Shown here: in pieces, positions 1 to 64,000 of the stretch
How positions within the stretch are numbered: position 1 is the first letter of the stretch
Layout of the letters: every line of letters begins with the position of its first letter
NCBI GenBank assembly: GCA_949292215.1
Contig: CASEYW010000031.1
Location: 1-64,000, forward strand
Source of the DNA: an uncultured bacterium
GTDB taxonomy: Bacteria; Verrucomicrobiota; Lentisphaeria; Victivallales; UBA1829
Reading direction: 5' to 3'
Length of the DNA: 64,000 bases
The notes under the pieces: generated by a model
Told to the model about the DNA's origin: nothing
The model's database searches: none
What the model saw: only the letters and a program-made list of their open reading frames with translations
Program-made: the position numbers and the translations under genes

Positions 1-1
1 A

Positions 2-349
2 GCAAGGCTCCAGCATTACCACAATTCCCGCTATCATGGTGTCAACTTTCATAGTTTATTTTATCGGGGAACGGTAGAATTTCGGTGGTTTGAGGCAACG
101 CTTCATGCCGGAAAAGTCAAATCCTATGTTCAATACTGCCTGTTATTGGCAAATCGGGCTCGGCGGGTGAAATTCGCCGCTTCAAAGAAACGGTCATTTA
201 ATCCTGAATCAGCCAAGTATGATATGAGAGTCCATTTACTGCGGATTGGTGCAATCGGTGACGAATATAAAACCATGCGGCATTTTCTTTTGGAAAACAT
301 GCCAGGGAGCGCCAGTCATAAGCATACACCCGAACCAAAGGTTGCGTAA
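2..349 (+). CDS. Amidoligase-family protein, C-terminal part (5' truncated by window)
   Basis: The frame is open from base 2 to the TAA at 347-349; the first Met (146) is internal, so the gene begins outside the window. The visible start of the fragment has an RYHGVN segment followed by GTVEFRWFEATLHAGKV, which matches the C-terminal signature of the putative amidoligase family (PF12224, ATP-dependent glutamine-synthetase-like fold). Family knowledge: such enzymes are predicted to form amide bonds on peptides or small molecules and often sit beside class II glutamine amidotransferases. That is the case here, with the next gene starting one base after the stop. The substrate is unknown. Confidence 0.75.
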   Translation, partial: ARLQHYHNSRYHGVNFHSLFYRGTVEFRWFEATLHAGKVKSYVQYCLLLANRARRVKFAASKKRSFNPESAKYDMRVHLLRIGAIGDEYKTMRHFLLENMPGSASHKHTPEPKVA

Positions 350-350
350 T

Positions 351-1136
351 ATGTGCGGTCAGTGTGGTTTGATCTTAGGGCAAAAGCGCAGAACACGGAA
401 AGAGCTGGAAACTCTTTCCGGCATATTTACAAACTTGCTTTTGTTGAATGAGGCTCGTGGACGTGATGCCACAGGTGTTTATGTGGGGAATAAAGATGGG
501 TCGGGGCAAATTTTGAAAGATGCCGTTCCTGTCAGTTGTTTTGTGGAATCGGCGAGGTATCGGGAATTGATGAGTTCATTTGATAATTCTGTTTCTGTCT
601 TTCTCGGACATACCCGCTGGAGGACGGTGGGGACTCCGGCAGTCAATTTTAACAATCATCCAATTGAGTCCGATTTTTTCATCGGTACTCACAACGGAAC
701 AATCCTGAACCACAAAGAACTGTTTTTCCGGCATAACTGGAAGAGATCGGGTCAGGTCGATTCGGAGGCGATATTCAGAATGGCTGATGCGTCCTTGGGG
801 AATCACAAGCTGTTGAACATGGAAAGTTTTACTGAAGGGCTTCGGGAGTTCATCGGAACCATGAGTTTCGTTATGCAGAACAAGTGTGATCCAGCTTCTC
901 TTTATATTGGAATCGGCAACATGCCGCTTCATTTTCTTCACCATAAAAAATTCCGGTGCTACTGCTATTCCAGTGATTTTGAGATGCTGATTCACACAAC
1001 AGGCAATATGCCGGATTGGAAAATTGTGGAACTGCCGAAACACAAATTCTATCAGTTCGATATTCCAACTTTGAAACTGAAAAAATACATGCCGATGATT
1101 TTTTGTTCTTCCAGAGCCTACCAGAGCCTTGCATGA
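351..1136 (+). CDS. Class II glutamine amidotransferase-like protein
   Basis: The start at 351 is chosen because it gives Met-Cys-Gly at the N-terminus; Cys2 is the expected nucleophile of Ntn-type glutamine amidotransferases once Met is removed. The upstream in-frame extension from 246 overlaps the amidoligase and is unlikely. Family motifs follow: RGRDATG (about residue 40), LGHTRW (about 85), NNHP and a THNG segment near 115. The product is 261 residues, the size of a lone GAT-II domain with a short C-terminal region. It probably supplies ammonia from glutamine or modifies the amidoligase product. It is coupled to the amidoligase gene, with one base between stop and start. Confidence 0.82.
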   Translation: MCGQCGLILGQKRRTRKELETLSGIFTNLLLLNEARGRDATGVYVGNKDGSGQILKDAVPVSCFVESARYRELMSSFDNSVSVFLGHTRWRTVGTPAVNFNNHPIESDFFIGTHNGTILNHKELFFRHNWKRSGQVDSEAIFRMADASLGNHKLLNMESFTEGLREFIGTMSFVMQNKCDPASLYIGIGNMPLHFLHHKKFRCYCYSSDFEMLIHTTGNMPDWKIVELPKHKFYQFDIPTLKLKKYMPMIFCSSRAYQSLA

Positions 1137-1210
1137 AAACAGTAAACGGACAAACCGGATTTCTGACAGAGGAGGTGATAATTTCAGAAATCCACTTTTT
1201 TTAACCGGAG

Positions 1211-1246
1211 TGTTCCAAAACGTTCGTTTTCGGAACAGATTTTTTT
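1211..1246 (+). terminator. 27-base near-palindrome followed by a T run
   Basis: The arms TGTTCC-AAAACG and CGTTTTCGGAACA pair almost perfectly around a TT centre and are followed by T-rich sequence. It sits 75 bases after the amidotransferase stop, so an intrinsic terminator is the plain reading. Its length and two-base centre also resemble a serine-recombinase crossover site, and the resolvase gene starts 80 bases downstream. Confidence 0.6.
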
Positions 1247-1325
1247 GAAAAATTCTGAGCGTGAAAAATCGGAAAATTTGACTCCCCTTTTGGAACGGCA
1301 AAATCACCAATAAGGATAGAATACT

Positions 1326-1910
1326 ATGAAATGCATTATTTACAGCAGAATTTCCACAAATGAACAAGACACGGAAAATCAAACAAGACTCTTGATCGAA
1401 TACGCCGAACGGCAGGGATGGGAAATCATGGAGGTTATCTCAGAGGAAGCGGTCAGCGGAGGTGTTTCGGTATTTGTGCGGAAAGAATCGGCAAGAGTAT
1501 TGCGGTTGGCACGTCAGAGGCGGTTTGATGTGTTGTTGACGTTTGCCTGTGACCGGATCACCAGAAACGGCGCAACCGAACTGCTGATGTTCCTGCAGAA
1601 ACTTTCTGAGTTCAAGGTGAAATTTGTTTCTTATACGGAGGAGTATATTTCATCGCTGGGGGATTATGCTCCGATTGTTCTTTCGGTTCTTGGGGTGCTT
1701 GGCAAGATGGAGAAGCAAAAAATTTCGTTGAGAACCAAAGCGGCACTTGCCAACCTGAAAGCCAAGGGGAAAAAGCTCGGTCGTCCAACTGATGTTGTCG
1801 CCAATCTTGAACAGCTTCGGGAACTTCGCCAGCGGGGGCATTCTCTGTCGGAGATTTCAAAAACAACGGGAGTTTCAAAAACTCGTGTCCATCGATTGCT
1901 TTCTGCTTGA
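1326..1910 (+). CDS. Small serine recombinase (resolvase/invertase family)
   Basis: A 194-residue protein of the usual length for Tn3-type resolvases and Hin-type invertases. The N-terminus YSRIST carries the expected catalytic Ser10. The core includes a CDRITRN segment (the D-R-x-x-R type motif) around residues 76-82. The long E helix is followed by KKLGRP at about residue 146 and a C-terminal Hin-like HTH (SEISKTTGVSKTRVHRLL). An AAGGA ribosome binding site precedes the ATG by about nine bases. It is separate from the large integrase at the element's right end, so it likely serves multimer resolution or local inversion. Confidence 0.9.
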   Translation: MKCIIYSRISTNEQDTENQTRLLIEYAERQGWEIMEVISEEAVSGGVSVFVRKESARVLRLARQRRFDVLLTFACDRITRNGATELLMFLQKLSEFKVKFVSYTEEYISSLGDYAPIVLSVLGVLGKMEKQKISLRTKAALANLKAKGKKLGRPTDVVANLEQLRELRQRGHSLSEISKTTGVSKTRVHRLLSA

Positions 1911-1964
1911 ATCCGATTCAATTTTTTTTGAAAAAAATAAAACGGATTCATTTTTGAAAATCAG

Positions 1965-2046
1965 AAAGTGTCTTTCTTTAACCGTATCCGGCGATCCTTC
2001 GCTCCGATGTACATCTGGAGATGCTCCGAACAAAGACACTTTTTCC
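1965..2046. repeat. 78-base structured inverted repeat with T tail
   Basis: An 11-base perfect inverted repeat, AAAGTGTCTTT (1965-1975) and AAAGACACTTT (2032-2042), encloses 56 bases containing a further hairpin (CATCT-GG-AGATG) and ends in T's. It lies between the resolvase and the HTH gene. It may be an elaborate terminator for the resolvase transcript, a small structured RNA or a minimal inverted-repeat insertion. Confidence 0.5.
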
Positions 2047-2210
2047 TCGTTTCCACCAGATATTTTCCACTCTTTCCCCTGAACAAAGATTTTATATTAT
2101 TATCGATTATAATATTTCATTTCCCGTTTCCGAATCAGCGCTGTTTTTACTATTTTTCTATATTTTTCCATCTATGATCGGTAATGATACCGAATAAGGA
2201 GAAAATAACA

Positions 2211-2393
2211 ATGGAAAATAAAAATGGAGTCTTGCTTACTCATAAGGAAGCGGCGCAGCGCCTTAATGTTTCCGGGCGCACTCTTGCAAACTGGAATTTG
2301 AACAAAATCAGAATCGGAAGAAAAATTTATTATGAAGAGCAGTTGATCGAAAAGATTCTATTGGAGGGCTGGAAGCATGAAAACAAGAGATGA
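2211..2393 (+). CDS. Excisionase-like HTH DNA-binding protein
   Basis: A 60-residue protein. The start at 2211 is chosen over 2184 because AAGGAG (2196-2201) precedes it by nine bases. Residues 8-40 read as a MerR/excisionase-type winged HTH: LTHKEAAQRLNVSGRTLANW, then a short wing containing RIGRKIYY. Such proteins act as recombination directionality factors or small repressors on integrative elements. The gene overlaps the next one by 17 bases, so the two are co-translated. An AT-rich palindromic stretch with a TATAAT at 2108-2113 lies about 100 bases upstream. Confidence 0.75.
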   Translation: MENKNGVLLTHKEAAQRLNVSGRTLANWNLNKIRIGRKIYYEEQLIEKILLEGWKHENKR

Positions 2394-2796
2394 AGCATTT
2401 AAGGAGATCACAGACAAGTTGGAATCACAATTCCAGAAATGGCTTGAACAAGGTGATTTTACTCAGCTCTTCCGCTCTATATGGGAACTCAGCGGAACTT
2501 TTGAGGATATAAACCCTTATCATGATAAATTATGTTACGGTATATTCTGGAAAAATGATGAGCTTCATTATGATTTTTACGACAGTTGGAATGAGGCTTC
2601 AGCAGGTATGGCAAAACGCATAAAAGAGGATGGGGTCAGTAATTACAGATTATGGACGAACACAATCTGGAAAGCTCTCTGGAAAGAATTTGAGTTTTAT
2701 CAATTCCTTGCATTGATGGCAAGAAATGATGAAGAATATAATTCCTGCGTTGATAAAGCGACAGAGATCGCAAGCTATATGCTTGATCCAGTTTAA
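2377..2796 (+). CDS. Hypothetical protein, 139 residues
   Basis: I do not recognise the family. The protein is soluble, rich in Trp, Tyr and acidic residues, and mostly helical in appearance, with no signal peptide or membrane segment. It starts inside the end of the excisionase-like gene (17-base overlap) and so forms a two-gene operon with it. It may be a partner or antagonist of that DNA-binding protein, but nothing in the sequence shows this. Confidence 0.7.
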   Translation: MKTRDEAFKEITDKLESQFQKWLEQGDFTQLFRSIWELSGTFEDINPYHDKLCYGIFWKNDELHYDFYDSWNEASAGMAKRIKEDGVSNYRLWTNTIWKALWKEFEFYQFLALMARNDEEYNSCVDKATEIASYMLDPV

Positions 2797-3297
2797 ATTC
2801 CAAAGAAAAATTACCGTTGCAGAAAATCGCTGTTTTTTTGAATGATGTGAAAGATCACCAATAGTCATGGTGTATTACTTATAGAAAAACAGTTTGGATA
2901 AAAAAATTACAAATATCTGCTTGATCAGATTTGAAATTTCAGGAGACTGGAGCAATCTGTAGAGCAAAACAAATAGGAGGCTGTTTTTGAGTAAATTTAT
3001 GTCCGTTTTCATGCCGATTATAGCAAGGTCATCTCGAAAGAAAAACGTCGGTATCAGGTTTCTTTACTTGACTTTTCTGCAACAAGGTCGTATATTCCTG
3101 CTGTCATATTAACAGCAAAGGGATTAATAAGATACAAAAACAGAAAAGTAGAAAAAACGACACCTGAGACTTTGACGTTCGCTTCCGATCTACCACATCA
3201 AAAGATGACGTCAGCAGAAAAACGATATAGTCGTAGTGTATTCGCATATTGCGGTACATTTCGATTTATGTTTTTCTGCAAGCTGTGGTAGGCTGGA
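2797..3297 (+). other. 500-base stretch with no confident gene, ending at a terminator
   Basis: A strong TAGGAGG (2974-2980) precedes a TTG-initiated 41-codon frame (2987-3112) with no recognisable similarity. A second frame is open from 2995 to about 3284 but has no ATG near its start. The segment ends in a clear intrinsic terminator, so it is transcribed: either a short protein, a decayed gene or an untranslated RNA. Confidence 0.35.
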
Positions 3298-3330
3298 AGC
3301 GGACATTCTTCGGAATGTGCCGCTTTTTTT
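3298..3330 (+). terminator. Intrinsic terminator with TTCG tetraloop
   Basis: AGCGG-A-CATTC, the loop TTCG, then GAATG-T-GCCGCT followed by seven T's. This is one of the most stable hairpin types and closes whatever is transcribed from the 2.8-3.3 kb stretch. It marks the upstream boundary of the cassette beginning at 3345. Confidence 0.85.
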
Positions 3331-3344
3331 CTTCAAGAGAAAAC

Positions 3345-3599
3345 ATGCCGAAAAAACACTACTCCACAGCTACGCTTGATGTTTATCGACATCACGGCTT
3401 GCCACGCAAGACGGCGTTCCGCTGTTGGCTTCATCTCCTTTTCTGCTCCTCCTGCAAGCAACGTTTCCGGCAATTGTATGATGACGATCTCCTGATCGAA
3501 GACCTGAAATCTGCACTCAGAACATTTGATATTCCTGATGATCCGCCCCAGCTTCAGAAGCTGAGTCGGATTTTTTCTCAGAAGCCAAAAAAGATGTAA
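3345..3599 (+). CDS. Small protein with a possible zinc-binding HxxxCxxC motif
   Basis: 84 residues if begun at 3345, after the upstream terminator; the longer frame from 3249 would run through that terminator. A segment near residues 26-36 reads H-L-L-F-C-S-S-C, the H-x3-C-x2-C spacing seen in zinc-dependent anti-sigma (zf-HC2-like) domains. The rest is basic and charged. It lies nine bases before the first membrane protein gene, so it is the first gene of the cassette and could be its regulator. The fold assignment is tentative. Confidence 0.55.
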   Translation: MPKKHYSTATLDVYRHHGLPRKTAFRCWLHLLFCSSCKQRFRQLYDDDLLIEDLKSALRTFDIPDDPPQLQKLSRIFSQKPKKM

Positions 3600-3608
3600 G
3601 GAAAATCT

Positions 3609-4055
3609 ATGTTGAAAAACTTGTTTGATCGAAGCGATAGAGCCATTACCTGCATGGGGATATTGGGATTTGCGTTTTCTGCTCCTCTGCTTTGGCTTAT
3701 GATCAAAGTCGGAGTTGGAACCGTTGTGGCAATCCCCAGTATGGCAAGTAACGTCAAGGATTCTTCTTTGGGGCTTACAATGCTGTTTATCGGAGCTGTT
3801 GCCTCTCTGTTCATCATTGCAGGAGTATGGGGATTCTTCGGCAGGAAAGCCGGTATCATCGTCAGCATCATATTGGCTTGTGTGTACTGGAAACTGGTTT
3901 TCATGCTCTTGTTCCTGTTGCTGATCCCGATTCTTCCGCTGGTTTGCCTGGGGTCTGTCGTGTTACTGATTATATCCGCTGTCAGATATTGTTTACGCAA
4001 GGCGGAGGAGCGGTCAGACTCACCAAGCCTTTGCAGAAAATACAGCAAGAAGTGA
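3609..4055 (+). CDS. Small multi-pass membrane protein
   Basis: 148 residues with about four hydrophobic segments: residues 14-38, 57-80, 83-102 and 100-123, and a basic C-terminal tail. No family is recognised. The pattern (short cytosolic N-terminus with a DRSDRAI segment, then paired helices) is similar in kind to the two FFKGL proteins downstream but sequence identity is not evident. The 23-base gap to the next gene indicates one operon. Confidence 0.75.
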   Translation: MLKNLFDRSDRAITCMGILGFAFSAPLLWLMIKVGVGTVVAIPSMASNVKDSSLGLTMLFIGAVASLFIIAGVWGFFGRKAGIIVSIILACVYWKLVFMLLFLLLIPILPLVCLGSVVLLIISAVRYCLRKAEERSDSPSLCRKYSKK

Positions 4056-4078
4056 TTAAATAGAGGAGAAACTTTCCT

Positions 4079-4543
4079 ATGGAAAATAAATTTTTCAAAG
4101 GGCTGGATCTGGCAATGATTCCGAGCGGCATTGTCGGAATTATTTCAATTGGCTTTATGCTTATCATCGGCATTGGTTTCCTTGGGGTGTTTCACCTTAT
4201 GTTATTTGAATCAATATTTGAGGGGAAAACAAATATTTATTGCTTGCTGGTTGTTGCTTTTTTTGATTCTACGATCTTCCTTTTTCTGTGGGGAGTGTTT
4301 GGAAAAAAAGCGATTGCGGTATTTCTCGTACTGGTTCTGCTGGTACTCGGAATATGGAATATTGGTGCGGTATTCAAGGTTGGTATTCCGCTGGTCTGTA
4401 CCATTGTATTCATCTGTGCTGTAATCGGAAGCATTGTAAAGGCGACTAAAGGAAATTCAACAGGAAACGATACCGTAAGCAGCTCATCACCGAAAAGCTC
4501 TTCCATGAAAAGCAGTCATAGTGATCTGGCGGATAAATTCTGA
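4079..4543 (+). CDS. FFKGL-type small membrane protein, copy 1
   Basis: 154 residues. The N-terminus reads FFKGLDLAMIPSGIV, followed by four hydrophobic segments (about residues 15-40, 55-78, 80-98 and 100-121) and a Ser/Lys-rich soluble tail. The opening, an internal IIG, and an H-x-x-x-FESIF segment recur in the protein at 7075-7719. The two are paralogues flanking the channel-RyR gene. AGGAG precedes the ATG. Function is unknown; an auxiliary subunit of the channel-like protein is a reasonable guess from position only. Confidence 0.75.
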   Translation: MENKFFKGLDLAMIPSGIVGIISIGFMLIIGIGFLGVFHLMLFESIFEGKTNIYCLLVVAFFDSTIFLFLWGVFGKKAIAVFLVLVLLVLGIWNIGAVFKVGIPLVCTIVFICAVIGSIVKATKGNSTGNDTVSSSSPKSSSMKSSHSDLADKF

Positions 4544-4564
4544 ACGTTTTCAGCAGGAAAGACG

Positions 4565-7045
4565 ATGAAAAAATATTTTGATAAAATCATTCTGAATCGG
4601 ATGTGGATTCAATTATTGCTGGCACTTCTGGTTGTCGGCTTGATCGCCATCATCGCAACTCCTGTGGCTCAATACTACATTGCGAAGAATCCGTTGGATC
4701 AAAATTTCCACTCCTCCTGGCTGTGGGGACTGCTCCATCTCTGCGATGGAGGATTCATCGGACAAACGATTTCATCGGTTCATGATCCGAACTCAACCGG
4801 GCACAGCAATTTCGTTATTTTTTCGGCGTTTTTTCTGTGGATCTGCGGAGCGGTATTATTCTGTTTCATCACCAGCGTCATGAGCAATGCTTTTGAAGTC
4901 AGAAAGACACTGATCGCCACCGGACAGGTTCGATACAGCTTCAAAGGAAATCACGGCGTGGTGATCGGCTGGGATTCGCATGGGGCAACCGCCATTGCCG
5001 CAATGCAGGAAATTTATGAAATCAAAGAGTTCGTGATTTTGTCCGCTACCCCATCCGAAGAGATCAGGGAGGATTTGAACAATCTGTTTTCTCCGCAGGA
5101 AATGGCGAAGATATTTATTCATAAGGGGAATGTATTCGACAAGGACGAATTGAAAAAGCTGTGTCCGTGGAAAGCCTCCGTTGTCATCATCTTGGGGGAT
5201 CAGAATGACAATAACAACGACGGGGGCAATCACCGGATTTTCTCTCTGCTGGAAAATATGAAAGTGGATTCCCCGCAACCATTTCCAACACCTTGTTTTA
5301 TTGATGTCGGCAATCCGTATTCTCTGGTTCAGGACGAGTTCAATCTTCAAGCCATGCTGAGAAGTCCGAAGGCTAAAATCAAATATATTCCGCTCGTGCT
5401 GAATTTTGCCAAATACAGCGTCAATGAGGTACTGACTTCAATGAACGCCATTCAATCCTACAACACCGGAAGACGGACAAATGTGTACGAACCGAGGTAT
5501 CGCCCATTGGCGTTTCGGAAGAATCCGGAGGCAACCCATGTTCATATCGTCATCGCCGATTTCGATGATCTGGCGCACATGTTCATCATTCAGGCGATCA
5601 AGGTGTTGGCTCCATCCAAAGAACCGCATAAAATCACCATATTCACGGAAAAGACACAGGAGATTAAAAAGTTCAGGAATTTTTATCACTTGGAAGAGTT
5701 GCACGGCATCCGTTTTAACTTTCATACCGGAGAAATCACCGCACCGGAAAACCGGAAGGTTTTGACGGAGATTGTTCGGGATATTTCCGCAAGCGTCACG
5801 CTGCTGATCGCCAATCCGGTTGCCGATTCCGCTTTGGAGACGTTCAATCGTCTTCCCTGTGAACTGCACTTTGAGAATATTCATATTCTGATCGAACAGC
5901 GGATTATGAGCCAATGCGTAAAGCCCACCTATCAATTGCGGAGGTTCGGTTATGCGACTGTCGATTACGTCGGAATGATCGACCGCTTTTATTATTCACT
6001 TGCCAGCCGTGAGAAAATGGCATGGCTGATGAATGCGCTGGATTTGGAAGATGCCAAGCTGTTTGATCATTGGCGGGTCAAAAACTCTGCAACGGAAAGA
6101 GAAGATATTCGTGGATTCGTGGATTCAATTCTGGAAAAACTCTATGGCTTGAATCTGTTTTTTAACAAAGTTGACAACGAATCGGATGTACAGCCGATTA
6201 CCGATTTGAAGCACTATCAGGAAGAACTTGCCCAAGCTGAACATGTGCGTTGGGTCAATACTCGAATCCTCTCCGGTTATCATTACGAACCGGAAAGCAA
6301 TGACCGTTACTTTGCCTCTTCCAAGCTGGTAAACTGGAATGACCTGTCTTCCGATGACCGGAAGCAATATCATGATTCCATTGAGCAGATCATTCCCATC
6401 GTCAACCGGATTTTCAATACGGGGAACAATCCGTACACATTTTTTCCGCAACGCTTCAAACTCGTTTTGGGGATCGTTGATGAGGGTTATTCCAAACAAC
6501 GGCATACAGCTTGGGGTGATGAGTCGAATTATTATTTTCAGACGATCATCCGTGAAGTCAGACGGTTGAACATATCTACGGTCAACAAGAAAAACAATTC
6601 CAGAAATTACCCCTCGTTGGCTGTTTGTTGCAGTCTGGCGGAGGAATGGAGTGAAATGTTTGTGATCATGGCAATGCGGGAACAGATTCCGGTAATTGCG
6701 ATACTTCCAGAGCCGCCGGAACAGTATCAGTTCCGTTTTGCCGAAGGAAACGCCAGAGAACGCTTCCGGCAACGGTTGCGTTATGTTCTGACGTATTATG
6801 TGATTCCACAGGATATTCCGGCAGATCGGCGGGAACAGGCGGTTCGGGAACTCATCGTAAAACATTCGGATCAGGTGTGGAGCTATAAGGAGTTCTCCCA
6901 TATCGGGGATTGGAATTTGGAGTTTGCGGAAGAAACGCCGTTTTTACCGAAGCGCAATTGCTCTGCATTCTTCAGAATCGATGTTGAGAACGAGAAGGTA
7001 TTAGTCCCGTTCTCTCCGATGGCACAGGCTTTACAACAGGAATAA
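4565..7045 (+). CDS. CASTOR/POLLUX-like channel protein with RCK-like, RyR and C-terminal Rossmann-like domains
   Basis: 826 residues. TM1 lies at 14-38. A re-entrant-like segment at 51-66 (W-L-W-G-L-L-H-L-C-D-G-G) follows, then TM2 at 83-105. Next come basic residues leading to K-G-N-H-G-V-V-I-G-W (127-136). This order matches CASTOR/POLLUX-type channels, where a pore is followed by an NH-x-x-x-x-GW Rossmann (RCK) domain. A second Rossmann-like unit begins near 325. Residues 552-613 fit a RyR domain: EHVRWVNTRILSGYHY, then KLVNWNDLSSDDRKQ. The C-terminal part from 631 (VLGIVDEGYS ... LAEEWSEMF ... IPVIAILPEPPEQY) looks like a nucleotide-binding fold of SLOG/TIR-like shape. I infer a membrane channel gated by ligand binding. 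The domain calls come from reading motifs; the C-terminal one is least certain. Confidence 0.8.
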   Translation: MKKYFDKIILNRMWIQLLLALLVVGLIAIIATPVAQYYIAKNPLDQNFHSSWLWGLLHLCDGGFIGQTISSVHDPNSTGHSNFVIFSAFFLWICGAVLFCFITSVMSNAFEVRKTLIATGQVRYSFKGNHGVVIGWDSHGATAIAAMQEIYEIKEFVILSATPSEEIREDLNNLFSPQEMAKIFIHKGNVFDKDELKKLCPWKASVVIILGDQNDNNNDGGNHRIFSLLENMKVDSPQPFPTPCFIDVGNPYSLVQDEFNLQAMLRSPKAKIKYIPLVLNFAKYSVNEVLTSMNAIQSYNTGRRTNVYEPRYRPLAFRKNPEATHVHIVIADFDDLAHMFIIQAIKVLAPSKEPHKITIFTEKTQEIKKFRNFYHLEELHGIRFNFHTGEITAPENRKVLTEIVRDISASVTLLIANPVADSALETFNRLPCELHFENIHILIEQRIMSQCVKPTYQLRRFGYATVDYVGMIDRFYYSLASREKMAWLMNALDLEDAKLFDHWRVKNSATEREDIRGFVDSILEKLYGLNLFFNKVDNESDVQPITDLKHYQEELAQAEHVRWVNTRILSGYHYEPESNDRYFASSKLVNWNDLSSDDRKQYHDSIEQIIPIVNRIFNTGNNPYTFFPQRFKLVLGIVDEGYSKQRHTAWGDESNYYFQTIIREVRRLNISTVNKKNNSRNYPSLAVCCSLAEEWSEMFVIMAMREQIPVIAILPEPPEQYQFRFAEGNARERFRQRLRYVLTYYVIPQDIPADRREQAVRELIVKHSDQVWSYKEFSHIGDWNLEFAEETPFLPKRNCSAFFRIDVENEKVLVPFSPMAQALQQE

Positions 7046-7074
7046 AATAATATCAAACGACAGGAGAATTTATT

Positions 7075-7719
7075 ATGATGGATCGTTTTTTTAAAGGGCT
7101 CACCTACGCAATGATTCCCAGCGGCATTGTGATGTTGCTGATGATGGTTGCTGCGATCATTATAGGATTTGCGTTTATTATTGCAACGCACGTTGTTGCA
7201 TTTGAAAGCATGTTTCCTGCAGAAAGTATAACAACTGTTTACAGTAATTATGCACCTCCCACAGTAATGGATAATACACCTTCTCCAACATTGTATCCAT
7301 TATTCTTATGTTTGTTTATTGATATTTCAATTCTTTTGGGGATTTGTAAATTTTTTAATCTGAATATCAATGTTGCACTTGTCGTGTTTGTAATTGTGCT
7401 TTTTGCACCGATTTCCATTCCTTGTATCTTGCTTACCTACTGGCTTCAGTCAAAGGGAGAATCAATTCGGAAAATTTCGTTGAATACGTGGAAAATTGTT
7501 ATGATCGTTCTGACAATTCTTGCTGTTCTTGTGTGTGGCGCATCACTTATGATTATGGAAAAGCCAGACCCGGAGATGATGTTTGTTTTTCCTATAATCG
7601 TTATCTCAAACATCATATTGATAATCCACCTTTCTCAAAGAGCTAAAACAAAAGGCTCTGGAACAACATCAACGTCGAGTAAAAACAGTTCCGTTTTTAA
7701 AGGTATAAGTGATGATTAA
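7075..7719 (+). CDS. FFKGL-type small membrane protein, copy 2
   Basis: 214 residues, a paralogue of the 4079-4543 product. It begins RFFKGLTYAMIPSGIV and has the same H-x-x-x-FESMF feature after the first helix. It differs by an extracytoplasmic-looking loop of about 40 residues after helix 1 and a second pair of helices (about residues 105-124 and 140-187), ending in a Ser/Lys tail. AGGAG precedes the ATG by eight bases. It follows the channel-RyR gene by 29 bases in the same operon. Confidence 0.75.
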   Translation: MMDRFFKGLTYAMIPSGIVMLLMMVAAIIIGFAFIIATHVVAFESMFPAESITTVYSNYAPPTVMDNTPSPTLYPLFLCLFIDISILLGICKFFNLNINVALVVFVIVLFAPISIPCILLTYWLQSKGESIRKISLNTWKIVMIVLTILAVLVCGASLMIMEKPDPEMMFVFPIIVISNIILIIHLSQRAKTKGSGTTSTSSKNSSVFKGISDD

Positions 7720-7751
7720 AATAATAAAATTTGATAACGGAGGAATTGGAT

Positions 7752-9161
7752 ATGCCGGAAGGTCTTTATAAAGCAGTTGAGGCGCATAGCTGGAATTGGG
7801 TCAGAGGCGCTATTGAGAATGGTTATTCTGATGCCAATGAACGTTCGGAACATGATTGGACACCTCTGCATCGTGCGGTCAGTTGCAACTATGAACCGGA
7901 GTGGATAGAATTTCTGCTGGCACTTGGGGCTGATCCAAACGCCAGAGAAGAATCTTCGCCGGAAACCCACGGAACAACTCACTATACTGGAGCTACTCCG
8001 TTCCATTATGTTCACTCCGTTGAACATGCCCGGCTTCTTCTTGATGCCGGAGTTCAAATTAACATACAGGACGATTCCGGTTGGACATTGCTTCATCATG
8101 CAGCGTTTCATGGAAATACAGAGCTGGTCAAATTCCTGCTGGATTCAGGAGCTCACATCAATATTCCGAATCAAACCGGGATTACTCCGCTTCATGCAGG
8201 AGTGAACGGCTGGAAATATGGAAGCGCCGAAACTGTCAAACAGATGATTGAGTACGGAAAAGACCAGCTTCTCACTGAAGCTCAAGCGGATCTTACTGCC
8301 AGGGATCAACAAGGAAAGACTCTTCTGCATTTTGCCGCAGGGCAGAATGTCGATGCGGTCTGTTATTTTCTGATATTGGGGCTGGCTGTTAACGCCAAGG
8401 ATGATAGCGGTCGGACGGCTTTATACTATGCCGCCGATGCTGAAATCATGAAAACGCTGGTAAAAGCCGGAGGGGATATCTCTATTGTCGATCAGAATGG
8501 AGTATCGCTTCTGGAATGGTTCATGACAGGAAATGTGAATTTGGAAATCGTCAAATTTCTGTATGAACAAGGCGCTCAATATCCCGATTTTTCTTATCCC
8601 TGCGATATTGTGTGTTCGGAGCACTTCCCGGTAAATAACAAGCGTTGGGATTTGTTTCGCTATCTGGTGGAAACGAAAAAGACAGATTTCATCTGTCCGC
8701 TTTGCGATAAGGGATCGGTTCTGATTGTTGCAGCTAAGCAGCAGAACTGGGAAATAGTAAAATTCCTGTTGCCCCAAATTTCCGAACACAATAAGAGCAT
8801 TGTCGATATTAAGGACATTGACGGCAATAGTGTTTTGTTCTTGGCGATCAAGAGTAAAGACACTGGAATAGTGCGGAATCTCATTGAGTTCGGAGCTGAG
8901 ATCAAGGGGAATGATGAATTTCTTCTGGATCTGGCTAAAAACGACTCAGATTTTTTAATATTTCTTCTGGAACATGGAGTGGATACCAATGCATCTTCCG
9001 GGGCTGATTCCATTCTTGCCGAATGGGTGGAAGACGGAAATGTGGCAGGAGTCAGAATCCTGAAAAAATACGGAGCAAGAATTACGCCTGAATTGCTGGA
9101 AAAAGCTGATACTGACGAGATGAAACAACTGCTCCGTAGCTTTTTAGCAGAGAAAGAATGA
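7752..9161 (+). CDS. Ankyrin repeat protein, 469 residues
   Basis: Start at 7752, eight bases after ACGGAGG; the upstream frame needs a TTG at 7731. Repeats are plain: DWTPLHRAVS, GWTLLHHAAFHGNTELVKFLLDSGAHIN, GITPLHAGV, GKTLLHFAAGQ, GRTALYYAA. Degenerate repeats fill the C-terminal half. No signal peptide or membrane segment is visible, so it should act in the cytoplasm as a protein-binding scaffold or inhibitor. It sits 32 bases after the membrane protein gene and three bases before the next gene, so it belongs to the same operon. Confidence 0.9.
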   Translation: MPEGLYKAVEAHSWNWVRGAIENGYSDANERSEHDWTPLHRAVSCNYEPEWIEFLLALGADPNAREESSPETHGTTHYTGATPFHYVHSVEHARLLLDAGVQINIQDDSGWTLLHHAAFHGNTELVKFLLDSGAHINIPNQTGITPLHAGVNGWKYGSAETVKQMIEYGKDQLLTEAQADLTARDQQGKTLLHFAAGQNVDAVCYFLILGLAVNAKDDSGRTALYYAADAEIMKTLVKAGGDISIVDQNGVSLLEWFMTGNVNLEIVKFLYEQGAQYPDFSYPCDIVCSEHFPVNNKRWDLFRYLVETKKTDFICPLCDKGSVLIVAAKQQNWEIVKFLLPQISEHNKSIVDIKDIDGNSVLFLAIKSKDTGIVRNLIEFGAEIKGNDEFLLDLAKNDSDFLIFLLEHGVDTNASSGADSILAEWVEDGNVAGVRILKKYGARITPELLEKADTDEMKQLLRSFLAEKE

Positions 9162-9164
9162 TCT

Positions 9165-10223
9165 ATGAATACAATTATTGAGGCTCTTGAATCGGGAAAG
9201 CTGATTGCATGGGAAAAATTTGACGGTGATATGTGGTTTGATGCACTGTTTTATCACTATTCCCACCAATATGCACTTGAACCATGCAATGTTCACAATG
9301 GTTGGGAGAAGCTGGAAGGTCTTCAATGGAGGCTGTTGCTTGAGCATTATCCTGAATTACTGGAAAAATGTTGCTGGGAAAAACTCGAAGCAGAGGATTG
9401 GGGAAGTTTATTACAGGCGGTTCCGAAAGCCGCTTCATATTGTGACCAGTATAATGGCTGGGAAAAAATGGATGGTGCAATTCTGGCAACGGTCATACAG
9501 CTCCAGCCTCAACTCATCAGCCATTGTGATTTTTCCAAGTTTTCCGTGAATGACTGGAAGGAGTTTCTGGCATCTCTGCCGCAATACGTTGACCGTTGTG
9601 ATTTCAAAAAGTTTTCGGTAAAAGATTGGATTGAGTTCTTCTCTGCGTTGCCCTCTCCTGATGTTCCGTATAATTGGGAACATTTTCAACATAGATGCGC
9701 AGAAGGTGGAGCCCAAATGCTTTCTGCCTCCTATGCGAACCTCTGTGATAAATGGGATGAATTTCAATCGATGAATTGGGCTATTCTGCTTCGTTCTCAA
9801 CCGCAGTTCGCAGATCGCTGCGACAAATGGGATCAGATGCAGCCTCTGGATTGGGCGCAGCTGATCCGCTATCAGCCTCAATTCGCTGATCGTTGTGATA
9901 AGTGGGATCAGTTCGATGGTGACTGCTGGCAGCAGGTGTTGATTTATCAGCCCCAGTTTGGGAATCGTTGCAAAGACTGGAGTTGGCTGGAAACGCTTGA
10001 GGGGTATGATTGGGAATATGTGGTGGAAAAGCAGTTGGCTTTCCTCCCCAAGTGTGATCAATACAATGGCTGGAGTAAGTTTTCTTCCTATCACTGGAAA
10101 ATCTTTCTGAAAAAATATCCCTGCTTTTGGGATCGCTATGAAAAATTCGCTTCGGTGAAATTATCGCCGGAGGAACTCGCCTACATTCAAGAAAAGACAC
10201 CTGAAGAAGCCGAGAACAGCTAA
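9165..10223 (+). CDS. Trp-rich 25-residue tandem repeat protein
   Basis: 352 residues made almost wholly of degenerate repeats. The clearest three units are about 25 residues each, of the form CDKWDQ-x5-DW-x2-L-I-x-Y-QPQFADR, near residues 193-270. Earlier units show the same spacing with Phe or Glu-Lys replacing Asp-Lys (GWEKLEGLQWRLLL, CDFSKFSVNDW). I know this type of repeat from gut bacterial proteins but no function for it. The regular W-x-x-(L/F) and QPQ pattern suggests a helical solenoid. It follows the ankyrin gene by three bases, so the two are translationally coupled. Confidence 0.8.
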   Translation: MNTIIEALESGKLIAWEKFDGDMWFDALFYHYSHQYALEPCNVHNGWEKLEGLQWRLLLEHYPELLEKCCWEKLEAEDWGSLLQAVPKAASYCDQYNGWEKMDGAILATVIQLQPQLISHCDFSKFSVNDWKEFLASLPQYVDRCDFKKFSVKDWIEFFSALPSPDVPYNWEHFQHRCAEGGAQMLSASYANLCDKWDEFQSMNWAILLRSQPQFADRCDKWDQMQPLDWAQLIRYQPQFADRCDKWDQFDGDCWQQVLIYQPQFGNRCKDWSWLETLEGYDWEYVVEKQLAFLPKCDQYNGWSKFSSYHWKIFLKKYPCFWDRYEKFASVKLSPEELAYIQEKTPEEAENS

Positions 10224-10334
10224 TTCGGAAGGTAATTCTATCTTCTGAATCACAAAAATAACCAAGGAGGTGAAGGGGAGAAAATAAAAATCGTATTTGA
10301 CCAAAACAAACCTAAGCTCCAAAGGAAAGTAATC

Positions 10335-11156
10335 ATGAAAAAGAAAAACGAAATTAAGACAATCACTCATGTGACAATGGCGCAAGCCGAGGTAAAAAAC
10401 AGATTGATCGCTCGTGCAGCAGGACGCTCTAACTCAGACGATAATTTTCGATATGTTGCATTGATTGGTTCCGTTTTTGAATCCGAAGATTTCTCCCGTT
10501 GCAATTTTTATTGTAGCAAACTTGAAAATGTCACTTTTTCCTGCTGTGATTTTTCAAGCTCAGAATTCAAAATGACGGAGTTCGTCAATGTGAAATTCAT
10601 TAACTGTCAGATGCCGAGCTGTGAATTTCACATTTCCAAATTGGCGGAAGTTTCTTTTGACCATGTAATTCTGAACAACAGTGAATTCCATTACGTTGAA
10701 TTTCTCAACAATTCCTTTAAGGATTCTACTCTCGACTCCTGTGATTTTGATTTTTCAACAGGGAATTTGACGGCTTCCAATTGCAGCATGGAGTATATCA
10801 CAGCTCCTTGCGCACATCTTGATCTTGCATTAACAAATTGCAATGTTCAGAGAGGTCGTTTTAACTTCTCGCAAATGATATTGAAATGCACAGATTGTTC
10901 TTTTGAAGATGGCGAAATGAATGATGGCGTTCATAGAGGCTCTCTGAGTCATTGCTTCTGCGAATGCTTGGAGTTTAAGCGGTCAGATTGCAGGGAATTG
11001 ACATTTGATAATTGTGCCACAGACAACATGAGTACGGATGGTGCAATCGGCTTGGAAAATCCAAATGATGATGACGAAGAAGATGACAATCTCTCCTCGT
11101 TGGAGGAAGATCTTGAAGCATTATGCGGTCGAGATAAGGAGAATGAAAATGAATAA
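10335..11156 (+). CDS. Cys-rich pentapeptide-repeat-like protein
   Basis: 273 residues. Residues 40-225 show five-residue periodicity of the A-(D/N)-x-x-F kind: SVFESEDFSRCNFYCSKLEN, VTFSCCDFSSSEF. This is the pattern of pentapeptide-repeat right-handed beta helices. It is unusually rich in Cys, and the C-terminus has an Asp/Glu tract (about residues 245-270). No secretion signal. It overlaps the next small gene by eight bases. Other pentapeptide proteins mimic DNA or bind partners; its partner here is unknown. Confidence 0.8.
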   Translation: MKKKNEIKTITHVTMAQAEVKNRLIARAAGRSNSDDNFRYVALIGSVFESEDFSRCNFYCSKLENVTFSCCDFSSSEFKMTEFVNVKFINCQMPSCEFHISKLAEVSFDHVILNNSEFHYVEFLNNSFKDSTLDSCDFDFSTGNLTASNCSMEYITAPCAHLDLALTNCNVQRGRFNFSQMILKCTDCSFEDGEMNDGVHRGSLSHCFCECLEFKRSDCRELTFDNCATDNMSTDGAIGLENPNDDDEEDDNLSSLEEDLEALCGRDKENENE

Positions 11157-11280
11157 ATATATATGTACGGTCAGAACTTCAAAAGGAACTGTAAAAATCA
11201 CAGTTGAAGCTCGGAATCCTTCTCAAGCAAAAGAAATTGCCAGTGCTCATGGACAAGTTCTCAGCGTAGTTGCTGGCTAA
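11149..11280 (+). CDS. 43-residue hypothetical protein
   Basis: The start at 11149 is seven bases after AAGGAG (11136-11141), within the end of the preceding gene. The product reads as a small beta-alpha-beta unit: KYICTVRTSKGTVKITVEA, then a helix (PSQAKEIASAHG) and a final strand. No family is recognised; similar small proteins are common beside integrative-element cargo. Coupled translation with the pentapeptide protein suggests they work together. Confidence 0.65.
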   Translation: MNKYICTVRTSKGTVKITVEARNPSQAKEIASAHGQVLSVVAG

Positions 11281-11288
11281 AATCAATC

Positions 11289-11326
11289 AGAGAGTTGCTT
11301 ATAATCGATATTATAGGCAACTCTCT
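11289..11326 (+). terminator. Perfect 10-bp hairpin (terminator or operator)
   Basis: AGAGAGTTGC and GCAACTCTCT pair perfectly, enclosing an AT-rich inner palindrome (TTATAATCGATATTATA). It lacks a T run. It may end the upstream transcript or act as a regulatory site just before the secreted protein gene at 11341. Confidence 0.5.
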
Positions 11327-11340
11327 ATGGAAGAACATCT

Positions 11341-12156
11341 ATGAAAACAGTTATCCCGGCGATACTTTTAGGAACATGTCTTTTTTGTGGAGGAGCGGAA
11401 CAAAATTCTTCTCTGTCGCCTGAGTCGTCTGCTTCTGATGTCGTTACGCTTATGCAGGAGAGTATTGATGAAACGGTAGAGGGAACAGAACGGCTGGAGG
11501 GGCTCATTCTGAGAGCATTCTACCAGAGGCTCAGACAGTTGCCGCCAGAGCGGAGAAACAAACTGGTTGCAGAACAACTCCAGTGGCAGGAGGAAATGGA
11601 TCGGCGCAATAAGCGTCCGGTTCCCTCCCGTGGGCAGCTGGCGACACTCAGCCGGATCGGAATCGAAGAGCGCCGTTTAGCCAATCGCTTGGCATTGCTT
11701 CGGTCGCCGGAGAAAGTATACCAGGCATTCCTGGATATGAAAGATTTTCCGGTTCGCTTCAAAGGAAAAGAACAGTGTCTTTGTTATGGGGAGCTGGATG
11801 TCCAGATTCGGAATGAATTTATGCCGGATGATGATTTCAAGATCAATACCGTTGCTCAACTGGTTCCGGGATTCTGCCGTCGTTGGGTATATGGAAATGC
11901 TGTTTATCATGCCGGAATCATCGTTCCTACGAATGATCATGTTTATTCCAGTTCCAATATGGGGTATAACCAAAACCTCGTCATTTGGCGCAACAGAAAG
12001 CCATTTGCGGTATATGAGATCGACAGAAAATTTGATATTTCCGATATTATAGTGGAAGAGCGGAATGTCACGGTTCAGGGGAAGAACGGCGAAAAACAAA
12101 AGTTTGATTTTCAGCAGGAAAATACGAATCCAGTGAAAATAGATGGCGGATATTAA
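11341..12156 (+). CDS. Secreted protein with LprI-like (DUF1311) region
   Basis: 271 residues with a Sec signal: Lys-3, a short hydrophobic core, then C-L-F-C-G-G near residue 15. Either signal peptidase I or lipoprotein processing at Cys is possible. Residues 45-105 (TERLEGLILRAFYQRLRQL, then LVAEQLQWQEEMDRR) resemble the LprI/DUF1311 helical module found in periplasmic lysozyme-inhibitor-like proteins. The C-terminal 130 residues are unassigned. No AGGAG-type site is close to the ATG; GGAAG is. It is the only clearly exported soluble product of the cassette. Confidence 0.7.
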   Translation: MKTVIPAILLGTCLFCGGAEQNSSLSPESSASDVVTLMQESIDETVEGTERLEGLILRAFYQRLRQLPPERRNKLVAEQLQWQEEMDRRNKRPVPSRGQLATLSRIGIEERRLANRLALLRSPEKVYQAFLDMKDFPVRFKGKEQCLCYGELDVQIRNEFMPDDDFKINTVAQLVPGFCRRWVYGNAVYHAGIIVPTNDHVYSSSNMGYNQNLVIWRNRKPFAVYEIDRKFDISDIIVEERNVTVQGKNGEKQKFDFQQENTNPVKIDGGY

Positions 12157-12217
12157 ACAATATTATGTTTGATGACAATGAAGATGAGAACGACAGGAAT
12201 TAACCAATAGTATCTTG

Positions 12218-12255
12218 CAGGCTCCGGTTGCATGAAATATCACAACCGGAGCCTG
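12218..12255 (+). terminator. 13-bp perfect hairpin
   Basis: CAGGCTCCGGTTG and CAACCGGAGCCTG pair over a 12-base loop, 61 bases after the stop of the secreted protein gene. No T run follows, so termination would be weak or symmetrical; the stem strength still favours a transcript end. Confidence 0.6.
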
Positions 12256-12286
12256 TAATTCCTATATCCAGCGAACGGAGGCGATC

Positions 12287-14223
12287 ATGGCAAGAGCAAA
12301 AGAAAAGACAATCTGGAAGATTCTCACCCCGGAGAATGCTGAAAATATTACCTTGGAAGAAGTCAAAAATGCATTATGGGGAGAGAACCCTGATAGGGTA
12401 AATTTCGCAGACTTTTGTGGCAAGGGTACTCCCTTATGTTACGCTGTGTGTACCGGACGAATGGATATTGTCGTTATTTCGTTGAAGAACTCAAGGTAGA
12501 TATTGTAAAACCGCAGAATAATACACCCTTGCAAGTTGCGTTGAGCAAGGGTAACATGGAAATGGTAGAATATTTCTTTGAAATTGATCCTCTGATCGGC
12601 GGTAGTGATTATCAGGCAAACTGTATACGTGCAACAATTTGGGGCAGACAACTCGAAATGCTGAAATTTCTTGTTGAAACCAAGCACTTCTTCATAGGAA
12701 ATGAAAAAAATGATGAACCTTTGCGTTCTTCCGTGTGCTGTGGTTGGGAGTTCTTCAAGTATTTAATTGATCATGGAGCAGTTCCAACGGATAGAGTTGT
12801 TAAAGAGGCGGCAAATCATAGTGCAGCAGGAACAACGGATTATACAGAAAAAGATGCCGTTCGTTTCCGGATATTGAAATATTTACTGGAACAAACCGGA
12901 ATAAAATACAACCTCTATGAAGCTGTAAGAAACGCTATCTATAAGAAGAATTTGGAATGCGTAAAGTATCTTTTCTCAAAAGGAGCCTCTGTTAAAACGG
13001 AAGGAGATGAATATGGTCATCGCATTTCACTTTTATTTACAGCTGCGGATTATAATGACATCGAAATGATGAAATTCCTGATTAGCCAAGGCGCTGATAT
13101 TCACGAAAAGGATGAAAGAAACAGAAGCATTCTCGAAAATATACAGTGGAAGGATAAAAACTTATCAACTCTTAAATATATCGTCGATGACTTGAATTTT
13201 TTTGATGGATTGGAAAAAGACTGCAGTATGTGCAAATTCGAGACATTAGCACCTTTAAAATTCCTGCTCGAACATGGTTTGGCATATAGCGACAGTGAAG
13301 ATAGGGAAAATTTTAAACATGCAGTAAGGAATGGGGATTTACCTCTCGTAAAATATCTTGTGGAAGAACTCAAATTTCCTATTGATCCCATAGGCGATGT
13401 GAAACGATCTATATTGCTTGAAATTTATAGTTTAGACACACGTAACTATGAAAATTTTCTTTATTTAGTTGAAAACAGTACCTCTGTAAATGTCCAAGAT
13501 CGTATTGGGAGAAGTATATTGGACGAGGTGTTAGACCGCTGTTCAGAACGTCACTTTAGGGACATTCCGGAAAAACAAAAAGAGATCATCAAACTCTTAC
13601 TCAAAAAGGGTGCTATCCCCCCAAAAAGAATTCATAATCAAGCAATTTTAACTCTTCTTAATGAGTGTATTGCAGAACTCCAAAACGAGTTACCGCCCGA
13701 AAAGCTGCCTGCAATGACCATTGATATGCTGGAAGATGCAATGGATAATATCATGAGCGATGGACTTAAAAAAATGAAATCCTTATTGGCTCATGGGCTT
13801 CAGGTTCCGCAAGAAGTGGAAGGTATACCCACATTAGGTTTTATTGCTCAAAAAGATAAAGATAAACTGCTGAAATATTTTGTGGAAGAAAAAAACTTTG
13901 ATGTCAATTATCGTGATTCAAAGGGCAGAACTCCGTTGATTTATTTTCTGATTAAGGCAATATCTTGGGGCGGAGAAATAGATATTGAATGTTTATCCTA
14001 TTTGCTCGATCAAAAAGCTGATGTTAACTACGAAGACAAAAACGGAATTTCCGTTTTACAATACGCTTGTCTTCTTTGTCGAGAGGACAGAGTTGAAGCA
14101 ATTAAAGCCCTTATTCGACACGGAGCCAAATACCAAAAACTCCTCAGAAAAGGAAATCCATTTATCATAGAGGCGTTAAAAGAAATCAAACAGGAGAAGA
14201 AAAAATCTGCTCAGGAAAAATAA
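12287..14223 (+). pseudogene. Ankyrin repeat gene broken by a one-base frameshift
   Basis: The first frame (12287-12499) ends an ankyrin unit after TPLCYAVCTGRMDIV. The same unit continues in another frame from 12472 as RYFVEELKVDIVKPQNNTPLQVALSKGNMEMVEYF, running to 14223. Joining the two by inserting one base near 12470-12472 restores a single protein of about 645 residues with many ankyrin-type repeats (KFLLEHGLAYSD, LSYLLDQKADVNYEDKNGISVLQYA). It may be a real mutation, a sequencing error or a recoding site. No slippery heptamer is evident. A GGAGG lies 11-15 bases before the ATG at 12287. Confidence 0.8.
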
Positions 14224-14270
14224 ATTTCTGAAAAAGACACTTCTCCCGGCTGGTTCCGAAGGAAAAAACT

Positions 14271-14318
14271 ATAGGGATTGGGTGAAATCAGGAATACAGA
14301 TTTCTGCCCAATCCCTAT
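14271..14318. terminator. Large hairpin between convergent genes
   Basis: ATAGGGATTGGG and CCCAATCCCTAT pair perfectly, with an inner GAAATC/GATTTC stem over AGGAATACA. It lies between the plus-strand ankyrin gene and the minus-strand gene ending at 14366, so it likely terminates both. Confidence 0.7.
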
Positions 14319-14365
14319 ATATTAAAGGCATCCATTTGCCTTGTCGTGAATGAATACGGTAAAAT

Positions 14366-15121
14366 TTAAAGTCCGATTTCTGCAGAAAAATCTTCCAGAA
14401 TTTTATTCTGCCATTCTTTGACCTGGGCTTTCAGCGTTTGCCGCTGTTCTTCGGAGAACTCAATATGCGCCGAAAAATCCTTATAAAGCCGTGCCAGCTT
14501 ATCGATATTTCCATTCGCTTTTTCCATGATGAAAGCAACTGGATTCTGAACTTCTTCCTGCTTGACATTACGATTCAGAACAGAGCTGAAGAACTCATTC
14601 TCCTTGCATTTCGCTTTCTTTTCGTTCTGTCTTTTTTGTTTCTGTTCTGCCTTAAAATCATCAGCCAGCTCTTTTAATTTTTCAAAACTGGGAATTTCCG
14701 CATGGGATTCCCTTTTGGCTTTTGTCCAAACTTTTTCAATATCTTCCCCCTCCAGTCCGTTCAGAGGACGCAACAGGCGCTCCGGGATCTTCTTGCTGTC
14801 TTCGCCAAGCAGTTTATGGACACGGCTGTAGGCAATCAGGCGGTAGCCATACGAACGGGAAATATCAAACCTTCTCTTGCAATATTCGGCGAAGGATTTG
14901 CAATTACGGCATTTGTATAACTGTTGTTTCTGGATTTCCTCCAAGGCATATCCAGCGGCGAAATATCCGATAGCGCCTTCTTCTACCTGTTTTTCATAAT
15001 TAAGAAGACGTTGTTTTTTCTGCTCAGTACCGGACAACGGCATATCAATATTGTTGCTGAGCCCGGCAATCCGAGGAGCGATTTCCGTTCCATGAGACAT
15101 AGATGTATTGTCGTTTGGCAT
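14366..15121 (-). CDS. KorB/ParB-like DNA-binding protein of the element
   Basis: 251 residues. A central segment (residues 48-105: GAIGYFAAGYALEEIQKQQLY, then FAEYCKRRFDISRSYGYRLIAYSRVHKLL) matches the HTH-containing region of plasmid and phage proteins related to ParB/KorB. Two Cys (CRNC) precede the HTH. The C-terminal half is charged and likely coiled coil. AGAGGAAATAAAAG precedes the ATG. It follows a small gene by 17 bases and is divergent from the methylase, with the replication protein beyond. It probably acts in partition or regulation of replication. Confidence 0.7.
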   Translation of the reverse strand: MPNDNTSMSHGTEIAPRIAGLSNNIDMPLSGTEQKKQRLLNYEKQVEEGAIGYFAAGYALEEIQKQQLYKCRNCKSFAEYCKRRFDISRSYGYRLIAYSRVHKLLGEDSKKIPERLLRPLNGLEGEDIEKVWTKAKRESHAEIPSFEKLKELADDFKAEQKQKRQNEKKAKCKENEFFSSVLNRNVKQEEVQNPVAFIMEKANGNIDKLARLYKDFSAHIEFSEEQRQTLKAQVKEWQNKILEDFSAEIGL

Positions 15122-15138
15122 CTTTTATTTCCTCTCAA

Positions 15139-15447
15139 TCAACGAATATCAATTTGAGACAAATCATCGATAGTGAATCTTTTGGTTCTCAGAAGCTCAT
15201 CCTTGCAGGTTTCGGGATCTGTATAATCCAACTCACGATAAATGTTATGCACATTGAACACGTTCAGTTCCTGCTTCTTTTGATGTTCTGCCGCCAACCG
15301 TTCTGCCTCAGTCGAATAAGTTTTATTTTTATACTTTTCTTTGATTTCAAAAATCATCGAGAAAAGCAACAGGAACTTGTTTTGCTTGAATGTCCCTTGG
15401 AGACGAAGCCGGGGATCGTAATCGGATGGACGAGTTGCGTTTGACAT
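15139..15447 (-). CDS. Hypothetical protein, 102 residues
   Basis: I do not recognise this protein. It is charged and mostly helical with no membrane segment; it opens MSNATRPSDYDPRLRLQGT. A strong AGGAGGT precedes the ATG. It is the first gene of the minus-strand pair with the ParB-like protein and shares a 75-base divergent promoter region with the methylase gene. Confidence 0.7.
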   Translation of the reverse strand: MSNATRPSDYDPRLRLQGTFKQNKFLLLFSMIFEIKEKYKNKTYSTEAERLAAEHQKKQELNVFNVHNIYRELDYTDPETCKDELLRTKRFTIDDLSQIDIR

Positions 15448-15522
15448 TTTACCTCCTGCGTTGTAATTTACGATAAAATAAGCACGGTTTCAGAAAAATA
15501 CAAATCCAGAGGCGAGAAAAAC

Positions 15523-16362
15523 ATGCAATATATTCAATCTGCAATCACTTATACGGGTAGCAAGCGCCAATACCTGATGGGAATCAAGAAGGCATTTTCC
15601 AAGGATCATTTTCGGTATTTCGTCGATGTGTTTGCCGGCAGTTTTTCGGTCGGAATCAATATGGATCAGTCCGAATACATCATTTGCAATGATACGTCCG
15701 CTCCGCTGATTATGCTGTATGAGAGAATGGCGTATACTGAATATACAATCATTGAAAGCTATTTGAAGGAACGAGTTGAAAAATTCCAGTTGGATCGCCA
15801 GAGAAATGTTACGGGATTCAAGGCATTGAAGGAACAATATAACCAATCGCCAGAAGATCATATCTTCTCAATTTTGTTGTTCTCGCCACTCTGTTTCAAT
15901 GGATGCTTGTCATTTCGGGGGCTTCATTTTACCGGAAGTTCTGGTATCAGAAGTTTTACACCAAGATGCTTTACCGTTGTTCAAAAATTCCATGCGGCAC
16001 TCTCTGCGAAGAAAGACAAACTGCAATTCTCAAGCAAGCCGTTCGATCAGTTGGATTATTCCCGTTTTACCAATCAGGATCTTCTTTACTTTGATCCGCC
16101 GTATCTGATTACCGATGCCTTCTACAATACCGGCTGGGGAGAGCGGGAAGAACACGACTTATATGATTTACTCGATAGGCTGGATGCAAGAGGAGTTCGC
16201 TGGGTTCTTTCCAATGTCGTAGAGCATAATGCCAGAAAGAATTTTATTTTAGAAAAGTGGATGAGCCGTCACCGGGTATATCCTGTTCATGCTTCTTATC
16301 GGAGCTGTGTTCCACGCAGATGCGACATCGGAGAAAGCCGGGAGGTCATCGTGATCAACTAA
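15523..16362 (+). CDS. Orphan D12-class DNA adenine methylase
   Basis: 279 residues, close to the Dam/T4 Dam size. Motifs in order: YTGSKRQYL (residues 10-18, SAM-binding start), FVDVFAGSFSVG (33-44, the F-x-G-x-G region with Ser for the usual Gly), ND at 56-57, and the catalytic Y-F-D-P-P-Y near 188. No restriction enzyme gene is adjacent, so it is an orphan methylase that may protect the element or control replication, as Dam-type enzymes do on many plasmids and phages. A perfect palindromic terminator overlaps its stop codon. Confidence 0.9.
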   Translation: MQYIQSAITYTGSKRQYLMGIKKAFSKDHFRYFVDVFAGSFSVGINMDQSEYIICNDTSAPLIMLYERMAYTEYTIIESYLKERVEKFQLDRQRNVTGFKALKEQYNQSPEDHIFSILLFSPLCFNGCLSFRGLHFTGSSGIRSFTPRCFTVVQKFHAALSAKKDKLQFSSKPFDQLDYSRFTNQDLLYFDPPYLITDAFYNTGWGEREEHDLYDLLDRLDARGVRWVLSNVVEHNARKNFILEKWMSRHRVYPVHASYRSCVPRRCDIGESREVIVIN

Positions 16363-16388
16363 AAGTGTCGCCAATTGGCGACACTTTT
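16361..16388. terminator. 28-base perfect palindrome
   Basis: AAAAGTGTCGCC, AATT centre, GGCGACACTTTT. It begins at the last two bases of the methylase stop codon. Ending in TTTT on one strand and preceded by AAAA on the other, it can terminate transcription in both directions. The AAAGTGTC/GACACTTT ends are shared with the inverted repeat at 1965-2042. Confidence 0.8.
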
Positions 16389-16433
16389 GAGGGAGAGAAA
16401 GGGATATTCACATTCTTTTATATTTAAATATAT

Positions 16434-16499
16434 ATGGCTGGATAGTTCGACGGAACGAAAAGGCACAAGTCCAATGCCCTGCCAGCCATTTTTATTTTG
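16434..16499 (+). ncRNA. Candidate three-way-junction RNA before the replication gene
   Basis: An outer stem ATGGCTGG/CCAGCCAT (16434-16441 with 16482-16489) encloses two small hairpins: GTTC-GACG-GAAC and GGCA-CAAGTCCAA-TGCC. A U-rich tract follows. The whole fits in 66 bases and ends 21 bases before the primase-helicase start. It could be a leader attenuator, a copy-control RNA or a ribozyme-like fold. I see no match to a named riboswitch class. Confidence 0.4.
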
Positions 16500-16520
16500 G
16501 ACACGTAAAAGGACAATACG

Positions 16521-19166
16521 ATGTATGGCATAAAAAACATAAAACATTTTTTTCAGTTGCTTGGATTCAGGAAGGGGGATCTGGTTTGCTTTGGCGCTTC
16601 TGGACATGATTTGCCTTTTTCAAGGCATCTTGCCACGGTAAAAGAAATTTGCGATGAATACAAGTCGGAAGATGCTCAAAATTACAACCTCTACTATTCG
16701 ATCTCTTCATTCAAAACAAACACCAATTCAAAAGAAAGCAATGTCAGGAAAGTTTTTGAATTTGTTCTCGACGTTGATTACGGCGAACACCATCGACGCA
16801 AGCAGTTCCAGAACTATGATTCCGCATTGGAATACATCAAAGGCGCATTGCCTCCGGCAACGATTGTTGTTCATACAGGAGGTGGATTCCATCTCCATTA
16901 CAAGCTCAAAAAGCCTATCGTTTCCGCTACTGATAAGAAAAAATACAAGGCGTTGGCATTGACCATTACACGCCACAGGAATGTGGATTGCTGCTGTTCT
17001 TTGGAGCATCTTTTCCGCTTGCCTTTTTCAAACAACATCAAGGCAGGAGCAGAAATTCGTAAAGTGTCTATTCTCGAAGTTCATCCGGAAATATCTTATT
17101 CACTTGACGATATTCAGAAAGCATTTCTCGGAATTGATTGTGCATTGGATGAACCGACAGAAAAGGATTTCCAGAAACGCAGCATAGCGGCAGAAAGAAA
17201 GACAGCTCTCGACTCTTACGACAGGAGTGCGGCGGCATTCAGGCTCTACATGAGTCTGATGAACCAGTTTCCCACGATTTCCGACAAAGTTTTGGAAACG
17301 GCAATTGCCTCTGATCCGGTTCTCTTTGATCACTATCATTCTGACCGTCATGCCGTCAGGCGTGATATTCAAAGAGCAAGAGCTAAATTTGCCGAAGATT
17401 CCCTTGAATCCGTTCTGCCTGTGGAAAAGATAAATGTTCAAGGACACGATTTGTCAAAATTTGAAAGAGTCAGGACTCTCTTTGATGCATCCGTTTTCAG
17501 TTCCAGACTCCCTAAAATCAATACAACATTAAGCATCATCGATCAATGCTATATAGAACGTCGTAAAGCGATTTTGAGCCTACCTTGCAGTTCGGGCAAG
17601 ACATTCTCTGCACTTATCTTTGCCGCAGCCCAGTCTTCCCCGAAATGCCGCTTTTGGCTTGTTTCTGAAAAAATTGAAAGCTGTAAACGCAATGCGGATA
17701 TTCTTTCCCGTCTTGGAGCCAATGTCGCCTCTTTGCATGGCAGGGATGCCGCTATCTGCGAAGTCCCGGAAAAGACATTTTTTCACGGGAATAAACGTGA
17801 GTTTTGCACGGAATGCGGACACCAATGCGGAGCTGAACTCAAATACTGCGCAGAGGAATATCGATGGGATCTACCGGATGCCGATATTGTCTGCTGCAGT
17901 CACAAGCATTACAAGAATGCCTTGATTGCCGGGAAATTGCCTCAGAATCTCCGTATGGTGGTTATTGACGAAGCACCGGAGCTCTTGGAGCAGTTCTGTT
18001 TTAACGATGGAGATTTGAACAAAATCTATTCTCTGCTTGCCGACAATCCCTTATTGATGGAGTTCAGGCAGGATATGGAAAATATCAAAGCTCTTTTGGC
18101 TGATCACTCCTGTCGTAAAATCCCTCCGGTTCGACTTGTGCAATCGGAGATTGACGAAGTGATCCGCTTCCTCTTTATGCAATTCCAGAGGAGAAGAATT
18201 TCCGTAGAGGACTTTGATTTCTGTCTGGAGTTTTTCCAGTTCTTCAAGAATAACAATATTTTGGGAATGTATGAGGGTGATTCATATAATTTCATGGCAG
18301 GAGAGGTGAATATCAATTCTCCGATTCAAACAATCATTTTGGATGGAAGCGCCAAGCTCCAGAGCATCAAATGGAATGACTTTACCATTCTTGAATGTGA
18401 TCAGCTCAGGCAGAGTTATCCCAACACCACAATCCATTGCATTCTTCAAAACCCTACCCAATCGAATTTAGCTGACAGGGGAAATTTTGAAGCAATCTTG
18501 AATGCAACCGATCATCATGTTCAAACGAACTCAACCGCTTTGCTTTTTACCAACAAGAATTGGCAGGATAATCAGAATTTATACGGAAACATTTCCCGTT
18601 TGTTGAGGTTAATTCACCAGAAGGGTTGTTCTCTGATCACCTTATCCAGAGGGGAACACATCGGCAGTAATTCAGGACGTGAAGCAGATATTTCCATTAT
18701 TGCGATGAGTTTATTTTCAAAAATTTCCACTTATGTATTGAGAACTGCTATTGTTCTGGATGAAGAAATCGAAAAAGACAGAATTTGGAATGTAAGAACC
18801 ACTCAAGGGAAAACGACTATCATACCTCGTTTTTCCAGAGATGGTTCGTTTTTCGATAAAAAAATCAATACAGAATATTTGAAATCTCTTGAACGTGATT
18901 TATACCAGGCAATTCTTCGTGGTTGTATTCGTGATGATTCTTCTGCTGAATATAAAGTGATTGCCTTGGTTTCCATTCCTCAGTTGATTAATTTGTTGAA
19001 AATAGATTTACCTGATGCGATTATAAATTTCGTTGACAATGAAATTTTGAACTTGTATTTTCAAGGATATTCAGAAACGGAAATATCTCAAATGACAGGT
19101 ATTCCAAGAGGAACTGTAAGGGATCAGATTTCTAAAATTTCTTTGGATAATGATGCCTCGGCTTAG
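16521..19166 (+). CDS. Primase-helicase replication protein with C-terminal HTH
   Basis: 881 residues. The N-terminal part carries F-V-L-D-V-D-Y-G (81-88) and H-T-G-G-G-F-H-L-H-Y (118-127), the metal-binding and histidine motifs of archaeo-eukaryotic/RepB-like primases. A superfamily helicase follows with Walker A P-C-S-S-G-K-T (about 355-361) and Walker B V-V-I-D-E-A-P (about 479-485). Between them a Cys cluster (CTECGHQCGAELKYC, about 430) resembles the iron-sulfur-type insert of DinG/XPD-like helicases. A sigma-region-4-like HTH (YSETEISQMTGIPRGTVRDQI) closes the protein. It likely initiates replication of the excised element. An AAAAGGA precedes the ATG. Confidence 0.82.
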   Translation: MYGIKNIKHFFQLLGFRKGDLVCFGASGHDLPFSRHLATVKEICDEYKSEDAQNYNLYYSISSFKTNTNSKESNVRKVFEFVLDVDYGEHHRRKQFQNYDSALEYIKGALPPATIVVHTGGGFHLHYKLKKPIVSATDKKKYKALALTITRHRNVDCCCSLEHLFRLPFSNNIKAGAEIRKVSILEVHPEISYSLDDIQKAFLGIDCALDEPTEKDFQKRSIAAERKTALDSYDRSAAAFRLYMSLMNQFPTISDKVLETAIASDPVLFDHYHSDRHAVRRDIQRARAKFAEDSLESVLPVEKINVQGHDLSKFERVRTLFDASVFSSRLPKINTTLSIIDQCYIERRKAILSLPCSSGKTFSALIFAAAQSSPKCRFWLVSEKIESCKRNADILSRLGANVASLHGRDAAICEVPEKTFFHGNKREFCTECGHQCGAELKYCAEEYRWDLPDADIVCCSHKHYKNALIAGKLPQNLRMVVIDEAPELLEQFCFNDGDLNKIYSLLADNPLLMEFRQDMENIKALLADHSCRKIPPVRLVQSEIDEVIRFLFMQFQRRRISVEDFDFCLEFFQFFKNNNILGMYEGDSYNFMAGEVNINSPIQTIILDGSAKLQSIKWNDFTILECDQLRQSYPNTTIHCILQNPTQSNLADRGNFEAILNATDHHVQTNSTALLFTNKNWQDNQNLYGNISRLLRLIHQKGCSLITLSRGEHIGSNSGREADISIIAMSLFSKISTYVLRTAIVLDEEIEKDRIWNVRTTQGKTTIIPRFSRDGSFFDKKINTEYLKSLERDLYQAILRGCIRDDSSAEYKVIALVSIPQLINLLKIDLPDAIINFVDNEILNLYFQGYSETEISQMTGIPRGTVRDQISKISLDNDASA

Positions 19167-19198
19167 GATGACATTACCCACAGAAGTATAAAAAAAAG

Positions 19199-19247
19199 AA
19201 AAAAGACGGAATACCTATAGAATACTATAGACAAACCGTCTTTTTTT
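19199..19247. terminator. Bidirectional terminator between helicase and integrase
   Basis: AAAAGACGG and CCGTCTTTTTTT pair around an inner CTATAG-AATA-CTATAG hairpin. It lies between the plus-strand primase-helicase and the minus-strand integrase and can end both transcripts. Confidence 0.8.
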
Positions 19248-19300
19248 GAAAACTATGCATTTGTCAGCCTAAGCAAGTTTTTGTTTTTTCATTAAAAATA

Positions 19301-21046
19301 TCAATCCCAAAGCCAAATTTTATAAGATGGCGTATCAAGCAATACTTTATGATCTTTACCTGTAAAATCACATGTTTTATTGAAAAAATTTATGACATTA
19401 ATAATTGTCATTTTTTTATCATTTTCAGCAATCGGCATCAAGAATGTAGTAACCATACTATATGGGATTCCTTTTGCCCTATGCTTTAATGGAATTCTTG
19501 GTAAGATAAATTCATTTCCATCAATTAAAACTATTTTTATGCCATCTGCTAAAATGACAATTTCCCTTATAGTCTCTCGCAGTAGAGAACAATATGTGTC
19601 ATTATCAAGCAATGTTTCTGTATAGTTGATTTTTTGTAATTTATTACGCAAGGCAATAAATTCAGCTTCATTATTACTTTCTTCTCTGACTTTTGCCTCC
19701 AATATTTTATTTTCCAAATCTTTTAATCGTATGGCATTTTCTTCCAACTGAGTTTTGAAGATATCTTCGCTAAGGTTGAATTTTGTTAACTGGTCATAAA
19801 GTAAGACCATTTGATTTTTTATATTATCACGATCTCTGAGTAATTCAGATTTATCAATGGCATCAATATTCTTTTTGCTATATTCATATTGCCAGAATAC
19901 AATAGAAAACAATGCTTGAAGCGTCAAAAGTAAATTACTTTCACCTTGTTCTATTCTAATTCTGCTCTCCGTACATTTTTTGTCATGCAACAGAATTGTT
20001 TTCTTACAGAAATATACGATCCCCTTGTCATTTACCATGACCAATTTGCTTCCACAATGTCCACACCGTAAATAACCAGATAGAGGCAGGAAGTGCCGTT
20101 TGGCTTTTCCTCTGACATTATATTTCTGCCGTCCGCTTTTTTCTTTTTTATCAGCCATAATCTCATTTGCTTTTTTCCATTGCAGATAATTTACAGGAGG
20201 ATTGCTCACATTAATACACTGGATAATGGAACCATTTTCACTTTTTCGCATTCCAGTGTAAGAGAGGTTACGGATAATATTGTAGATTGAACTCTCGTAG
20301 AAGCACTTACCTATAGCCAGGTGAATATACTTACTGTTCAGTGTATGTAATATTTCCGCATAAGTTTTTCCGGCAATAACAGATTCAAAAATATATCTGA
20401 CCGCTTCGGCTTTTTCTGGATCGAATGATAGTGTCTTATTTTTTTGATCCCATACTGCACCGAAAGCATTTGAAAAAGTAATGCCTTTTTCTTTTTTGGC
20501 TCGAACTACTTTAATACTCTGTTCCTTACGTTCCGTAAGTTTTTTCATTTCATAAGTTGCCAGCAACCTGTGAACAGCAATATCAATATCATCGTTGATA
20601 TAATCGATTTTGTTGTCATCTACATCAACTAATGCAACAGAGTTTTCTTTGAGTTTTGAAAGAAAATATAAATCCAGCTTTGCCAATGGTGATGGATTAC
20701 GAAAGAATCTTGTCCTTTCATATACAACAAAAAAATCAACAGCAGGAAGAAGAGTAAAGGCTTCTGCAAGATGCTTTTTATATTCTTTGCGTCCTTTGGT
20801 GCGCTGTGATTTATTCCACTTCTGCCATTCGGCATCGGTGGCAGCATACGCATGTCCCTCTATGGAATCATCATATAATTCAGAGCTCGTATTGTTATCA
20901 GAAAATTCACCAACAATTGTAATGCCGTGTTGTTCACACCATTTTCGGCAGGTTGTTAACTGATCTTCAATACTTGCACTGGTTACTTCATGTCCATAGC
21001 TCTGCCGTGCGTAAATTACAGCTTTTTTTCCGTTCAAATCCTGCAT
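19301..21046 (-). CDS. Large serine integrase
   Basis: 581 residues from the ATG at 21046, chosen because GGAGG lies about eight bases upstream. The N-terminal catalytic domain has Y-A-R-Q-S with Ser16 as the nucleophile and Y-E-R-T-R-F-F-R-N in the place of the D-R-x-x-R motif. A recombinase (PF07508-type) domain follows (IRNLSYTGMRKSENG). A zinc ribbon reads Y-L-R-C-G-H-C-G with later Cys pairs (YFCKK, KKCTES). A coiled-coil segment and C-terminal region complete the phiC31/Bxb1-like layout. The gene starts about 70 bases from the element-chromosome junction and reads inward, the normal position for an integrase next to its attachment site. Confidence 0.93.
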   Translation of the reverse strand: MQDLNGKKAVIYARQSYGHEVTSASIEDQLTTCRKWCEQHGITIVGEFSDNNTSSELYDDSIEGHAYAATDAEWQKWNKSQRTKGRKEYKKHLAEAFTLLPAVDFFVVYERTRFFRNPSPLAKLDLYFLSKLKENSVALVDVDDNKIDYINDDIDIAVHRLLATYEMKKLTERKEQSIKVVRAKKEKGITFSNAFGAVWDQKNKTLSFDPEKAEAVRYIFESVIAGKTYAEILHTLNSKYIHLAIGKCFYESSIYNIIRNLSYTGMRKSENGSIIQCINVSNPPVNYLQWKKANEIMADKKEKSGRQKYNVRGKAKRHFLPLSGYLRCGHCGSKLVMVNDKGIVYFCKKTILLHDKKCTESRIRIEQGESNLLLTLQALFSIVFWQYEYSKKNIDAIDKSELLRDRDNIKNQMVLLYDQLTKFNLSEDIFKTQLEENAIRLKDLENKILEAKVREESNNEAEFIALRNKLQKINYTETLLDNDTYCSLLRETIREIVILADGIKIVLIDGNEFILPRIPLKHRAKGIPYSMVTTFLMPIAENDKKMTIINVINFFNKTCDFTGKDHKVLLDTPSYKIWLWD

Positions 21047-21063
21047 TATTATGCCTCCATCAT

Positions 21064-21093
21064 AATTTAACTCGTTGACATTCAATTGTCAAC
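21064..21093 (-). promoter_or_regulatory. Integrase promoter with overlapping inverted repeat
   Basis: On the minus strand TTGACA (21092-21087), a 17-base spacer and TAAATT (21069-21064) form a near-consensus sigma70 promoter 18 bases before the integrase ATG. The -35 box lies in one arm of a GTTGACA/TGTCAAC inverted repeat (21074-21093). That repeat could bind a repressor or the integrase itself. Confidence 0.65.
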
Positions 21094-21122
21094 CTTTAAA
21101 ACAGTTATTTTATGATGTAATG
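21094..21122. other. Right attachment junction (attR-like)
   Basis: Element sequence gives way to the pseudopilin reading frame in this stretch. From about 21118 the frame encodes [19 protein letters not shown], whereas the codons just upstream do not encode the expected F-T-L-I-E. The exact crossover dinucleotide cannot be fixed without the left junction or an empty site. Confidence 0.65.
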
Positions 21123-21761
21123 GTCGTAATTGCAATCATTGCAATTCTTGCCGCGCTTCTTCTTCCGGCTCTGAACAAAGCCAGAGTGAAAGCCCGGACA
21201 GTTTCCTGTCTGAACAACCTCAAACAGCTCGGAATTTACATGACCATGTACCTCAATGCCAGTGACGAGTACTTTCCGACCCTGGGAGATGACGGCTCCT
21301 CTTATTACAACGACATCACAAAACGCTGGACAAGCCAGCGTTTTCTGGGAGACACATCCGGACTGCATGGTCCGCTCCAGCAGAAAGCCCCTCTCCTTGT
21401 GCGTTGCCCGAACTCTCAGAGAGAAACTGGATACATCACCTATTTTCAGCCATTGTTTCTGTTTGGAGACAGTGAAAGTGCCTGTTCCGTACCGAAACGG
21501 ATCTCGACGATGAGAGAATCCGCCAAAGCGGTCAAAGGCCGTCTCAGCGATGTAATTCTCCTCGGAGAAACCGATACATGGTGCTATCCCGCCACCAGCG
21601 GATACGGTGGTCTGCGTTCCACCTGGCAGACAACGCATACCTCGCCGATTGATCCTTTTTATTATGCCAATGCCGTTATGCTTGACGGCCGGGCGCTCAA
21701 AGCGTATCATCGAACGGGCACCAGAACCTGGAATTACTCCGCTGTCTGGATCCGCTGGTAA
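21118..21761 (+). pseudogene. Pseudopilin (prepilin-type N-terminal methylation) gene cut by the element
   Basis: The product retains the hydrophobic helix from V-V-I-A-I-I-A-I-L onward, then K-A-R and C-L-N-N-L-K-Q-L-G (the DUF1559/type II pseudopilin signature) and an L-D-G-R segment near the C-terminus. It lacks the leader peptide, the cleavage site and the F-T-L-I-E segment, which must lie at the far end of the element. Any ATG used now would give a protein that prepilin peptidase cannot process. It originally led the glycosidase operon that follows by 24 bases. Confidence 0.8.
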
Positions 21762-21785
21762 TCTCGGAAAAGATGGGATGTCAAC

Positions 21786-24113
21786 ATGCGGATTCATATC
21801 ATCAGTACATTTCATTATGATGTCATTTACCTTAAGGAGTACCGGAACTATCTGGAAGAGAGTCTGAAAATTCTCGACCGGGCCCTTGATCTTCTTGAGC
21901 GTGAAGCAGATTATAAATTCACCGTGGAACAGATTCTTCCTGTACGGGAATACTACAACCGTTTCCCGGCACGCCGGTCGCAGATGAAGCGCATGGCCTT
22001 GAGCGGACGCTTAAGTTTCGCTCCAGGCATGTTCGTAATGCCGGATATGAATATGGGTGGCGGAGAGACACTTTTCCGGCAGATGGAACTTGGACGGAAC
22101 TGGCTCCGGAACCACCTTGGAGTTACCGCCGACGCCTGCTGGATCGCCGATTGCTGGGGACATCACGCTCAACTCCCGCAAATGCTGTCTCAGAGCGGAT
22201 ATCGTTCCTATTTTTTCTGGAGAGGAATGAATCCGGAGTTTCAGCAGAACAACTTCCGCTGGAAGGGGATCGACGGAACGGAAATTCTCACGCACTGGCT
22301 TCCCCGCGGCTATTCCGGCATTTTTTTCCCGGAAAAACAACCGGACATCGCCAATTCCGAAGAACAGAAATTTGAAGAGGCATCCGTGGAAGAAATCATC
22401 CGGCTGGCGGAACAGGAACGTCGTTTTAGCCCATCGGAAGAGATTCTGATCTGTAACGGCGGAGACTTCCGGATGCCGCAGGAAAGTGCACCTTCCGTGT
22501 TAAGAGAAATCGGAAAAAAGAAACAATTTTCCCGGATCGGATTTTCCACCCCGTCAGAATATGCCGCCGCAGTTGCAGAAGGGGAATTACCCGTTTACGC
22601 GGGAGAATTCAATGCGCTGTTTCAGGGGACTTTTTCCACGAATATCCAGATCAAACAGGGAATCTGGCGTCACACGGCCCGGCTTCTGGCGGAAGAGATG
22701 TTCCTCGCTGTTCAGGGACAGAATTCGGAATGTCTTCAACAGCAATGGGAACTGCTTCTGAAGCTCTGTTTTCATGATACGGTATGCGGAACCATTTGCG
22801 ATGCGGCTCTGGAATCGGTTTTTTCCGATCTGAAAACCCTGGATTCGCAGAAATCTTCCGGGAATGCGGTTTTCAATCCGACAGCGCACTTCAGGCGGGA
22901 AACGCTGGAACGTCCGGATGGACACCGTATCCTTGTGGAGCTGAAACCATTTGAGATCCGTCCGCTGGAGGAGTTTCCGGAACGCGTTCCGCTTCTTCCG
23001 CAGATTCCGGAAGAGAAGATCTGTTTTCGGAACCGGTATTATGCGGTTTCGTTCCAGCGGAATGGATTCATTTCCAGTCTGACAACACCGCGCGGAACAG
23101 AATGGGTCGATGCAGCTTCCCCCTCCCCCTTCGGGGCGCTCGTGATGCAGAACGACAACGGTGACAACTGGCAGCTGTATGAAGGTCCGATTGATGGAGG
23201 CTCCGCTGCCGCTGCGTATTCCCGGAATGAACCGGATCCGCTGGAACGTCCGGGCTCTGCGGATGGCATTGTCAACCGTCAGACCTTTTATCCGAAAATC
23301 GAAGAAGTGCGGGTTCTTCAATCGCGGGATTCTCTGCAAGTTCAGCAGAAGGGACGAATCGCCTTCTGGCGCAACAGGATTTTCTTTGATTCCCTGCTGG
23401 AGTGCGACGAGGAGTCTCCGCTGATCCGCTGGAAAATCCGAATCCGTACAGAGGGGCGTCACTACCGGCTAAGAGCGGCATTTCCCACACCTCTCCGTCA
23501 TGGAGTCGTCACTCATGAAATTCCGTTTGGACTCCAGATCCGTGGAAATTCAGAATATGCTGCCGGAACGTTCTGCGACTATTCCGGCAGCACAGGAGGA
23601 ATCACGCTTTTCAACCGGGGGATTCCAGGAAACAATGTGGACCCGGATGGCGTACTGCTTCTTTCCGTCTTCCGATCCGCAGCCATGGAGTATAAATGCA
23701 AGAGCGAGTTATCGTTCCATGAGGGGAAAGAAGTGGAAGTTGAATTTGCTCTGATGGCCCGGGATGAAGCATCGCTGGAGCCGGTCATGGCGGAAGCGGA
23801 ACGGTATGCGGCACCGCCGATGCTGGTCAATGCTACAGTTCCGTTGGTGGATTTAACGAGTCTGAATCTTCCGGCGAATGTCCGTATCAGCACATTGCGT
23901 TCCGATGGGCAGTCGCTGTTTCTCCGTCTTTCTGAAGGGCTTGGCAAAGCGACCAGGCTTTCGCTTTCTCTTCCGGAAAAATTCCATTTCTGGAGAAATG
24001 CGACTGCTCTGGGCGATCCAATGGAACCGCCAGTTTCCCTTTCCGTTCCATTGGAATTGAATCTGCGTCCGTTTGAAATCAGGAATCTGCTACTGTACGG
24101 AGATATCGCATGA
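21786..24113 (+). CDS. GH38-type alpha-mannosidase-like protein
   Basis: 775 residues. The N-terminus I-H-I-I-S-T-F-H-Y-D corresponds to the zinc-binding H-x-D strand of GH38 enzymes. W-I-A-D-C-W-G-H-H-A-Q-L-P (119-131) holds the likely nucleophile Asp122, in place of the usual D-P-F-G-H-S. A helical region with H-D-T-V-C-G-T (about 330) supplies a further metal His, and the C-terminal 400 residues are beta-sandwich. There is no signal peptide, so it acts in the cytoplasm on imported mannosides. The active-site variation suggests a divergent subfamily and the exact linkage is unknown. Its stop overlaps the next ATG (ATGA). Confidence 0.8.
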   Translation: MRIHIISTFHYDVIYLKEYRNYLEESLKILDRALDLLEREADYKFTVEQILPVREYYNRFPARRSQMKRMALSGRLSFAPGMFVMPDMNMGGGETLFRQMELGRNWLRNHLGVTADACWIADCWGHHAQLPQMLSQSGYRSYFFWRGMNPEFQQNNFRWKGIDGTEILTHWLPRGYSGIFFPEKQPDIANSEEQKFEEASVEEIIRLAEQERRFSPSEEILICNGGDFRMPQESAPSVLREIGKKKQFSRIGFSTPSEYAAAVAEGELPVYAGEFNALFQGTFSTNIQIKQGIWRHTARLLAEEMFLAVQGQNSECLQQQWELLLKLCFHDTVCGTICDAALESVFSDLKTLDSQKSSGNAVFNPTAHFRRETLERPDGHRILVELKPFEIRPLEEFPERVPLLPQIPEEKICFRNRYYAVSFQRNGFISSLTTPRGTEWVDAASPSPFGALVMQNDNGDNWQLYEGPIDGGSAAAAYSRNEPDPLERPGSADGIVNRQTFYPKIEEVRVLQSRDSLQVQQKGRIAFWRNRIFFDSLLECDEESPLIRWKIRIRTEGRHYRLRAAFPTPLRHGVVTHEIPFGLQIRGNSEYAAGTFCDYSGSTGGITLFNRGIPGNNVDPDGVLLLSVFRSAAMEYKCKSELSFHEGKEVEVEFALMARDEASLEPVMAEAERYAAPPMLVNATVPLVDLTSLNLPANVRISTLRSDGQSLFLRLSEGLGKATRLSLSLPEKFHFWRNATALGDPMEPPVSLSVPLELNLRPFEIRNLLLYGDIA

Positions 24114-27100
24114 AAAAAACTGGATTTTTACTTCTTATTCTGAACGCGTTCCTATGGGGCAATGCCGCAGAATTTTTTCCGCTGGATCTTCGGAAACAGG
24201 CGACAACAGGTTTCCAGGATTCCGTTGCAAACGACTATATGGGCGGCTGGTTTGATGAAGGAAACAATGATCTGCGGATTTTTCCATCCGGCAGAAGAAC
24301 TTTTGCCGGAGTACCATTCGATATCATGGATCCGGTTGCCAATGCCGGAGCAACCTGCATCGTTCTGCGAAGCATCCGACGTCCTTATTTTCCGGAAGCA
24401 GTCCGGAAAATTCCCGTGAATCTGGATCAGGTGGATTTTCTTCATATTCTGCATACCGGAGGAGGAAATATGCAGACACCGCAAGGCAGAGTGTACCGCT
24501 GTATCATTCATTATGAAGACGGTGCCCATGCGGAAATTCCGGTTCGCTGGAATCAGGAAATCGGGAACTGGTGGATTCCCCGGAATCTGCCGCATGCGGA
24601 TCTTGCCTGGGCCGACTACAATCCGGTCGGCCGTCTGGTCGGCGTGTGGCGCCTGAGTGCAGCCAATCCGCATCCCCGAAAAAAGATCGTATCGCTGGAT
24701 TTTCTGTCCGACAATTCCGATGCCTTCTGTGCTGTCCTTGCTGTCACATTTCAACGAGGAAAACCGCTTCCGGTCCTTTCCGGAGAAACGGTCCGTCTGA
24801 AAACAGCCCGGGATTCCAAAGAATTTACGATTATTCCCAAAGAGGCAGCCATCCGGTCAGCAGACGACCGGCCGGAAGCGGAACGGGAAAAACAAATTCG
24901 GAAAATCCGCATGCAAATGGAAGAATTCCGGATTATGAATGAGTTGATGGCTGTGAAAGTTCCGGAAAAACGGAACACTCCGGTGGAACGGAAAACAAAA
25001 AGCAGGATCGGAATTCTGGAGTTCCGGGTCCAGCCGGAACTGCTGCATTTCTACAAAACTCGTTCGGAAATCGAACGTCTGTTGAATCAAACGGAAGCTG
25101 TTTGCAGAAAGGTCACGCTTCAGGAGCTCATGGATGGGACGATTTCAGTGAAAGAAATTCCTCTTCTGCTGGATCACGCAGGCGATCCGTTCCCGTATAC
25201 ACACAAGAAAGAAGGAGACTGCTTTCAGGCGCTCGTCCGCTATCTGGAACAGGGCGGAGCCATTCTGAATCTGAATGGATTTCCCTTCGGACGGCCGATG
25301 ACCCTCGGTCCGGATGGTCGCTGGTCATATCCGAACACTTATTCGAAACAGGCTCTGCTCCGCACCCGTCCGGCATTTTCTTCAGCTCCCGGTGAAGGGG
25401 ATCTCTACCTGAAACTGAACCTTCCGGACGTTCCAGGCAAATTCATTCTGCCGGTCTACTGCTGGAGAGACTACCGTGTTCTGAACGAGAACGAAGTACG
25501 GAAATCCGGCTGGAAAATGCTCCCTCTTGCGGAACTGTATCAGAAGAAAAAGAATGGAACGGATCGGAAAATCGGGATTTCCGCAGTGCTTCTGCATGGT
25601 CATCAAGGGCGCTTCGCAAAGGGAGCTCTCGGCTGGATGGATCCGCAAACCCTGAAACGAATGAGCGGAATCTGGGCCGATTCCCGGACTCCGTCAAAAA
25701 CCGGACGGGATCCCCGTCAGCAGGATCCGAGTCCGGCTGGACGGAAACTTCTGCAACTGGCGATCGACACCATTCATCGTAAAGGAATTCTTCCAGCTTC
25801 GGGAGAGAAAATGGATCAAGCTCTCCGTCAGGCAGAACAGGATCTGGTTCGGGAAAAAGAGCGTTTTGAACGTCTTTCCGCAGCACTGCAGAATCCACCG
25901 GACATTCCTCCGAAAAAAATATCCATCCGCGACGGCATGTTTCTGGTGAACGGCAAGCCGAAAATTCTCTGGGGAACGGAAATCAGCGGCTATCCGGGAC
26001 AAGGCGGCAATGGCGTCACTTCACCGCTCGGGAAATTTTATCTGCGCGGAGCCGCTCAGCTCTTCCAGTTTGATTATGCCGTATTCACACTATTTCCCAT
26101 TCTCCGGGAATTCAACGGCAGGATCAATCCCCGGGTAAAACCTGGAAGCTGGGGCGCAAAACAGGACTGGCGCGGCAACCTGCGCCGGGCAGCGAAGGAA
26201 ACCACACACAACGGCTGGGCGCTGGAGATGAACAGCGTTTTCATGACGTACAATGAATTTCTGAAAAAGGATCCGGCATTTTTTCCGGAACATTCCGATT
26301 TCTCCATTCTAGCCTGTCCGGAAAATCCGGATACATGGGTTCTGATGCGAAAACTGTATAAAGAGTGTCTGGATGATGTTTTACAGCAGGGTGGCAATCT
26401 GAATGTCATCGAACTTGACAATGAATCCATGTACCGTTCCTGTTCCGAAGCGAACATCCGGATGTTCCGTGAATATCTGAAAAAACAGTATTCCTCCATT
26501 GAACAGCTGAATGCTTCCTGGGGTGGAAGCAGAACCTCTTTCGATTCGATTGTTCCGCCGGTGATGACACGCGCTGACGCACGGAAGAACGGGATCGCTC
26601 CGGTCATCGACTGGATTAAATTCCAGCAGATGCGCTACGTTCAGGTGATCCGCCAGAAACGGGCGCTGATTGAAAATCTGCTGAATGGACGCAAAGTTCT
26701 GTTTTCGATCCAGCCGTTTGCCACTCTCTCAGGAGGAGAGGATCGCCACAGCTACGCGCTTCGCGGCTGCGATTATGAGGCTATGCCGGAGCTTGTCGAC
26801 ATTCTTTCTTCCGAACGTCTCTTCACCCCGTGGCGGGACGGAGCCTCGCCGGAAGAAATGCCGGCCATGATCGGGAATGCCGGCTACCTTTTCACGGAAA
26901 TGATGCGCTGCGTTTCGGAACACAAACTCCCTGTTCTGAATACCGAAGGAGCCATGACAAAATACGGAAGCAGGAAAACCGCCGCAGAATATCAGCTTGC
27001 AGTCTGGAGTCATATCATTCATGGAGATCAGGCGGTTGTACCGACCTATTGGTGTTTTTTCGCAGCACCGGACTCGGTCTGTCATCCGGCGAACAACGAA

Positions 27101-30100
27101 CCGGATGTACTGGCGGAGATGACACGAATCGGGAAATCGCTTCAACGATTCGGGGAACTGGTAGCCCCGGTTCCGCGGATTCAGGGAAACACTGCGCTCT
27201 TTGTCTCATTTGAATCCATGCGCGACATCCGGCGCAATTTCGGTCTGGAAACGGAGTTCTATTCCGGTGTCTTTTCCCGCCGTCCTCTGGACCTGATTAC
27301 AGGGAATCAGATTCTCCGCGGCGGATTGAAAAAATACCGGGCGCTCCTGCTGACAGGAGCCCATCTTGTTCCGGAAGAAGTCCTTGCGGCGATCCGCCGG
27401 TATGTTGCCGAGGGCGGCATTGTTCTGGCGACGCCGGAAACCTTCCGGGGAAATGAATACGGAAAGCCGATTTCCTGCCGGGATTTCTTTCCGCTCCATT
27501 CCGAGGGAGCGCTTCTGGATCATCCCTTGCCGGAAATCGGGAAACCGGGAACCTCCGCCGTCTGGAACCTCCTGCGACTGACTCTTCTGTTTCAGGCACC
27601 TGAGCTCTCCGTTCAGGGAAAAAACAAGACGACTGTCCTTGCACGTTCTCCGGAAGGTGTTCCTGTTCTGGCAGTCCGTTCTTACGGCAAGGGAAAGGTG
27701 TACCAGTTTGGCGGCATCCCTTCCGCGGTCACATCTCTGCAAACCTGGAAAGCGATTCTGGAACGGGAAGGAATCGTACCGGATCTTGAAGTCCATGGAG
27801 AGGACGCCGACTTCTTCGTGGAAACCCAGCTTGTGGAAAGAAAAAATGGATTCCTGCTCTACGCCGCAAACTTTTACCGTGAGGCAAAAAGCATAACCAT
27901 CCCGGCAGAAAGGAAAATGCGCAGGGGACCGTACCGGATACTCTCTCTGATCACCGGACAGGAGTTTCCGACTGCAAGCGGAACTCCGGTATGGAGCGGA
28001 AAAGAGGATCTGCTGAAACTTCAGCTCCCCCCGCATGGAGTGGAGGTGCTCTATTTTGAAAGAAAGAAAGAAAGGAAGAAACGAATGAATCGAATCAAGT
28101 TGTTCAGTATGATGATGTTGCATCTTTCTGTCACTTTTGTTTCGGCGGATATTGCGATCCAGCCGGACGGAATTCTCCGAATTGGGAACGGCGAGCTGCT
28201 GGTTCGTCATTACCATCCTCAGTGGAGGACCTCTGTTCCCCGGCACAGGCAGGCGGCCATGCCCTCGTCCGGAGGAGTTTTGAAAACGCCCTGGAAACTC
28301 TTCGACGGAACGGAAGCGGAATGGGAGGAGAAAATCAGCAAGGAGCAAGATGGAATTTTCCGGATTCAATATCTGTTTCGCTCCACACGGCCCGCAAGAA
28401 CGGCTCTTCTGGCAGCGGAATTAACTTTGCCGGTAAAAGAGTTTCTGAATACAACACTGACAGCGGATGGAAAAGAAATCATTCTGAATGCAGGAAAGAA
28501 TGGGGTTGTGTTTCCTTTGAAAAAAGTCCGTGAGGTACTCTTTTCTCTTTCCGATGGAACGATACGGATCAACTTTCCGGAATCCGCTTCTCTGGAAATT
28601 CTGGATCAGAGACACTGGAATCAGAATTTTTTCTGTCTGCGAATCCGCTTCTCTCCGGATGCGGGAAATCTGACGGAAAGCCGCTTATCGATGAATGTAC
28701 AGTTCACACCGTTCCGTGGAGTTCCTGTGGATCTTTCCCCGATCGTGAATCGGACCTTTCATGACCCGGAAGCCAATGACGGGAAAGGCGGCTGGACCGA
28801 TCAGGGACCGTCCAACGATATGCGAAGCCTTCCAACGGGAATGCGGAAGGTCGGTGCATGGACGTTTCCGATTCTTCCCTCCGGTTGTGCCGTTGTTGGG
28901 GGCAAGGCGCGAAAAGGCTTTCCGGCAGAGCTGGAGCTCCCGGTGAAAACATCCGAATCCCATTCCTGGCTGGCTCTGCTGCATGCGGGAGCATGGCTTC
29001 CCGCTCCGGGACAGGAAGTGGGCGTAATCTCTGTGCACTACCGGGACGGATCCATTCAGAGGATTCCTGTTGTTGCCGGGAAGGATATCGGAAACTGGTG
29101 GAAACCGGCGGCCCTTCCAAACGGAATCGTGGCCTGGGAGGGGAGCAATTCCTCTGCGGCAATTGGCCTCTACTGTTCCTTTTTCCCTCTGAGAGAAAAG
29201 CCGGTGGCGTCGATGAAGTTCGAGATTTCCGGCAGCACACCTCTCTGGATGGTTGTTTCCGCGCTGTTCAGCAACGGAAAAATGAATTTTCCAAGACAGG
29301 AACCTGTCACGATTCGCCGGAACGGGGAATGGCGTCCGTTTGTCTTCGACCGATCCGTCCAGAAAGGCTCCGCGCTGGACTTTTCTTTTCTGCTGGATGC
29401 CCCTGCGGGAAAATATGGATTTCTTCAAGTAACTCCGGATGGACATTTTCAATTTGAAAAACAGCAGAAGCCCGTCCGTTTCTATGGAACGAACATCTCT
29501 TTCTGGGCGCTCTACATGAACAAGCAGAACTGCGACATGATAGCGGAACGCCTGGCGCGCTGCGGTTATAACGCGGTTCGTCTGCATCATTTCGACCGCG
29601 ACCTTGTCGACCGGACAAACCGGAAAGACTCCCATCGCATTCTTCCCGAACGGCTGGATCAGCTGGATTATTTGATCGCCGCCCTGAAACGCAATGGAAT
29701 CTATCTGACAACGGATCTTTATACGGCTCGCTATCCGGCTCCGGAGGAATTTCCCGGACTGCCGGACATGAACCCCGGATACGAGTACAAGGCTATGGCA
29801 ATGATTGCTCCTGAAGTCCGTAACCGATTCAAGGAGTGGGTTCGGCAAGTGTTTACACATCGCAATCCCTATACGGGCCTGACATGGGCAGAGGACCCCG
29901 CATTCATCGGGATCAGCATTCTGAATGAAAATTCTATTTTTTTCATTCTGCAGCAGCGCTGCCGCCGGGAAATCCGGGAGTTTTATCAGGAGGTTTTCCG
30001 GAAAAGATGCCGGGAACGGAATATTTCCGTAACGGCAAAAAATCACGATGCGCTGTTCAACCGGTTCTGTCGGGAAATCTATCAGGAGTATTATCAGGAT

Positions 30101-31366
30101 ATGGTCAAGTTCCTTCGGGAGATCGGTGTGCGGGCTCCCCTGACCGACCAGAACTTCATCGAATCGCCGAATTATCATCCATTCCGCATGAAATACGATT
30201 ATGTGGACAATCACCTGTACTGGGATCATCCGGTCTCTCTCGGCAACGGGCTGACACCGGTTCAATTCTGCAACTACAGCGTGCTGCGCAATCATCTGTT
30301 CTCTCCCCGACTCATCATGCCGACACGCATTTTCGGAAAGCCGTTCACAGTAACCGAATTTGATTTCTGCTATCCAAACCGCTTCCGGGCGGAAGGTGCG
30401 CCCCTCTTCAGCGCATATGCAGCTCTTCAGGACTGGGATGCCGTCTATCGTTTCGGATACAGCGGCGGGAGGAATCGTGCTCTGACAGAAGTGAGCATAG
30501 AGGCTTTCGATTGCGCAAACGATGTAATCCGGATGCTGTCGGAACGAATTGCTGCGGCGTTTTTCCTGAGAAGGGATGTCCGCCCTGCGCAGATTGCATT
30601 TGCGGCAGCCGTTCCGGAAGACGTCACTTCGCAGATCTGGCCGGACTATCCGCTGGAGCTGCAAATGCTTGGATTATATGGAAAAGTCGGTTCTGTGGGA
30701 TGTTCCGGAGGAAAATGCAGTCCTTCTCTGCCGGCGAACTGCCGCGCAGTATTCGCATTGACAGCGGATGCCCTTCCCTCCGGAGTAAAATGCCCGGTCT
30801 TCACGGGATTTTACAACCTGTCCGGAATGATTTCCAAAGCAAATCTTTCTACGGGACGGAAAAATGAGCGGATTCAGAGTTCCACCGGTGAGCTGACTGC
30901 GGATTTCAAAAAACAGACCTTTTCCGCTGTTACGCCATTCAGTGAAGCCCTGATTCTTCCGGAAGGAGAACGCCTTACCGGGAAAACGCTTTCCGCCCGG
31001 ACCACAAAAGGATTCTCTGTGATTTCCCTGATTGCCCTGGATGGGAAAAGCCTGCAGGAATCCGAACGTCTTGTTCTGTTTCATCTGACAGACGTTCAAC
31101 TGGAAGGGATCACCTTCAGCGGTCCGGATCGGAGAATCGTTACCCGCTGGCCGAAAGGACAACTCCTGGCAGGCAAAGGAGTCGCGGAAATCACCCTGAA
31201 TCTCCCGGATGGCCCCTGGAAACTCTATGCGCTGACTCCCTCCGGAAAGCGGATTGCGGAAGTCCCCTTCCGGAAAAGCGGAAATGGCCCTCTGAAATGG
31301 ATTGCTGATACCTTCCGGGATCCTCATGAAATTGTTTTTGCTTATGAATTGCAAAGGAGAAAATAA
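24110..31366 (+). CDS. 2418-codon ORF: two secreted glycosidases in one frame; first half GH42-like
   Basis: The first 1325 residues form a complete secreted enzyme. It has a signal peptide (1-20, ending N-A-A), then a beta domain with NWW near residue 160. A GH42/clan GH-A barrel runs from about 608 with acid/base Glu772 in E-L-D-N-E-S and nucleophile Glu946 in L-N-T-E-G. A beta-galactosidase trimerization-like domain follows (about 1025-1160). The reading frame does not stop. After a GAAA-repeat stretch it enters a second signal peptide at residue 1326 (base 28085). A shift by one frame would end the first protein at TGA in an ATGA overlap with 28085, the usual junction in this operon. I infer either a lost frame (mutation or sequence error) or a true fusion. 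Confidence 0.75.
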   Translation: MKKTGFLLLILNAFLWGNAAEFFPLDLRKQATTGFQDSVANDYMGGWFDEGNNDLRIFPSGRRTFAGVPFDIMDPVANAGATCIVLRSIRRPYFPEAVRKIPVNLDQVDFLHILHTGGGNMQTPQGRVYRCIIHYEDGAHAEIPVRWNQEIGNWWIPRNLPHADLAWADYNPVGRLVGVWRLSAANPHPRKKIVSLDFLSDNSDAFCAVLAVTFQRGKPLPVLSGETVRLKTARDSKEFTIIPKEAAIRSADDRPEAEREKQIRKIRMQMEEFRIMNELMAVKVPEKRNTPVERKTKSRIGILEFRVQPELLHFYKTRSEIERLLNQTEAVCRKVTLQELMDGTISVKEIPLLLDHAGDPFPYTHKKEGDCFQALVRYLEQGGAILNLNGFPFGRPMTLGPDGRWSYPNTYSKQALLRTRPAFSSAPGEGDLYLKLNLPDVPGKFILPVYCWRDYRVLNENEVRKSGWKMLPLAELYQKKKNGTDRKIGISAVLLHGHQGRFAKGALGWMDPQTLKRMSGIWADSRTPSKTGRDPRQQDPSPAGRKLLQLAIDTIHRKGILPASGEKMDQALRQAEQDLVREKERFERLSAALQNPPDIPPKKISIRDGMFLVNGKPKILWGTEISGYPGQGGNGVTSPLGKFYLRGAAQLFQFDYAVFTLFPILREFNGRINPRVKPGSWGAKQDWRGNLRRAAKETTHNGWALEMNSVFMTYNEFLKKDPAFFPEHSDFSILACPENPDTWVLMRKLYKECLDDVLQQGGNLNVIELDNESMYRSCSEANIRMFREYLKKQYSSIEQLNASWGGSRTSFDSIVPPVMTRADARKNGIAPVIDWIKFQQMRYVQVIRQKRALIENLLNGRKVLFSIQPFATLSGGEDRHSYALRGCDYEAMPELVDILSSERLFTPWRDGASPEEMPAMIGNAGYLFTEMMRCVSEHKLPVLNTEGAMTKYGSRKTAAEYQLAVWSHIIHGDQAVVPTYWCFFAAPDSVCHPANNEPDVLAEMTRIGKSLQRFGELVAPVPRIQGNTALFVSFESMRDIRRNFGLETEFYSGVFSRRPLDLITGNQILRGGLKKYRALLLTGAHLVPEEVLAAIRRYVAEGGIVLATPETFRGNEYGKPISCRDFFPLHSEGALLDHPLPEIGKPGTSAVWNLLRLTLLFQAPELSVQGKNKTTVLARSPEGVPVLAVRSYGKGKVYQFGGIPSAVTSLQTWKAILEREGIVPDLEVHGEDADFFVETQLVERKNGFLLYAANFYREAKSITIPAERKMRRGPYRILSLITGQEFPTASGTPVWSGKEDLLKLQLPPHGVEVLYFERKKERKKRMNRIKLFSMMMLHLSVTFVSADIAIQPDGILRIGNGELLVRHYHPQWRTSVPRHRQAAMPSSGGVLKTPWKLFDGTEAEWEEKISKEQDGIFRIQYLFRSTRPARTALLAAELTLPVKEFLNTTLTADGKEIILNAGKNGVVFPLKKVREVLFSLSDGTIRINFPESASLEILDQRHWNQNFFCLRIRFSPDAGNLTESRLSMNVQFTPFRGVPVDLSPIVNRTFHDPEANDGKGGWTDQGPSNDMRSLPTGMRKVGAWTFPILPSGCAVVGGKARKGFPAELELPVKTSESHSWLALLHAGAWLPAPGQEVGVISVHYRDGSIQRIPVVAGKDIGNWWKPAALPNGIVAWEGSNSSAAIGLYCSFFPLREKPVASMKFEISGSTPLWMVVSALFSNGKMNFPRQEPVTIRRNGEWRPFVFDRSVQKGSALDFSFLLDAPAGKYGFLQVTPDGHFQFEKQQKPVRFYGTNISFWALYMNKQNCDMIAERLARCGYNAVRLHHFDRDLVDRTNRKDSHRILPERLDQLDYLIAALKRNGIYLTTDLYTARYPAPEEFPGLPDMNPGYEYKAMAMIAPEVRNRFKEWVRQVFTHRNPYTGLTWAEDPAFIGISILNENSIFFILQQRCRREIREFYQEVFRKRCRERNISVTAKNHDALFNRFCREIYQEYYQDMVKFLREIGVRAPLTDQNFIESPNYHPFRMKYDYVDNHLYWDHPVSLGNGLTPVQFCNYSVLRNHLFSPRLIMPTRIFGKPFTVTEFDFCYPNRFRAEGAPLFSAYAALQDWDAVYRFGYSGGRNRALTEVSIEAFDCANDVIRMLSERIAAAFFLRRDVRPAQIAFAAAVPEDVTSQIWPDYPLELQMLGLYGKVGSVGCSGGKCSPSLPANCRAVFALTADALPSGVKCPVFTGFYNLSGMISKANLSTGRKNERIQSSTGELTADFKKQTFSAVTPFSEALILPEGERLTGKTLSARTTKGFSVISLIALDGKSLQESERLVLFHLTDVQLEGITFSGPDRRIVTRWPKGQLLAGKGVAEITLNLPDGPWKLYALTPSGKRIAEVPFRKSGNGPLKWIADTFRDPHEIVFAYELQRRK
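28085..31366 (+). CDS. Secreted GH5-like glycosidase, internal start in the long ORF
   Basis: 1093 residues from an ATG preceded by AAGGAAG. It opens with its own Sec signal (MNRIKLFSMMMLHLSVTFVSA). A beta domain follows (about 210-410) resembling the N-terminal domain of the upstream enzyme: both contain a GG-W-x-D-x-G-x-x-N-D-x-R segment and an IGNWW segment. A GH5/cellulase-type barrel runs from about 450 (F-Y-G-T-N-I-S-F-W; N-A-V-R-L-H-H-F). Glu615 in I-L-N-E-N-S is the likely acid/base and Glu758 in V-T-E-F the nucleophile. The enzyme is probably exported to act on complex glycans. An esterase gene follows directly. Confidence 0.75.
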   Translation: MNRIKLFSMMMLHLSVTFVSADIAIQPDGILRIGNGELLVRHYHPQWRTSVPRHRQAAMPSSGGVLKTPWKLFDGTEAEWEEKISKEQDGIFRIQYLFRSTRPARTALLAAELTLPVKEFLNTTLTADGKEIILNAGKNGVVFPLKKVREVLFSLSDGTIRINFPESASLEILDQRHWNQNFFCLRIRFSPDAGNLTESRLSMNVQFTPFRGVPVDLSPIVNRTFHDPEANDGKGGWTDQGPSNDMRSLPTGMRKVGAWTFPILPSGCAVVGGKARKGFPAELELPVKTSESHSWLALLHAGAWLPAPGQEVGVISVHYRDGSIQRIPVVAGKDIGNWWKPAALPNGIVAWEGSNSSAAIGLYCSFFPLREKPVASMKFEISGSTPLWMVVSALFSNGKMNFPRQEPVTIRRNGEWRPFVFDRSVQKGSALDFSFLLDAPAGKYGFLQVTPDGHFQFEKQQKPVRFYGTNISFWALYMNKQNCDMIAERLARCGYNAVRLHHFDRDLVDRTNRKDSHRILPERLDQLDYLIAALKRNGIYLTTDLYTARYPAPEEFPGLPDMNPGYEYKAMAMIAPEVRNRFKEWVRQVFTHRNPYTGLTWAEDPAFIGISILNENSIFFILQQRCRREIREFYQEVFRKRCRERNISVTAKNHDALFNRFCREIYQEYYQDMVKFLREIGVRAPLTDQNFIESPNYHPFRMKYDYVDNHLYWDHPVSLGNGLTPVQFCNYSVLRNHLFSPRLIMPTRIFGKPFTVTEFDFCYPNRFRAEGAPLFSAYAALQDWDAVYRFGYSGGRNRALTEVSIEAFDCANDVIRMLSERIAAAFFLRRDVRPAQIAFAAAVPEDVTSQIWPDYPLELQMLGLYGKVGSVGCSGGKCSPSLPANCRAVFALTADALPSGVKCPVFTGFYNLSGMISKANLSTGRKNERIQSSTGELTADFKKQTFSAVTPFSEALILPEGERLTGKTLSARTTKGFSVISLIALDGKSLQESERLVLFHLTDVQLEGITFSGPDRRIVTRWPKGQLLAGKGVAEITLNLPDGPWKLYALTPSGKRIAEVPFRKSGNGPLKWIADTFRDPHEIVFAYELQRRK

Positions 31367-32794
31367 ATGCTGAAAAAGATTCTGCTGCTGATTCCGTTGC
31401 TGATTCCGTTGAAAGAATACGGTCTGGAAATGCCTTCGGTCTTTTCCGACAATATGATTCTTCAGCGGGAGAAACCGGTTGCAATCTGGGGAAACGGAAA
31501 TCCGGGGGAGACGATTACGGTGGAGTTCGACGGTCAGAAACTCGTCACGACGGTTCGTCCGGATACAAACTGGCGAGTTTTCCTTGCCCCGATGAAGGCA
31601 AATGCGAAAGGACGCACTCTCACTGTAAGCGGAGCCAGAAAACTGACTTTTCAAAACGTGCTTGTCGGCGATATCTGGCTTTGCGCAGGGCAGTCGAACA
31701 TGCAGTTAGCCCTGCATGCCGTCAGAGAGGGAAAAGAGGCCGCAGCTTCCGCAGACCGCAGGATTCGACTGCTTCAAATTCCACGCTCCTGGAGCAGAAA
31801 ACCGGTATACAACATTGAAGCGGTCTGGAATGAAGCGACCTCGCAGACCGCCTGGTATTTTTCCGGCTTCGCCTATCTTTTTGGACGCCGTCTGTTTCAG
31901 GAAACAGGCATTCCGCAGGGCCTCGTCGATATTTCCTGGGGAGGTACGCGAATCGAGTCCATGATGGACCGTCATGTAATTCCGCATGTACAGATCCGGG
32001 AATCGGTAAGAAAGGAACTGGAAAATCAGTTTCATGATCTGGATATCCGGAGTGACAGGGAGTTGAGACCGGACAAGCAGCGTCTTCCCGGAGTTCTCTA
32101 CCATAAAATGATCCGTCCGCTTTCTCCCATGGCGGTACGCGGCGTCATCTGGTATCAGGGGGAGGACAATCATGCAGACGGAATGAATTATGCGGATAAG
32201 CTTCAGGTTCTTGCCGAAACATTCCGCCGTGCATTTTCCGATCCACGGCTGCCGTTCTACATTATCCAGATACCGCCGTACCAGTATTCCCTCCGGGATC
32301 CTCAACTCCTGCCGCGATTCTGGAAGGCGCAGTTCTTCTGGACAGAGCGGGACATCAATGCGGAAATCATTGTCAGTACGGATTGTGGAAATTTCAAAGA
32401 TATCCATCCACGGCACAAGCGGATTCTGGCGGAACGTCTCGCAAATACGATTCTCTTTCGGGAATACCGAAAAGGCAACTCTTCTGTTCTTGCTCCACAA
32501 TTCAAAGAAGCGGTATGGCGGAATAACGAAATCATCGTCTCATTTCATAACAGCAATGGATTGAAAACTCGCGACGGAAAAGCGATAACACATCTGATGA
32601 TCTCAGAATCCGATCGGAATTTTCTGAAAACAGAAGGACGCATTCAGGATGATACTCTGATTATTCCTGTAAAAAAAGGAATGGTTCCGAACTGGATTCG
32701 TCTCGGCTGGGACCAGTCAGGCAACCATAATCTGGTCAACTGCCGGGGAATTCCAGTTGCGCCTTTTGAAGAAGAAGTTCAGATTCAGCAGTAA
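31367..32794 (+). CDS. Sialate O-acetylesterase-like SGNH hydrolase
   Basis: 475 residues with an N-terminal hydrophobic signal segment (LKKILLLIPLLIPL). A beta domain opens M-P-S-V-F-S-D-N-M-I-L-Q-R, typical of bacterial sialate O-acetylesterases. The catalytic block G-Q-S-N-M (about residue 108) carries the Ser nucleophile, and W-Y-Q-G-E-D-N (about 261) and the late D-I-H-P (about 345) complete the SGNH set. It would remove acetyl groups from sialic acid or other sugars so the upstream glycosidases can act. It begins at the base after the preceding stop, so it is in the same operon. Confidence 0.85.
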   Translation: MLKKILLLIPLLIPLKEYGLEMPSVFSDNMILQREKPVAIWGNGNPGETITVEFDGQKLVTTVRPDTNWRVFLAPMKANAKGRTLTVSGARKLTFQNVLVGDIWLCAGQSNMQLALHAVREGKEAAASADRRIRLLQIPRSWSRKPVYNIEAVWNEATSQTAWYFSGFAYLFGRRLFQETGIPQGLVDISWGGTRIESMMDRHVIPHVQIRESVRKELENQFHDLDIRSDRELRPDKQRLPGVLYHKMIRPLSPMAVRGVIWYQGEDNHADGMNYADKLQVLAETFRRAFSDPRLPFYIIQIPPYQYSLRDPQLLPRFWKAQFFWTERDINAEIIVSTDCGNFKDIHPRHKRILAERLANTILFREYRKGNSSVLAPQFKEAVWRNNEIIVSFHNSNGLKTRDGKAITHLMISESDRNFLKTEGRIQDDTLIIPVKKGMVPNWIRLGWDQSGNHNLVNCRGIPVAPFEEEVQIQQ

Positions 32795-33373
32795 CAAAGA
32801 GGTATGGATGAACACTGGGAATTTCTCTGCTCTTCCATTTTTGATTTTGAACTCCATTTCTGGTCTCTTGCGGAGAAAGCGTTCTGTTCGAACAGACATT
32901 TCACGGCAGAATCGCCATGACCCGAAAAGGATGTCAGCAGATACCTTCAACACCTCTGCTTAACAGAAATCTTCTTTTCAGAGATACGGATTCCGAAGAT
33001 TCTCTTCTTGTAACGGTTGCCGATCCATGGATCTGGAGTGCTCTTTTTCTCTCGAACGCTTGAAATTTCCGGAGAGGAGCATTCCGTTTCCCCTGCCGAA
33101 ACTCAGACTCAAGTGATTGCCGCGTCATTCTCTGCGAAAATTCAATCGGAAACGGGAAGTGTGCCGGTCCACCTCTCCGGCGATCCGGAAATGTCGGATC
33201 AAACTTGAATCAACTCCCGGGACATCCAATCATCTCCGTCCCGGGAAAGAATTTCCGGAAAAAGGATTGTTCCCTCCGAACAGGGATTCCGTCGGTGTTC
33301 GGTGTTCGGATTTCAATCCCGGTCAGGACAGCAAAAACCAGAAGAGAGGATTATCCGGCGGCATCTCCAGCGG
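32795..33373 (+). other. 579-base stretch with coding remnants only
   Basis: No intact gene. Short frames look eroded rather than random, for example one at about 32917-33062 that contains L-L-V-T-V-A-D-P-W-I-W-S-A-L-F. Stops and frame changes break them. An AAGAGG-preceded ATG at 32804 gives only 38 codons. I read this as the decayed end of a glycan operon. Confidence 0.35.
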
Positions 33374-34276
33374 TCAGGATTCACTGCACTTGCCCCGATT
33401 CTTCAGCCGGAACTGTCCCGGGGGGAGCCCGAAATGCCGATGAAACGCCGAAGTGAAGAACGGAGTACTCTGATACCCGCACTGAATGGTGATTTCGTCA
33501 ATAAGCAAATCCGTTTTTTCCAGCAGGAAAGCGGCATGCTCCATCCGGATGCCGCGGAGCACACCGGAGAAGGAATCCTGCGCACAGTGCCGGAACAGAC
33601 GCGACAGATATCCCGGATTCAGATGAAAATGGCGTGCCGTTTCCGCTCTCGTCAGAGGAAGGCTGAAGTTCTCGGAGAGATACTGCTTGATCTCCAGAAA
33701 ATTCCGTTCGGCTTTTCCGATCTTTACGGGAGTATCCGCGGCGAGGAAATCACGAGTCAGGCGAAAGAGAGCACGCGTCAGATCGGCACCAGTCTCTTCT
33801 CCTCGGATTCGGGTCAGCAGACGGAGCAGTTCATTCAGGATCGGTGTCGGTGCAGCGTCCGTATGATGAAAATGAATACATGGCGGACGCATCCCTTTCC
33901 CATCCGGCTTGGAATAATCGACATAGGTGCAGCGTAGAAATCCGGCAGAGTAAATCAGACAAAACAGCTCATGCGGCAAGTCCCAGAGCGGCAGTTTCCA
34001 GACTCCCGGCGGAGAAAACAGCACTTCTCCACGTTGAAGACAGGTTTCGCAGATCTCCTTTCCCGTTCCATACATCAGGTGTTTGACTCCTGACAGCGGA
34101 ATGTCAAACACAAATTCCGGATACACTTCCACGCATTCGCGCGGAGGCGGAGCAGGAACGGCACATCCGGCAATCAGACGGCGGACAGGAACTTCCTGCA
34201 GGATATGATCCAGCAGAGCAATAAAATCCGATCGGGCAAACTCCCTGAGTCCGAGTTTTTCTGCAACGGCTCCCAT
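33374..34276 (-). CDS. AraC-family transcriptional regulator
   Basis: 300 residues. The N-terminal 170 residues form a cupin-like sensing domain with W-x-x-P-x-W-D and several Cys. The C-terminal double HTH (about 200-295) is typical: R-A-E-T-A-R-H-F-H-L-N-P-G-Y-L-S-R-L-F, then I-Q-C-G-Y-Q-S-T-P-F-F-T-S-A-F-H-R-H-F-G. AAAGGA precedes the ATG. It is convergent with the esterase/glycosidase operon and likely senses a sugar released by those enzymes, though no operator is identified. Confidence 0.9.
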   Translation of the reverse strand: MGAVAEKLGLREFARSDFIALLDHILQEVPVRRLIAGCAVPAPPPRECVEVYPEFVFDIPLSGVKHLMYGTGKEICETCLQRGEVLFSPPGVWKLPLWDLPHELFCLIYSAGFLRCTYVDYSKPDGKGMRPPCIHFHHTDAAPTPILNELLRLLTRIRGEETGADLTRALFRLTRDFLAADTPVKIGKAERNFLEIKQYLSENFSLPLTRAETARHFHLNPGYLSRLFRHCAQDSFSGVLRGIRMEHAAFLLEKTDLLIDEITIQCGYQSTPFFTSAFHRHFGLPPGQFRLKNRGKCSES

Positions 34277-34327
34277 AAAATCCTTTGAAAAGGTAACATT
34301 TCAATAAGTAATATAACACAGCAGACA

Positions 34328-34356
34328 TTGCTTTTCAAACGGTTCTATTGTATAAT
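34328..34356 (+). promoter_or_regulatory. Sigma70 promoter in front of a gene fragment
   Basis: TTGCTT (34328-34333), a 17-base spacer and a perfect TATAAT (34351-34356), with the fragment's start at 34387. It suggests that the decay downstream is recent or that a short transcript is still made. Confidence 0.6.
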
Positions 34357-34386
34357 AAGCAGATGAAATCCGGAAAAGGAATTTTT

Positions 34387-34761
34387 ATGAAGAATCGTCT
34401 GCCTGGAAGTTCTGTTGCTGTCGGAAATATTTCTTATGCGATGACCTCGTATTGTGAAGAACCGCTGTCGCTGTTGTTCGGCATGTGTACCGGTTCGATG
34501 CAGTGGAACAATCGTGTTTTTCTTTACGGTGATCGGCTGATCCGTGTCAACTTGAAGTGGATACGCGATTACATGCTGACGCTCAAGGGGTTCCGATACA
34601 CGGAACGCGATCTGAAATTCTTTCCCGATCTGCTGCTTGAAACACAGCATGAGAAGGGATTTTTCTATGAGATCATCGCGCCGCTGACGGATATTCACTC
34701 AGGCTCTCCCTTCCGGGCTCCGGACGAACGAACAATCCGGATTTCCAGTCCCGAATACTGA
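34387..34761 (+). pseudogene. N-terminal fragment of a glycosidase-like gene
   Basis: 124 residues from the ATG at 34387 (AAGGAA upstream). The stretch G-D-R-L-I-R-V-N-L-K-W-I-R-D and the later L-L-L-E-T-Q-H-E-K-G-F-F-Y-E-I look like the start of a helical (alpha/alpha)6 glycoside hydrolase. The protein ends early at TGA, followed by sequence in another frame. I recall this pattern from large cytosolic carbohydrate-active proteins but cannot name the family. Confidence 0.45.
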
Positions 34762-34776
34762 GGGTGGCGGCAGAAT

Positions 34777-35217
34777 ATGCTGATCTGTTGGTTTGTGTTT
34801 GCTGCCGGGTGTTGCAACTATCGGATGCTGAATCTGATGCGGAGTTCAATGAAACATGGAAACGGCGGTACTGTACAGAGTGCGATGAGTTGTCCGTTTA
34901 TCATGGGAATGGTATGGTTCGGGGTGGCCCCGACTCCATACCGTCTGCTTGGAATTGCTCTGGCGCTGTGCGGGATTCTGCTGTCCAGTTGTCGGAAGGG
35001 CAAACACGGCGACTCCGCATCCGGTCGCTGGCTGATACCGACATTCGCAGCGTTCGCAGCATCCGGAATGGCGCAGAGTTTCGCCAATCTGCCGTCCTAC
35101 TGGAAAGAGTGTGAAATGAGCAGTGAATTGAGGGGATGTCTGGTCCAGCTCGTCACGATTGCAGCGTTTGCAGCCGGATTGCCGTTCCGTCGGGATGCAG
35201 TATTGCCGGTTTCCTGA
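34777..35217 (+). pseudogene. EamA/DMT-type permease fragment
   Basis: 147 residues: hydrophobic segments near 1-20, 36-70 and 85-100. P-T-P-Y-R-L-L-G-I-A-L-A-L-C-G-I-L-L resembles the end of one five-helix half of a drug/metabolite transporter. The expected ten helices are not present: the N-terminal part and the C-terminal half are missing. It lies 16 bases after the glycosidase-like fragment. Confidence 0.45.
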
Positions 35218-35330
35218 TGCTTGAAAGCGTGTTTCACCGGAAACGTGCTACCCTCATGTCGTGAAGTGCAGCCGCGTCTATCTGCACGGGAACAGCCCTG
35301 CTGATACTCCAATTCTGAAAAAGGTGACAG

Positions 35331-35595
35331 ATGAATAAGAAAAAGTGTTTTCGGGATCGCCCGGGAAAACGGTTCCATCACAAATTCAGCCAGAAAAAGA
35401 TCTACATTCCAAATTACTGGTACACAACACTCTCATGAGATTCAGCGGGAAGAATATGCTGTCGCACCTCTTTTTCCCATGACTCGGGAGAACGATTCCT
35501 TTTGGGGAGTTCCAGGACGGAAGCATCTTTTCAATACGGAATGCAATACACATCCAGAACGCCGGATCATTCCGGAAAAAATGGAAAACGGTTGA
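35331..35595 (+). pseudogene. Frameshifted C-terminal gene remnant
   Basis: A 35-codon frame with AAGGTG before its ATG (35331-35438) ends P-N-Y-W-Y-T-T-L. Coding-like sequence continues in the next frame (35434-35595): E-E-Y-A-V-A-P-L-F-P-M-T-R-E-N-D-S-F-W-G and on to E-K-M-E-N-G. The two look like pieces of one protein broken by a single shift. The family is not recognised. Confidence 0.35.
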
Positions 35596-35663
35596 TCCGA
35601 AAACGCTTCTCTGTCAATCCGAACAGATGGCACGGAGTCTTCCGGATCGCATTGAGCGGATAT

Positions 35664-35699
35664 AAAAAAACAGCGACGGATAAAATACATCCGTCGCTG
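35664..35699 (-). terminator. Intrinsic terminator of the GH39/GH5-like gene
   Basis: On the minus strand CAGCGACGGAT, a seven-base loop, ATCCGTCGCTG and seven T's, 29 bases after the stop codon at 35728. It is a strong rho-independent terminator. Confidence 0.88.
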
Positions 35700-35727
35700 A
35701 AAAGCATCTTCGGAAAAATTGGAACAA

Positions 35728-37617
35728 TCACCTGACCGTTACGGAATCGGGGCCGATAAGATAGATGATCTGCGGAGTCGCCGCAAAAGCGGAAGGTTTC
35801 ACAGAAACGTTTTGTCCGAGATATCCGATGGAGGACTCCAGTTTCCCTTTGACGGACAGCACACATGATTTCTTCTCACGGGCAGTCCAGACAGCGTGCA
35901 CCTTTCTGCGGTCCGGTCTGGTCCAGCTTGCAATATAAACACCGTCTCGAGAAACAGAGACGCTCGGAACCGAGGACCCGTCGGGACGCATTGCCGTCAA
36001 CGTTCTGTACGCAAGATACGCCGGCTTGGGAGAAAGATCCTTGTGCGTAATCCCGAAATGGGACTCCTGATCAAAGGGAATTCCTTCCGGAGACTGAAAT
36101 TCATACCAGAAGAGACGCTGAACCCCTGCTGAAAACGCCAGAAGATAGGTTCTGGGAAGGACTTCCGCCTGGAACTGCTCGGTGGAACCCCCGGTTGAGG
36201 ACTTATAAGTTACAGCTACAATCTTTCCTTTCAGATCGCTGTTCAGCTCAAAGAGAGCACCGGAAATGCCGCGGAAATGGTCCCGGACACCGTAGAGGAT
36301 CGGAACCAGACGGTCCCCCTTTTTCAGTTTCTTATCCGTCAGGAAAATTTCGCCCGGCAGATCCTGCATTTTCACCTTGTCGCGAAACTCCGGAGCAATG
36401 GCGGTTTTTGTCGTATTGTGCGGAATATTTTTGTCGGTCCACCATGCGCCCCAACCGATGTGAAGGCGGTTGCGGTACCGGTCATCCACCTGCACCCGCT
36501 CAATTTTGCCATCGGTCTTTTTCACAAGATCGTAATAGAGCGGCACTCCCCGGGAGAAAATCAGAGTTCCTCCCCGTTTTACATACGATTCCAGAGCATC
36601 GAAATATGCCATCGGAAAGGTTTCGTCCACAGAAGGCACCAGGACCGGGTAGTCCTTCGGATTCAAAGAGGCAAGTTTCTTCAAGGGAATCGTATCCACT
36701 GATTTTGCCATCGGAAAGATTTTTTTGAAATCCAGAGTGGAACTGATGGTGGAAAACGGATAGGAAGGATCGTGAATGCAGGCGATCTTCACCTGTTTCA
36801 AATCGAATCCGGCTTTCTCCAGAACGGGAATAAAAATTTCCCGGAAAATACTGTTTGCCTGATTGGTCGGCCATCCGATTTCCGTGATCCAGAGAGGCTT
36901 GCTTCCGGCGCCGTATTTTGCGAGCAAAGAGCGCAAATCCAGAATATCACGCACAAGTGCGTCCTCCGGGACATTGTCTTTCCGATAAGGATGAATATTC
37001 ATGATGTCGAATCCTGCGGCTGCGCCGGCCTTCAGAGACTCTTCAATGAACGGCATTGGAATTCCCGCCGTGCCTCCATAGAGGACCTGAAGCCCCGGAT
37101 CAATCTTTTTGATCTCCTGGTACGACGCTTTCAGGAGTTCCGCATAACGGGCGGCATTTGGTTTATCGCGCCACATACTTGCCAGATTTTCCTCGTTCCA
37201 GATCTCCCAGAATCGAAGATCATTCCGAAAATGCGTCACCGTGCGGCGGACATATTCCCGCCAGAGATCCAGATGTTTCCATGCGGGAGTCGCCCAGGGA
37301 ACATCATAGTCGAGAATCGGCAGAACATTCATTCCGTTCTTCTTTGCAAGCGCAATCAGTTCATCCAAACGCTTGAAATCCCATTTGCCGTTCTTTGCCG
37401 ACTGGATCCGCAGCCAGTCGAAATCGGTGCGGACCCAATTGATCCCGGCGGAACGCATCAGCTTGAATTCCTGCGGAGCAATTCCGAACTCTCCACGGGA
37501 AACATGTGCACAAACGCCATATGGATCGGACGCCGTGGTTGACGGTGCTGCTGTCAGAGCCGCAGCAAATAACGCGGCGAACAAACCCAGAGAAAATTTT
37601 CCAGCAATCAATTTCAT
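35728..37617 (-). CDS. Secreted GH39/GH5-like (clan A) glycoside hydrolase
   Basis: 629 residues from the ATG at 37617, chosen over 37668 because AAAGGAAAAA precedes it and a Sec signal follows at once (ending A-A-L-T-A-A). The barrel begins Y-G-V-C-A-H-V-S. The acid/base lies in W-E-I-W-N-E-E-N and the nucleophile in W-I-T-E-I-G-W-P-T, a clan GH-A pair seen in GH39 and related families. The C-terminal 300 residues include a Rossmann-like glutamine-amidotransferase-type unit and a beta domain. It is the last gene of a lacI - pseudopilin - glycosidase set on the minus strand. Confidence 0.82.
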   Translation of the reverse strand: MKLIAGKFSLGLFAALFAAALTAAPSTTASDPYGVCAHVSRGEFGIAPQEFKLMRSAGINWVRTDFDWLRIQSAKNGKWDFKRLDELIALAKKNGMNVLPILDYDVPWATPAWKHLDLWREYVRRTVTHFRNDLRFWEIWNEENLASMWRDKPNAARYAELLKASYQEIKKIDPGLQVLYGGTAGIPMPFIEESLKAGAAAGFDIMNIHPYRKDNVPEDALVRDILDLRSLLAKYGAGSKPLWITEIGWPTNQANSIFREIFIPVLEKAGFDLKQVKIACIHDPSYPFSTISSTLDFKKIFPMAKSVDTIPLKKLASLNPKDYPVLVPSVDETFPMAYFDALESYVKRGGTLIFSRGVPLYYDLVKKTDGKIERVQVDDRYRNRLHIGWGAWWTDKNIPHNTTKTAIAPEFRDKVKMQDLPGEIFLTDKKLKKGDRLVPILYGVRDHFRGISGALFELNSDLKGKIVAVTYKSSTGGSTEQFQAEVLPRTYLLAFSAGVQRLFWYEFQSPEGIPFDQESHFGITHKDLSPKPAYLAYRTLTAMRPDGSSVPSVSVSRDGVYIASWTRPDRRKVHAVWTAREKKSCVLSVKGKLESSIGYLGQNVSVKPSAFAATPQIIYLIGPDSVTVR

Positions 37618-37645
37618 GCGTTTTTCCTTTCTACTGTTTTCTATG

Positions 37646-38455
37646 TTATTGATAGATGGATACATCAAACAGATATTCCGAAATCATGAACCGGAAATTG
37701 AACGGACAGGTATTCAATGCGGTACGCCCTTTCGACTCCACATGACCGTCCGCAGCACCGACTGTCGCCTGCTCACCGTGGGCAAGGTGCAGTCCGACAA
37801 CTTGAGGGTCCAGCGGATTACTCGGAGAGATCGACCAGCAGGAGCGGCCCCGTTCCACCCCTTCCGTCGCGACACTGTCCGCAAGCAGATAGGTTGCACT
37901 CGGCATTTTCATCTTATGAGGAAGAAAGAACTGATTGTCGGTACTTCCGAATGTCAGAAAATATTCTCCGAGACGTTCCTTTTTCAACCCATCCCCAGCA
38001 TGGTATTGCAAATCATTCCTTCCTTTCAAAAACCCATACCGTCCCCACAGGCGATTGTTCATATCTACTTTTGTATTCTCCATGTTTCCGGGACAGCGCA
38101 GAACTTTCCAGGAAACATATTTTCCACCGGTCAGGACTTCTGTCCATGTCCGATAGCTGCCGTTCCATTCCATCACAGTGACCATGCAGCCGGCGTAATC
38201 CTCTGAATACAGCAGTTGCCCCTTCATTCCCTGACTCACATTGTTGACGCAGGCGATTTTCTGAGCCATCTTTCTCGCATGCTGAAGCGCCGGCAAAAGC
38301 ATACCGGCAAGGATTGCTATGATCGCAATCACAATTAGAAGCTCGATCAATGTAAATTTTTCAGGAAGCTGAAACAATCTGCCTGATGCGTTTTTACTCC
38401 TTTGCGTTATTTCTTCCGGGTTCTGAATCATACATTGTTTCTGTTTTTCTTTCAT
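37646..38455 (-). CDS. Pseudopilin (prepilin-type N-terminal methylation domain)
   Basis: 269 residues. The leader is long (33 residues) and basic, followed by [18 protein letters not shown], the prepilin peptidase site with Glu at +5 and the hydrophobic assembly helix. A DUF1559-type C-terminal segment reads [18 protein letters not shown]. Type II/IV pseudopilins assemble short periplasmic pili for secretion. It lies between a lacI gene and a glycosidase on one strand, suggesting sugar-controlled expression. It is the intact counterpart of the gene cut at 21.1 kb. Confidence 0.88.
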
Positions 38456-38508
38456 CTGCTATCCGCCTTTTCTTGTTATCATATCCATTTTCTGCAACTG
38501 CTTCATAC

Positions 38509-39603
38509 TTAAAGCGGCATGCTTTCTCTCCGCTGCTCATCCAATCTCTTGATCGAGTCCCGCAGGACCAGTCTTCCGCCCAGATACTGGACGGATGTCA
38601 CATTCATCCGGTGCCGGCCGATTCCTTCAATCATTTCGATCAGGGAGGCCGCGGCAAATTCAGAAACTTTGCTCCATGGGAGTTCAAAAGAGCTCAAGGA
38701 CGGATTCAGAATTTCACAGATGGAGAGAGTATTGTCAACGCCGCAGACACTGAACGTATCGGGAATTGCAATATTACGCGCCTGGCATGCCTGATAAAAA
38801 CCGGCAGCGGCCCAGTCATTCACAAACACAATAGCGGTCGGACGCGGCGTCACACGGAGAAGTTCACTCAGACACGGTTTCATATCCGGCAGAGACTGAA
38901 GCGGAGAAAACTCCCGATCCGGATACGTTTTATGTTCAATCAGAAGCGCTTCGTCGTAAAGCCCGGCAGCCCGCATTGTTTCCACATATCCCCGTTCCCG
39001 GGCAACGAACATTTTATGATGCGTCTCATGGTTGACAAAAGCAATCCGGGTATGTCCCATTTTCAGAAAATGCTCCGTCATCACCACGCCGACAGCATAG
39101 TTGTCAATCGCGATCTGAGGACAGAGCATGCCGGGGTTGTAGGACCCGAATCCGACCACCGGAAGCTCCGGCGGCAGAAACTGCATAAAATCCGGTACAT
39201 CGAAAGAACTTTTAATCAGAATTCCGTCCGAAGACACCAGACTCTCCGCCTGCTCCGCCGGAGATAACTCCGGTGACGCGAACTGCACCTCATAACGACA
39301 GTTCGCCGCACGGCAGGCATTCTCTATCCCGTGCAGATATTCATTCCATAGATGATGACCGCTCCAGGCGGAAGTCATATCCGGTGTTACAACACAGATT
39401 CGCTTCATTGCCTTCCGAGTCTTCGGCTCCGTTCCGGCAATCACACGGCGTTTCGATTCCAGATAATTCGTGGATTTCAAAACTTCCATCGTCTTCGCAT
39501 ACAGACCGGGGGCAATGTTGTCGGCTCCGTTCAGTACACGGCTGACTGTTCCAGTCGACACCCCCGCCATTCTCGCGATGTCTTTTATGGTATAATCGGA
39601 CAT
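38509..39603 (-). CDS. LacI-family transcriptional regulator
   Basis: 364 residues. The start at 39603 is chosen because GGAAGGTGG precedes it and it begins directly with the HTH: Y-T-I-K-D-I-A-R-M-A-G-V-S-T-G-T-V-S-R-V-L-N-G. A periplasmic-binding-type sensor domain follows (I-A-I-D-N-Y-A-V-G near 160 and the late F-S-V-C-G-V-D-N). A perfect consensus sigma70 promoter and three palindromic octamers lie upstream. It likely controls itself and the downstream pseudopilin and glycosidase genes in response to a sugar. Confidence 0.92.
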   Translation of the reverse strand: MSDYTIKDIARMAGVSTGTVSRVLNGADNIAPGLYAKTMEVLKSTNYLESKRRVIAGTEPKTRKAMKRICVVTPDMTSAWSGHHLWNEYLHGIENACRAANCRYEVQFASPELSPAEQAESLVSSDGILIKSSFDVPDFMQFLPPELPVVGFGSYNPGMLCPQIAIDNYAVGVVMTEHFLKMGHTRIAFVNHETHHKMFVARERGYVETMRAAGLYDEALLIEHKTYPDREFSPLQSLPDMKPCLSELLRVTPRPTAIVFVNDWAAAGFYQACQARNIAIPDTFSVCGVDNTLSICEILNPSLSSFELPWSKVSEFAAASLIEMIEGIGRHRMNVTSVQYLGGRLVLRDSIKRLDEQRRESMPL

Positions 39604-39634
39604 TCCACCTTCCATCCTTTTCTTCACTGTTTTC

Positions 39635-39663
39635 ATTATACCATAAAACTGGAATATTGTCAA
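39635..39663 (-). promoter_or_regulatory. Consensus sigma70 promoter of the lacI-type gene
   Basis: On the minus strand TTGACA (39663-39658), a 17-base spacer and TATAAT (39640-39635), both boxes exact, 31 bases before the ATG at 39603. Such a strong promoter on a repressor gene implies tight control by an operator. Confidence 0.85.
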
Positions 39664-39671
39664 CCCCTATT

Positions 39672-39701
39672 TTCATGAATTTTCATGAAAATATTCATGA
39701 A
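39672..39701. promoter_or_regulatory. Three copies of the palindrome TTCATGAA
   Basis: Copies lie at 39672-39679, 39682-39689 and 39694-39701, spaced 10 and 12 bases apart, roughly one helical turn. They are just upstream of the -35 box of the lacI-type gene. They may be an operator array for that regulator or an activator site. Confidence 0.6.
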
Positions 39702-39716
39702 CAAAAAAATCTACCC

Positions 39717-39761
39717 AAAAAAAACGGTACTTCCCTTTCCGGAACACACAGGGAAGTACCG
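39717..39761 (-). terminator. Intrinsic terminator of the receiver gene
   Basis: On the minus strand CGGTACTTCCCT, a 13-base loop, AGGGAAGTACCG and eight T's, 27 bases after the stop at 39788. Confidence 0.88.
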
Positions 39762-39787
39762 CTGTAATTGCAAAGCCAGAGCTTCGC

Positions 39788-40192
39788 TTACTGTTTCTTT
39801 TCATCAAGAATCCGACGGATTTCCGCAGCCATTGCGGCGATCCGATGCGGCTTCGGCAGGAAGCCCGCGGCACCGTTTGCGAGCAGATCATCCACCTCGT
39901 CATGAGAAACAAAACCGCTGGAAAGCAAAACCTTCACGTTTGGATCAAGCTCTTTCAGCTTATAAAAAGTGGTATGACCTCCCTGCTGCGGCATGATCAT
40001 ATCCAGCAGGACGAGATCAATCTGACCGGGGTTGTTCTGATAGATTTCAACGGCATCAAGACCGTTTTCGGCAAGCAGGACGGAATATCCCAGTTTCTGC
40101 AGAGCCTCAATCAGGAAATCCCACACGGTTTCCTGATCATCAACAATCAGAATGGTCTCGGTTCCCGTGGGAAGCGCCAGTTTGTTTGTCAT
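39788..40192 (-). CDS. Stand-alone response regulator receiver protein
   Basis: 134 residues, a single REC domain. Acidic pair D18-D19 in I-L-I-V-D-D, phosphoacceptor Asp64 in V-L-L-D-M-I-M-P, S-S-G near 92 and Lys near 113 (F-L-P-K-P) are all present. No output domain, so it works by protein contact, as CheY-type or hybrid-kinase accessory receivers do. AAAGGAG precedes the ATG. It follows the Ser/Thr kinase gene on the same strand with 64 bases between, so the two may be co-expressed. Confidence 0.9.
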   Translation of the reverse strand: MTNKLALPTGTETILIVDDQETVWDFLIEALQKLGYSVLLAENGLDAVEIYQNNPGQIDLVLLDMIMPQQGGHTTFYKLKELDPNVKVLLSSGFVSHDEVDDLLANGAAGFLPKPHRIAAMAAEIRRILDEKKQ

Positions 40193-40256
40193 ATTTCATC
40201 TCCTTTCAATCGCCGAAGGGTCTCCGGGGAAGATTTTCTCCGCACCGCCAGTCAAA

Positions 40257-42464
40257 TCAGAGAAGCGGCTTCAGCACTTTTTCATAGTTGGCATAACTGT
40301 CCGACCCCTTGAGCCGTTCCAGCAATGATCTCACTTTACCTCTTGTCCGGTATTTATCAACAGCCGATTCATATTTCAACCGTTCGATTTCCCGTTCGGC
40401 ATAAGCATCCACGGTCTGTTTCAATTCCGTGTTGGCGGGATCGGCCTTGCAGGCAGCTCCGTAATTGCCGAGAAGAAATTCACAGGAGGAACGCACCATC
40501 GCCGGATTTCTTTTCAAAGAGGAATCGTTCATCAGCAGTCTATACAGAGAAGATGCGGGAAAGGCATTCCATTCTTTCTGACGCAGTTCGCCCAGCGGCG
40601 TCTTGTAATCGATGCAGCCGCCTGTGATGATTTCAATTCGTCCGTAGCCGCTGATCGGATATCCGGAGAAGCGGGTTCCGCTGTCGGTCAAGATGGAATA
40701 AACTTTTGCAAGGCGTGTATTTTCCGCATCTTTTGAGGCGAGCCAGGAATAGAGGTACGGTTTTTTCACCTGTTCCGACGCCACAAGCACATCGACATTG
40801 CGGAATTTTCCTGCGGCCTGCAGCGAAAGGATTTTCAGCCGAATCTCCTTTTCGTCGCGTTTTTCCTCCCGCTTTTTCATGGAGACGATTTCTTTTTCCG
40901 CCTGAAGAAAACGTGCATAAAGGGCTCGGAGATCGGATGCCTGCTTTTCATTCAAAGCGGACAGTTTCCCGTTGTTCTGCCGGAGGGAGTCGTAGTCCGC
41001 GGTACGTTCAACAGTCCGGCGGAGCGATTCATTGGTTTTCCGCATTCCGTCCAGTTCTGCGGAAAGAGCATCCGCACGTTTTTGTTCCGCTGAATTTTTC
41101 TGAACAAGGGAGAGATTCTCACCGGCAGCGATTTCCAGTTCGAGATTGGCAATCAGAAGAAGCATTTTTGTCCGATTGAACTCCTGTTCTGGAGCATGGA
41201 GATTCGGCAGTTCGTCCAGAATCTTCTTGCCTTCCGCCAGAATGGACTTCCGGTCCAGACTCCTGTCCGTGGACAATTTTTCAAAGTAGGCGACTTTCGG
41301 ATAGACTCTGAGAGAATCCTGAGGTCCCGCATCAAAAATAGTATACAGCATCAGCATCACGACCACCACGGCAACGGCTGTGATGAATCCGGTTGCCAGA
41401 CGATCCATCAGCATATTTTTCGTACTGACCCGATCCACCACTTTTGCCTTCAGTTCCGAAGACTCGTTCTGCATATCGTAGTCGAGGCGCTTGATGGAAA
41501 TCGTATGGACATCAGGAACCAGGCTCTTGTTCGGAGCCGTTTTCTGACGGATGGTCCAGATTGCCTTCAGCACCTCTTCCATGGAAGCGAAACGGTTCTC
41601 CGGTTTTTTCGCCATCATGCGTTTGACCAGCGCCTCGACGGGAAGCGGTATCCCGGGCACCAGACGACGCAGAGGAATCGGCTCCGCTTCCTGGTGCTGA
41701 CGGGCAATCTTCTTCACGGTTTCCCCGTCATAAGGCAATCGTCCGGAAATCATCTGATAGAGGGTGATGCCCAGACTGTAAATATCGCTCCGCGGGTCCA
41801 GCTTTTCCCCCGCAAACTGTTCCGGACTCATGTAGGAGGGACTGCCGGAAATTTCCATTCCTTCCGTCCATTCGGACTGGTTCATCGCAAGCCCGAGGTC
41901 GGTCAACTTGACAATTCCGTCATCGGTTGTCATGATGTTGTCCGGCTTGACATCGCGGTGTATGAGCCCGGCCTCGTCCCATGCGTAGTAGAGAGCCTCC
42001 GCCACCTGCTGGGCAATGTGCAAAGCCTCATCAACCGGAATACGCCCTTCCCTGCGCAGACGAGCCTTGAGGTTCTCCCCATTGACGTAGGTCATTGCAA
42101 GATAACAGATTCCATCCTCCTCCCCCACAGCAAGCGCCTGTACCAGATTCGTATGGCTGAGTTTGGCGGCGGCACGCGCTTCACGCAGGAAATCATCAAT
42201 TCCCTTTGAAGTGGTGTATTCCGGAGAAAGGACCTTCAAAGCGACCTGCCGGTCCAGCGAAAGCTGAGTCGCCTTGTACACGGTCCCGATGGAACCTGCG
42301 CCGATCCGGTTGAGAATGACAAAATCACCGATGATGCAGCCGGGATCAAACTTTCCCGGAGGAATCTGAATCGTCTTGCCGCAGCCTGCACAGACCACGG
42401 GATATCCGCGGGACATGTCATCCACGGCAATTGTATAATAACAGAACGGACAGCGATAGCGCAT
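40257..42464 (-). CDS. Membrane Ser/Thr protein kinase with N-terminal zinc ribbon
   Basis: 735 residues from the ATG at 42464, chosen because the zinc ribbon C-P-F-C ... C-A-G-C begins there. The kinase domain spans about 46-300: G-x-G-x-x-G at 55-60, Lys77 in V-A-L-K-V-L, H-R-D-V-K-P-D-N at 169-176 and D-L-G (189-191) replacing DFG. A single membrane helix (about 355-377) follows. The extracytoplasmic part has coiled coil (about 455-560) and an unassigned C-terminal domain. This Pkn2/PknB-like layout is common in Planctomycetes-Verrucomicrobia-Lentisphaerae genomes. Confidence 0.9.
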   Translation of the reverse strand: MRYRCPFCYYTIAVDDMSRGYPVVCAGCGKTIQIPPGKFDPGCIIGDFVILNRIGAGSIGTVYKATQLSLDRQVALKVLSPEYTTSKGIDDFLREARAAAKLSHTNLVQALAVGEEDGICYLAMTYVNGENLKARLRREGRIPVDEALHIAQQVAEALYYAWDEAGLIHRDVKPDNIMTTDDGIVKLTDLGLAMNQSEWTEGMEISGSPSYMSPEQFAGEKLDPRSDIYSLGITLYQMISGRLPYDGETVKKIARQHQEAEPIPLRRLVPGIPLPVEALVKRMMAKKPENRFASMEEVLKAIWTIRQKTAPNKSLVPDVHTISIKRLDYDMQNESSELKAKVVDRVSTKNMLMDRLATGFITAVAVVVVMLMLYTIFDAGPQDSLRVYPKVAYFEKLSTDRSLDRKSILAEGKKILDELPNLHAPEQEFNRTKMLLLIANLELEIAAGENLSLVQKNSAEQKRADALSAELDGMRKTNESLRRTVERTADYDSLRQNNGKLSALNEKQASDLRALYARFLQAEKEIVSMKKREEKRDEKEIRLKILSLQAAGKFRNVDVLVASEQVKKPYLYSWLASKDAENTRLAKVYSILTDSGTRFSGYPISGYGRIEIITGGCIDYKTPLGELRQKEWNAFPASSLYRLLMNDSSLKRNPAMVRSSCEFLLGNYGAACKADPANTELKQTVDAYAEREIERLKYESAVDKYRTRGKVRSLLERLKGSDSYANYEKVLKPLL

Positions 42465-42628
42465 CTTTTCCCCAGTGAAACAAAACTGAACTCTTCCTAA
42501 ATATACACTTGTTTGCCGTTTTGACAAGAGAATGGAGCGGAAATGTCATCAAATATTACGGCGGACCGGAAGTCCCTCTGACGTCACTTCCGCGTCCCGA
42601 GGAGAAGGACGCGGAAGTTCTATTCTGT

Positions 42629-43909
42629 TCAAGCGTTGGCAAGAGCCTGATCGAAATCGGCCTTGAGATCATCAATGTGTTCAATGCCGACAGAAACACG
42701 GATCAGATCCGGTGAAACACCTGCCGCAATCAGTTCCGCTTCGCTGAGCTGGCGATGCGTCATGCTTGCCGGATGCAGAACGCAGGTACGGATATCCGCA
42801 ACATGAACGACGATTGCCGCCAGTTTCAAACTGTCCATGACACGCTCTCCGGCTTTGACACCGCCCTTCACGCCGAAGCAGAGCACTCCGCTGCACCCGC
42901 GTTTGAGGTATTTCTGAACCAGCGGCTGCTGGGGACTGTTCTTCAATCCGGGATAATTAACCCAGCTGACCTTCGGATGCTGCTCCAGGAACTCCGCCAT
43001 GGCAAGAGCGTTGGCACAGTGGCGTTCCATACGGAGATGAAGGGTTTCGGCCCCCATCATGGAAAGAAACGCGTTGTAGGGAGCCATCCCGCTGCCGAGA
43101 TCGCGAATCCACTGGGCGCGCATTTTCACGGAGTAGGGACACGCAGGAAAATCACGGGTATAAACGAGCCCATGATAGCTTTCGTCCGGCTGAACAAGTT
43201 CCGGGAATTTACCGTTGTTCCAGTCGAAACCGCCTTTTTCGACGATCATTCCGCCGACGCTGGTCGCATGACCGTCAATATACTTCGTTGTCGAATGAGT
43301 GACGATGTCCGCACCGAATTCAAACGGACGGCAGAGGAACGGTGTCGGGAACGTATTGTCCACCACCAGCGGCAGTCCGTGACGGTGCGCGACTTTTGCA
43401 AATTTTTCGACATCAAGAACAATCAGCGCCGGATTTGCCAGCATTTCGGCGAACACGGCTTTCGTTTCCGGACGAATCGCCGCCTCAAGCTCCTCCTCCG
43501 AAACATCGGGCGAGACGAATGTGAACGACAATCCTGTCTTTTTCAGTGTGTTGGAGAACAGGGAAACGGTTCCGCCATACAGACTGGATGCCGCCACGAT
43601 GTGATCTCCGCTCCGTGCGATGTTCAGAAGTGCAAGCGCATTCGCATTCTGTCCCGAACTCGTCGCAACGGCGGCAACTCCGCCTTCCAGTGCGGCGATT
43701 TTCTTTTCGAAGCAGTCCACGGTCGGATTTGCCAGGCGTGTATAGAAAAAGCCGTCGCGTTTCAAGTCAAACAGATCCGCCACACTCTGGGCGTCGTCGT
43801 ATTTGTAGGTGGTGCTCTGCACAAGCGGCTGGACGCGGGGACCGCCGTTTTCAGGAGTATAGCCGCTCTGAACGGCGATCGTTTCAAGTTTCCAGTGATT
43901 CTGTTCCAT
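42629..43909 (-). CDS. metY: O-acetylhomoserine sulfhydrylase (PLP enzyme)
   Basis: 426 residues, the usual MetY size. Start at 43909 gives M-E-Q-N-H-W-K-L-E-T; the longer frame to 43978 is unlikely. Family motifs: Q-S-T-T-Y-K-Y near the N-terminus, Y-T-R-L-A-N-P-T, S-S-G-Q-N-A-N-A-L, V-D-N-T-F-P-T-P and the PLP lysine in H-S-T-T-K-Y-I-D-G-H. It makes homocysteine from O-acetylhomoserine and sulfide in methionine synthesis. It stands alone between a kinase and an AraC gene. Confidence 0.93.
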   Translation of the reverse strand: MEQNHWKLETIAVQSGYTPENGGPRVQPLVQSTTYKYDDAQSVADLFDLKRDGFFYTRLANPTVDCFEKKIAALEGGVAAVATSSGQNANALALLNIARSGDHIVAASSLYGGTVSLFSNTLKKTGLSFTFVSPDVSEEELEAAIRPETKAVFAEMLANPALIVLDVEKFAKVAHRHGLPLVVDNTFPTPFLCRPFEFGADIVTHSTTKYIDGHATSVGGMIVEKGGFDWNNGKFPELVQPDESYHGLVYTRDFPACPYSVKMRAQWIRDLGSGMAPYNAFLSMMGAETLHLRMERHCANALAMAEFLEQHPKVSWVNYPGLKNSPQQPLVQKYLKRGCSGVLCFGVKGGVKAGERVMDSLKLAAIVVHVADIRTCVLHPASMTHRQLSEAELIAAGVSPDLIRVSVGIEHIDDLKADFDQALANA

Positions 43910-43995
43910 AATGTCCGATGTTCCTTTCCGATAAATGTTCGTAACTATAAAAATACAGTGAAAACAGGAAGAAATCAACTTGTCCGGGAAGATTT

Positions 43996-44829
43996 TCAGC
44001 GGTTTTTATAAGCATCCGGACTGTATCGATAGTAATGCTTGAATGCACGGGCAAAGCTGGTGGCGGAAACATAGCCGAGACGTTCTCCGATCTCTTTGCA
44101 GGTCAGAGTGTTGTCGCGCAGAAGACGCCGTGCGACCCGCATCCGTTCATCCATGGCGAAAACCCCCGGAGTGATCCCGGTCTGCGCTTTGAACACACGC
44201 GTCAGATGCTCCCTGGAAACATGCAGTTTCTCCGCGACTGCGGAAATGTCGAGCTCACGATCCAGATTCGCGGAAATGATCTCCTGAGCCGACCGGACCA
44301 GCTCAGCCTTCGGCGAAAAACTCTCCTTGAATTCAATGCACTCCCCGAACGAAGCCAATGCGTCGGAAACGATCTTCGCTCCCGCGGTCGGCGTCAGGAA
44401 CTGGAATGTCCCCCGCTGGCTGTGATAGGATTCCAGATGACGCACAAACCCCTTGTCCAGCGGCAGATCGAAAACATAGCCGTAGCGTGAATTCAGATCA
44501 GCCATAATTTCCGGAATGTGCTTTCCGTAAAAAGAAATCCAGAGAAAAATCCACGGCTCGGAAACATGTCCCGGATAATAATACGCGGTATCCGGGTCCC
44601 CCAGACAGGCAAGAAAGGTTCTGCCGGGAAGCATCCGGAACACTTCGTTTTTGCAGCGGAAAGCCCCCTCCCCGGAAATTGTGGTGACAATCTGTGCGGA
44701 ATAGATGTCGCGTCCATTCCCCTCCAGATGGTAGGTGGGAGATTTCTGTTCCTCCAGAACGATTTCGTCCGGCACGGATAACGACTCTATTGGTTTCAGA
44801 ATCTGAAAACGAACTTCCCAAAGTCTCAT
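43996..44829 (-). CDS. AraC-family transcriptional regulator
   Basis: 277 residues. The N-terminal cupin-type sensor (I-S-G-E-G-A-F-R-C, M-L-P-G-R-T-F-L) is followed by a double HTH from about 180: I-S-A-V-A-E-K-L-H-V-S-R-E-H-L-T-R-V-F, then I-G-E-R-L-G-Y-V-S-A-T-S-F-A-R-A-F-K-H-Y-Y. It is divergent from the ThuA-like and Gfo/Idh/MocA genes, its probable targets. Confidence 0.92.
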   Translation of the reverse strand: MRLWEVRFQILKPIESLSVPDEIVLEEQKSPTYHLEGNGRDIYSAQIVTTISGEGAFRCKNEVFRMLPGRTFLACLGDPDTAYYYPGHVSEPWIFLWISFYGKHIPEIMADLNSRYGYVFDLPLDKGFVRHLESYHSQRGTFQFLTPTAGAKIVSDALASFGECIEFKESFSPKAELVRSAQEIISANLDRELDISAVAEKLHVSREHLTRVFKAQTGITPGVFAMDERMRVARRLLRDNTLTCKEIGERLGYVSATSFARAFKHYYRYSPDAYKNR

Positions 44830-44884
44830 TGCAGACGCTCACAAAGTGTAATGTTAATATCACATTTTGTATACATATACCTTC

Positions 44885-44914
44885 TTGACGCGATTTTTCA
44901 AGGTTTTATATTAC
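44885..44914 (+). promoter_or_regulatory. Probable promoter of the ThuA/Gfo-Idh operon
   Basis: TTGACG (44885-44890), an 18-base spacer and TATTAC (44909-44914), 51 bases before the ATG at 44966 and inside the divergent region shared with the AraC gene. A weak -10 is consistent with activator dependence. Confidence 0.5.
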
Positions 44915-44965
44915 AACAAAGGAAGAAAAAACATATCACAAACCAATATAAGGAGACAGAATAAG

Positions 44966-45706
44966 ATGTCTGAGCATAAAATCAAGGTCACGGTATGGAA
45001 CGAGTTCCGCCATGAAAAAGAAAATGACAAAGTCAAGGCAATTTATCCGGAAGGCATGCATGTTGCAATCGGAGAAATGCTGAAAAACGAAGGAGATTTC
45101 GAAGTCACTTATGCGACGCTCGACGATCCCGAACACGGTCTCACGCAGGAGGTCCTCGACAATACAGACGTTCTTTTCTGGTGGGGCCACGGTCATCATG
45201 GCGATGTAAAAGATGAAATCGTCGACCGCGTTCAGAAACGCATTCTTGCAGGAATGGGACTCATCGTTCTGCATTCCGGACACAAGTCCAAAATTTTTAT
45301 GCGGATGCTGGGCACGACCGCGAACCTCAAATGGCGTGAAAAAGGCGAAAAGGAGCGGATCTGGGTCATTGAACACTCCCATCCGATCGCCAAGGGGCTG
45401 CCCGATCATTTCGAACTTCCCCACACGGAAATGTACGGGGAACGCTTTGATATTCCGAAACCGGATGATGTTGTCTTCATCACCTGGTACGAAGGCGGTG
45501 AAGTCTTCCGCAGCGGTGTGACATTCACTCGCGGAAACGGAAAAATCTTCTATTTCGCCCCTGGACACGAATCGTTCCCGATCTATTATGATCCGAACAT
45601 TCAGAAAGTTCTTGTCAACGCGGCGAAGTGGGCGGCGGCGACGATCAACCGCGACTCGGGCTGTCCGATGGTCGACCCCCTGGAAGAAATCAAATCCTCA
45701 AAATAA
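44966..45706 (+). CDS. ThuA-like trehalose/glycan utilization protein
   Basis: 246 residues from the ATG at 44966 (AAGGAG ten bases upstream). The glutamine-amidotransferase-like fold of the ThuA family is seen: V-L-F-W-W-G-H-G-H-H, G-L-I-V-L-H-S-G-H, a helical middle, and F-Y-F-A-P-G-H-E-S at the end. Proteins of this family act beside Gfo/Idh/MocA oxidoreductases in sugar oxidation pathways, as here (36 bases between the genes). No secretion signal. The exact substrate is not shown by the sequence. Confidence 0.88.
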   Translation: MSEHKIKVTVWNEFRHEKENDKVKAIYPEGMHVAIGEMLKNEGDFEVTYATLDDPEHGLTQEVLDNTDVLFWWGHGHHGDVKDEIVDRVQKRILAGMGLIVLHSGHKSKIFMRMLGTTANLKWREKGEKERIWVIEHSHPIAKGLPDHFELPHTEMYGERFDIPKPDDVVFITWYEGGEVFRSGVTFTRGNGKIFYFAPGHESFPIYYDPNIQKVLVNAAKWAAATINRDSGCPMVDPLEEIKSSK

Positions 45707-45742
45707 TCAGTTCATTTATTCAAAAAAAACGGAGAGAATTCT

Positions 45743-46825
45743 ATGGCTGAGAAACTGAAAGCCGGAGTCATCGGACTCGGAATGGGAAGCGCACATCTTG
45801 CCGGATATCTGACACATCCCGATGTGGAAGTCGTCGCCATTGCCGACCGCCGCGAGGACCGCCGCGCCCTCCTGCCGGAAAAACATCCGGCATTCAAGGG
45901 AAAAGTCTATCATGAAGGTATTGAGATGATCGAAAAGGAGCAGCTCGACATCATTTCCGTCGCCGTTCCGAACGACCAGCACAAACCTCTGACAATCGCC
46001 GCTCTCGAATCCGGAGCCAACGTCCTCTGTGAAAAGCCGATGGCTCTCAATGCGCAGGAAGCACAGGAGATGCTCGACACGGCAAAACGCCTCGGCAAAA
46101 AGCTCGGAATCGACTTTTCCTATCGGTTCAATCCGCAGTCCCGTGCAATGAAGGATCTGATTGACCAGGGAACGCTCGGTGACATCTATTACGGACGGAG
46201 CGTCTGGTTCCGCCGTCGCGGAATTCCCGGACTCGCCGCAGCAAACTTCAATACCGGTTCCGGAACCCCGATGGGCTCCTGGTTCTACGATAAAAAACAG
46301 TCCGGCGGAGGACCGCTGATCGACCTCGGCGTTCACAGACTCGACCTTGCTCTCTGGCTGATGGGATATCCCAGGCCGGTCTGGGTCATGGCAAGCACCT
46401 ATGACAAATTCGGTCCGAAAATGGCGAAAAAACTGGGACTCAGCTACACAGTTGAAGACCTTGCCTGCGCAATGATCAAGTTCGATAACGGAGCAACTCT
46501 TGAACTTGACGCTTCATGGGCTTCCAATGTCAGGGAAAATGAGCTCCAGACAATCCGTCTTCTCGGTGACAAAGGTGGGATGTATCAGTACAATCTCAAT
46601 GAAGGGTACACCTACGACCTCGAATACTATTACGAAATCGCCGGAAGACAGTTCGATGCCAAGATGCACACCGCTCAGCAGACTCCGAGCGCGTTCCATC
46701 TGTTTGCCGAAGCTGTCCGTGACAACACCCCCTTCCTGGTCCAGCCGGAGGAAGGTGTCACTGTCATGAAGATTCTTGATGCCATTTACAGGTCCGCCAC
46801 ATCCGGCGAACCTGTCAAGATCTGA
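45743..46825 (+). CDS. Gfo/Idh/MocA-family oxidoreductase
   Basis: 360 residues. The NAD(P)-binding motif G-V-I-G-L-G-M-G-S-A-H opens the protein. C-E-K-P-M-A-L (about residues 97-103) is the family's E-K-P signature with its catalytic Lys, and G-G-G-P-L-I-D-L-G-V-H-R-L-D lies near 190. It probably oxidizes a sugar or inositol together with the ThuA-like protein. No export signal is present, so it is cytosolic. An intrinsic terminator follows. Confidence 0.93.
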   Translation: MAEKLKAGVIGLGMGSAHLAGYLTHPDVEVVAIADRREDRRALLPEKHPAFKGKVYHEGIEMIEKEQLDIISVAVPNDQHKPLTIAALESGANVLCEKPMALNAQEAQEMLDTAKRLGKKLGIDFSYRFNPQSRAMKDLIDQGTLGDIYYGRSVWFRRRGIPGLAAANFNTGSGTPMGSWFYDKKQSGGGPLIDLGVHRLDLALWLMGYPRPVWVMASTYDKFGPKMAKKLGLSYTVEDLACAMIKFDNGATLELDASWASNVRENELQTIRLLGDKGGMYQYNLNEGYTYDLEYYYEIAGRQFDAKMHTAQQTPSAFHLFAEAVRDNTPFLVQPEEGVTVMKILDAIYRSATSGEPVKI

Positions 46826-46851
46826 CAAGGCAAACGGCACTGTATTCCGAT

Positions 46852-46879
46852 GCACCCGGTCTTCTCCGGGTGCTTTTTT
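46852..46879 (+). terminator. Intrinsic terminator after the Gfo/Idh gene
   Basis: GCACCCGG, a six-base loop, CCGGGTGC and a T run, 27 bases after the stop. Confidence 0.88.
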
Positions 46880-47018
46880 ATTCGGGGACAATGGAAAGAG
46901 GATGCGAGGAGAGCCAGAAAACCGTATGCAGAACCTCTCCATTTCCCCCATTTTTCCCAAGATACCAGCTCGTCGCGTGGTTTGGTTCCAGAATCATACT
47001 TTCTGTGATCCGGCAGAA

Positions 47019-47966
47019 TCAGAATTCCACACGGAATTCTGAACGAAAGATTCGAGTTTTGCCGCTTTCCAGAAAAGAAAGGCCACTGATTTCCGGAGGA
47101 AGCGGCAGATTCGGAGCGTTGGTCATCCAGCTCATCGGTTCGATACAGAAGAACTCTCTGCCGCCCCCGCCATTCCAGCAGGCAAGATGATGAAATCCCT
47201 GATCAAATACATAACGGATACGGAACTTTTTCCGCCGGATCAGTGCATCCGGAGTTCCGCATACCGGAAAAAGAGATGCGACCGGACAAGATGCCGCTGA
47301 GAGTCTGCCATCCAACAGAGCCGCTGTTCCGGGTTCCCACGGAAGGAGATGTCCCGTCGGCAGTCTGCGATGGGGATGGACCTCCCAGAAACCATTTCCG
47401 CGCGGAACAGAAAGTGTGACATTCTCTCCGCAAGGCAGGAGAAATGCCGTGTGGAATCCCACCCCAAGCGGCATCGGGTGATCTCCGGAATTCCAGACGG
47501 ATAAGGTGAGCACAACAGAATCCGAGGCAAAGCAATAGCGCATCGCCACCCGGAACTCATGCGGAAAGCCGGGAAATTCCGCTGATTCGGAATCAAACAG
47601 ATAACCTGTGGTAAATCCTCCCGTTCCGACAGAAATGAGTTTCCACGGTCGCCCGAGCACAAGTCCATGAAGATGAGAATTTGTCAAAGGATCGTTCAGC
47701 GGCAGATGGTAACGGAATCCATTTGCACAGAAGCATCCGTCGGCGATCCGGTTCGGTGGCAGAAGGAGGGGAGTTCCGAAGCACTCCGGGTGACTCTCAA
47801 GCTCTGCCGGGGTCCGCGGAAAACGCAGGAGATCTGCCGCTGCCGGGGTATAGTGCAAACGAATCAGGTTTCCCCCCGAGGTCAGTGACACAAGAGCCTT
47901 CCATTCCGGAGTTTCATATTGGAGAAACTCCATTCCACCAGCCTGGAAGGTTTTCCATCTTCTCAT
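47019..47966 (-). CDS. Aldose 1-epimerase-like (mutarotase) protein
   Basis: 315 residues. Galactose-mutarotase features: P-N-R-I-A-D-G, H-L-H-G-L (about residue 99), G-V-G-F-H-T-A-F near 168 and the catalytic Glu in C-I-E-P-M. It would interconvert sugar anomers. Its ATG overlaps the stop of the DUF1116 gene (ATGA), so the two form an operon. Confidence 0.85.
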   Translation of the reverse strand: MRRWKTFQAGGMEFLQYETPEWKALVSLTSGGNLIRLHYTPAAADLLRFPRTPAELESHPECFGTPLLLPPNRIADGCFCANGFRYHLPLNDPLTNSHLHGLVLGRPWKLISVGTGGFTTGYLFDSESAEFPGFPHEFRVAMRYCFASDSVVLTLSVWNSGDHPMPLGVGFHTAFLLPCGENVTLSVPRGNGFWEVHPHRRLPTGHLLPWEPGTAALLDGRLSAASCPVASLFPVCGTPDALIRRKKFRIRYVFDQGFHHLACWNGGGGREFFCIEPMSWMTNAPNLPLPPEISGLSFLESGKTRIFRSEFRVEF

Positions 47967-49192
47967 GCGAGCGCCTTTTCAAAACACTTCAAGGGAGTGC
48001 GGGCGTAACCGACACCGATCTGTCCTCCTGTCACGCGGGAAAGAATGCCGCCGTGCATTTTCGGCGTAATCTTTTTTTCCACGGCTAGTTCCGGCAGAAT
48101 ACCGGCAGGAGCGAACCCTTCCGGAATCAGCGGAACGGCAAAGCGGGAACTGCGGCCGAAACAGATTTCCGCCATTTCCGCACACTGCCGTACGCCGTCT
48201 TCCGGAGATTCAGAACGATCCCGAAGCAGAGCCGGACTCGCAGCAGCAGCCATGCCGCCGAGTCCCCATGCTTCCACGTTGCTGCTGTCGCCCAGCCATG
48301 GAGCGGCATCTGCGAGAGAATCCGAAGGAGAAAAACAGCGTCCGCTGAATGTCGGTGCGGGCGCCGTAAACCATTCTTCTCCGCTTCCACTGATTTTGAT
48401 GCCGAACTCATACCCGTTGCCGCACATCGCGGTTACAAGCGTTGATCCCGCAATCCCGGATGCCGATTTCAGCGACGCCACCGCCGAAGCACACCCCGCA
48501 TGATGTACGAACCGGCGACAGGAATTCAGCCACCTCAGAAGAACAACTCGTTCGGAATCAGAGAGATCCGATTCCATCGCCTTTTCCAGCACCAGAGAAA
48601 GGAAGAGTTTGTCTGTTGCCACCTGACGGGTATGCTCCTCATCCCCCATCAGCAGTCCGCTGGTAAAGAGTTCGGCAATATTGATTCCTCCTCCCTGCTT
48701 CAGGACCCGATCCAGCAGCGGCGCGAAGATTCCGGCGATTCGTTTCAGGTTTTCCCGCACGGAATCGTTGTAAACGCCCCAGCCGCCGAGTCCGCCTCCC
48801 AGCAAGCCTTCGATCGGAGGGGCAAACCCGAATATGCCGGAATTCGCCTCACGCACAACCAGCACAGCCATCGAATAGGACGTGATTCCTGCACCGGGAC
48901 CTCCGGAATGAAAATCATTCGCGCATCCCAGTTCAATTTCTCCGGATTCAATCATTCCAACCGCTTCCTTTTCATTCTTTGCAAGCCCCTCAAAGATCGC
49001 GGCACCGACAATTCCCATCCGATGCGGTCCGCGCATGTTTCCAAACTCCAGCGGCGGTCCCGAATGCAAAATCAAATTCTTCCGGAATCGCGGCATCACT
49101 CCTCCCGCAATTCCACAGCCGGACAGAACCGGAGACGCTCCGGTTAATTTTTCGAACGCAAGCCTGTTTGCTTCCTTCATTCCCTGCTCCAT
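47963..49192 (-). CDS. DUF1116 (AllG/YlbE-like) protein
   Basis: 409 residues from 49192, or 405 from 49180, which has GGAG six bases upstream; I cannot choose with certainty. L-H-S-G-P-P-L-E-F-G-N-M-R-G-P followed by G-A-A-I-F-E-G-L-A-K, and G-G-P-G-A-G-I-T-S-Y-S-M-A-V, match DUF1116. That family includes a subunit of the oxamate carbamoyltransferase complex with AllF and AllH. The usual partners are absent here, and the mutarotase context suggests another reaction, so function is uncertain. Confidence 0.75.
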   Translation of the reverse strand: MEQGMKEANRLAFEKLTGASPVLSGCGIAGGVMPRFRKNLILHSGPPLEFGNMRGPHRMGIVGAAIFEGLAKNEKEAVGMIESGEIELGCANDFHSGGPGAGITSYSMAVLVVREANSGIFGFAPPIEGLLGGGLGGWGVYNDSVRENLKRIAGIFAPLLDRVLKQGGGINIAELFTSGLLMGDEEHTRQVATDKLFLSLVLEKAMESDLSDSERVVLLRWLNSCRRFVHHAGCASAVASLKSASGIAGSTLVTAMCGNGYEFGIKISGSGEEWFTAPAPTFSGRCFSPSDSLADAAPWLGDSSNVEAWGLGGMAAAASPALLRDRSESPEDGVRQCAEMAEICFGRSSRFAVPLIPEGFAPAGILPELAVEKKITPKMHGGILSRVTGGQIGVGYARTPLKCFEKALA

Positions 49193-49263
49193 TCTTGAAT
49201 TATATCAAATCTGATTTATATTATACATGTACAAAAACAAAAATGCAAGGAGAAAACAGAAAA

Positions 49264-50160
49264 ATGGAGATATTCGAACCCGTTGCCGATGGAATTTTTC
49301 TCTTGAAAACCCCGTTCAACGGACTTTGGAGCGGAGTCTATCTGATCCGGCGGGAAACAAACATTCTGATTGATTCCGGAGCTTCTGCGGAAACTGTCGA
49401 CAGCACCATTCTGCCGGCATTAAAAGACCTTGGAATGGAGCTCCGGGATCTCTCGTACCTTCTCTGCACTCACACCCACGGTGATCACGTCGGCGGACAC
49501 CACCGGCTCCGAGAACTGGCAAATCTGCCCTGCGGGGTGTTTGAAGGAGGCACCGACAAGTTGCGCAACCCATTAAAATACAGCAAGTTAATCAGAGATT
49601 CTTTCCCCGGATACAGTCCGGCTCCACCAGCGATCCTGAACGGGGTTGAACCTGATTTTCTGCTGAAGGATTCCGACACAATCGGACCGCTGGAACTCAT
49701 CCATACCCCCGGACATGATACGGACACGGTCTGCTTTCTGGACCGGGAAACCCGCACCCTTCTGACCGGAGATTCCATCCAGGGAAACGGAACCGTTCTC
49801 CAGGGGTGCGCCCTTTACATGAATCTGCCGGACTATCGAAAATCCATCCGAAACCTCCAGGGCAAAACAATCTCCGCCATTGTCACAGGACATCCCTATC
49901 TGCCTTGGAACACTCCTGTCCTCCGAGCAGAAAAAGCCGCCGACTGCCTGAAAGATGCTCTTGAAATCACAGATTTGTATGATACAATAATCGCGAACGC
50001 GATTCAAACGGGCGAAACGGATTCCGCAAAACTGGCGGAACATCTCATCCGCGCGATCGGTGGACAGATGCCGGAATATCTTTTTCTGGCGCTTCACACA
50101 ATAACGGAACACCGGAAAAAGCAGGAAAAACATCCGGACAGAATAAACACGGAAAAGTGA
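49264..50160 (+). CDS. Metallo-beta-lactamase-fold hydrolase
   Basis: 298 residues. The start at 49264 follows AAGGAG (49247-49252); the longer upstream frame overlaps the divergent gene. The zinc signature C-T-H-T-H-G-D-H-V-G-G-H lies near residue 64; I-H-T-P-G-H-D-T-D-T, L-T-G-D-S-I and a late T-G-H-P-Y complete the metal sites. The C-terminal helices resemble the extension of glyoxalase II-like hydrolases. The ROK regulator begins 13 bases later. It may open a lactone or cleave a thioester in the sugar-acid pathway of this region. Confidence 0.85.
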   Translation: MEIFEPVADGIFLLKTPFNGLWSGVYLIRRETNILIDSGASAETVDSTILPALKDLGMELRDLSYLLCTHTHGDHVGGHHRLRELANLPCGVFEGGTDKLRNPLKYSKLIRDSFPGYSPAPPAILNGVEPDFLLKDSDTIGPLELIHTPGHDTDTVCFLDRETRTLLTGDSIQGNGTVLQGCALYMNLPDYRKSIRNLQGKTISAIVTGHPYLPWNTPVLRAEKAADCLKDALEITDLYDTIIANAIQTGETDSAKLAEHLIRAIGGQMPEYLFLALHTITEHRKKQEKHPDRINTEK

Positions 50161-50172
50161 AAAACACCAGAA

Positions 50173-51312
50173 ATGCCATCGCACAATGTAAAAGTGATGG
50201 ATGCGGTCCGAAACGGAAAAAACAACGCATCAAAGAAAGACATCCAGCAGACAACAGGGCTCTCATGGGGCACGATGTGCAAAACCACCAATTCGCTGCT
50301 GGAACGGGGATATCTTTTTGCACGCCGGGAGAAAACAAATTCCCCGGGCCGGCCTGTTGTTCCACTCTGCGTCAATCCGGATTCGGCACTGTTCTGCGGA
50401 ATCGACATCGGGGCATCCACGACAAAAACACTCTTCTGCGACATGAACTTCAATGTTCTTCACAGAGATGAAATTCCCACGGAACCTTACACGGAACCGG
50501 AACGCTTCCGCAACTGGATTTCAGCAATCTTCGAACAGGAACTCCGGGAAAGCGGACTTGACAAAGAAAAACTGCATGCAGTCGGACTTGCCGTTTCAGG
50601 CAATGTCGATTCGGAACACGGAATCATTGTTTCCGGCGGCAACTTCGGAATGAAGTACGGAGCAGACATCCCGGTTGAAGGGATCGCCCGGCAAATCGGC
50701 AAACCCATTTACGCAGTCACGACTCAAGCAGCTGCAGTCTGCGCGGAATACCACTTTGGCAAACGCGCAGGTTGCGGCAACCTGGTCAGCATCGGTCTTG
50801 GCGTCGGCATCGGCTCCGGAATCGTGACAAACCACATGCTTCTCATCAGTCATCCAAAACGACCGGTGGGATATATCGGACACATTCTCATTCCCGGCAA
50901 CCGTCACCTCTGCACCTGCGGATTCACCGGCTGTCTGGAATCCTATTCCGGAGCAAATTATCTTGCCGCCATCGCAGCGGAAACCATTCCCGAACGCCCG
51001 GAACTGCATTCCGCTGCGGCTCTTGACCGCGCCGCAGCCCAGGGAGATCCCGATGCTGTCGCCATCATGACAACAGCAGCATCCTACAATGCGGCCGGAA
51101 TCGCCGCCATGATTCAGCTCTATGCTCCGGATGCCATCCTCTTCTCCGGAGGACAGAGCAAACGCGACGGATTCCTCTTCCGCACGACCCTCGAAAAACT
51201 CGCGGAAATTCTCCCTCCCGAACGCCGGAACTGTTTCATCGACATTACCAATCTCGGGACGCATCAGTCCGCCCTTGGAGCCGCCCGTCTCGCCTACGAA
51301 AAATTTTTCTGA
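50173..51312 (+). CDS. ROK-family transcriptional regulator
   Basis: 379 residues. An N-terminal winged HTH (S-K-K-D-I-Q-Q-T-T-G-L-S-W-G-T-M) precedes the ROK fold: G-I-D-I-G-A-S-T-T-K-T (about 76-86), G-L-A-V-S-G-N-V and G-L-G-V-G-I-G-S-G-I. The zinc motif reads H-L-C-T-C-G-F-T-G-C-L-E. The HTH marks it as a repressor rather than a sugar kinase. It is followed by a 113-base AT-rich regulatory region with palindromes, its likely target. Confidence 0.9.
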   Translation: MPSHNVKVMDAVRNGKNNASKKDIQQTTGLSWGTMCKTTNSLLERGYLFARREKTNSPGRPVVPLCVNPDSALFCGIDIGASTTKTLFCDMNFNVLHRDEIPTEPYTEPERFRNWISAIFEQELRESGLDKEKLHAVGLAVSGNVDSEHGIIVSGGNFGMKYGADIPVEGIARQIGKPIYAVTTQAAAVCAEYHFGKRAGCGNLVSIGLGVGIGSGIVTNHMLLISHPKRPVGYIGHILIPGNRHLCTCGFTGCLESYSGANYLAAIAAETIPERPELHSAAALDRAAAQGDPDAVAIMTTAASYNAAGIAAMIQLYAPDAILFSGGQSKRDGFLFRTTLEKLAEILPPERRNCFIDITNLGTHQSALGAARLAYEKFF

Positions 51313-51330
51313 TTTCCGAAATCTGCCGAT

Positions 51331-51390
51331 TTGACTTTTCCGGAAAAGTTTTTATATTTATATCATAACTGATAATATTATATCAAAATA
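51331..51390 (+). promoter_or_regulatory. Promoter with two palindromic operator candidates
   Basis: TTGACT (51331-51336) with an 18-base spacer to TATTTA (51355-51360). A perfect 16-base palindrome, ACTTTTCC-GGAAAAGT, fills 51334-51349 between the boxes. A second near-palindrome, TGATAATATTATATCA (51370-51385), follows. It lies 40-90 bases before the SDR gene. Confidence 0.6.
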
Positions 51391-51425
51391 ACTTTTTATA
51401 CAATATTAACGTCGGAGGAGATAAA

Positions 51426-52223
51426 ATGAGTCTCGCGGGCAGAAAAGTCTTGATTACAGGTGCTTCGCATGGCATCGGGGCCGCAACGGCGATCGCATTT
51501 GCCGGCGAAGGATGCGAAATCGGCATCAACTACTGCAAAAACAGGGAGGGGGCGGAAGAGACACGACGAAGCGTGCTCAAACTCGGGACTGAGGCGGAAA
51601 TCTACGAAGCGGATGTCAGTGATCCCGATGCCTGTGAAGAGATGGTGAAAACCTTCATTCAACGGTTCGGCAGAATCGACATCCTTGTCAACAACGCCGG
51701 CGGCGCGCTCAAAATCCCCGAAGGGGGTTTTATCGACATGCCCGTCTCCTACTGGAACAACCAGGTGGACCTGAACCTGAACGCCGCAGCCTACACCTCC
51801 CGAATTGCGGTCCGGGACATGATCGAAAAAAAGATTCGGGGAAAGATCATCAACGTAGGTTCCATCCACGGCATCGTGACATGGGTGAAGCGGAAGATGC
51901 TCCCCTATTCACCAGCCAAAGCGGGACTCGCCATGTTCACGAAAGCGCTTGGTGTCGAAGTCGCCCGCTACGGCATCAATGTGAATCTGATTGCACCGGG
52001 ATTCATCCTCACAAAACTTTCCGCGCGCTACTCGGAGGAGGAAACACGGGCATTCCTGCGTAAAATTCCGCTCGGGAGACTCGGAAAAACCTCCGACATC
52101 ACACCGATGATGCTCTTTCTGGCGGACGATGAAAAATCCGCATTCATCACAGGACAGACCTTCGTCATCGACGGCGGTCAATCCATCGACGGCTCCATTG
52201 ACATGATGCTTGATGAACCGTAA
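51426..52223 (+). CDS. Short-chain dehydrogenase/reductase
   Basis: 265 residues, classical SDR. Cofactor motif T-G-A-S-H-G-I-G (about 10-17), N-N-A-G near 89, catalytic Ser in V-G-S-I-H-G and Y-S-P-A-K (about 160-164). C-terminal F-V-I-D-G-G-Q is typical. GGAGGAG precedes the ATG. It starts an operon with the IlvD/Edd and FAD genes and likely oxidizes a sugar or sugar-acid hydroxyl in the cytosol. Confidence 0.93.
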   Translation: MSLAGRKVLITGASHGIGAATAIAFAGEGCEIGINYCKNREGAEETRRSVLKLGTEAEIYEADVSDPDACEEMVKTFIQRFGRIDILVNNAGGALKIPEGGFIDMPVSYWNNQVDLNLNAAAYTSRIAVRDMIEKKIRGKIINVGSIHGIVTWVKRKMLPYSPAKAGLAMFTKALGVEVARYGINVNLIAPGFILTKLSARYSEEETRAFLRKIPLGRLGKTSDITPMMLFLADDEKSAFITGQTFVIDGGQSIDGSIDMMLDEP

Positions 52224-52238
52224 AAAGGAGGAAAACTC

Positions 52239-53909
52239 ATGAATCCGCGCTTTTCCAATCTCCGCAGTACCAACAACTATGGCGTCGCCAACGAATGTCG
52301 TCGCGGACTTGTCCGCGGCATGGGATACACCGAGGAGGAATTCGAACGTCCGATCATTGCGGTTGTCAACTCATGGAACGAATACAATCCGGGCCATGTT
52401 CATCTGCGCAATCTCAGCGAGCGAGTCAAACAGGGCATCCGGGAAGCGGGCGGACTGCCGTTCGAGCTCATGACATCCGCAGTCTGCGACGGAATGGTCC
52501 TGAAAAATCCCCGTTACATCGAACTTCCCAGTCGGAACAGCATTGCGGACGAAGTCGAACTCATCGTGGAAAGCAACATGTTCGACGGCATGGTTCTGCT
52601 CTCCACCTGCGACTCCATCGTTCCGGGACATCTCATGGCGGCGGCACGCCTTGACCTTCCGTCAATCATGGTTACAGGCGGATACATGCCCATGACGACT
52701 CTCGACGGGCGGAATGTCAACTACATTGAACTTACCGATCATGTCGGCAAAGTCATGAACGGACAATACGAACGCTCGAAGGCAGACCGCGAGGTTGCCA
52801 GCATGTATGCTCCCTGCGGAGCGTGCGGTGTCATGACCACTGCCAACAGCATGTGTCTTGCCGCGGAAGCGCTCGGACTCACCCTGCCCGGCAACGGCTG
52901 CATGTCCGCCTCCGGCTCCGCGATTCTCCAGTGTGCCTATCGCGCGGGAAAACGGATCATGGAACTGGTGGCGGAAAACATTACGGCACGAAAGATCATC
53001 ACTGCCGATGCCGTTGAAAACGCCATCGCCGTGACGATGGCAATGGCAGGATCAACCAATCTGTTCATGCACCTTCCCGCCATCGCAACGGAAGCGGGAC
53101 TCCATGACCGGTGGTGGGCGAAATTTGACCGGGCTTCACGCGAAATCCCGCAGATCGTGGCGGCATCTCCGAGCGGACCGTGGCATCTGCAGGACATCGA
53201 CCGCGCAGGAGGCTCCGCCGCCGTCATGAAACGACTGCTCCCGCTGATTCATGGAAATGCACTCACAGTCACGGGAAAGACTCTCGCGGAAAACTATACG
53301 GGAGCTTCTGTTTTCGATGAAGAAGTGATCCGCCCTCTGGAAAATCCGGTTTCCGCGACGGGAGCGCTCTACGTGCTCTATGGTTCTCTTGCCCCGGATG
53401 GGTGCATCATCAAGGCGGGAGCGTGCAATCACTCCATGCGCAGCTTTTCAGGGCCGGCAAAACCTTTCGACTCACTCAAGGAGGCTCTTGATGCGCTGAA
53501 CGGAAACCGCATTCGGAAGGGCGATGTTGCCGTTCTCCGCTATCTCGGACCGAAAGCCGCCTTCGGAACCACAGCCTACGTCTTCCAGAAAGAACTCAAG
53601 GGACGAGGCATGGCAGACGATGTGGCAATCGTCACTGATGGCCGGTTCTCAGGGGGGTCCAGCGGACTCAGTATCGGCTACCTCTCCCCAGAAGCAGCGC
53701 TCGGCAGTCCCCTCGCGCTCGTCCGGGATGGAGATCGCATTGAAATCGATCTTGACCGCCGCAGAATCGACCTTCTTGTTTCCGAAGAAGAACTGAAACG
53801 CCGGAAATCTCAATGGCATTGGGAATTTCATGCGGAGGAATATCCGCCGTTTCTGAGACTGTTCAGCAAAAATGTCGGTTCGCTCGCAAACGGAGCCGTC
53901 TGGGAATGA
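52239..53909 (+). CDS. IlvD/Edd-family sugar-acid dehydratase
   Basis: 556 residues, the family size. Iron-sulfur ligands appear in T-A-V-C-D-G, L-S-T-C-D-S-I-V-P-G and A-P-C-G-A-C-G-V-M-T-T-A-N-S-M. The late motif T-D-G-R-F-S-G-G-S-S-G is diagnostic. Context (SDR upstream, FAD enzyme downstream, ROK regulator) favours a sugar-acid dehydratase over branched amino-acid synthesis. AAAGGAGG precedes the ATG. Its stop overlaps the next ATG (ATGA). Confidence 0.9.
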   Translation: MNPRFSNLRSTNNYGVANECRRGLVRGMGYTEEEFERPIIAVVNSWNEYNPGHVHLRNLSERVKQGIREAGGLPFELMTSAVCDGMVLKNPRYIELPSRNSIADEVELIVESNMFDGMVLLSTCDSIVPGHLMAAARLDLPSIMVTGGYMPMTTLDGRNVNYIELTDHVGKVMNGQYERSKADREVASMYAPCGACGVMTTANSMCLAAEALGLTLPGNGCMSASGSAILQCAYRAGKRIMELVAENITARKIITADAVENAIAVTMAMAGSTNLFMHLPAIATEAGLHDRWWAKFDRASREIPQIVAASPSGPWHLQDIDRAGGSAAVMKRLLPLIHGNALTVTGKTLAENYTGASVFDEEVIRPLENPVSATGALYVLYGSLAPDGCIIKAGACNHSMRSFSGPAKPFDSLKEALDALNGNRIRKGDVAVLRYLGPKAAFGTTAYVFQKELKGRGMADDVAIVTDGRFSGGSSGLSIGYLSPEAALGSPLALVRDGDRIEIDLDRRRIDLLVSEEELKRRKSQWHWEFHAEEYPPFLRLFSKNVGSLANGAVWE

Positions 53910-55273
53910 AAACGCTCGAAACGGAAATCCTGATTGTCGGAGGCGGACTCGCCGGCAGAAACGCCGCAATGGAACTTCGTGAAATTGCGCCCGATCTCCG
54001 GTTCCTCCTGCTTGATGCGGGCGGTGCAGCCTCCACAGAAATCATGGGATTCTCCGCACCGGTCCATCCGGCAGACTCCCCGGAACTCTTTCTCCGGGAT
54101 ATTCTCGTCTCTGGCGGCGGACTCTCCGATCCACAGCTCGCACGGACACTCGCGGAACGGGCGCTCCCGGAACTGAAACGCCTTGAACATTACGGCATCT
54201 GTTTTGATAAAACAACGGACGGAGCCTTCGATCCCGTAAACGCGCTCGGCTCCACCTGCCCCCGAGTCGTGCACAGCGGCACAACAACCGGAAAACAGGC
54301 GATGCGTCTTCTCAAAACAGACGCAATCAAGCAGAGAATTGTTCGACTGCTGACAACCGATGGAATCATCAGCGGAGCCTTGGCCGCAGACGGAACCCTG
54401 ATCTCCACCAAAGCCGTCATTCTTGCGGGCGGCGGTTTCGCCGGGCTCTGGAAATTCAACACCTGGAGCCGAAATCTGCGGGGAGACTGTCTCATTCTCG
54501 CAGCCGATGCCGGTGCGGAACTGACCGGGCTCGGATGCGTTCAATTCGAACCAACCGTCACAGTCTTCCCGGAAGAAAACGCTGGGTTCCCGGTCATTAC
54601 AACGCTGCTTCATGAAGGCGCGTGCCTGCGGAACCGTAAGGGGCAATCCCTTCTCTCCCCGGAAGAAGCTCTTCCCCGGAAAAGCGAACTGGCAAAACTC
54701 ATTTTACGGGAAATCAACGCAGGAAATGCCCTGCCGCATGGAGGGATTCTCTACGATTTTTCCGGAGTCGAAGAAAAAAACTTCTCCCGGAAATACCCCG
54801 AATATGATGCTAAATTCAGACGGATTCAACCGGATTTTCGACAATTGTCCTTTGAAGTGAAACCGGGCGCCCATACCACGCTTGGAGGAATTCGGGTCAA
54901 TGACCGATGCGAAACCGGCATCCCGGGACTCTTTGCCGCAGGAGAAAGCGTCGGAGGTATCCACGGACGCGACCGGATCGGCGGCAATGCGGGGCTCGAA
55001 GTCTTCGTGTTCGGGCGGATCGCCGGAAAAAGCGCAGCAGATTACGTCCGTAATGCAAAACGGGCCCTTCCCCCGAATGACGGTTTTCACGTCTCAACGA
55101 CTCCGGAAAAGTTTCTCCGGGAAGTCGCCGCAATTCTCGACGCCAGCTTCGATCCGCTCAAAGAACCGGACAAACTCCGGAAAGGAATCGCACGCCTGGA
55201 ATCCCTTCCCCGCTTCCCGCACGTTCGGCTGGCAATTGCTGCGGCAAACGATGCTCTGAACCATCCGGAATAA
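53906..55273 (+). CDS. FAD-dependent oxidoreductase (fumarate-reductase flavoprotein type)
   Basis: 455 residues; the start at 53906 gives M-K-T-L-E-T-E-I-L and overlaps the dehydratase stop by four bases. The FAD motif I-V-G-G-G-L-A-G-R-N-A-A (about 9-20) is clear. Later L-A-G-G-G-F and a G-L-F-A-A-G-E-S-V-G-G-I-H-G segment match the fumarate-reductase/aspartate-oxidase flavoprotein superfamily. R-I-G-G-N-A-G follows. No membrane anchor is encoded nearby. It may reduce or oxidize the dehydrated sugar acid. Confidence 0.85.
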   Translation: MKTLETEILIVGGGLAGRNAAMELREIAPDLRFLLLDAGGAASTEIMGFSAPVHPADSPELFLRDILVSGGGLSDPQLARTLAERALPELKRLEHYGICFDKTTDGAFDPVNALGSTCPRVVHSGTTTGKQAMRLLKTDAIKQRIVRLLTTDGIISGALAADGTLISTKAVILAGGGFAGLWKFNTWSRNLRGDCLILAADAGAELTGLGCVQFEPTVTVFPEENAGFPVITTLLHEGACLRNRKGQSLLSPEEALPRKSELAKLILREINAGNALPHGGILYDFSGVEEKNFSRKYPEYDAKFRRIQPDFRQLSFEVKPGAHTTLGGIRVNDRCETGIPGLFAAGESVGGIHGRDRIGGNAGLEVFVFGRIAGKSAADYVRNAKRALPPNDGFHVSTTPEKFLREVAAILDASFDPLKEPDKLRKGIARLESLPRFPHVRLAIAAANDALNHPE

Positions 55274-55437
55274 TGGAAGAATGTTCCTGAATCATCACTC
55301 CGGGCAAAATTTCCGGAAAAAGGAGGAGTGTTCTGTCTCTGCCTGTCAGAAAACAAGATATTTCAAAAAAAAACCGGATTCCTGCTTGCATTTTCTGAAA
55401 ATGAATGTATTGTAATGCCATCTCGAAAATAAGAGAT

Positions 55438-55513
55438 GCGCCCATAGCTCAGTCGGTAGAGCAAATGACTCTTAATCATTGGGTCCAAGGTTCGAGTCCT
55501 TGTGGGCGCACCA
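55438..55513 (+). tRNA. tRNA-Lys (anticodon CTT)
   Basis: Full cloverleaf: acceptor GCGCCCA/TGGGCGC, D arm with AGCTCAGTCGGTAGAGC, anticodon stem AATGA/TCATT with loop CTCTTAA giving anticodon CTT, T arm GGTTCGAGTCC, and an encoded CCA. An intrinsic terminator lies 18 bases downstream. Confidence 0.96.
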
Positions 55514-55530
55514 TTTCATCTGTTTTTTCC

Positions 55531-55552
55531 GACCGGTTTCCGGTCTTTTTTT
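55531..55552 (+). terminator. Terminator after tRNA-Lys
   Basis: GACCGG, a TTT loop, CCGGTC and seven T's. Confidence 0.88.
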
Positions 55553-55758
55553 ATTTCAGATTCGATTCAACCCGGAATCTTCCGTTTTCCAGCAGGAGAG
55601 GCGGGATACTCCCTTTCCTGTTTTGTGCAGTGAATCAGGTTGCCCGTCATCAAAAGAGAAGTCAGAGAGTTCCCGAGCGAGAAGAAGGAGTGTTGCAGAG
55701 AATCCGTGTTGCGTTCTGTTTCATGAACAGGCAAAAAACGAATTCTGCGGAATAAATT

Positions 55759-57468
55759 TCACGAATTCAATCGCAGAGCCAGATAAATCAAGTTGAGTGT
55801 GCGATGGTCTTTTTCATCCTCGGCGGCCGTGTTGAGAGCCGTTCCGGATTCCGGCATTTTCGTCACTTCAAAAGACAGCGAGTGGATTCCGTTCTCCTTC
55901 AGATGCAAATGTCCCAGACAGGATACGGTTTCCGGGTGATAGTGTCTCTGTAAATTGTCAAGCAGATGATCCTCCTGCAACTCGTTCTCAAGAGTCGTTC
56001 CATCACAACAGACTTTCACTCGTATCCCCGGAATCCAGCTGCAGCTCCAGTGCCGTGTGGTAAGAGCTTCAAGAGAATACTCCCCCGCCGGAGCTTCAAA
56101 CCGCCAGGACAGCCCCCCGCAATGCGGACGCAGATTCAGCGGGAGACCTCTTCCGTCAAGAGCAACATCCCCGTCACACTCGGCTCTGCCGCTCAGCAGA
56201 ATCACATCTCCTTGAGAATCGGGCCGAAGGGCCGAATCAAAGAGGCATGGACCATCAAGAGTCACTTCAATCACGGAAAAATACCTGGAAGGAGGCGTTC
56301 CCGGAAGACCGGAAATCCGAATCACATTGCCATCCCTGGAAACCGCCGGAATTACATCGGAACCGGGAATTCGAGCGGAAATCACGGAATTAAGCACCCC
56401 TTTGAGAACAAAGCTCCCCTCTTCCGGCCATTTCTCGAGAATGAGAAACAGGCGATTGCCATTGCAAGTGGCCAATCCCCACTCGCATGGAGAAGCAAAC
56501 GCTGCCGCGGAAGCTCCGTAAACAGCTTCGCCGTTGACAGCCAGCCAGTCGCCGATTTCCTCCAGACGCTCAACCGCTTCCCGGGGAATATCTCCGAGAG
56601 CATCCGGACCGACATTCAAAAGATAGTTGCAGCCGTTGGAAACAGAACGCAGCAGAGAATAGAGCAGATCCCGTGTGCTCTTCCACTCATGATCGTCGGA
56701 TTTGAATCCCCATGTGTGGTTCATGGTGGCAGGAACTTCACCATTGAGATTACTCGGACAGTAGGGAAATTCATTATCGCCCAGAACGGCGTAGTCGCCG
56801 AATCCATTTCCGACCCGGTCGCAGACCAGCGTTTCCGGCTGAAGGGAGTGAACGAGTTCATAAAAATCTCTGGAATCCTGTTCCGTTGAATCCGTCGGCG
56901 TATCGAACCAGACCAGTCCGACCGGCCCATAGTGTGTCAGCAATTCACGAATCTGCGGCAAGGCTTTGTTTTCGCAATAGCGGCGAAAATGAAATCCGCG
57001 TTTTCCGATCGGCTCCGGGAATTGCCCGGGCCACTCATTCCATGCGCCGTCGGGTTCATGCCAGTCCTGACGCTGAGAATAGTAAATGCAGAATCTGACA
57101 CCATGCCGGGCACAGGCTTCCGAAAGCTCCTTGACGACATCGCGTTTGAACGGAGATGATTTCATAATGGTAAAATCACTTGCCGCACTGTCGAACAAGG
57201 CGAATCCGTCATGATGCTTGGCTGTCAGCACCAGATATTTCATTCCCGCGCGGGCGGCAAGCGCCGCCCATTCATCCGCATTGAAATGAATCGGAAGGAA
57301 TCCTTTTCCAAGTTTTTCATATTCTGCGGCAGGGATTTGCGCAAAACGCATGATCTGTTCCCCGATTCCCCTGACCGCCTTTCCATTCCAGCGTCCCGCG
57401 GGAATCGCGTAGAGCCCCCAGTGGATGAACATCCCGAAACGGGCATTGTGAAACCAGCTTTGGTCCAT
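55759..57468 (-). CDS. GH29 alpha-L-fucosidase
   Basis: 569 residues. It opens W-F-H-N-A-R-F-G-M-F-I-H-W-G, the family start. K-H-H-D-G-F-A-L-F lies at 84-92 and the likely nucleophile is Asp189 in L-V-W-F-D. W-E-Y-like segments (T-W-G-F-K-S) follow and C-terminal beta domains end the protein. No signal peptide, so it acts in the cytoplasm on imported fucosides, or the true export route is unknown. Last gene of the minus-strand PL8/GH29 operon, 22 bases after the discoidin-domain gene. Confidence 0.93.
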   Translation of the reverse strand: MDQSWFHNARFGMFIHWGLYAIPAGRWNGKAVRGIGEQIMRFAQIPAAEYEKLGKGFLPIHFNADEWAALAARAGMKYLVLTAKHHDGFALFDSAASDFTIMKSSPFKRDVVKELSEACARHGVRFCIYYSQRQDWHEPDGAWNEWPGQFPEPIGKRGFHFRRYCENKALPQIRELLTHYGPVGLVWFDTPTDSTEQDSRDFYELVHSLQPETLVCDRVGNGFGDYAVLGDNEFPYCPSNLNGEVPATMNHTWGFKSDDHEWKSTRDLLYSLLRSVSNGCNYLLNVGPDALGDIPREAVERLEEIGDWLAVNGEAVYGASAAAFASPCEWGLATCNGNRLFLILEKWPEEGSFVLKGVLNSVISARIPGSDVIPAVSRDGNVIRISGLPGTPPSRYFSVIEVTLDGPCLFDSALRPDSQGDVILLSGRAECDGDVALDGRGLPLNLRPHCGGLSWRFEAPAGEYSLEALTTRHWSCSWIPGIRVKVCCDGTTLENELQEDHLLDNLQRHYHPETVSCLGHLHLKENGIHSLSFEVTKMPESGTALNTAAEDEKDHRTLNLIYLALRLNS

Positions 57469-57490
57469 GACAAAATATCCTGCGGTATCG

Positions 57491-58318
57491 CTATTTTACA
57501 ATCAGTTCTGAAGGTGCGCTTCTGTATGAGGTCTGAACCTCGATTTTCAGATAACGAGCCTTCCGTTTCGGAAATTCAAGCATCTGCTCGCTGGAAAGAT
57601 TTGCTTTTTCGCCAGCTTTGTTCCAGTTTTTCCCATCCGAGGAAGAGAATACTGCAAGTTTGCCCAAAGGCGATGCGCAGCAGAATCCGATGGAGGAGAC
57701 TTCTTTCTCCTCGCCGAGATCAAGTTTCAGCGTGGAACCTTTGTACGCGCTGTAGTGACTTCCACGCGGCATGGAATTTCCATCCACCAGGAATTTCGGA
57801 GAGAAACGCCAGTTCGTTGCCTCGCCGGTCTCATCAATGGTACAGAAAGTTGCAAGATTGACCGGTACATCGGGGATAAAGGCGGCCATTTCCGAAACAC
57901 TGATTGCCTGCTTTTTATCAGCAGCCCCTCGGAGATTCAGGCGAATCCCCTTCACAGAAACAGGCTCAGGCAGATACAGCGAAAGCATGCCGTTTCCGCA
58001 TGTGGACTTCATAGTGCCGAGCCCTTTCCAGGTTGTCCCGTCCTCCGAGACTTCAGCCTTGCCTCCCGCTAGATTGGCTCCGAACAATGTAATTGCCTGG
58101 ATTTGCGACGTTTCCGGGAGACGGCATGTCAGAGTTGCTGTGGCATCTTCTTTGGTATAGCTCTGCCAGCGGGTATCCATTTTGCCGTCGAAAGCCTTCG
58201 GCACCTCCTTCGGATACGCGGTTGCACTCCAGGTTCCCGAGGCGAAAAGATTTTCCGCAGCTGAGACTCCTGCTGCGGTCAGCAGGACGGTAATCATGGT
58301 GAAAAACGATTTGTTCAT
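57491..58318 (-). CDS. Secreted discoidin (F5/8 type C)-domain protein
   Basis: 275 residues with a Sec signal (M-N-K-S-F-F-T-M-I-T-V-L-L-T-A-A, cleavage after V-S-A-A). Two discoidin-like beta sandwiches follow: A-F-D-G-K-M-D-T-R-W-Q-S with W-K-G-L-G near 95, and F-L-V-D-G-N-S-M-P with W-N-K-A-G in the second half. Such domains bind galactose-, fucose- or other glycan ends. It lies between two fucosidase genes and may capture the target glycan outside the cell. Confidence 0.82.
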   Translation of the reverse strand: MNKSFFTMITVLLTAAGVSAAENLFASGTWSATAYPKEVPKAFDGKMDTRWQSYTKEDATATLTCRLPETSQIQAITLFGANLAGGKAEVSEDGTTWKGLGTMKSTCGNGMLSLYLPEPVSVKGIRLNLRGAADKKQAISVSEMAAFIPDVPVNLATFCTIDETGEATNWRFSPKFLVDGNSMPRGSHYSAYKGSTLKLDLGEEKEVSSIGFCCASPLGKLAVFSSSDGKNWNKAGEKANLSSEQMLEFPKRKARYLKIEVQTSYRSAPSELIVK

Positions 58319-58346
58319 TGTCTGGATTCCTTTCCAAGTAGTTGAG

Positions 58347-59621
58347 TCAGCAGATTACTTTTACGACCGGCAAGTCGATGAGGGATGCTTCCGGCGGGAG
58401 TTCGAGAATCAGTTGTCCGCCATCCCATGAGAACGGAATGGCCTCTCTTGATTCCAGAATGCAGGCGGAGTGGGGCTTCCGCTCAATTCCGGTAACGATG
58501 ATGCGTCTGTCATGAGGCAGTGTCATCAGATGGCAGTAAAGCGAACCATCCTTTCCGCGGGTGATCCGCCCCCATTCGGGTTCCGGAAGACCGGATGATG
58601 CGGTACCGTAAATTGCTTCTCCGTTAACTGCGAGCCATGCACCGACTTCCCGGAGTCTGCGGATGGAAGCCCCCGGAATGGCACCGCTTGGAAGCGGTCC
58701 GATATTCAACTGGTAATTCCCGTTTTTCGAAGCATTCGAAATCAGATTGCAGAGCAGTTCCCGGGAGGATTTCCATTTGAAATCAAGTTTGCTGTATCCC
58801 CAGGATTCGTTGAAGGTGCCGCTGGTTTCCCAGGGACGGCTGATGGTTTCCGCAGGGAATGTGTTATCCAGCATGGAGAGATAGTCGACTGCGGCATTGT
58901 CCCCGTCCGGATGATTCCATGTCACACCGATCCGGCTGTTGAGAATGCCGCCGCGCGAATGGATGAGATCCATCAGGCGCTCCAGGCGCTCCGGAGTCAG
59001 CAAAGGACTCTTTGCCCAGCAGTCAAGCCAGAAGAGACGAATGCCGTAATTGTCAAGCAGTTCGCGAATCTGGGGAAGACATTTTCCCGAGAAATATTCC
59101 TCATATGCCTGCTGTGACGGCTGAACAACTTCTGGATCGCCCGGAATCGCCGGCCAGTGCGGCTTTCCTCCGCCCGCCTCATGCCAGTCCAGCCAGTGGG
59201 AATAGTATGCACCGAAGAGAATCCCCTCCCGATCGCATGCCCGTTTGAATTCTCCGATCAGATCGCGTCCGAACGGTGTTTTTCTGACAACATTGTAGTC
59301 ACTGACCGCGGAATCATACATGGCGAATCCGTCATGATGCTTCGTTGTAATCACAACATACCCAGCCCCGGCATTCCGGATTTCCCGAGCCCATTCGGCA
59401 GGATCGAATTCTTCCGCGGTGAATTTGTCTGCCAGCGCATCATATTCCTCATCCGGAATCGGTCCGCCGTCCGGCCAGAGCGCCTGATATTTGATCCATT
59501 CAGCATAAGCGTTGCGCCCCTGCGCTTTCCCTTTCCAGACTCCGCCGGGAATGGAGTAGAGGCCATAGTGAATGAAAATGCCGAACCGTCGGTTTGTGAA
59601 TTGCTGCAACAGCTCTTCCAT
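58347..59621 (-). CDS. GH29 alpha-L-fucosidase, second copy
   Basis: 424 residues from 59621, chosen because AAGGAG lies ten bases upstream; the ATG at 59630 is too close to it. R-R-F-G-I-F-I-H-Y-G and K-H-H-D-G-F-A-M-Y are the family motifs, with Asp200 in L-F-W-L-D-C-W the likely nucleophile. It is shorter than the neighbouring GH29 and lacks the long C-terminal beta region, so the two probably differ in linkage preference. No signal peptide. Confidence 0.92.
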   Translation of the reverse strand: MEELLQQFTNRRFGIFIHYGLYSIPGGVWKGKAQGRNAYAEWIKYQALWPDGGPIPDEEYDALADKFTAEEFDPAEWAREIRNAGAGYVVITTKHHDGFAMYDSAVSDYNVVRKTPFGRDLIGEFKRACDREGILFGAYYSHWLDWHEAGGGKPHWPAIPGDPEVVQPSQQAYEEYFSGKCLPQIRELLDNYGIRLFWLDCWAKSPLLTPERLERLMDLIHSRGGILNSRIGVTWNHPDGDNAAVDYLSMLDNTFPAETISRPWETSGTFNESWGYSKLDFKWKSSRELLCNLISNASKNGNYQLNIGPLPSGAIPGASIRRLREVGAWLAVNGEAIYGTASSGLPEPEWGRITRGKDGSLYCHLMTLPHDRRIIVTGIERKPHSACILESREAIPFSWDGGQLILELPPEASLIDLPVVKVIC

Positions 59622-59636
59622 AAGAAACATTCTCCT

Positions 59637-62399
59637 TTATTTTTTCGGTACAATGATTGTGTTGCCAAGGGGATAACGCGGATCAACATGGACAGGGGCC
59701 GCACCGGTCAGTTTGATTCTCAACGGGGATCGGTCCGCCGGATCACTGACGGATACGCTCAGTTCATAACCATTCTCCAGCTCTCGAATGCCAATAAACG
59801 CCGGCCGACTGACCGATTCCAGCGGTTTCGGATAAGTCCCGGGAGCAAAAACCACATATCCCGTTGTCTTCGTTCTGTCGTCACGGACGGCGTGAACAAC
59901 CCTGTCGAACCGCAGGACTTTCATCTGCGGATCAGCCGCAAACGTCCGAGCTCCGCTCCGGTCTGTATTTACAAGGATAGTATAAGCACAGCTTTTTCCC
60001 TGTGGATTGCGTCCGTGGTCAACATAGGCGAGAGCAAATTCTCCCCGGGTGGGAGTGTAATACTTCGCGTTGTCTTCATATTTCTTTTCACGGAACGATT
60101 TGGAAGCCATGTCCTTCAACGGATCGCTGCCGGGATCTTTCAGGTAACGTTTGTAGAAATAAGTCCAGCTTTGAGGACCTGTCTGAAATTTGATTTGAGG
60201 AGCTCCTTTCCAAATCCGGTAACTGTTGCCGAGATTGTCGCCGAGCAGAGAGTCCTCTCGCCAGGCGGAAATGCCTTTCCTGCCGGGAATCTGCTGGAAG
60301 ATTGTCGTCACGGCGCTGTCTCCGGAAGAGTTCCCGGGGCGGGGATTGGCTTTGAAGATATCGCTGACAGTGATGGTGATTCTGTCACCGAAGAAAAAAA
60401 TCCCCTGTTTGAAATTCACGTCATTTCCGGTAAAGTTCATTCCCCATACGCCATTGCCTTCCGGAAGCGTGACTCCGCCGGCAAAATTGTTCCCATTGCC
60501 GTACATGGTATAGCCTTCGAAAATTTCGGCAGGAGTCCGAATTACGGAGGTTGCACCGGGAATATGATTCCAGTTCCAGCCCTCGGGACGGAAGGCGTCT
60601 TCACCATCAATGGACAGGAACAGAGAACCATTACGGCAGTTGCGTCCGTAGTTGTTGTTCTCCAGCCAGCCGTAAATCTCCAGTCCCCGGTAAGACGCCA
60701 GCATTCCGGCGGCAGTTGCCACGGCATTGCCCTTGCGGTGAACGGCCAGCGCAGCGAGATTGAGACTCAGATGCCCTTCCATCGGCAGAGGAGTCAGCCC
60801 TTCCGCAAGAAAACGCTCACTTTCCCGGGTTTTCCGTCCGTTGAGAGCGCTCAGATAGAGACGCGCCATCCGGCGGTCCGGAGTATCGATCTTCGAAAGA
60901 AGCAAAGCGATTTCGCTGCCGTCGATTTTCAGCCGGTCTCCCGCCCGCATGGGAAGATTGATCGGAGTCTTTCCGTGATCCAGCTGGAAATTCAGAGCAA
61001 AGGCGTAACGATACAATTTCTGACGGCTCTTTTCTGAAATAGCGAACTCCGTTCTTTCCAAAGGAAGAAGCTGAAACTCAATCAGAGCGGGTATGGCATA
61101 ACTTCCATAAGCAAGATGATGTCCTCCATGATGATGCACGGAGCCGTCATCGCCCAGCGGCAAAGGGGACGCTATGGAAAGATCATAGAATCGTTTCAAG
61201 GCACGGAAACGCTGATAGCGTTCCGCCGGGTCTGCCATCATCGCAATGCAGAGCGGCAGCTGAGACGTGTAGTTGAAGTAGAAATCGCAATTCCCCTGGG
61301 GCGATTCCGTCATCATTTCCTTTCCGCCGGAAAACCAGGCGGCCGCTTTTGCCATCTCGTCGAGAAGCCCGGCCCGTTTCAGATCCTTCTGAAGTGCATG
61401 AACCGCAGGAGGCCAGTGGCGCCAGCCGTACCCGTTGCCAATCCATCCGAGATTTCCATTGCCCTCGGTATATCCCTGAACAAGCAGATAACGGCAAAGT
61501 CGTATTCCGACCTCCGCGGCGCGCCTGCGTTCCGCGCCCTTGAGACGGGGCAGAAGAAACTGAATTTTACGAAACAGAGGAAGCAGTTTCTGTTTAAAGT
61601 CAATGGCTCCGCGAACAGGCAGCGGAATGGTATTCTTGAATCCGAATTCCAATGCAGGACCGGAACCGTTTTCAGCAATACCCAGAGCGGAAAATTCGTC
61701 TTCCAGCTTTTCCACACTGTCGCAGGGCAGTGGCGAACTGTGGATGAGCGGATGACGGAAACGTTCCGTCACCAGCTTCAAATCCGATGCTCCCTGTTTG
61801 GAAATCTTCATCTCGGGAAGGAATCCGGGAAGATACGGACGGTTGTGTGCAATGTCGTGACTGCTGAACACGGTTTTCTCTGGCGGAAGTTTCAGAATAT
61901 CCTTGTTTCCGATCCACGGCTGGACGCTGTCGGCATGCCAGGCATTGGTCACATAAACAGGCCGCAGTTCATCAATCCGGGCAGAGCCGGCTTTCGGGGG
62001 AGCAGTCAGGACCATGCGGTTGAATCTGGTTCCCGGCGCGATTTCCAGATCGGCAAAACGCCCACCCAGCGGACGCCAGTGTTTGAAATCCAGATTGTAC
62101 CATACTCTGCCGAGCAGCTTCTTCCCATGGAAAAATTCAACTTGAAGACGCTTTCCGCACGGCGTTTCATTGTAGAACCACATACCGAACGCGCCGTTTT
62201 TTCCGGGAACGGAAACGGTCGGAAACTGTACTTCCAGTTTTCCACCGGGGTTCCACTTCCAGAGTTGAGAAGAAGGCGAGGTTTTGAAATGGTCACGGGC
62301 TTCTGCAGTTTCACCATTTTCCGCACGCCAGGTTGGATTTTCCCCCGTTGCTCCAAGAGCTGCCAAAAGCAGCGGGAAAATAAGAAAACGAATCCTCAT
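59637..62399 (-). CDS. PL8-type polysaccharide lyase (chondroitin/hyaluronan lyase-like)
   Basis: 920 residues with a Sec signal (ending A-L-G-A-T-G). An N-terminal beta domain (about 25-160) precedes the helical toroid. D-G-S-V-H-H-H-G-G-H-H-L-A-Y-G-S-Y (about 425) corresponds to the PL8 catalytic His/Tyr segment. W-N-W-N-H-I-P-G-A-T-S-V (about 600) is a family landmark of the central beta domain, followed by N-N-F-A-G-G-V. It would cleave uronic-acid polymers such as chondroitin sulfate in the periplasm or outside the cell. Its ATG overlaps the stop of the upstream PL8 gene. Confidence 0.82.
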   Translation of the reverse strand: MRIRFLIFPLLLAALGATGENPTWRAENGETAEARDHFKTSPSSQLWKWNPGGKLEVQFPTVSVPGKNGAFGMWFYNETPCGKRLQVEFFHGKKLLGRVWYNLDFKHWRPLGGRFADLEIAPGTRFNRMVLTAPPKAGSARIDELRPVYVTNAWHADSVQPWIGNKDILKLPPEKTVFSSHDIAHNRPYLPGFLPEMKISKQGASDLKLVTERFRHPLIHSSPLPCDSVEKLEDEFSALGIAENGSGPALEFGFKNTIPLPVRGAIDFKQKLLPLFRKIQFLLPRLKGAERRRAAEVGIRLCRYLLVQGYTEGNGNLGWIGNGYGWRHWPPAVHALQKDLKRAGLLDEMAKAAAWFSGGKEMMTESPQGNCDFYFNYTSQLPLCIAMMADPAERYQRFRALKRFYDLSIASPLPLGDDGSVHHHGGHHLAYGSYAIPALIEFQLLPLERTEFAISEKSRQKLYRYAFALNFQLDHGKTPINLPMRAGDRLKIDGSEIALLLSKIDTPDRRMARLYLSALNGRKTRESERFLAEGLTPLPMEGHLSLNLAALAVHRKGNAVATAAGMLASYRGLEIYGWLENNNYGRNCRNGSLFLSIDGEDAFRPEGWNWNHIPGATSVIRTPAEIFEGYTMYGNGNNFAGGVTLPEGNGVWGMNFTGNDVNFKQGIFFFGDRITITVSDIFKANPRPGNSSGDSAVTTIFQQIPGRKGISAWREDSLLGDNLGNSYRIWKGAPQIKFQTGPQSWTYFYKRYLKDPGSDPLKDMASKSFREKKYEDNAKYYTPTRGEFALAYVDHGRNPQGKSCAYTILVNTDRSGARTFAADPQMKVLRFDRVVHAVRDDRTKTTGYVVFAPGTYPKPLESVSRPAFIGIRELENGYELSVSVSDPADRSPLRIKLTGAAPVHVDPRYPLGNTIIVPKK

Positions 62400-64000
62400 T
62401 GAGTTTTCTCCTTGTATTTGAAAAGAATTGTTGTTGCTTCCAGATGTTCATTTCGAATTTCAAATTCGGAACCTCCAAGCACACGGAGGCATGCGGAGGA
62501 TTCGGCTGCTTCCCATCCCTCTTTCAGACGAATGCGGGTTGTGACATTGCCCTGCTTCCAGTATCCTGAACCGGGAAGATCAAGAAGCGGATTGAGCAGA
62601 GCAAGTCTCATTTTACCGCGTTCCCGCTGTATCATGACAATGCACGGGGCTGAAACCTTGCGCAATTCTCCGAATGCGACGGCCCCGGATTCAAACAGAG
62701 CATAGCCCGTGAGCCGCTGATCCGGAATATGGACAATGTGGGCGCCGCGGTCGCGCCGTACAATCCGGAACGGCAGTTTTTCCGGAGAGCTCCGCCAGAA
62801 TTCAGCAATCCGCCTGACACGTCCAGCCCGCGATGGAAAGCACACCAGATATTCATATCCGGCATTCTGCGGTGCGGGTCCATGGTTCAGATAAGCCAGT
62901 TCCATTTCGCCCTCGTTGGGTTCAAGTTTCTGATGGAGCGCCGGACTTTTCTGATTCCAGTACGGATGAAATGGCCACGCAGTCTTTCCTCGTTGGAGCG
63001 TAATCTCTCCCTCGCGGAAAGCATAGCCGTTTCCAGCCGAATCGATGAAGAATCCTTTTCCTGCCCGGAATTTCGTTTTATCCAACATTTTCAAAGAATT
63101 CTGAAAGAGAGTCGTTGCCACCGGAGCGGTATCGGAAGAGATGATTCCGCTGCCAAGCATCAGCATCATTCCGTCGAAGGCGAAAACCGATTTACGCGCA
63201 CGGAAACTGGTGTCAATCTGCGACGCCCTGCACCGTTTCGCATATTCCCCAACACCAAGGAACCATACCGGCGGACCGACTCGAAGCGGATCGCCGACTT
63301 CCGGAAGCTCTTCCTGCAATTTCATTGCCCACATTCCAGCTCCGGCCAGAGCAACCGCACCTGCGAATGGCTCTGTCGTGCGAGCCTCCACGTTTTCAAA
63401 ATGCTGACGCAGCGCATCTGCCGGAATGATCCGGGCGGTCGTCCCCGGCCAGAAGTTGTAGTTCCAGCCCTTGTTCAGAATGAAACCGCTTTTTTCCGGA
63501 GTCTCCCCCAGAATCTGCATTTGTCCGAAATTGAGATAACGCCCCATCGTATTCGCACCTTGAAACGCGTAAATCTCATTGGCAAACATCCCGTTGCGCT
63601 GTCCGCGGACAACCGCCATTTCATTGCCCTGTCGGTGAATCATGGAAACTGCATAGTTCAACGCGGCAGTTCCGCTCATGGGGTCCGGAACAATCCCCGC
63701 CGCGCGAAATCGATCTCCCGCCGGAGTTTTCATGCGATAAAAACGTTCAAATGCCAGATAACGTGCAGCACACGCCCGATCCATCTCCGGAAGCGCCTCG
63801 GCAACCAGGGCAAGATTGCCGGCCAGACCGAAGGAAAACTTCGGGCACTCCCTCCAGCGTCCGGAAAACATGTGCGGGATGTACGGGTTGGAATAAAACG
63901 CCATCACCATCACGGATTTTCGTATCAGACGATACATTTCTTCCGGGAAAAACGGAGAATTCCGCAGCAGATGAAGTGTCCGGCAGATCGGCCCGAGAGC
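62396..64000 (-). CDS. PL8-type polysaccharide lyase, 5' end beyond the window
   Basis: The frame stays open from the first Met (63937) to the window edge, so 535 C-terminal residues are seen. P-H-M-F-S-G-R-W-R-E and G-W-N-Y-N-F-W-P-G-T-T-A-R-I match PL8 enzymes just after the toroid, and F-D-G-M-M-L-M-L-G-S-G-I is the conserved central sheet. The C-terminus lacks obvious extra modules. It resembles the neighbouring PL8 gene, and a tandem duplication is likely. The stop overlaps the next ATG. Confidence 0.8.
   Translation of the reverse strand, partial: ALGPICRTLHLLRNSPFFPEEMYRLIRKSVMVMAFYSNPYIPHMFSGRWRECPKFSFGLAGNLALVAEALPEMDRACAARYLAFERFYRMKTPAGDRFRAAGIVPDPMSGTAALNYAVSMIHRQGNEMAVVRGQRNGMFANEIYAFQGANTMGRYLNFGQMQILGETPEKSGFILNKGWNYNFWPGTTARIIPADALRQHFENVEARTTEPFAGAVALAGAGMWAMKLQEELPEVGDPLRVGPPVWFLGVGEYAKRCRASQIDTSFRARKSVFAFDGMMLMLGSGIISSDTAPVATTLFQNSLKMLDKTKFRAGKGFFIDSAGNGYAFREGEITLQRGKTAWPFHPYWNQKSPALHQKLEPNEGEMELAYLNHGPAPQNAGYEYLVCFPSRAGRVRRIAEFWRSSPEKLPFRIVRRDRGAHIVHIPDQRLTGYALFESGAVAFGELRKVSAPCIVMIQRERGKMRLALLNPLLDLPGSGYWKQGNVTTRIRLKEGWEAAESSACLRVLGGSEFEIRNEHLEATTILFKYKEKTQ

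Follow-up and report, generated by a model that had tools for sequence, protein, structure and literature searches.

A divergent predicted channel of a bacterial 2TM-RCK-RyR class, with a C-terminal extension, on an integrative element of an uncultured Lentisphaeria bacterium

What does the gene at positions 4565-7045 of this contig encode, and what might its product do? The gene is an intact forward-strand ORF of 826 amino acids in the window, the whole 64,000-nucleotide stretch of DNA analysed here, and its start ATG is preceded by AGGAAAGACG. A sequence-only reading had taken the product for a mobile-element protein that joins a CASTOR/POLLUX-like pore, RCK-like domains, an RyR domain and a C-terminal Rossmann-like domain, and had proposed a ligand-gated membrane channel with a possible role in conflict or immune signalling. 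We find that the protein is no lone oddity: it belongs to a bacterial class of predicted 2TM-RCK-RyR channels, within which it is divergent and extended at the C-terminus. Relatives of this protein are linked to TIR genes, which bears on the question of function.

The channel gene belongs to a run of six forward-strand genes (3609-10223). These genes are closely spaced, with intergenic gaps of 3 to 29 bp, and they therefore probably form one operon. Small multi-TM proteins are encoded at 3609-4055, 4079-4543 and 7075-7719. The first of these genes is separated from the second by 23 bp, the second lies 21 bp 5′ of the channel gene, and the third starts 29 bp 3′ of it; the products of the second and third are paralogues (46% over 56 aa). 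The run continues with an ankyrin-repeat protein gene (7731-9161; 11 bp gap) and a gene for a degenerate repeat protein with GWEK/CDKWDQ units (9165-10223; 3 bp gap). Between 7731 and 14223, two ankyrin-repeat proteins, the GWEK/CDKWDQ repeat protein and a pentapeptide-repeat protein cluster with the channel. PADLOC gave no match for the query channel or its relatives, and we judged its ankyrin matches among the neighbouring genes to be generic repeat matches. A promoter scan of the cassette found sites no more numerous than in shuffles.

The gene resides on a mobile element, as had been proposed. A large serine recombinase gene on the reverse strand (19301-21085; PHROG integrase match 3.1e-49) occupies the right end of this element and abuts a pilin-like gene (21075-21761). 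A sister genome (G034) is syntenic at 80% nucleotide identity from window position 23253 down to 21121. Homology ends there, which places the element's right boundary at about 21120; the left end is beyond the contig edge. The channel protein has no match in three other genomes of the genus, nor elsewhere in the family sampled. We also observed that the N-terminal hydrophobic segment of the pilin-like gene (window 21120-21761) is interrupted by the element, while the corresponding sister-genome locus (L089) is syntenic and uninterrupted. A small ORF resembling serine resolvases/invertases occurs within the element (1326-1910).

The anatomy of the protein was examined with an AlphaFold model based on 11 sequences (mean pLDDT 58). 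All features below are encoded on the forward strand. Two helices, TM1 (aa 13-41; 4601-4687) and TM2 (aa 81-119; 4805-4921), flank short helices at residues 51-61 and 64-73 that may constitute a re-entrant segment. The model agrees in outline with the proposed pair of hydrophobic helices around a re-entrant-like segment, at a pLDDT of 45-67, in what is its least confident region apart from the C-terminus. On the basis of the model and the relatives' alignment, a putative pore helix and filter region spans residues 51-64 and contains W-G-L-L-H-L-C-D-G-G-F (4715-4756). The filter-like pattern W-G-L-x-x-x-x-D-G-G-F is invariant in the nearest relatives, and D61-G62-G63-F64 specifically in the two nearest.

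The filter of CASTOR reads A-D-S-G-N-H-A and its D265 is essential (PMC6697748). The query has C-D-G-G-F-I where the CASTOR family has A-D-S/A-G-N-H-A, and only the D and the G at the second position after it are common to both. Neither the query nor the 10 other aligned members contain TxGYG, although L035 has one isolated GYG; we rejected a K+ channel reading because TxGYG is absent from the 11 aligned members.

Two Rossmann units follow the membrane part. The peptide N-H-G-V-V-I-G-W at residues 129-136 (4949-4972) comes directly after TM2, confirming the placement given in the sequence-only reading. The first, RCK1-like unit (aa 127-300; 4943-5464) is modelled over residues 130-290 with a pLDDT mostly of 65-85. 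The second, RCK2-like unit (aa 325-470; 5537-5974), is modelled over residues 325-445, with a pLDDT mostly of 67-89 to about residue 440. We checked the prediction for a missing RCK fold: the two units are modelled as expected, and a Foldseek search of the PDB returns RCK channels. The leading matches are GsuK, CASTOR, DMI1 and Slo1, at 4e-6 to 1e-3. GsuK is the top match (3.8e-6) and includes NAD- and ADP-bound entries, and CASTOR is at 1.4e-5. Whole-model TM-scores are low (0.16-0.23), as one would anticipate when a multidomain monomer is modelled with confidence in some parts and not in others.

We combined the query with four relatives, L049, L056, L035 and L082, into a family profile, which was searched against PDB sequences. 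Its best match is the DMI1 gating ring (7vm8; 3e-5) and its second is CASTOR (6o6j; 6.5e-4), in alignments centred on N-H-x-x-I-x-G-W. The sequence similarity of RCK1 to DMI1 and CASTOR is not exclusive, because the same five-sequence profile matches NADPH-P450 reductases from 8e-4. The query sequence alone, without the profile, does not reach CASTOR or DMI1. The Pfam family Slo-like_RCK stays below its cut-off (E 0.006 for the whole protein, 0.001 on a piece). The CASTOR/POLLUX-like assignment is partly supported: it stands for the pore-RCK layout and for RCK1, while the CASTOR filter and the four TM helices are absent and these results do not establish membership in the family proper.

The RyR-type segment, previously placed at residues 552-613, is genuine. 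It scores above the Pfam gathering cut-off for PF02026 (29.5 versus 27.4 bits) over residues 543-611 (6191-6397), and a whole-genome PF02026 search gives the query 32.7 bits (E 3.4e-7), with no match in any of 14 control genomes. Helices are modelled at residues 548-618 with a pLDDT mostly of 76-89. In Foldseek, this part matches RyR3 Repeat12 with AMP-PCP (4e-4) and a chimera of B. thetaiotaomicron and human RyR (5e-3); the RyR3 Repeat12 entries are AMP-PCP- or ADP-bound. Against viral proteins, phage RyR-domain proteins are reached at an E of about 0.05 only, and the rest are mainly irrelevant Rossmann proteins.

Two kinds of RyR domain offer a view of the ligand pocket. Repeat12 of animal RyRs binds AMP-PCP or ADP (ATP/ADP) in a cleft that closes upon binding (PMC12627627). 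According to a 2026 preprint, phage RyR domains (RyDEP) bind or cleave TIR-made 2′/3′cADPR through H75, W78, H100 and D117 (PMC13232231). Across 19 aligned RyR domains, the equivalents of H75 and W78 are invariant and correspond to H560 and W563 in the query. The equivalents of H100 and D117, placed via motif spacing and the alignment, are S585 and Y602, which makes hydrolysis of the RyDEP type unlikely for the query. Loss of the H100 equivalent is seen in G312, G112c and G250 as well. Judging from these residues, adenine binding by the query's RyR domain is plausible and its specificity for ADP-ribose is uncertain. The query's own ligand is also uncertain, because no TIR was detected in its genome and two of the four pocket residues are lost.

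The C-terminal region (aa 620-826, about 200 residues; 6422-7042) is missing from all relatives found, and the query is the only class member found with such an extension. Its pLDDT is below 50 almost throughout in the full model and 35 when the region is folded alone. It has no Pfam match even at E 10, no PDB match and no homologue in 198 class genomes, where the best weak match is antisense to a real gene. The peptides cited for a C-terminal Rossmann-like domain are present; with a pLDDT of about 35 alone and no Pfam or PDB match, this domain is unsupported, though not refuted. We rejected SLOG, TIR and deoxyribosyltransferase-like assignments for the region, as it has no such Pfam or PDB match and the other weak class matches are due to chance. 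An hhalign comparison with TIR domains gave a probability of 0.4%.

Close relatives of the whole protein were found in neither plasmids, phages, IMG/VR nor the bacterial family, nor by a single-sequence GTDB scan. With a profile of three sequences, the search reached two MAGs of Lentisphaeria and one of Paludibacteraceae, and the nearest relatives are Lentisphaeria MAGs from goat rumen. Among 388 genomes of the phylum, 23 encode proteins with PF02026. Using protein length, TM-helix prediction and Pfam to call the class, we found 2TM-RCK-RyR channels in 12 of them (the query genome G000, G122, G244, G277, G257, G247, G331, G282, G357, G312, G112 and G250), a patchy distribution. The query, L049 and L056 are a CASTOR-like subgroup, L035 and L082 are more distant, and most others retain a scorable TrkA_N domain. 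In G244 and G277, the channel gene follows a separate RyR gene of about 95-120 aa and has an RyR-like segment of its own at its end.

RyR-TrkA_N architectures can be seen with Pfam, so we do not regard the class as categorically new. In the open literature, we found no description of the class or of its TIR linkage, and nothing on an RyR domain with TrkA or on TIR with TrkA/RCK and cADPR; such effectors may already be covered by Yirmiya et al. (2025 preprint about TIR-based systems, doi 10.64898/2025.12.03.692087, cited in PMC13232231).

A TIR gene (PF13676 match) occurs within 8 kb of the channel gene in 7 of the 12 channel genomes, and 0.12 such cases are expected by chance, given 0 to 10 TIR matches per 3-7 Mb genome. 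As a control, we compared positions by hand in 11 of the 12 genomes: none of 29 RyR-less TrkA_N genes has a TIR gene within 8 kb, versus 7 of 11 RyR channels (Fisher P 1.8e-5, or 6e-5 after dropping one of the same-genus pair G247/G331), although the sample is small and the general clustering of defence genes may partly account for the linkage. The TIR gene is adjacent on the opposite strand in G357, at 0.2 kb in G282, 0.5 kb in G247, 2.9 kb in G122, about 4 kb in G112 and about 5 kb, two genes upstream, in G331. In G277, the TIR gene overlaps the channel stop and a second one lies 2.7 kb further.

This TIR linkage of the 2TM-RCK-RyR class is new here, and some cases are tight operons. In two related genomes, the operon comprises a TIR(+DUF4062) gene, an nSTAND1 NTPase (match 7e-98) with a laminin-G-like C-terminus and a 2TM-TrkA_N-RyR channel (L043:910-9037 and L042:8317-16444); we regard it as a clean candidate for experimental tests. 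Locus L033:8648-12876 holds a separate 94-aa RyR gene, a channel with RyR at its end and, overlapping the channel stop, a TIR-TM gene; a second TIR (TPR) gene comes after these at 13800. A channel, a TIR/NPHP3-TPR protein and a DUF4062-like/WD40 protein share one strand in L046:663-9830, and L035 has a TIR_2 protein, an unannotated gene, an RyR gene and the channel. By sequence reading, the TIRs of L049, L033 and L035 retain the W-x(3-4)-E stretch, the location of the catalytic Glu in NAD-cleaving TIRs. The query genome itself has no PF13676 match, in an assembly that is about 90% complete and in which the element runs off the contig. It is the relatives, whose RyR channels show linkage to genes for TIR, nSTAND and TPR-sensor proteins, that back the proposed role in conflict or immunity, and not the query locus itself.

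RyR domains also occur in other settings. A gene cluster at L031:3548-8214 encodes an RyR protein (96 aa), a TPR-S/cyclase-like protein and a TIR-TPR protein. Just after the Paludibacteraceae RyR channel, L082:10123-11616 encodes a protein with one TM helix and, by eye, a flavodoxin/TIR-like N-terminus; it has no Pfam TIR match. Proteins encoded at L037:7126-9780, just upstream of an RyR channel gene, and at L047:8070-10763 combine a RelA/SpoT-like domain, a weak SLOG/LSDAT match and RyR in a single chain; these fusions suggest RyR sensors in other nucleotide systems. Proteins of 900-970 aa with a central AAA-like ATPase and a C-terminal RyR occur in L038, L041, L045, L047 and L050, with Pfam ATPase matches in L038, L041 and L045. 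A TIR gene adjoins the AAA-like-RyR gene in L045, and a weak TIR is present in L041. A second TrkA_N protein (590-aa frame) is found close beside the RyR channel in G250 (C111:352200-352553).

What might such a protein do? We computed its RyR membership, the similarity of its RCK1 to DMI1/CASTOR, its tandem Rossmann and 2TM anatomy, and the TIR linkage of its class. Beyond these, we propose a tetramer, a gating mechanism, a type of ligand, depolarisation and phage defence, a model that we consider about equally likely to be right or wrong. The two TM helices and the re-entrant segment would build the pore of a tetrameric cation channel, and two RCK-like units per subunit would form a cytosolic gating ring with the RyR domain below it as an adenine-nucleotide sensor. 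In relatives, the signal would probably be an ADP-ribose derivative from the neighbouring TIR protein. Nucleotide binding would close the RyR clamshell, move the ring and open the pore, and the resulting depolarisation would stop growth, as in abortive infection. The appended C-terminal region of the query may carry its signal input.

A ligand-gated membrane channel is the best reading, as originally suggested, and in GsuK, with its NAD- and ADP-bound structures, there is an earlier example of an RCK ring on which nucleotides act. We infer that nucleotide-gated channels could act as immune effectors. The channel comes from a gut-type bacterium, and its relatives lie beside genes of the type that produces ADP-ribose alarm signals, which suggests a defence in which an alarm molecule opens a channel. 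A more specific proposal, that the class consists of immune effectors opened directly by TIR-made cADPR isomers via RyR and that the query is a variant with a further input domain, is one we consider less likely than not.

Other explanations need to be weighed. The protein could be a housekeeping or stress channel of the 2TM tandem-RCK type, gated by ions, NAD or ADP in the manner of GsuK or CASTOR, in which RyR senses energy status through ATP/ADP and immunity plays no part; the TIR linkage of relatives would then reflect clustering in defence islands. Three observations agree with this: no structure ranks above GsuK in Foldseek, NAD- and ADP-bound entries included, animal Repeat12 binds ATP/ADP (PMC12627627) and no TIR is near the query. 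However, the query gene is on an integrative element and absent elsewhere in the family sampled, the distribution is patchy (12/388 genomes) and relatives have strict TIR/nSTAND/WD40 operons; we consider this explanation unlikely.

It is less probable still that the protein is no channel at all and that its TM helices merely anchor an RyR domain that binds or hydrolyses ADP-ribose signals like RyDEP, which is a glycosidase or sponge (PMC13232231). The lack of the K+ filter TxGYG and the low confidence of the modelled pore, lowest outside the C-terminus, would fit an anchor, but the 2TM and tandem RCK layout fits gated channels, the filter-like pattern is invariant in the nearest relatives, and the catalytic D117 is replaced by Y602. 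We give the least weight to a decayed or repurposed channel with a vestigial RyR, which would now receive its signal through the new C-terminal region and through operon partners, namely the small TM and ankyrin proteins. Although two of four ligand residues are lost, no relative has the roughly 200-aa extension and the genes in 3609-10223 are closely spaced, the reading frame is unbroken, the protein retains H560 and W563, and RyR scores above the Pfam cut-off. Our preferred reading is a nucleotide-gated channel effector.

Several known systems resemble this protein in part. Like the query with its predicted pore, CASTOR/POLLUX/DMI1 (6o6j, 6o7c, 7vm8; PMC6697748) have a pore followed by an N-H-x-x-(L/V)-I-x-G-W RCK1 and a tandem RCK, and they lack TVGYG and have D-x-G in the filter region. 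They have four TM helices where two are modelled in the query, which adds RyR and an extra C-terminus, and sequence similarity is limited to the N-lobe of RCK1. GsuK is a K+ channel without RyR. It is a bacterial channel with a 2TM and tandem RCK arrangement and NAD and ADP structures (4gx0, 4gx1, 4gx2), and it is the top Foldseek match; the query does not have TxGYG. Bacterial TrkA_N and RyR proteins (L040, L042, L043, L048, L051 and L037) share the domain order 2TM-RCK-RCK-like-RyR. In these, TrkA_N can still be scored and RyR is the last domain, whereas the query has a CASTOR-like RCK1 and about 200 further residues. As the query shows, mobile elements are among the carriers of the class, and its members acquire additional domains.

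Phage RyDEP shares with the query an RyR domain with H75/W78 equivalents (PMC13232231). It is soluble and acts in anti-defence, while the query is predicted to be membrane-bound and is without the H75-D117 catalytic pair. The likeness to Thoeris is that, in relatives of the query, a TIR gene is coupled to a presumed effector that contains a domain for nucleotide binding; however, Pfam and PADLOC recognise no SLOG/Sir2 or macro effector domain, and the query genome has no TIR match. If the proposal holds, gated ion channels would join the effectors driven by TIR signals.

Finally, animal RyR Repeat12 and an RyR-like protein of B. thetaiotaomicron share the PF02026 fold and the adenine-stacking motif H-x-x-W with the query. 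Compared with animal RyR, the query has one repeat per subunit, on a predicted RCK gating ring, and two changed ligand residues. Whether cADPR acts directly on ryanodine receptors is an old open question that has long been disputed. An operon that combines a TIR enzyme with a sensor NTPase and an RCK-RyR channel would offer a small purifiable system to test the cADPR-RyR link. If the more specific proposal is true, the opening of these bacterial channels by cADPR isomers would represent the prokaryotic equivalent of the link between cADPR and ryanodine receptors, and perhaps its origin.
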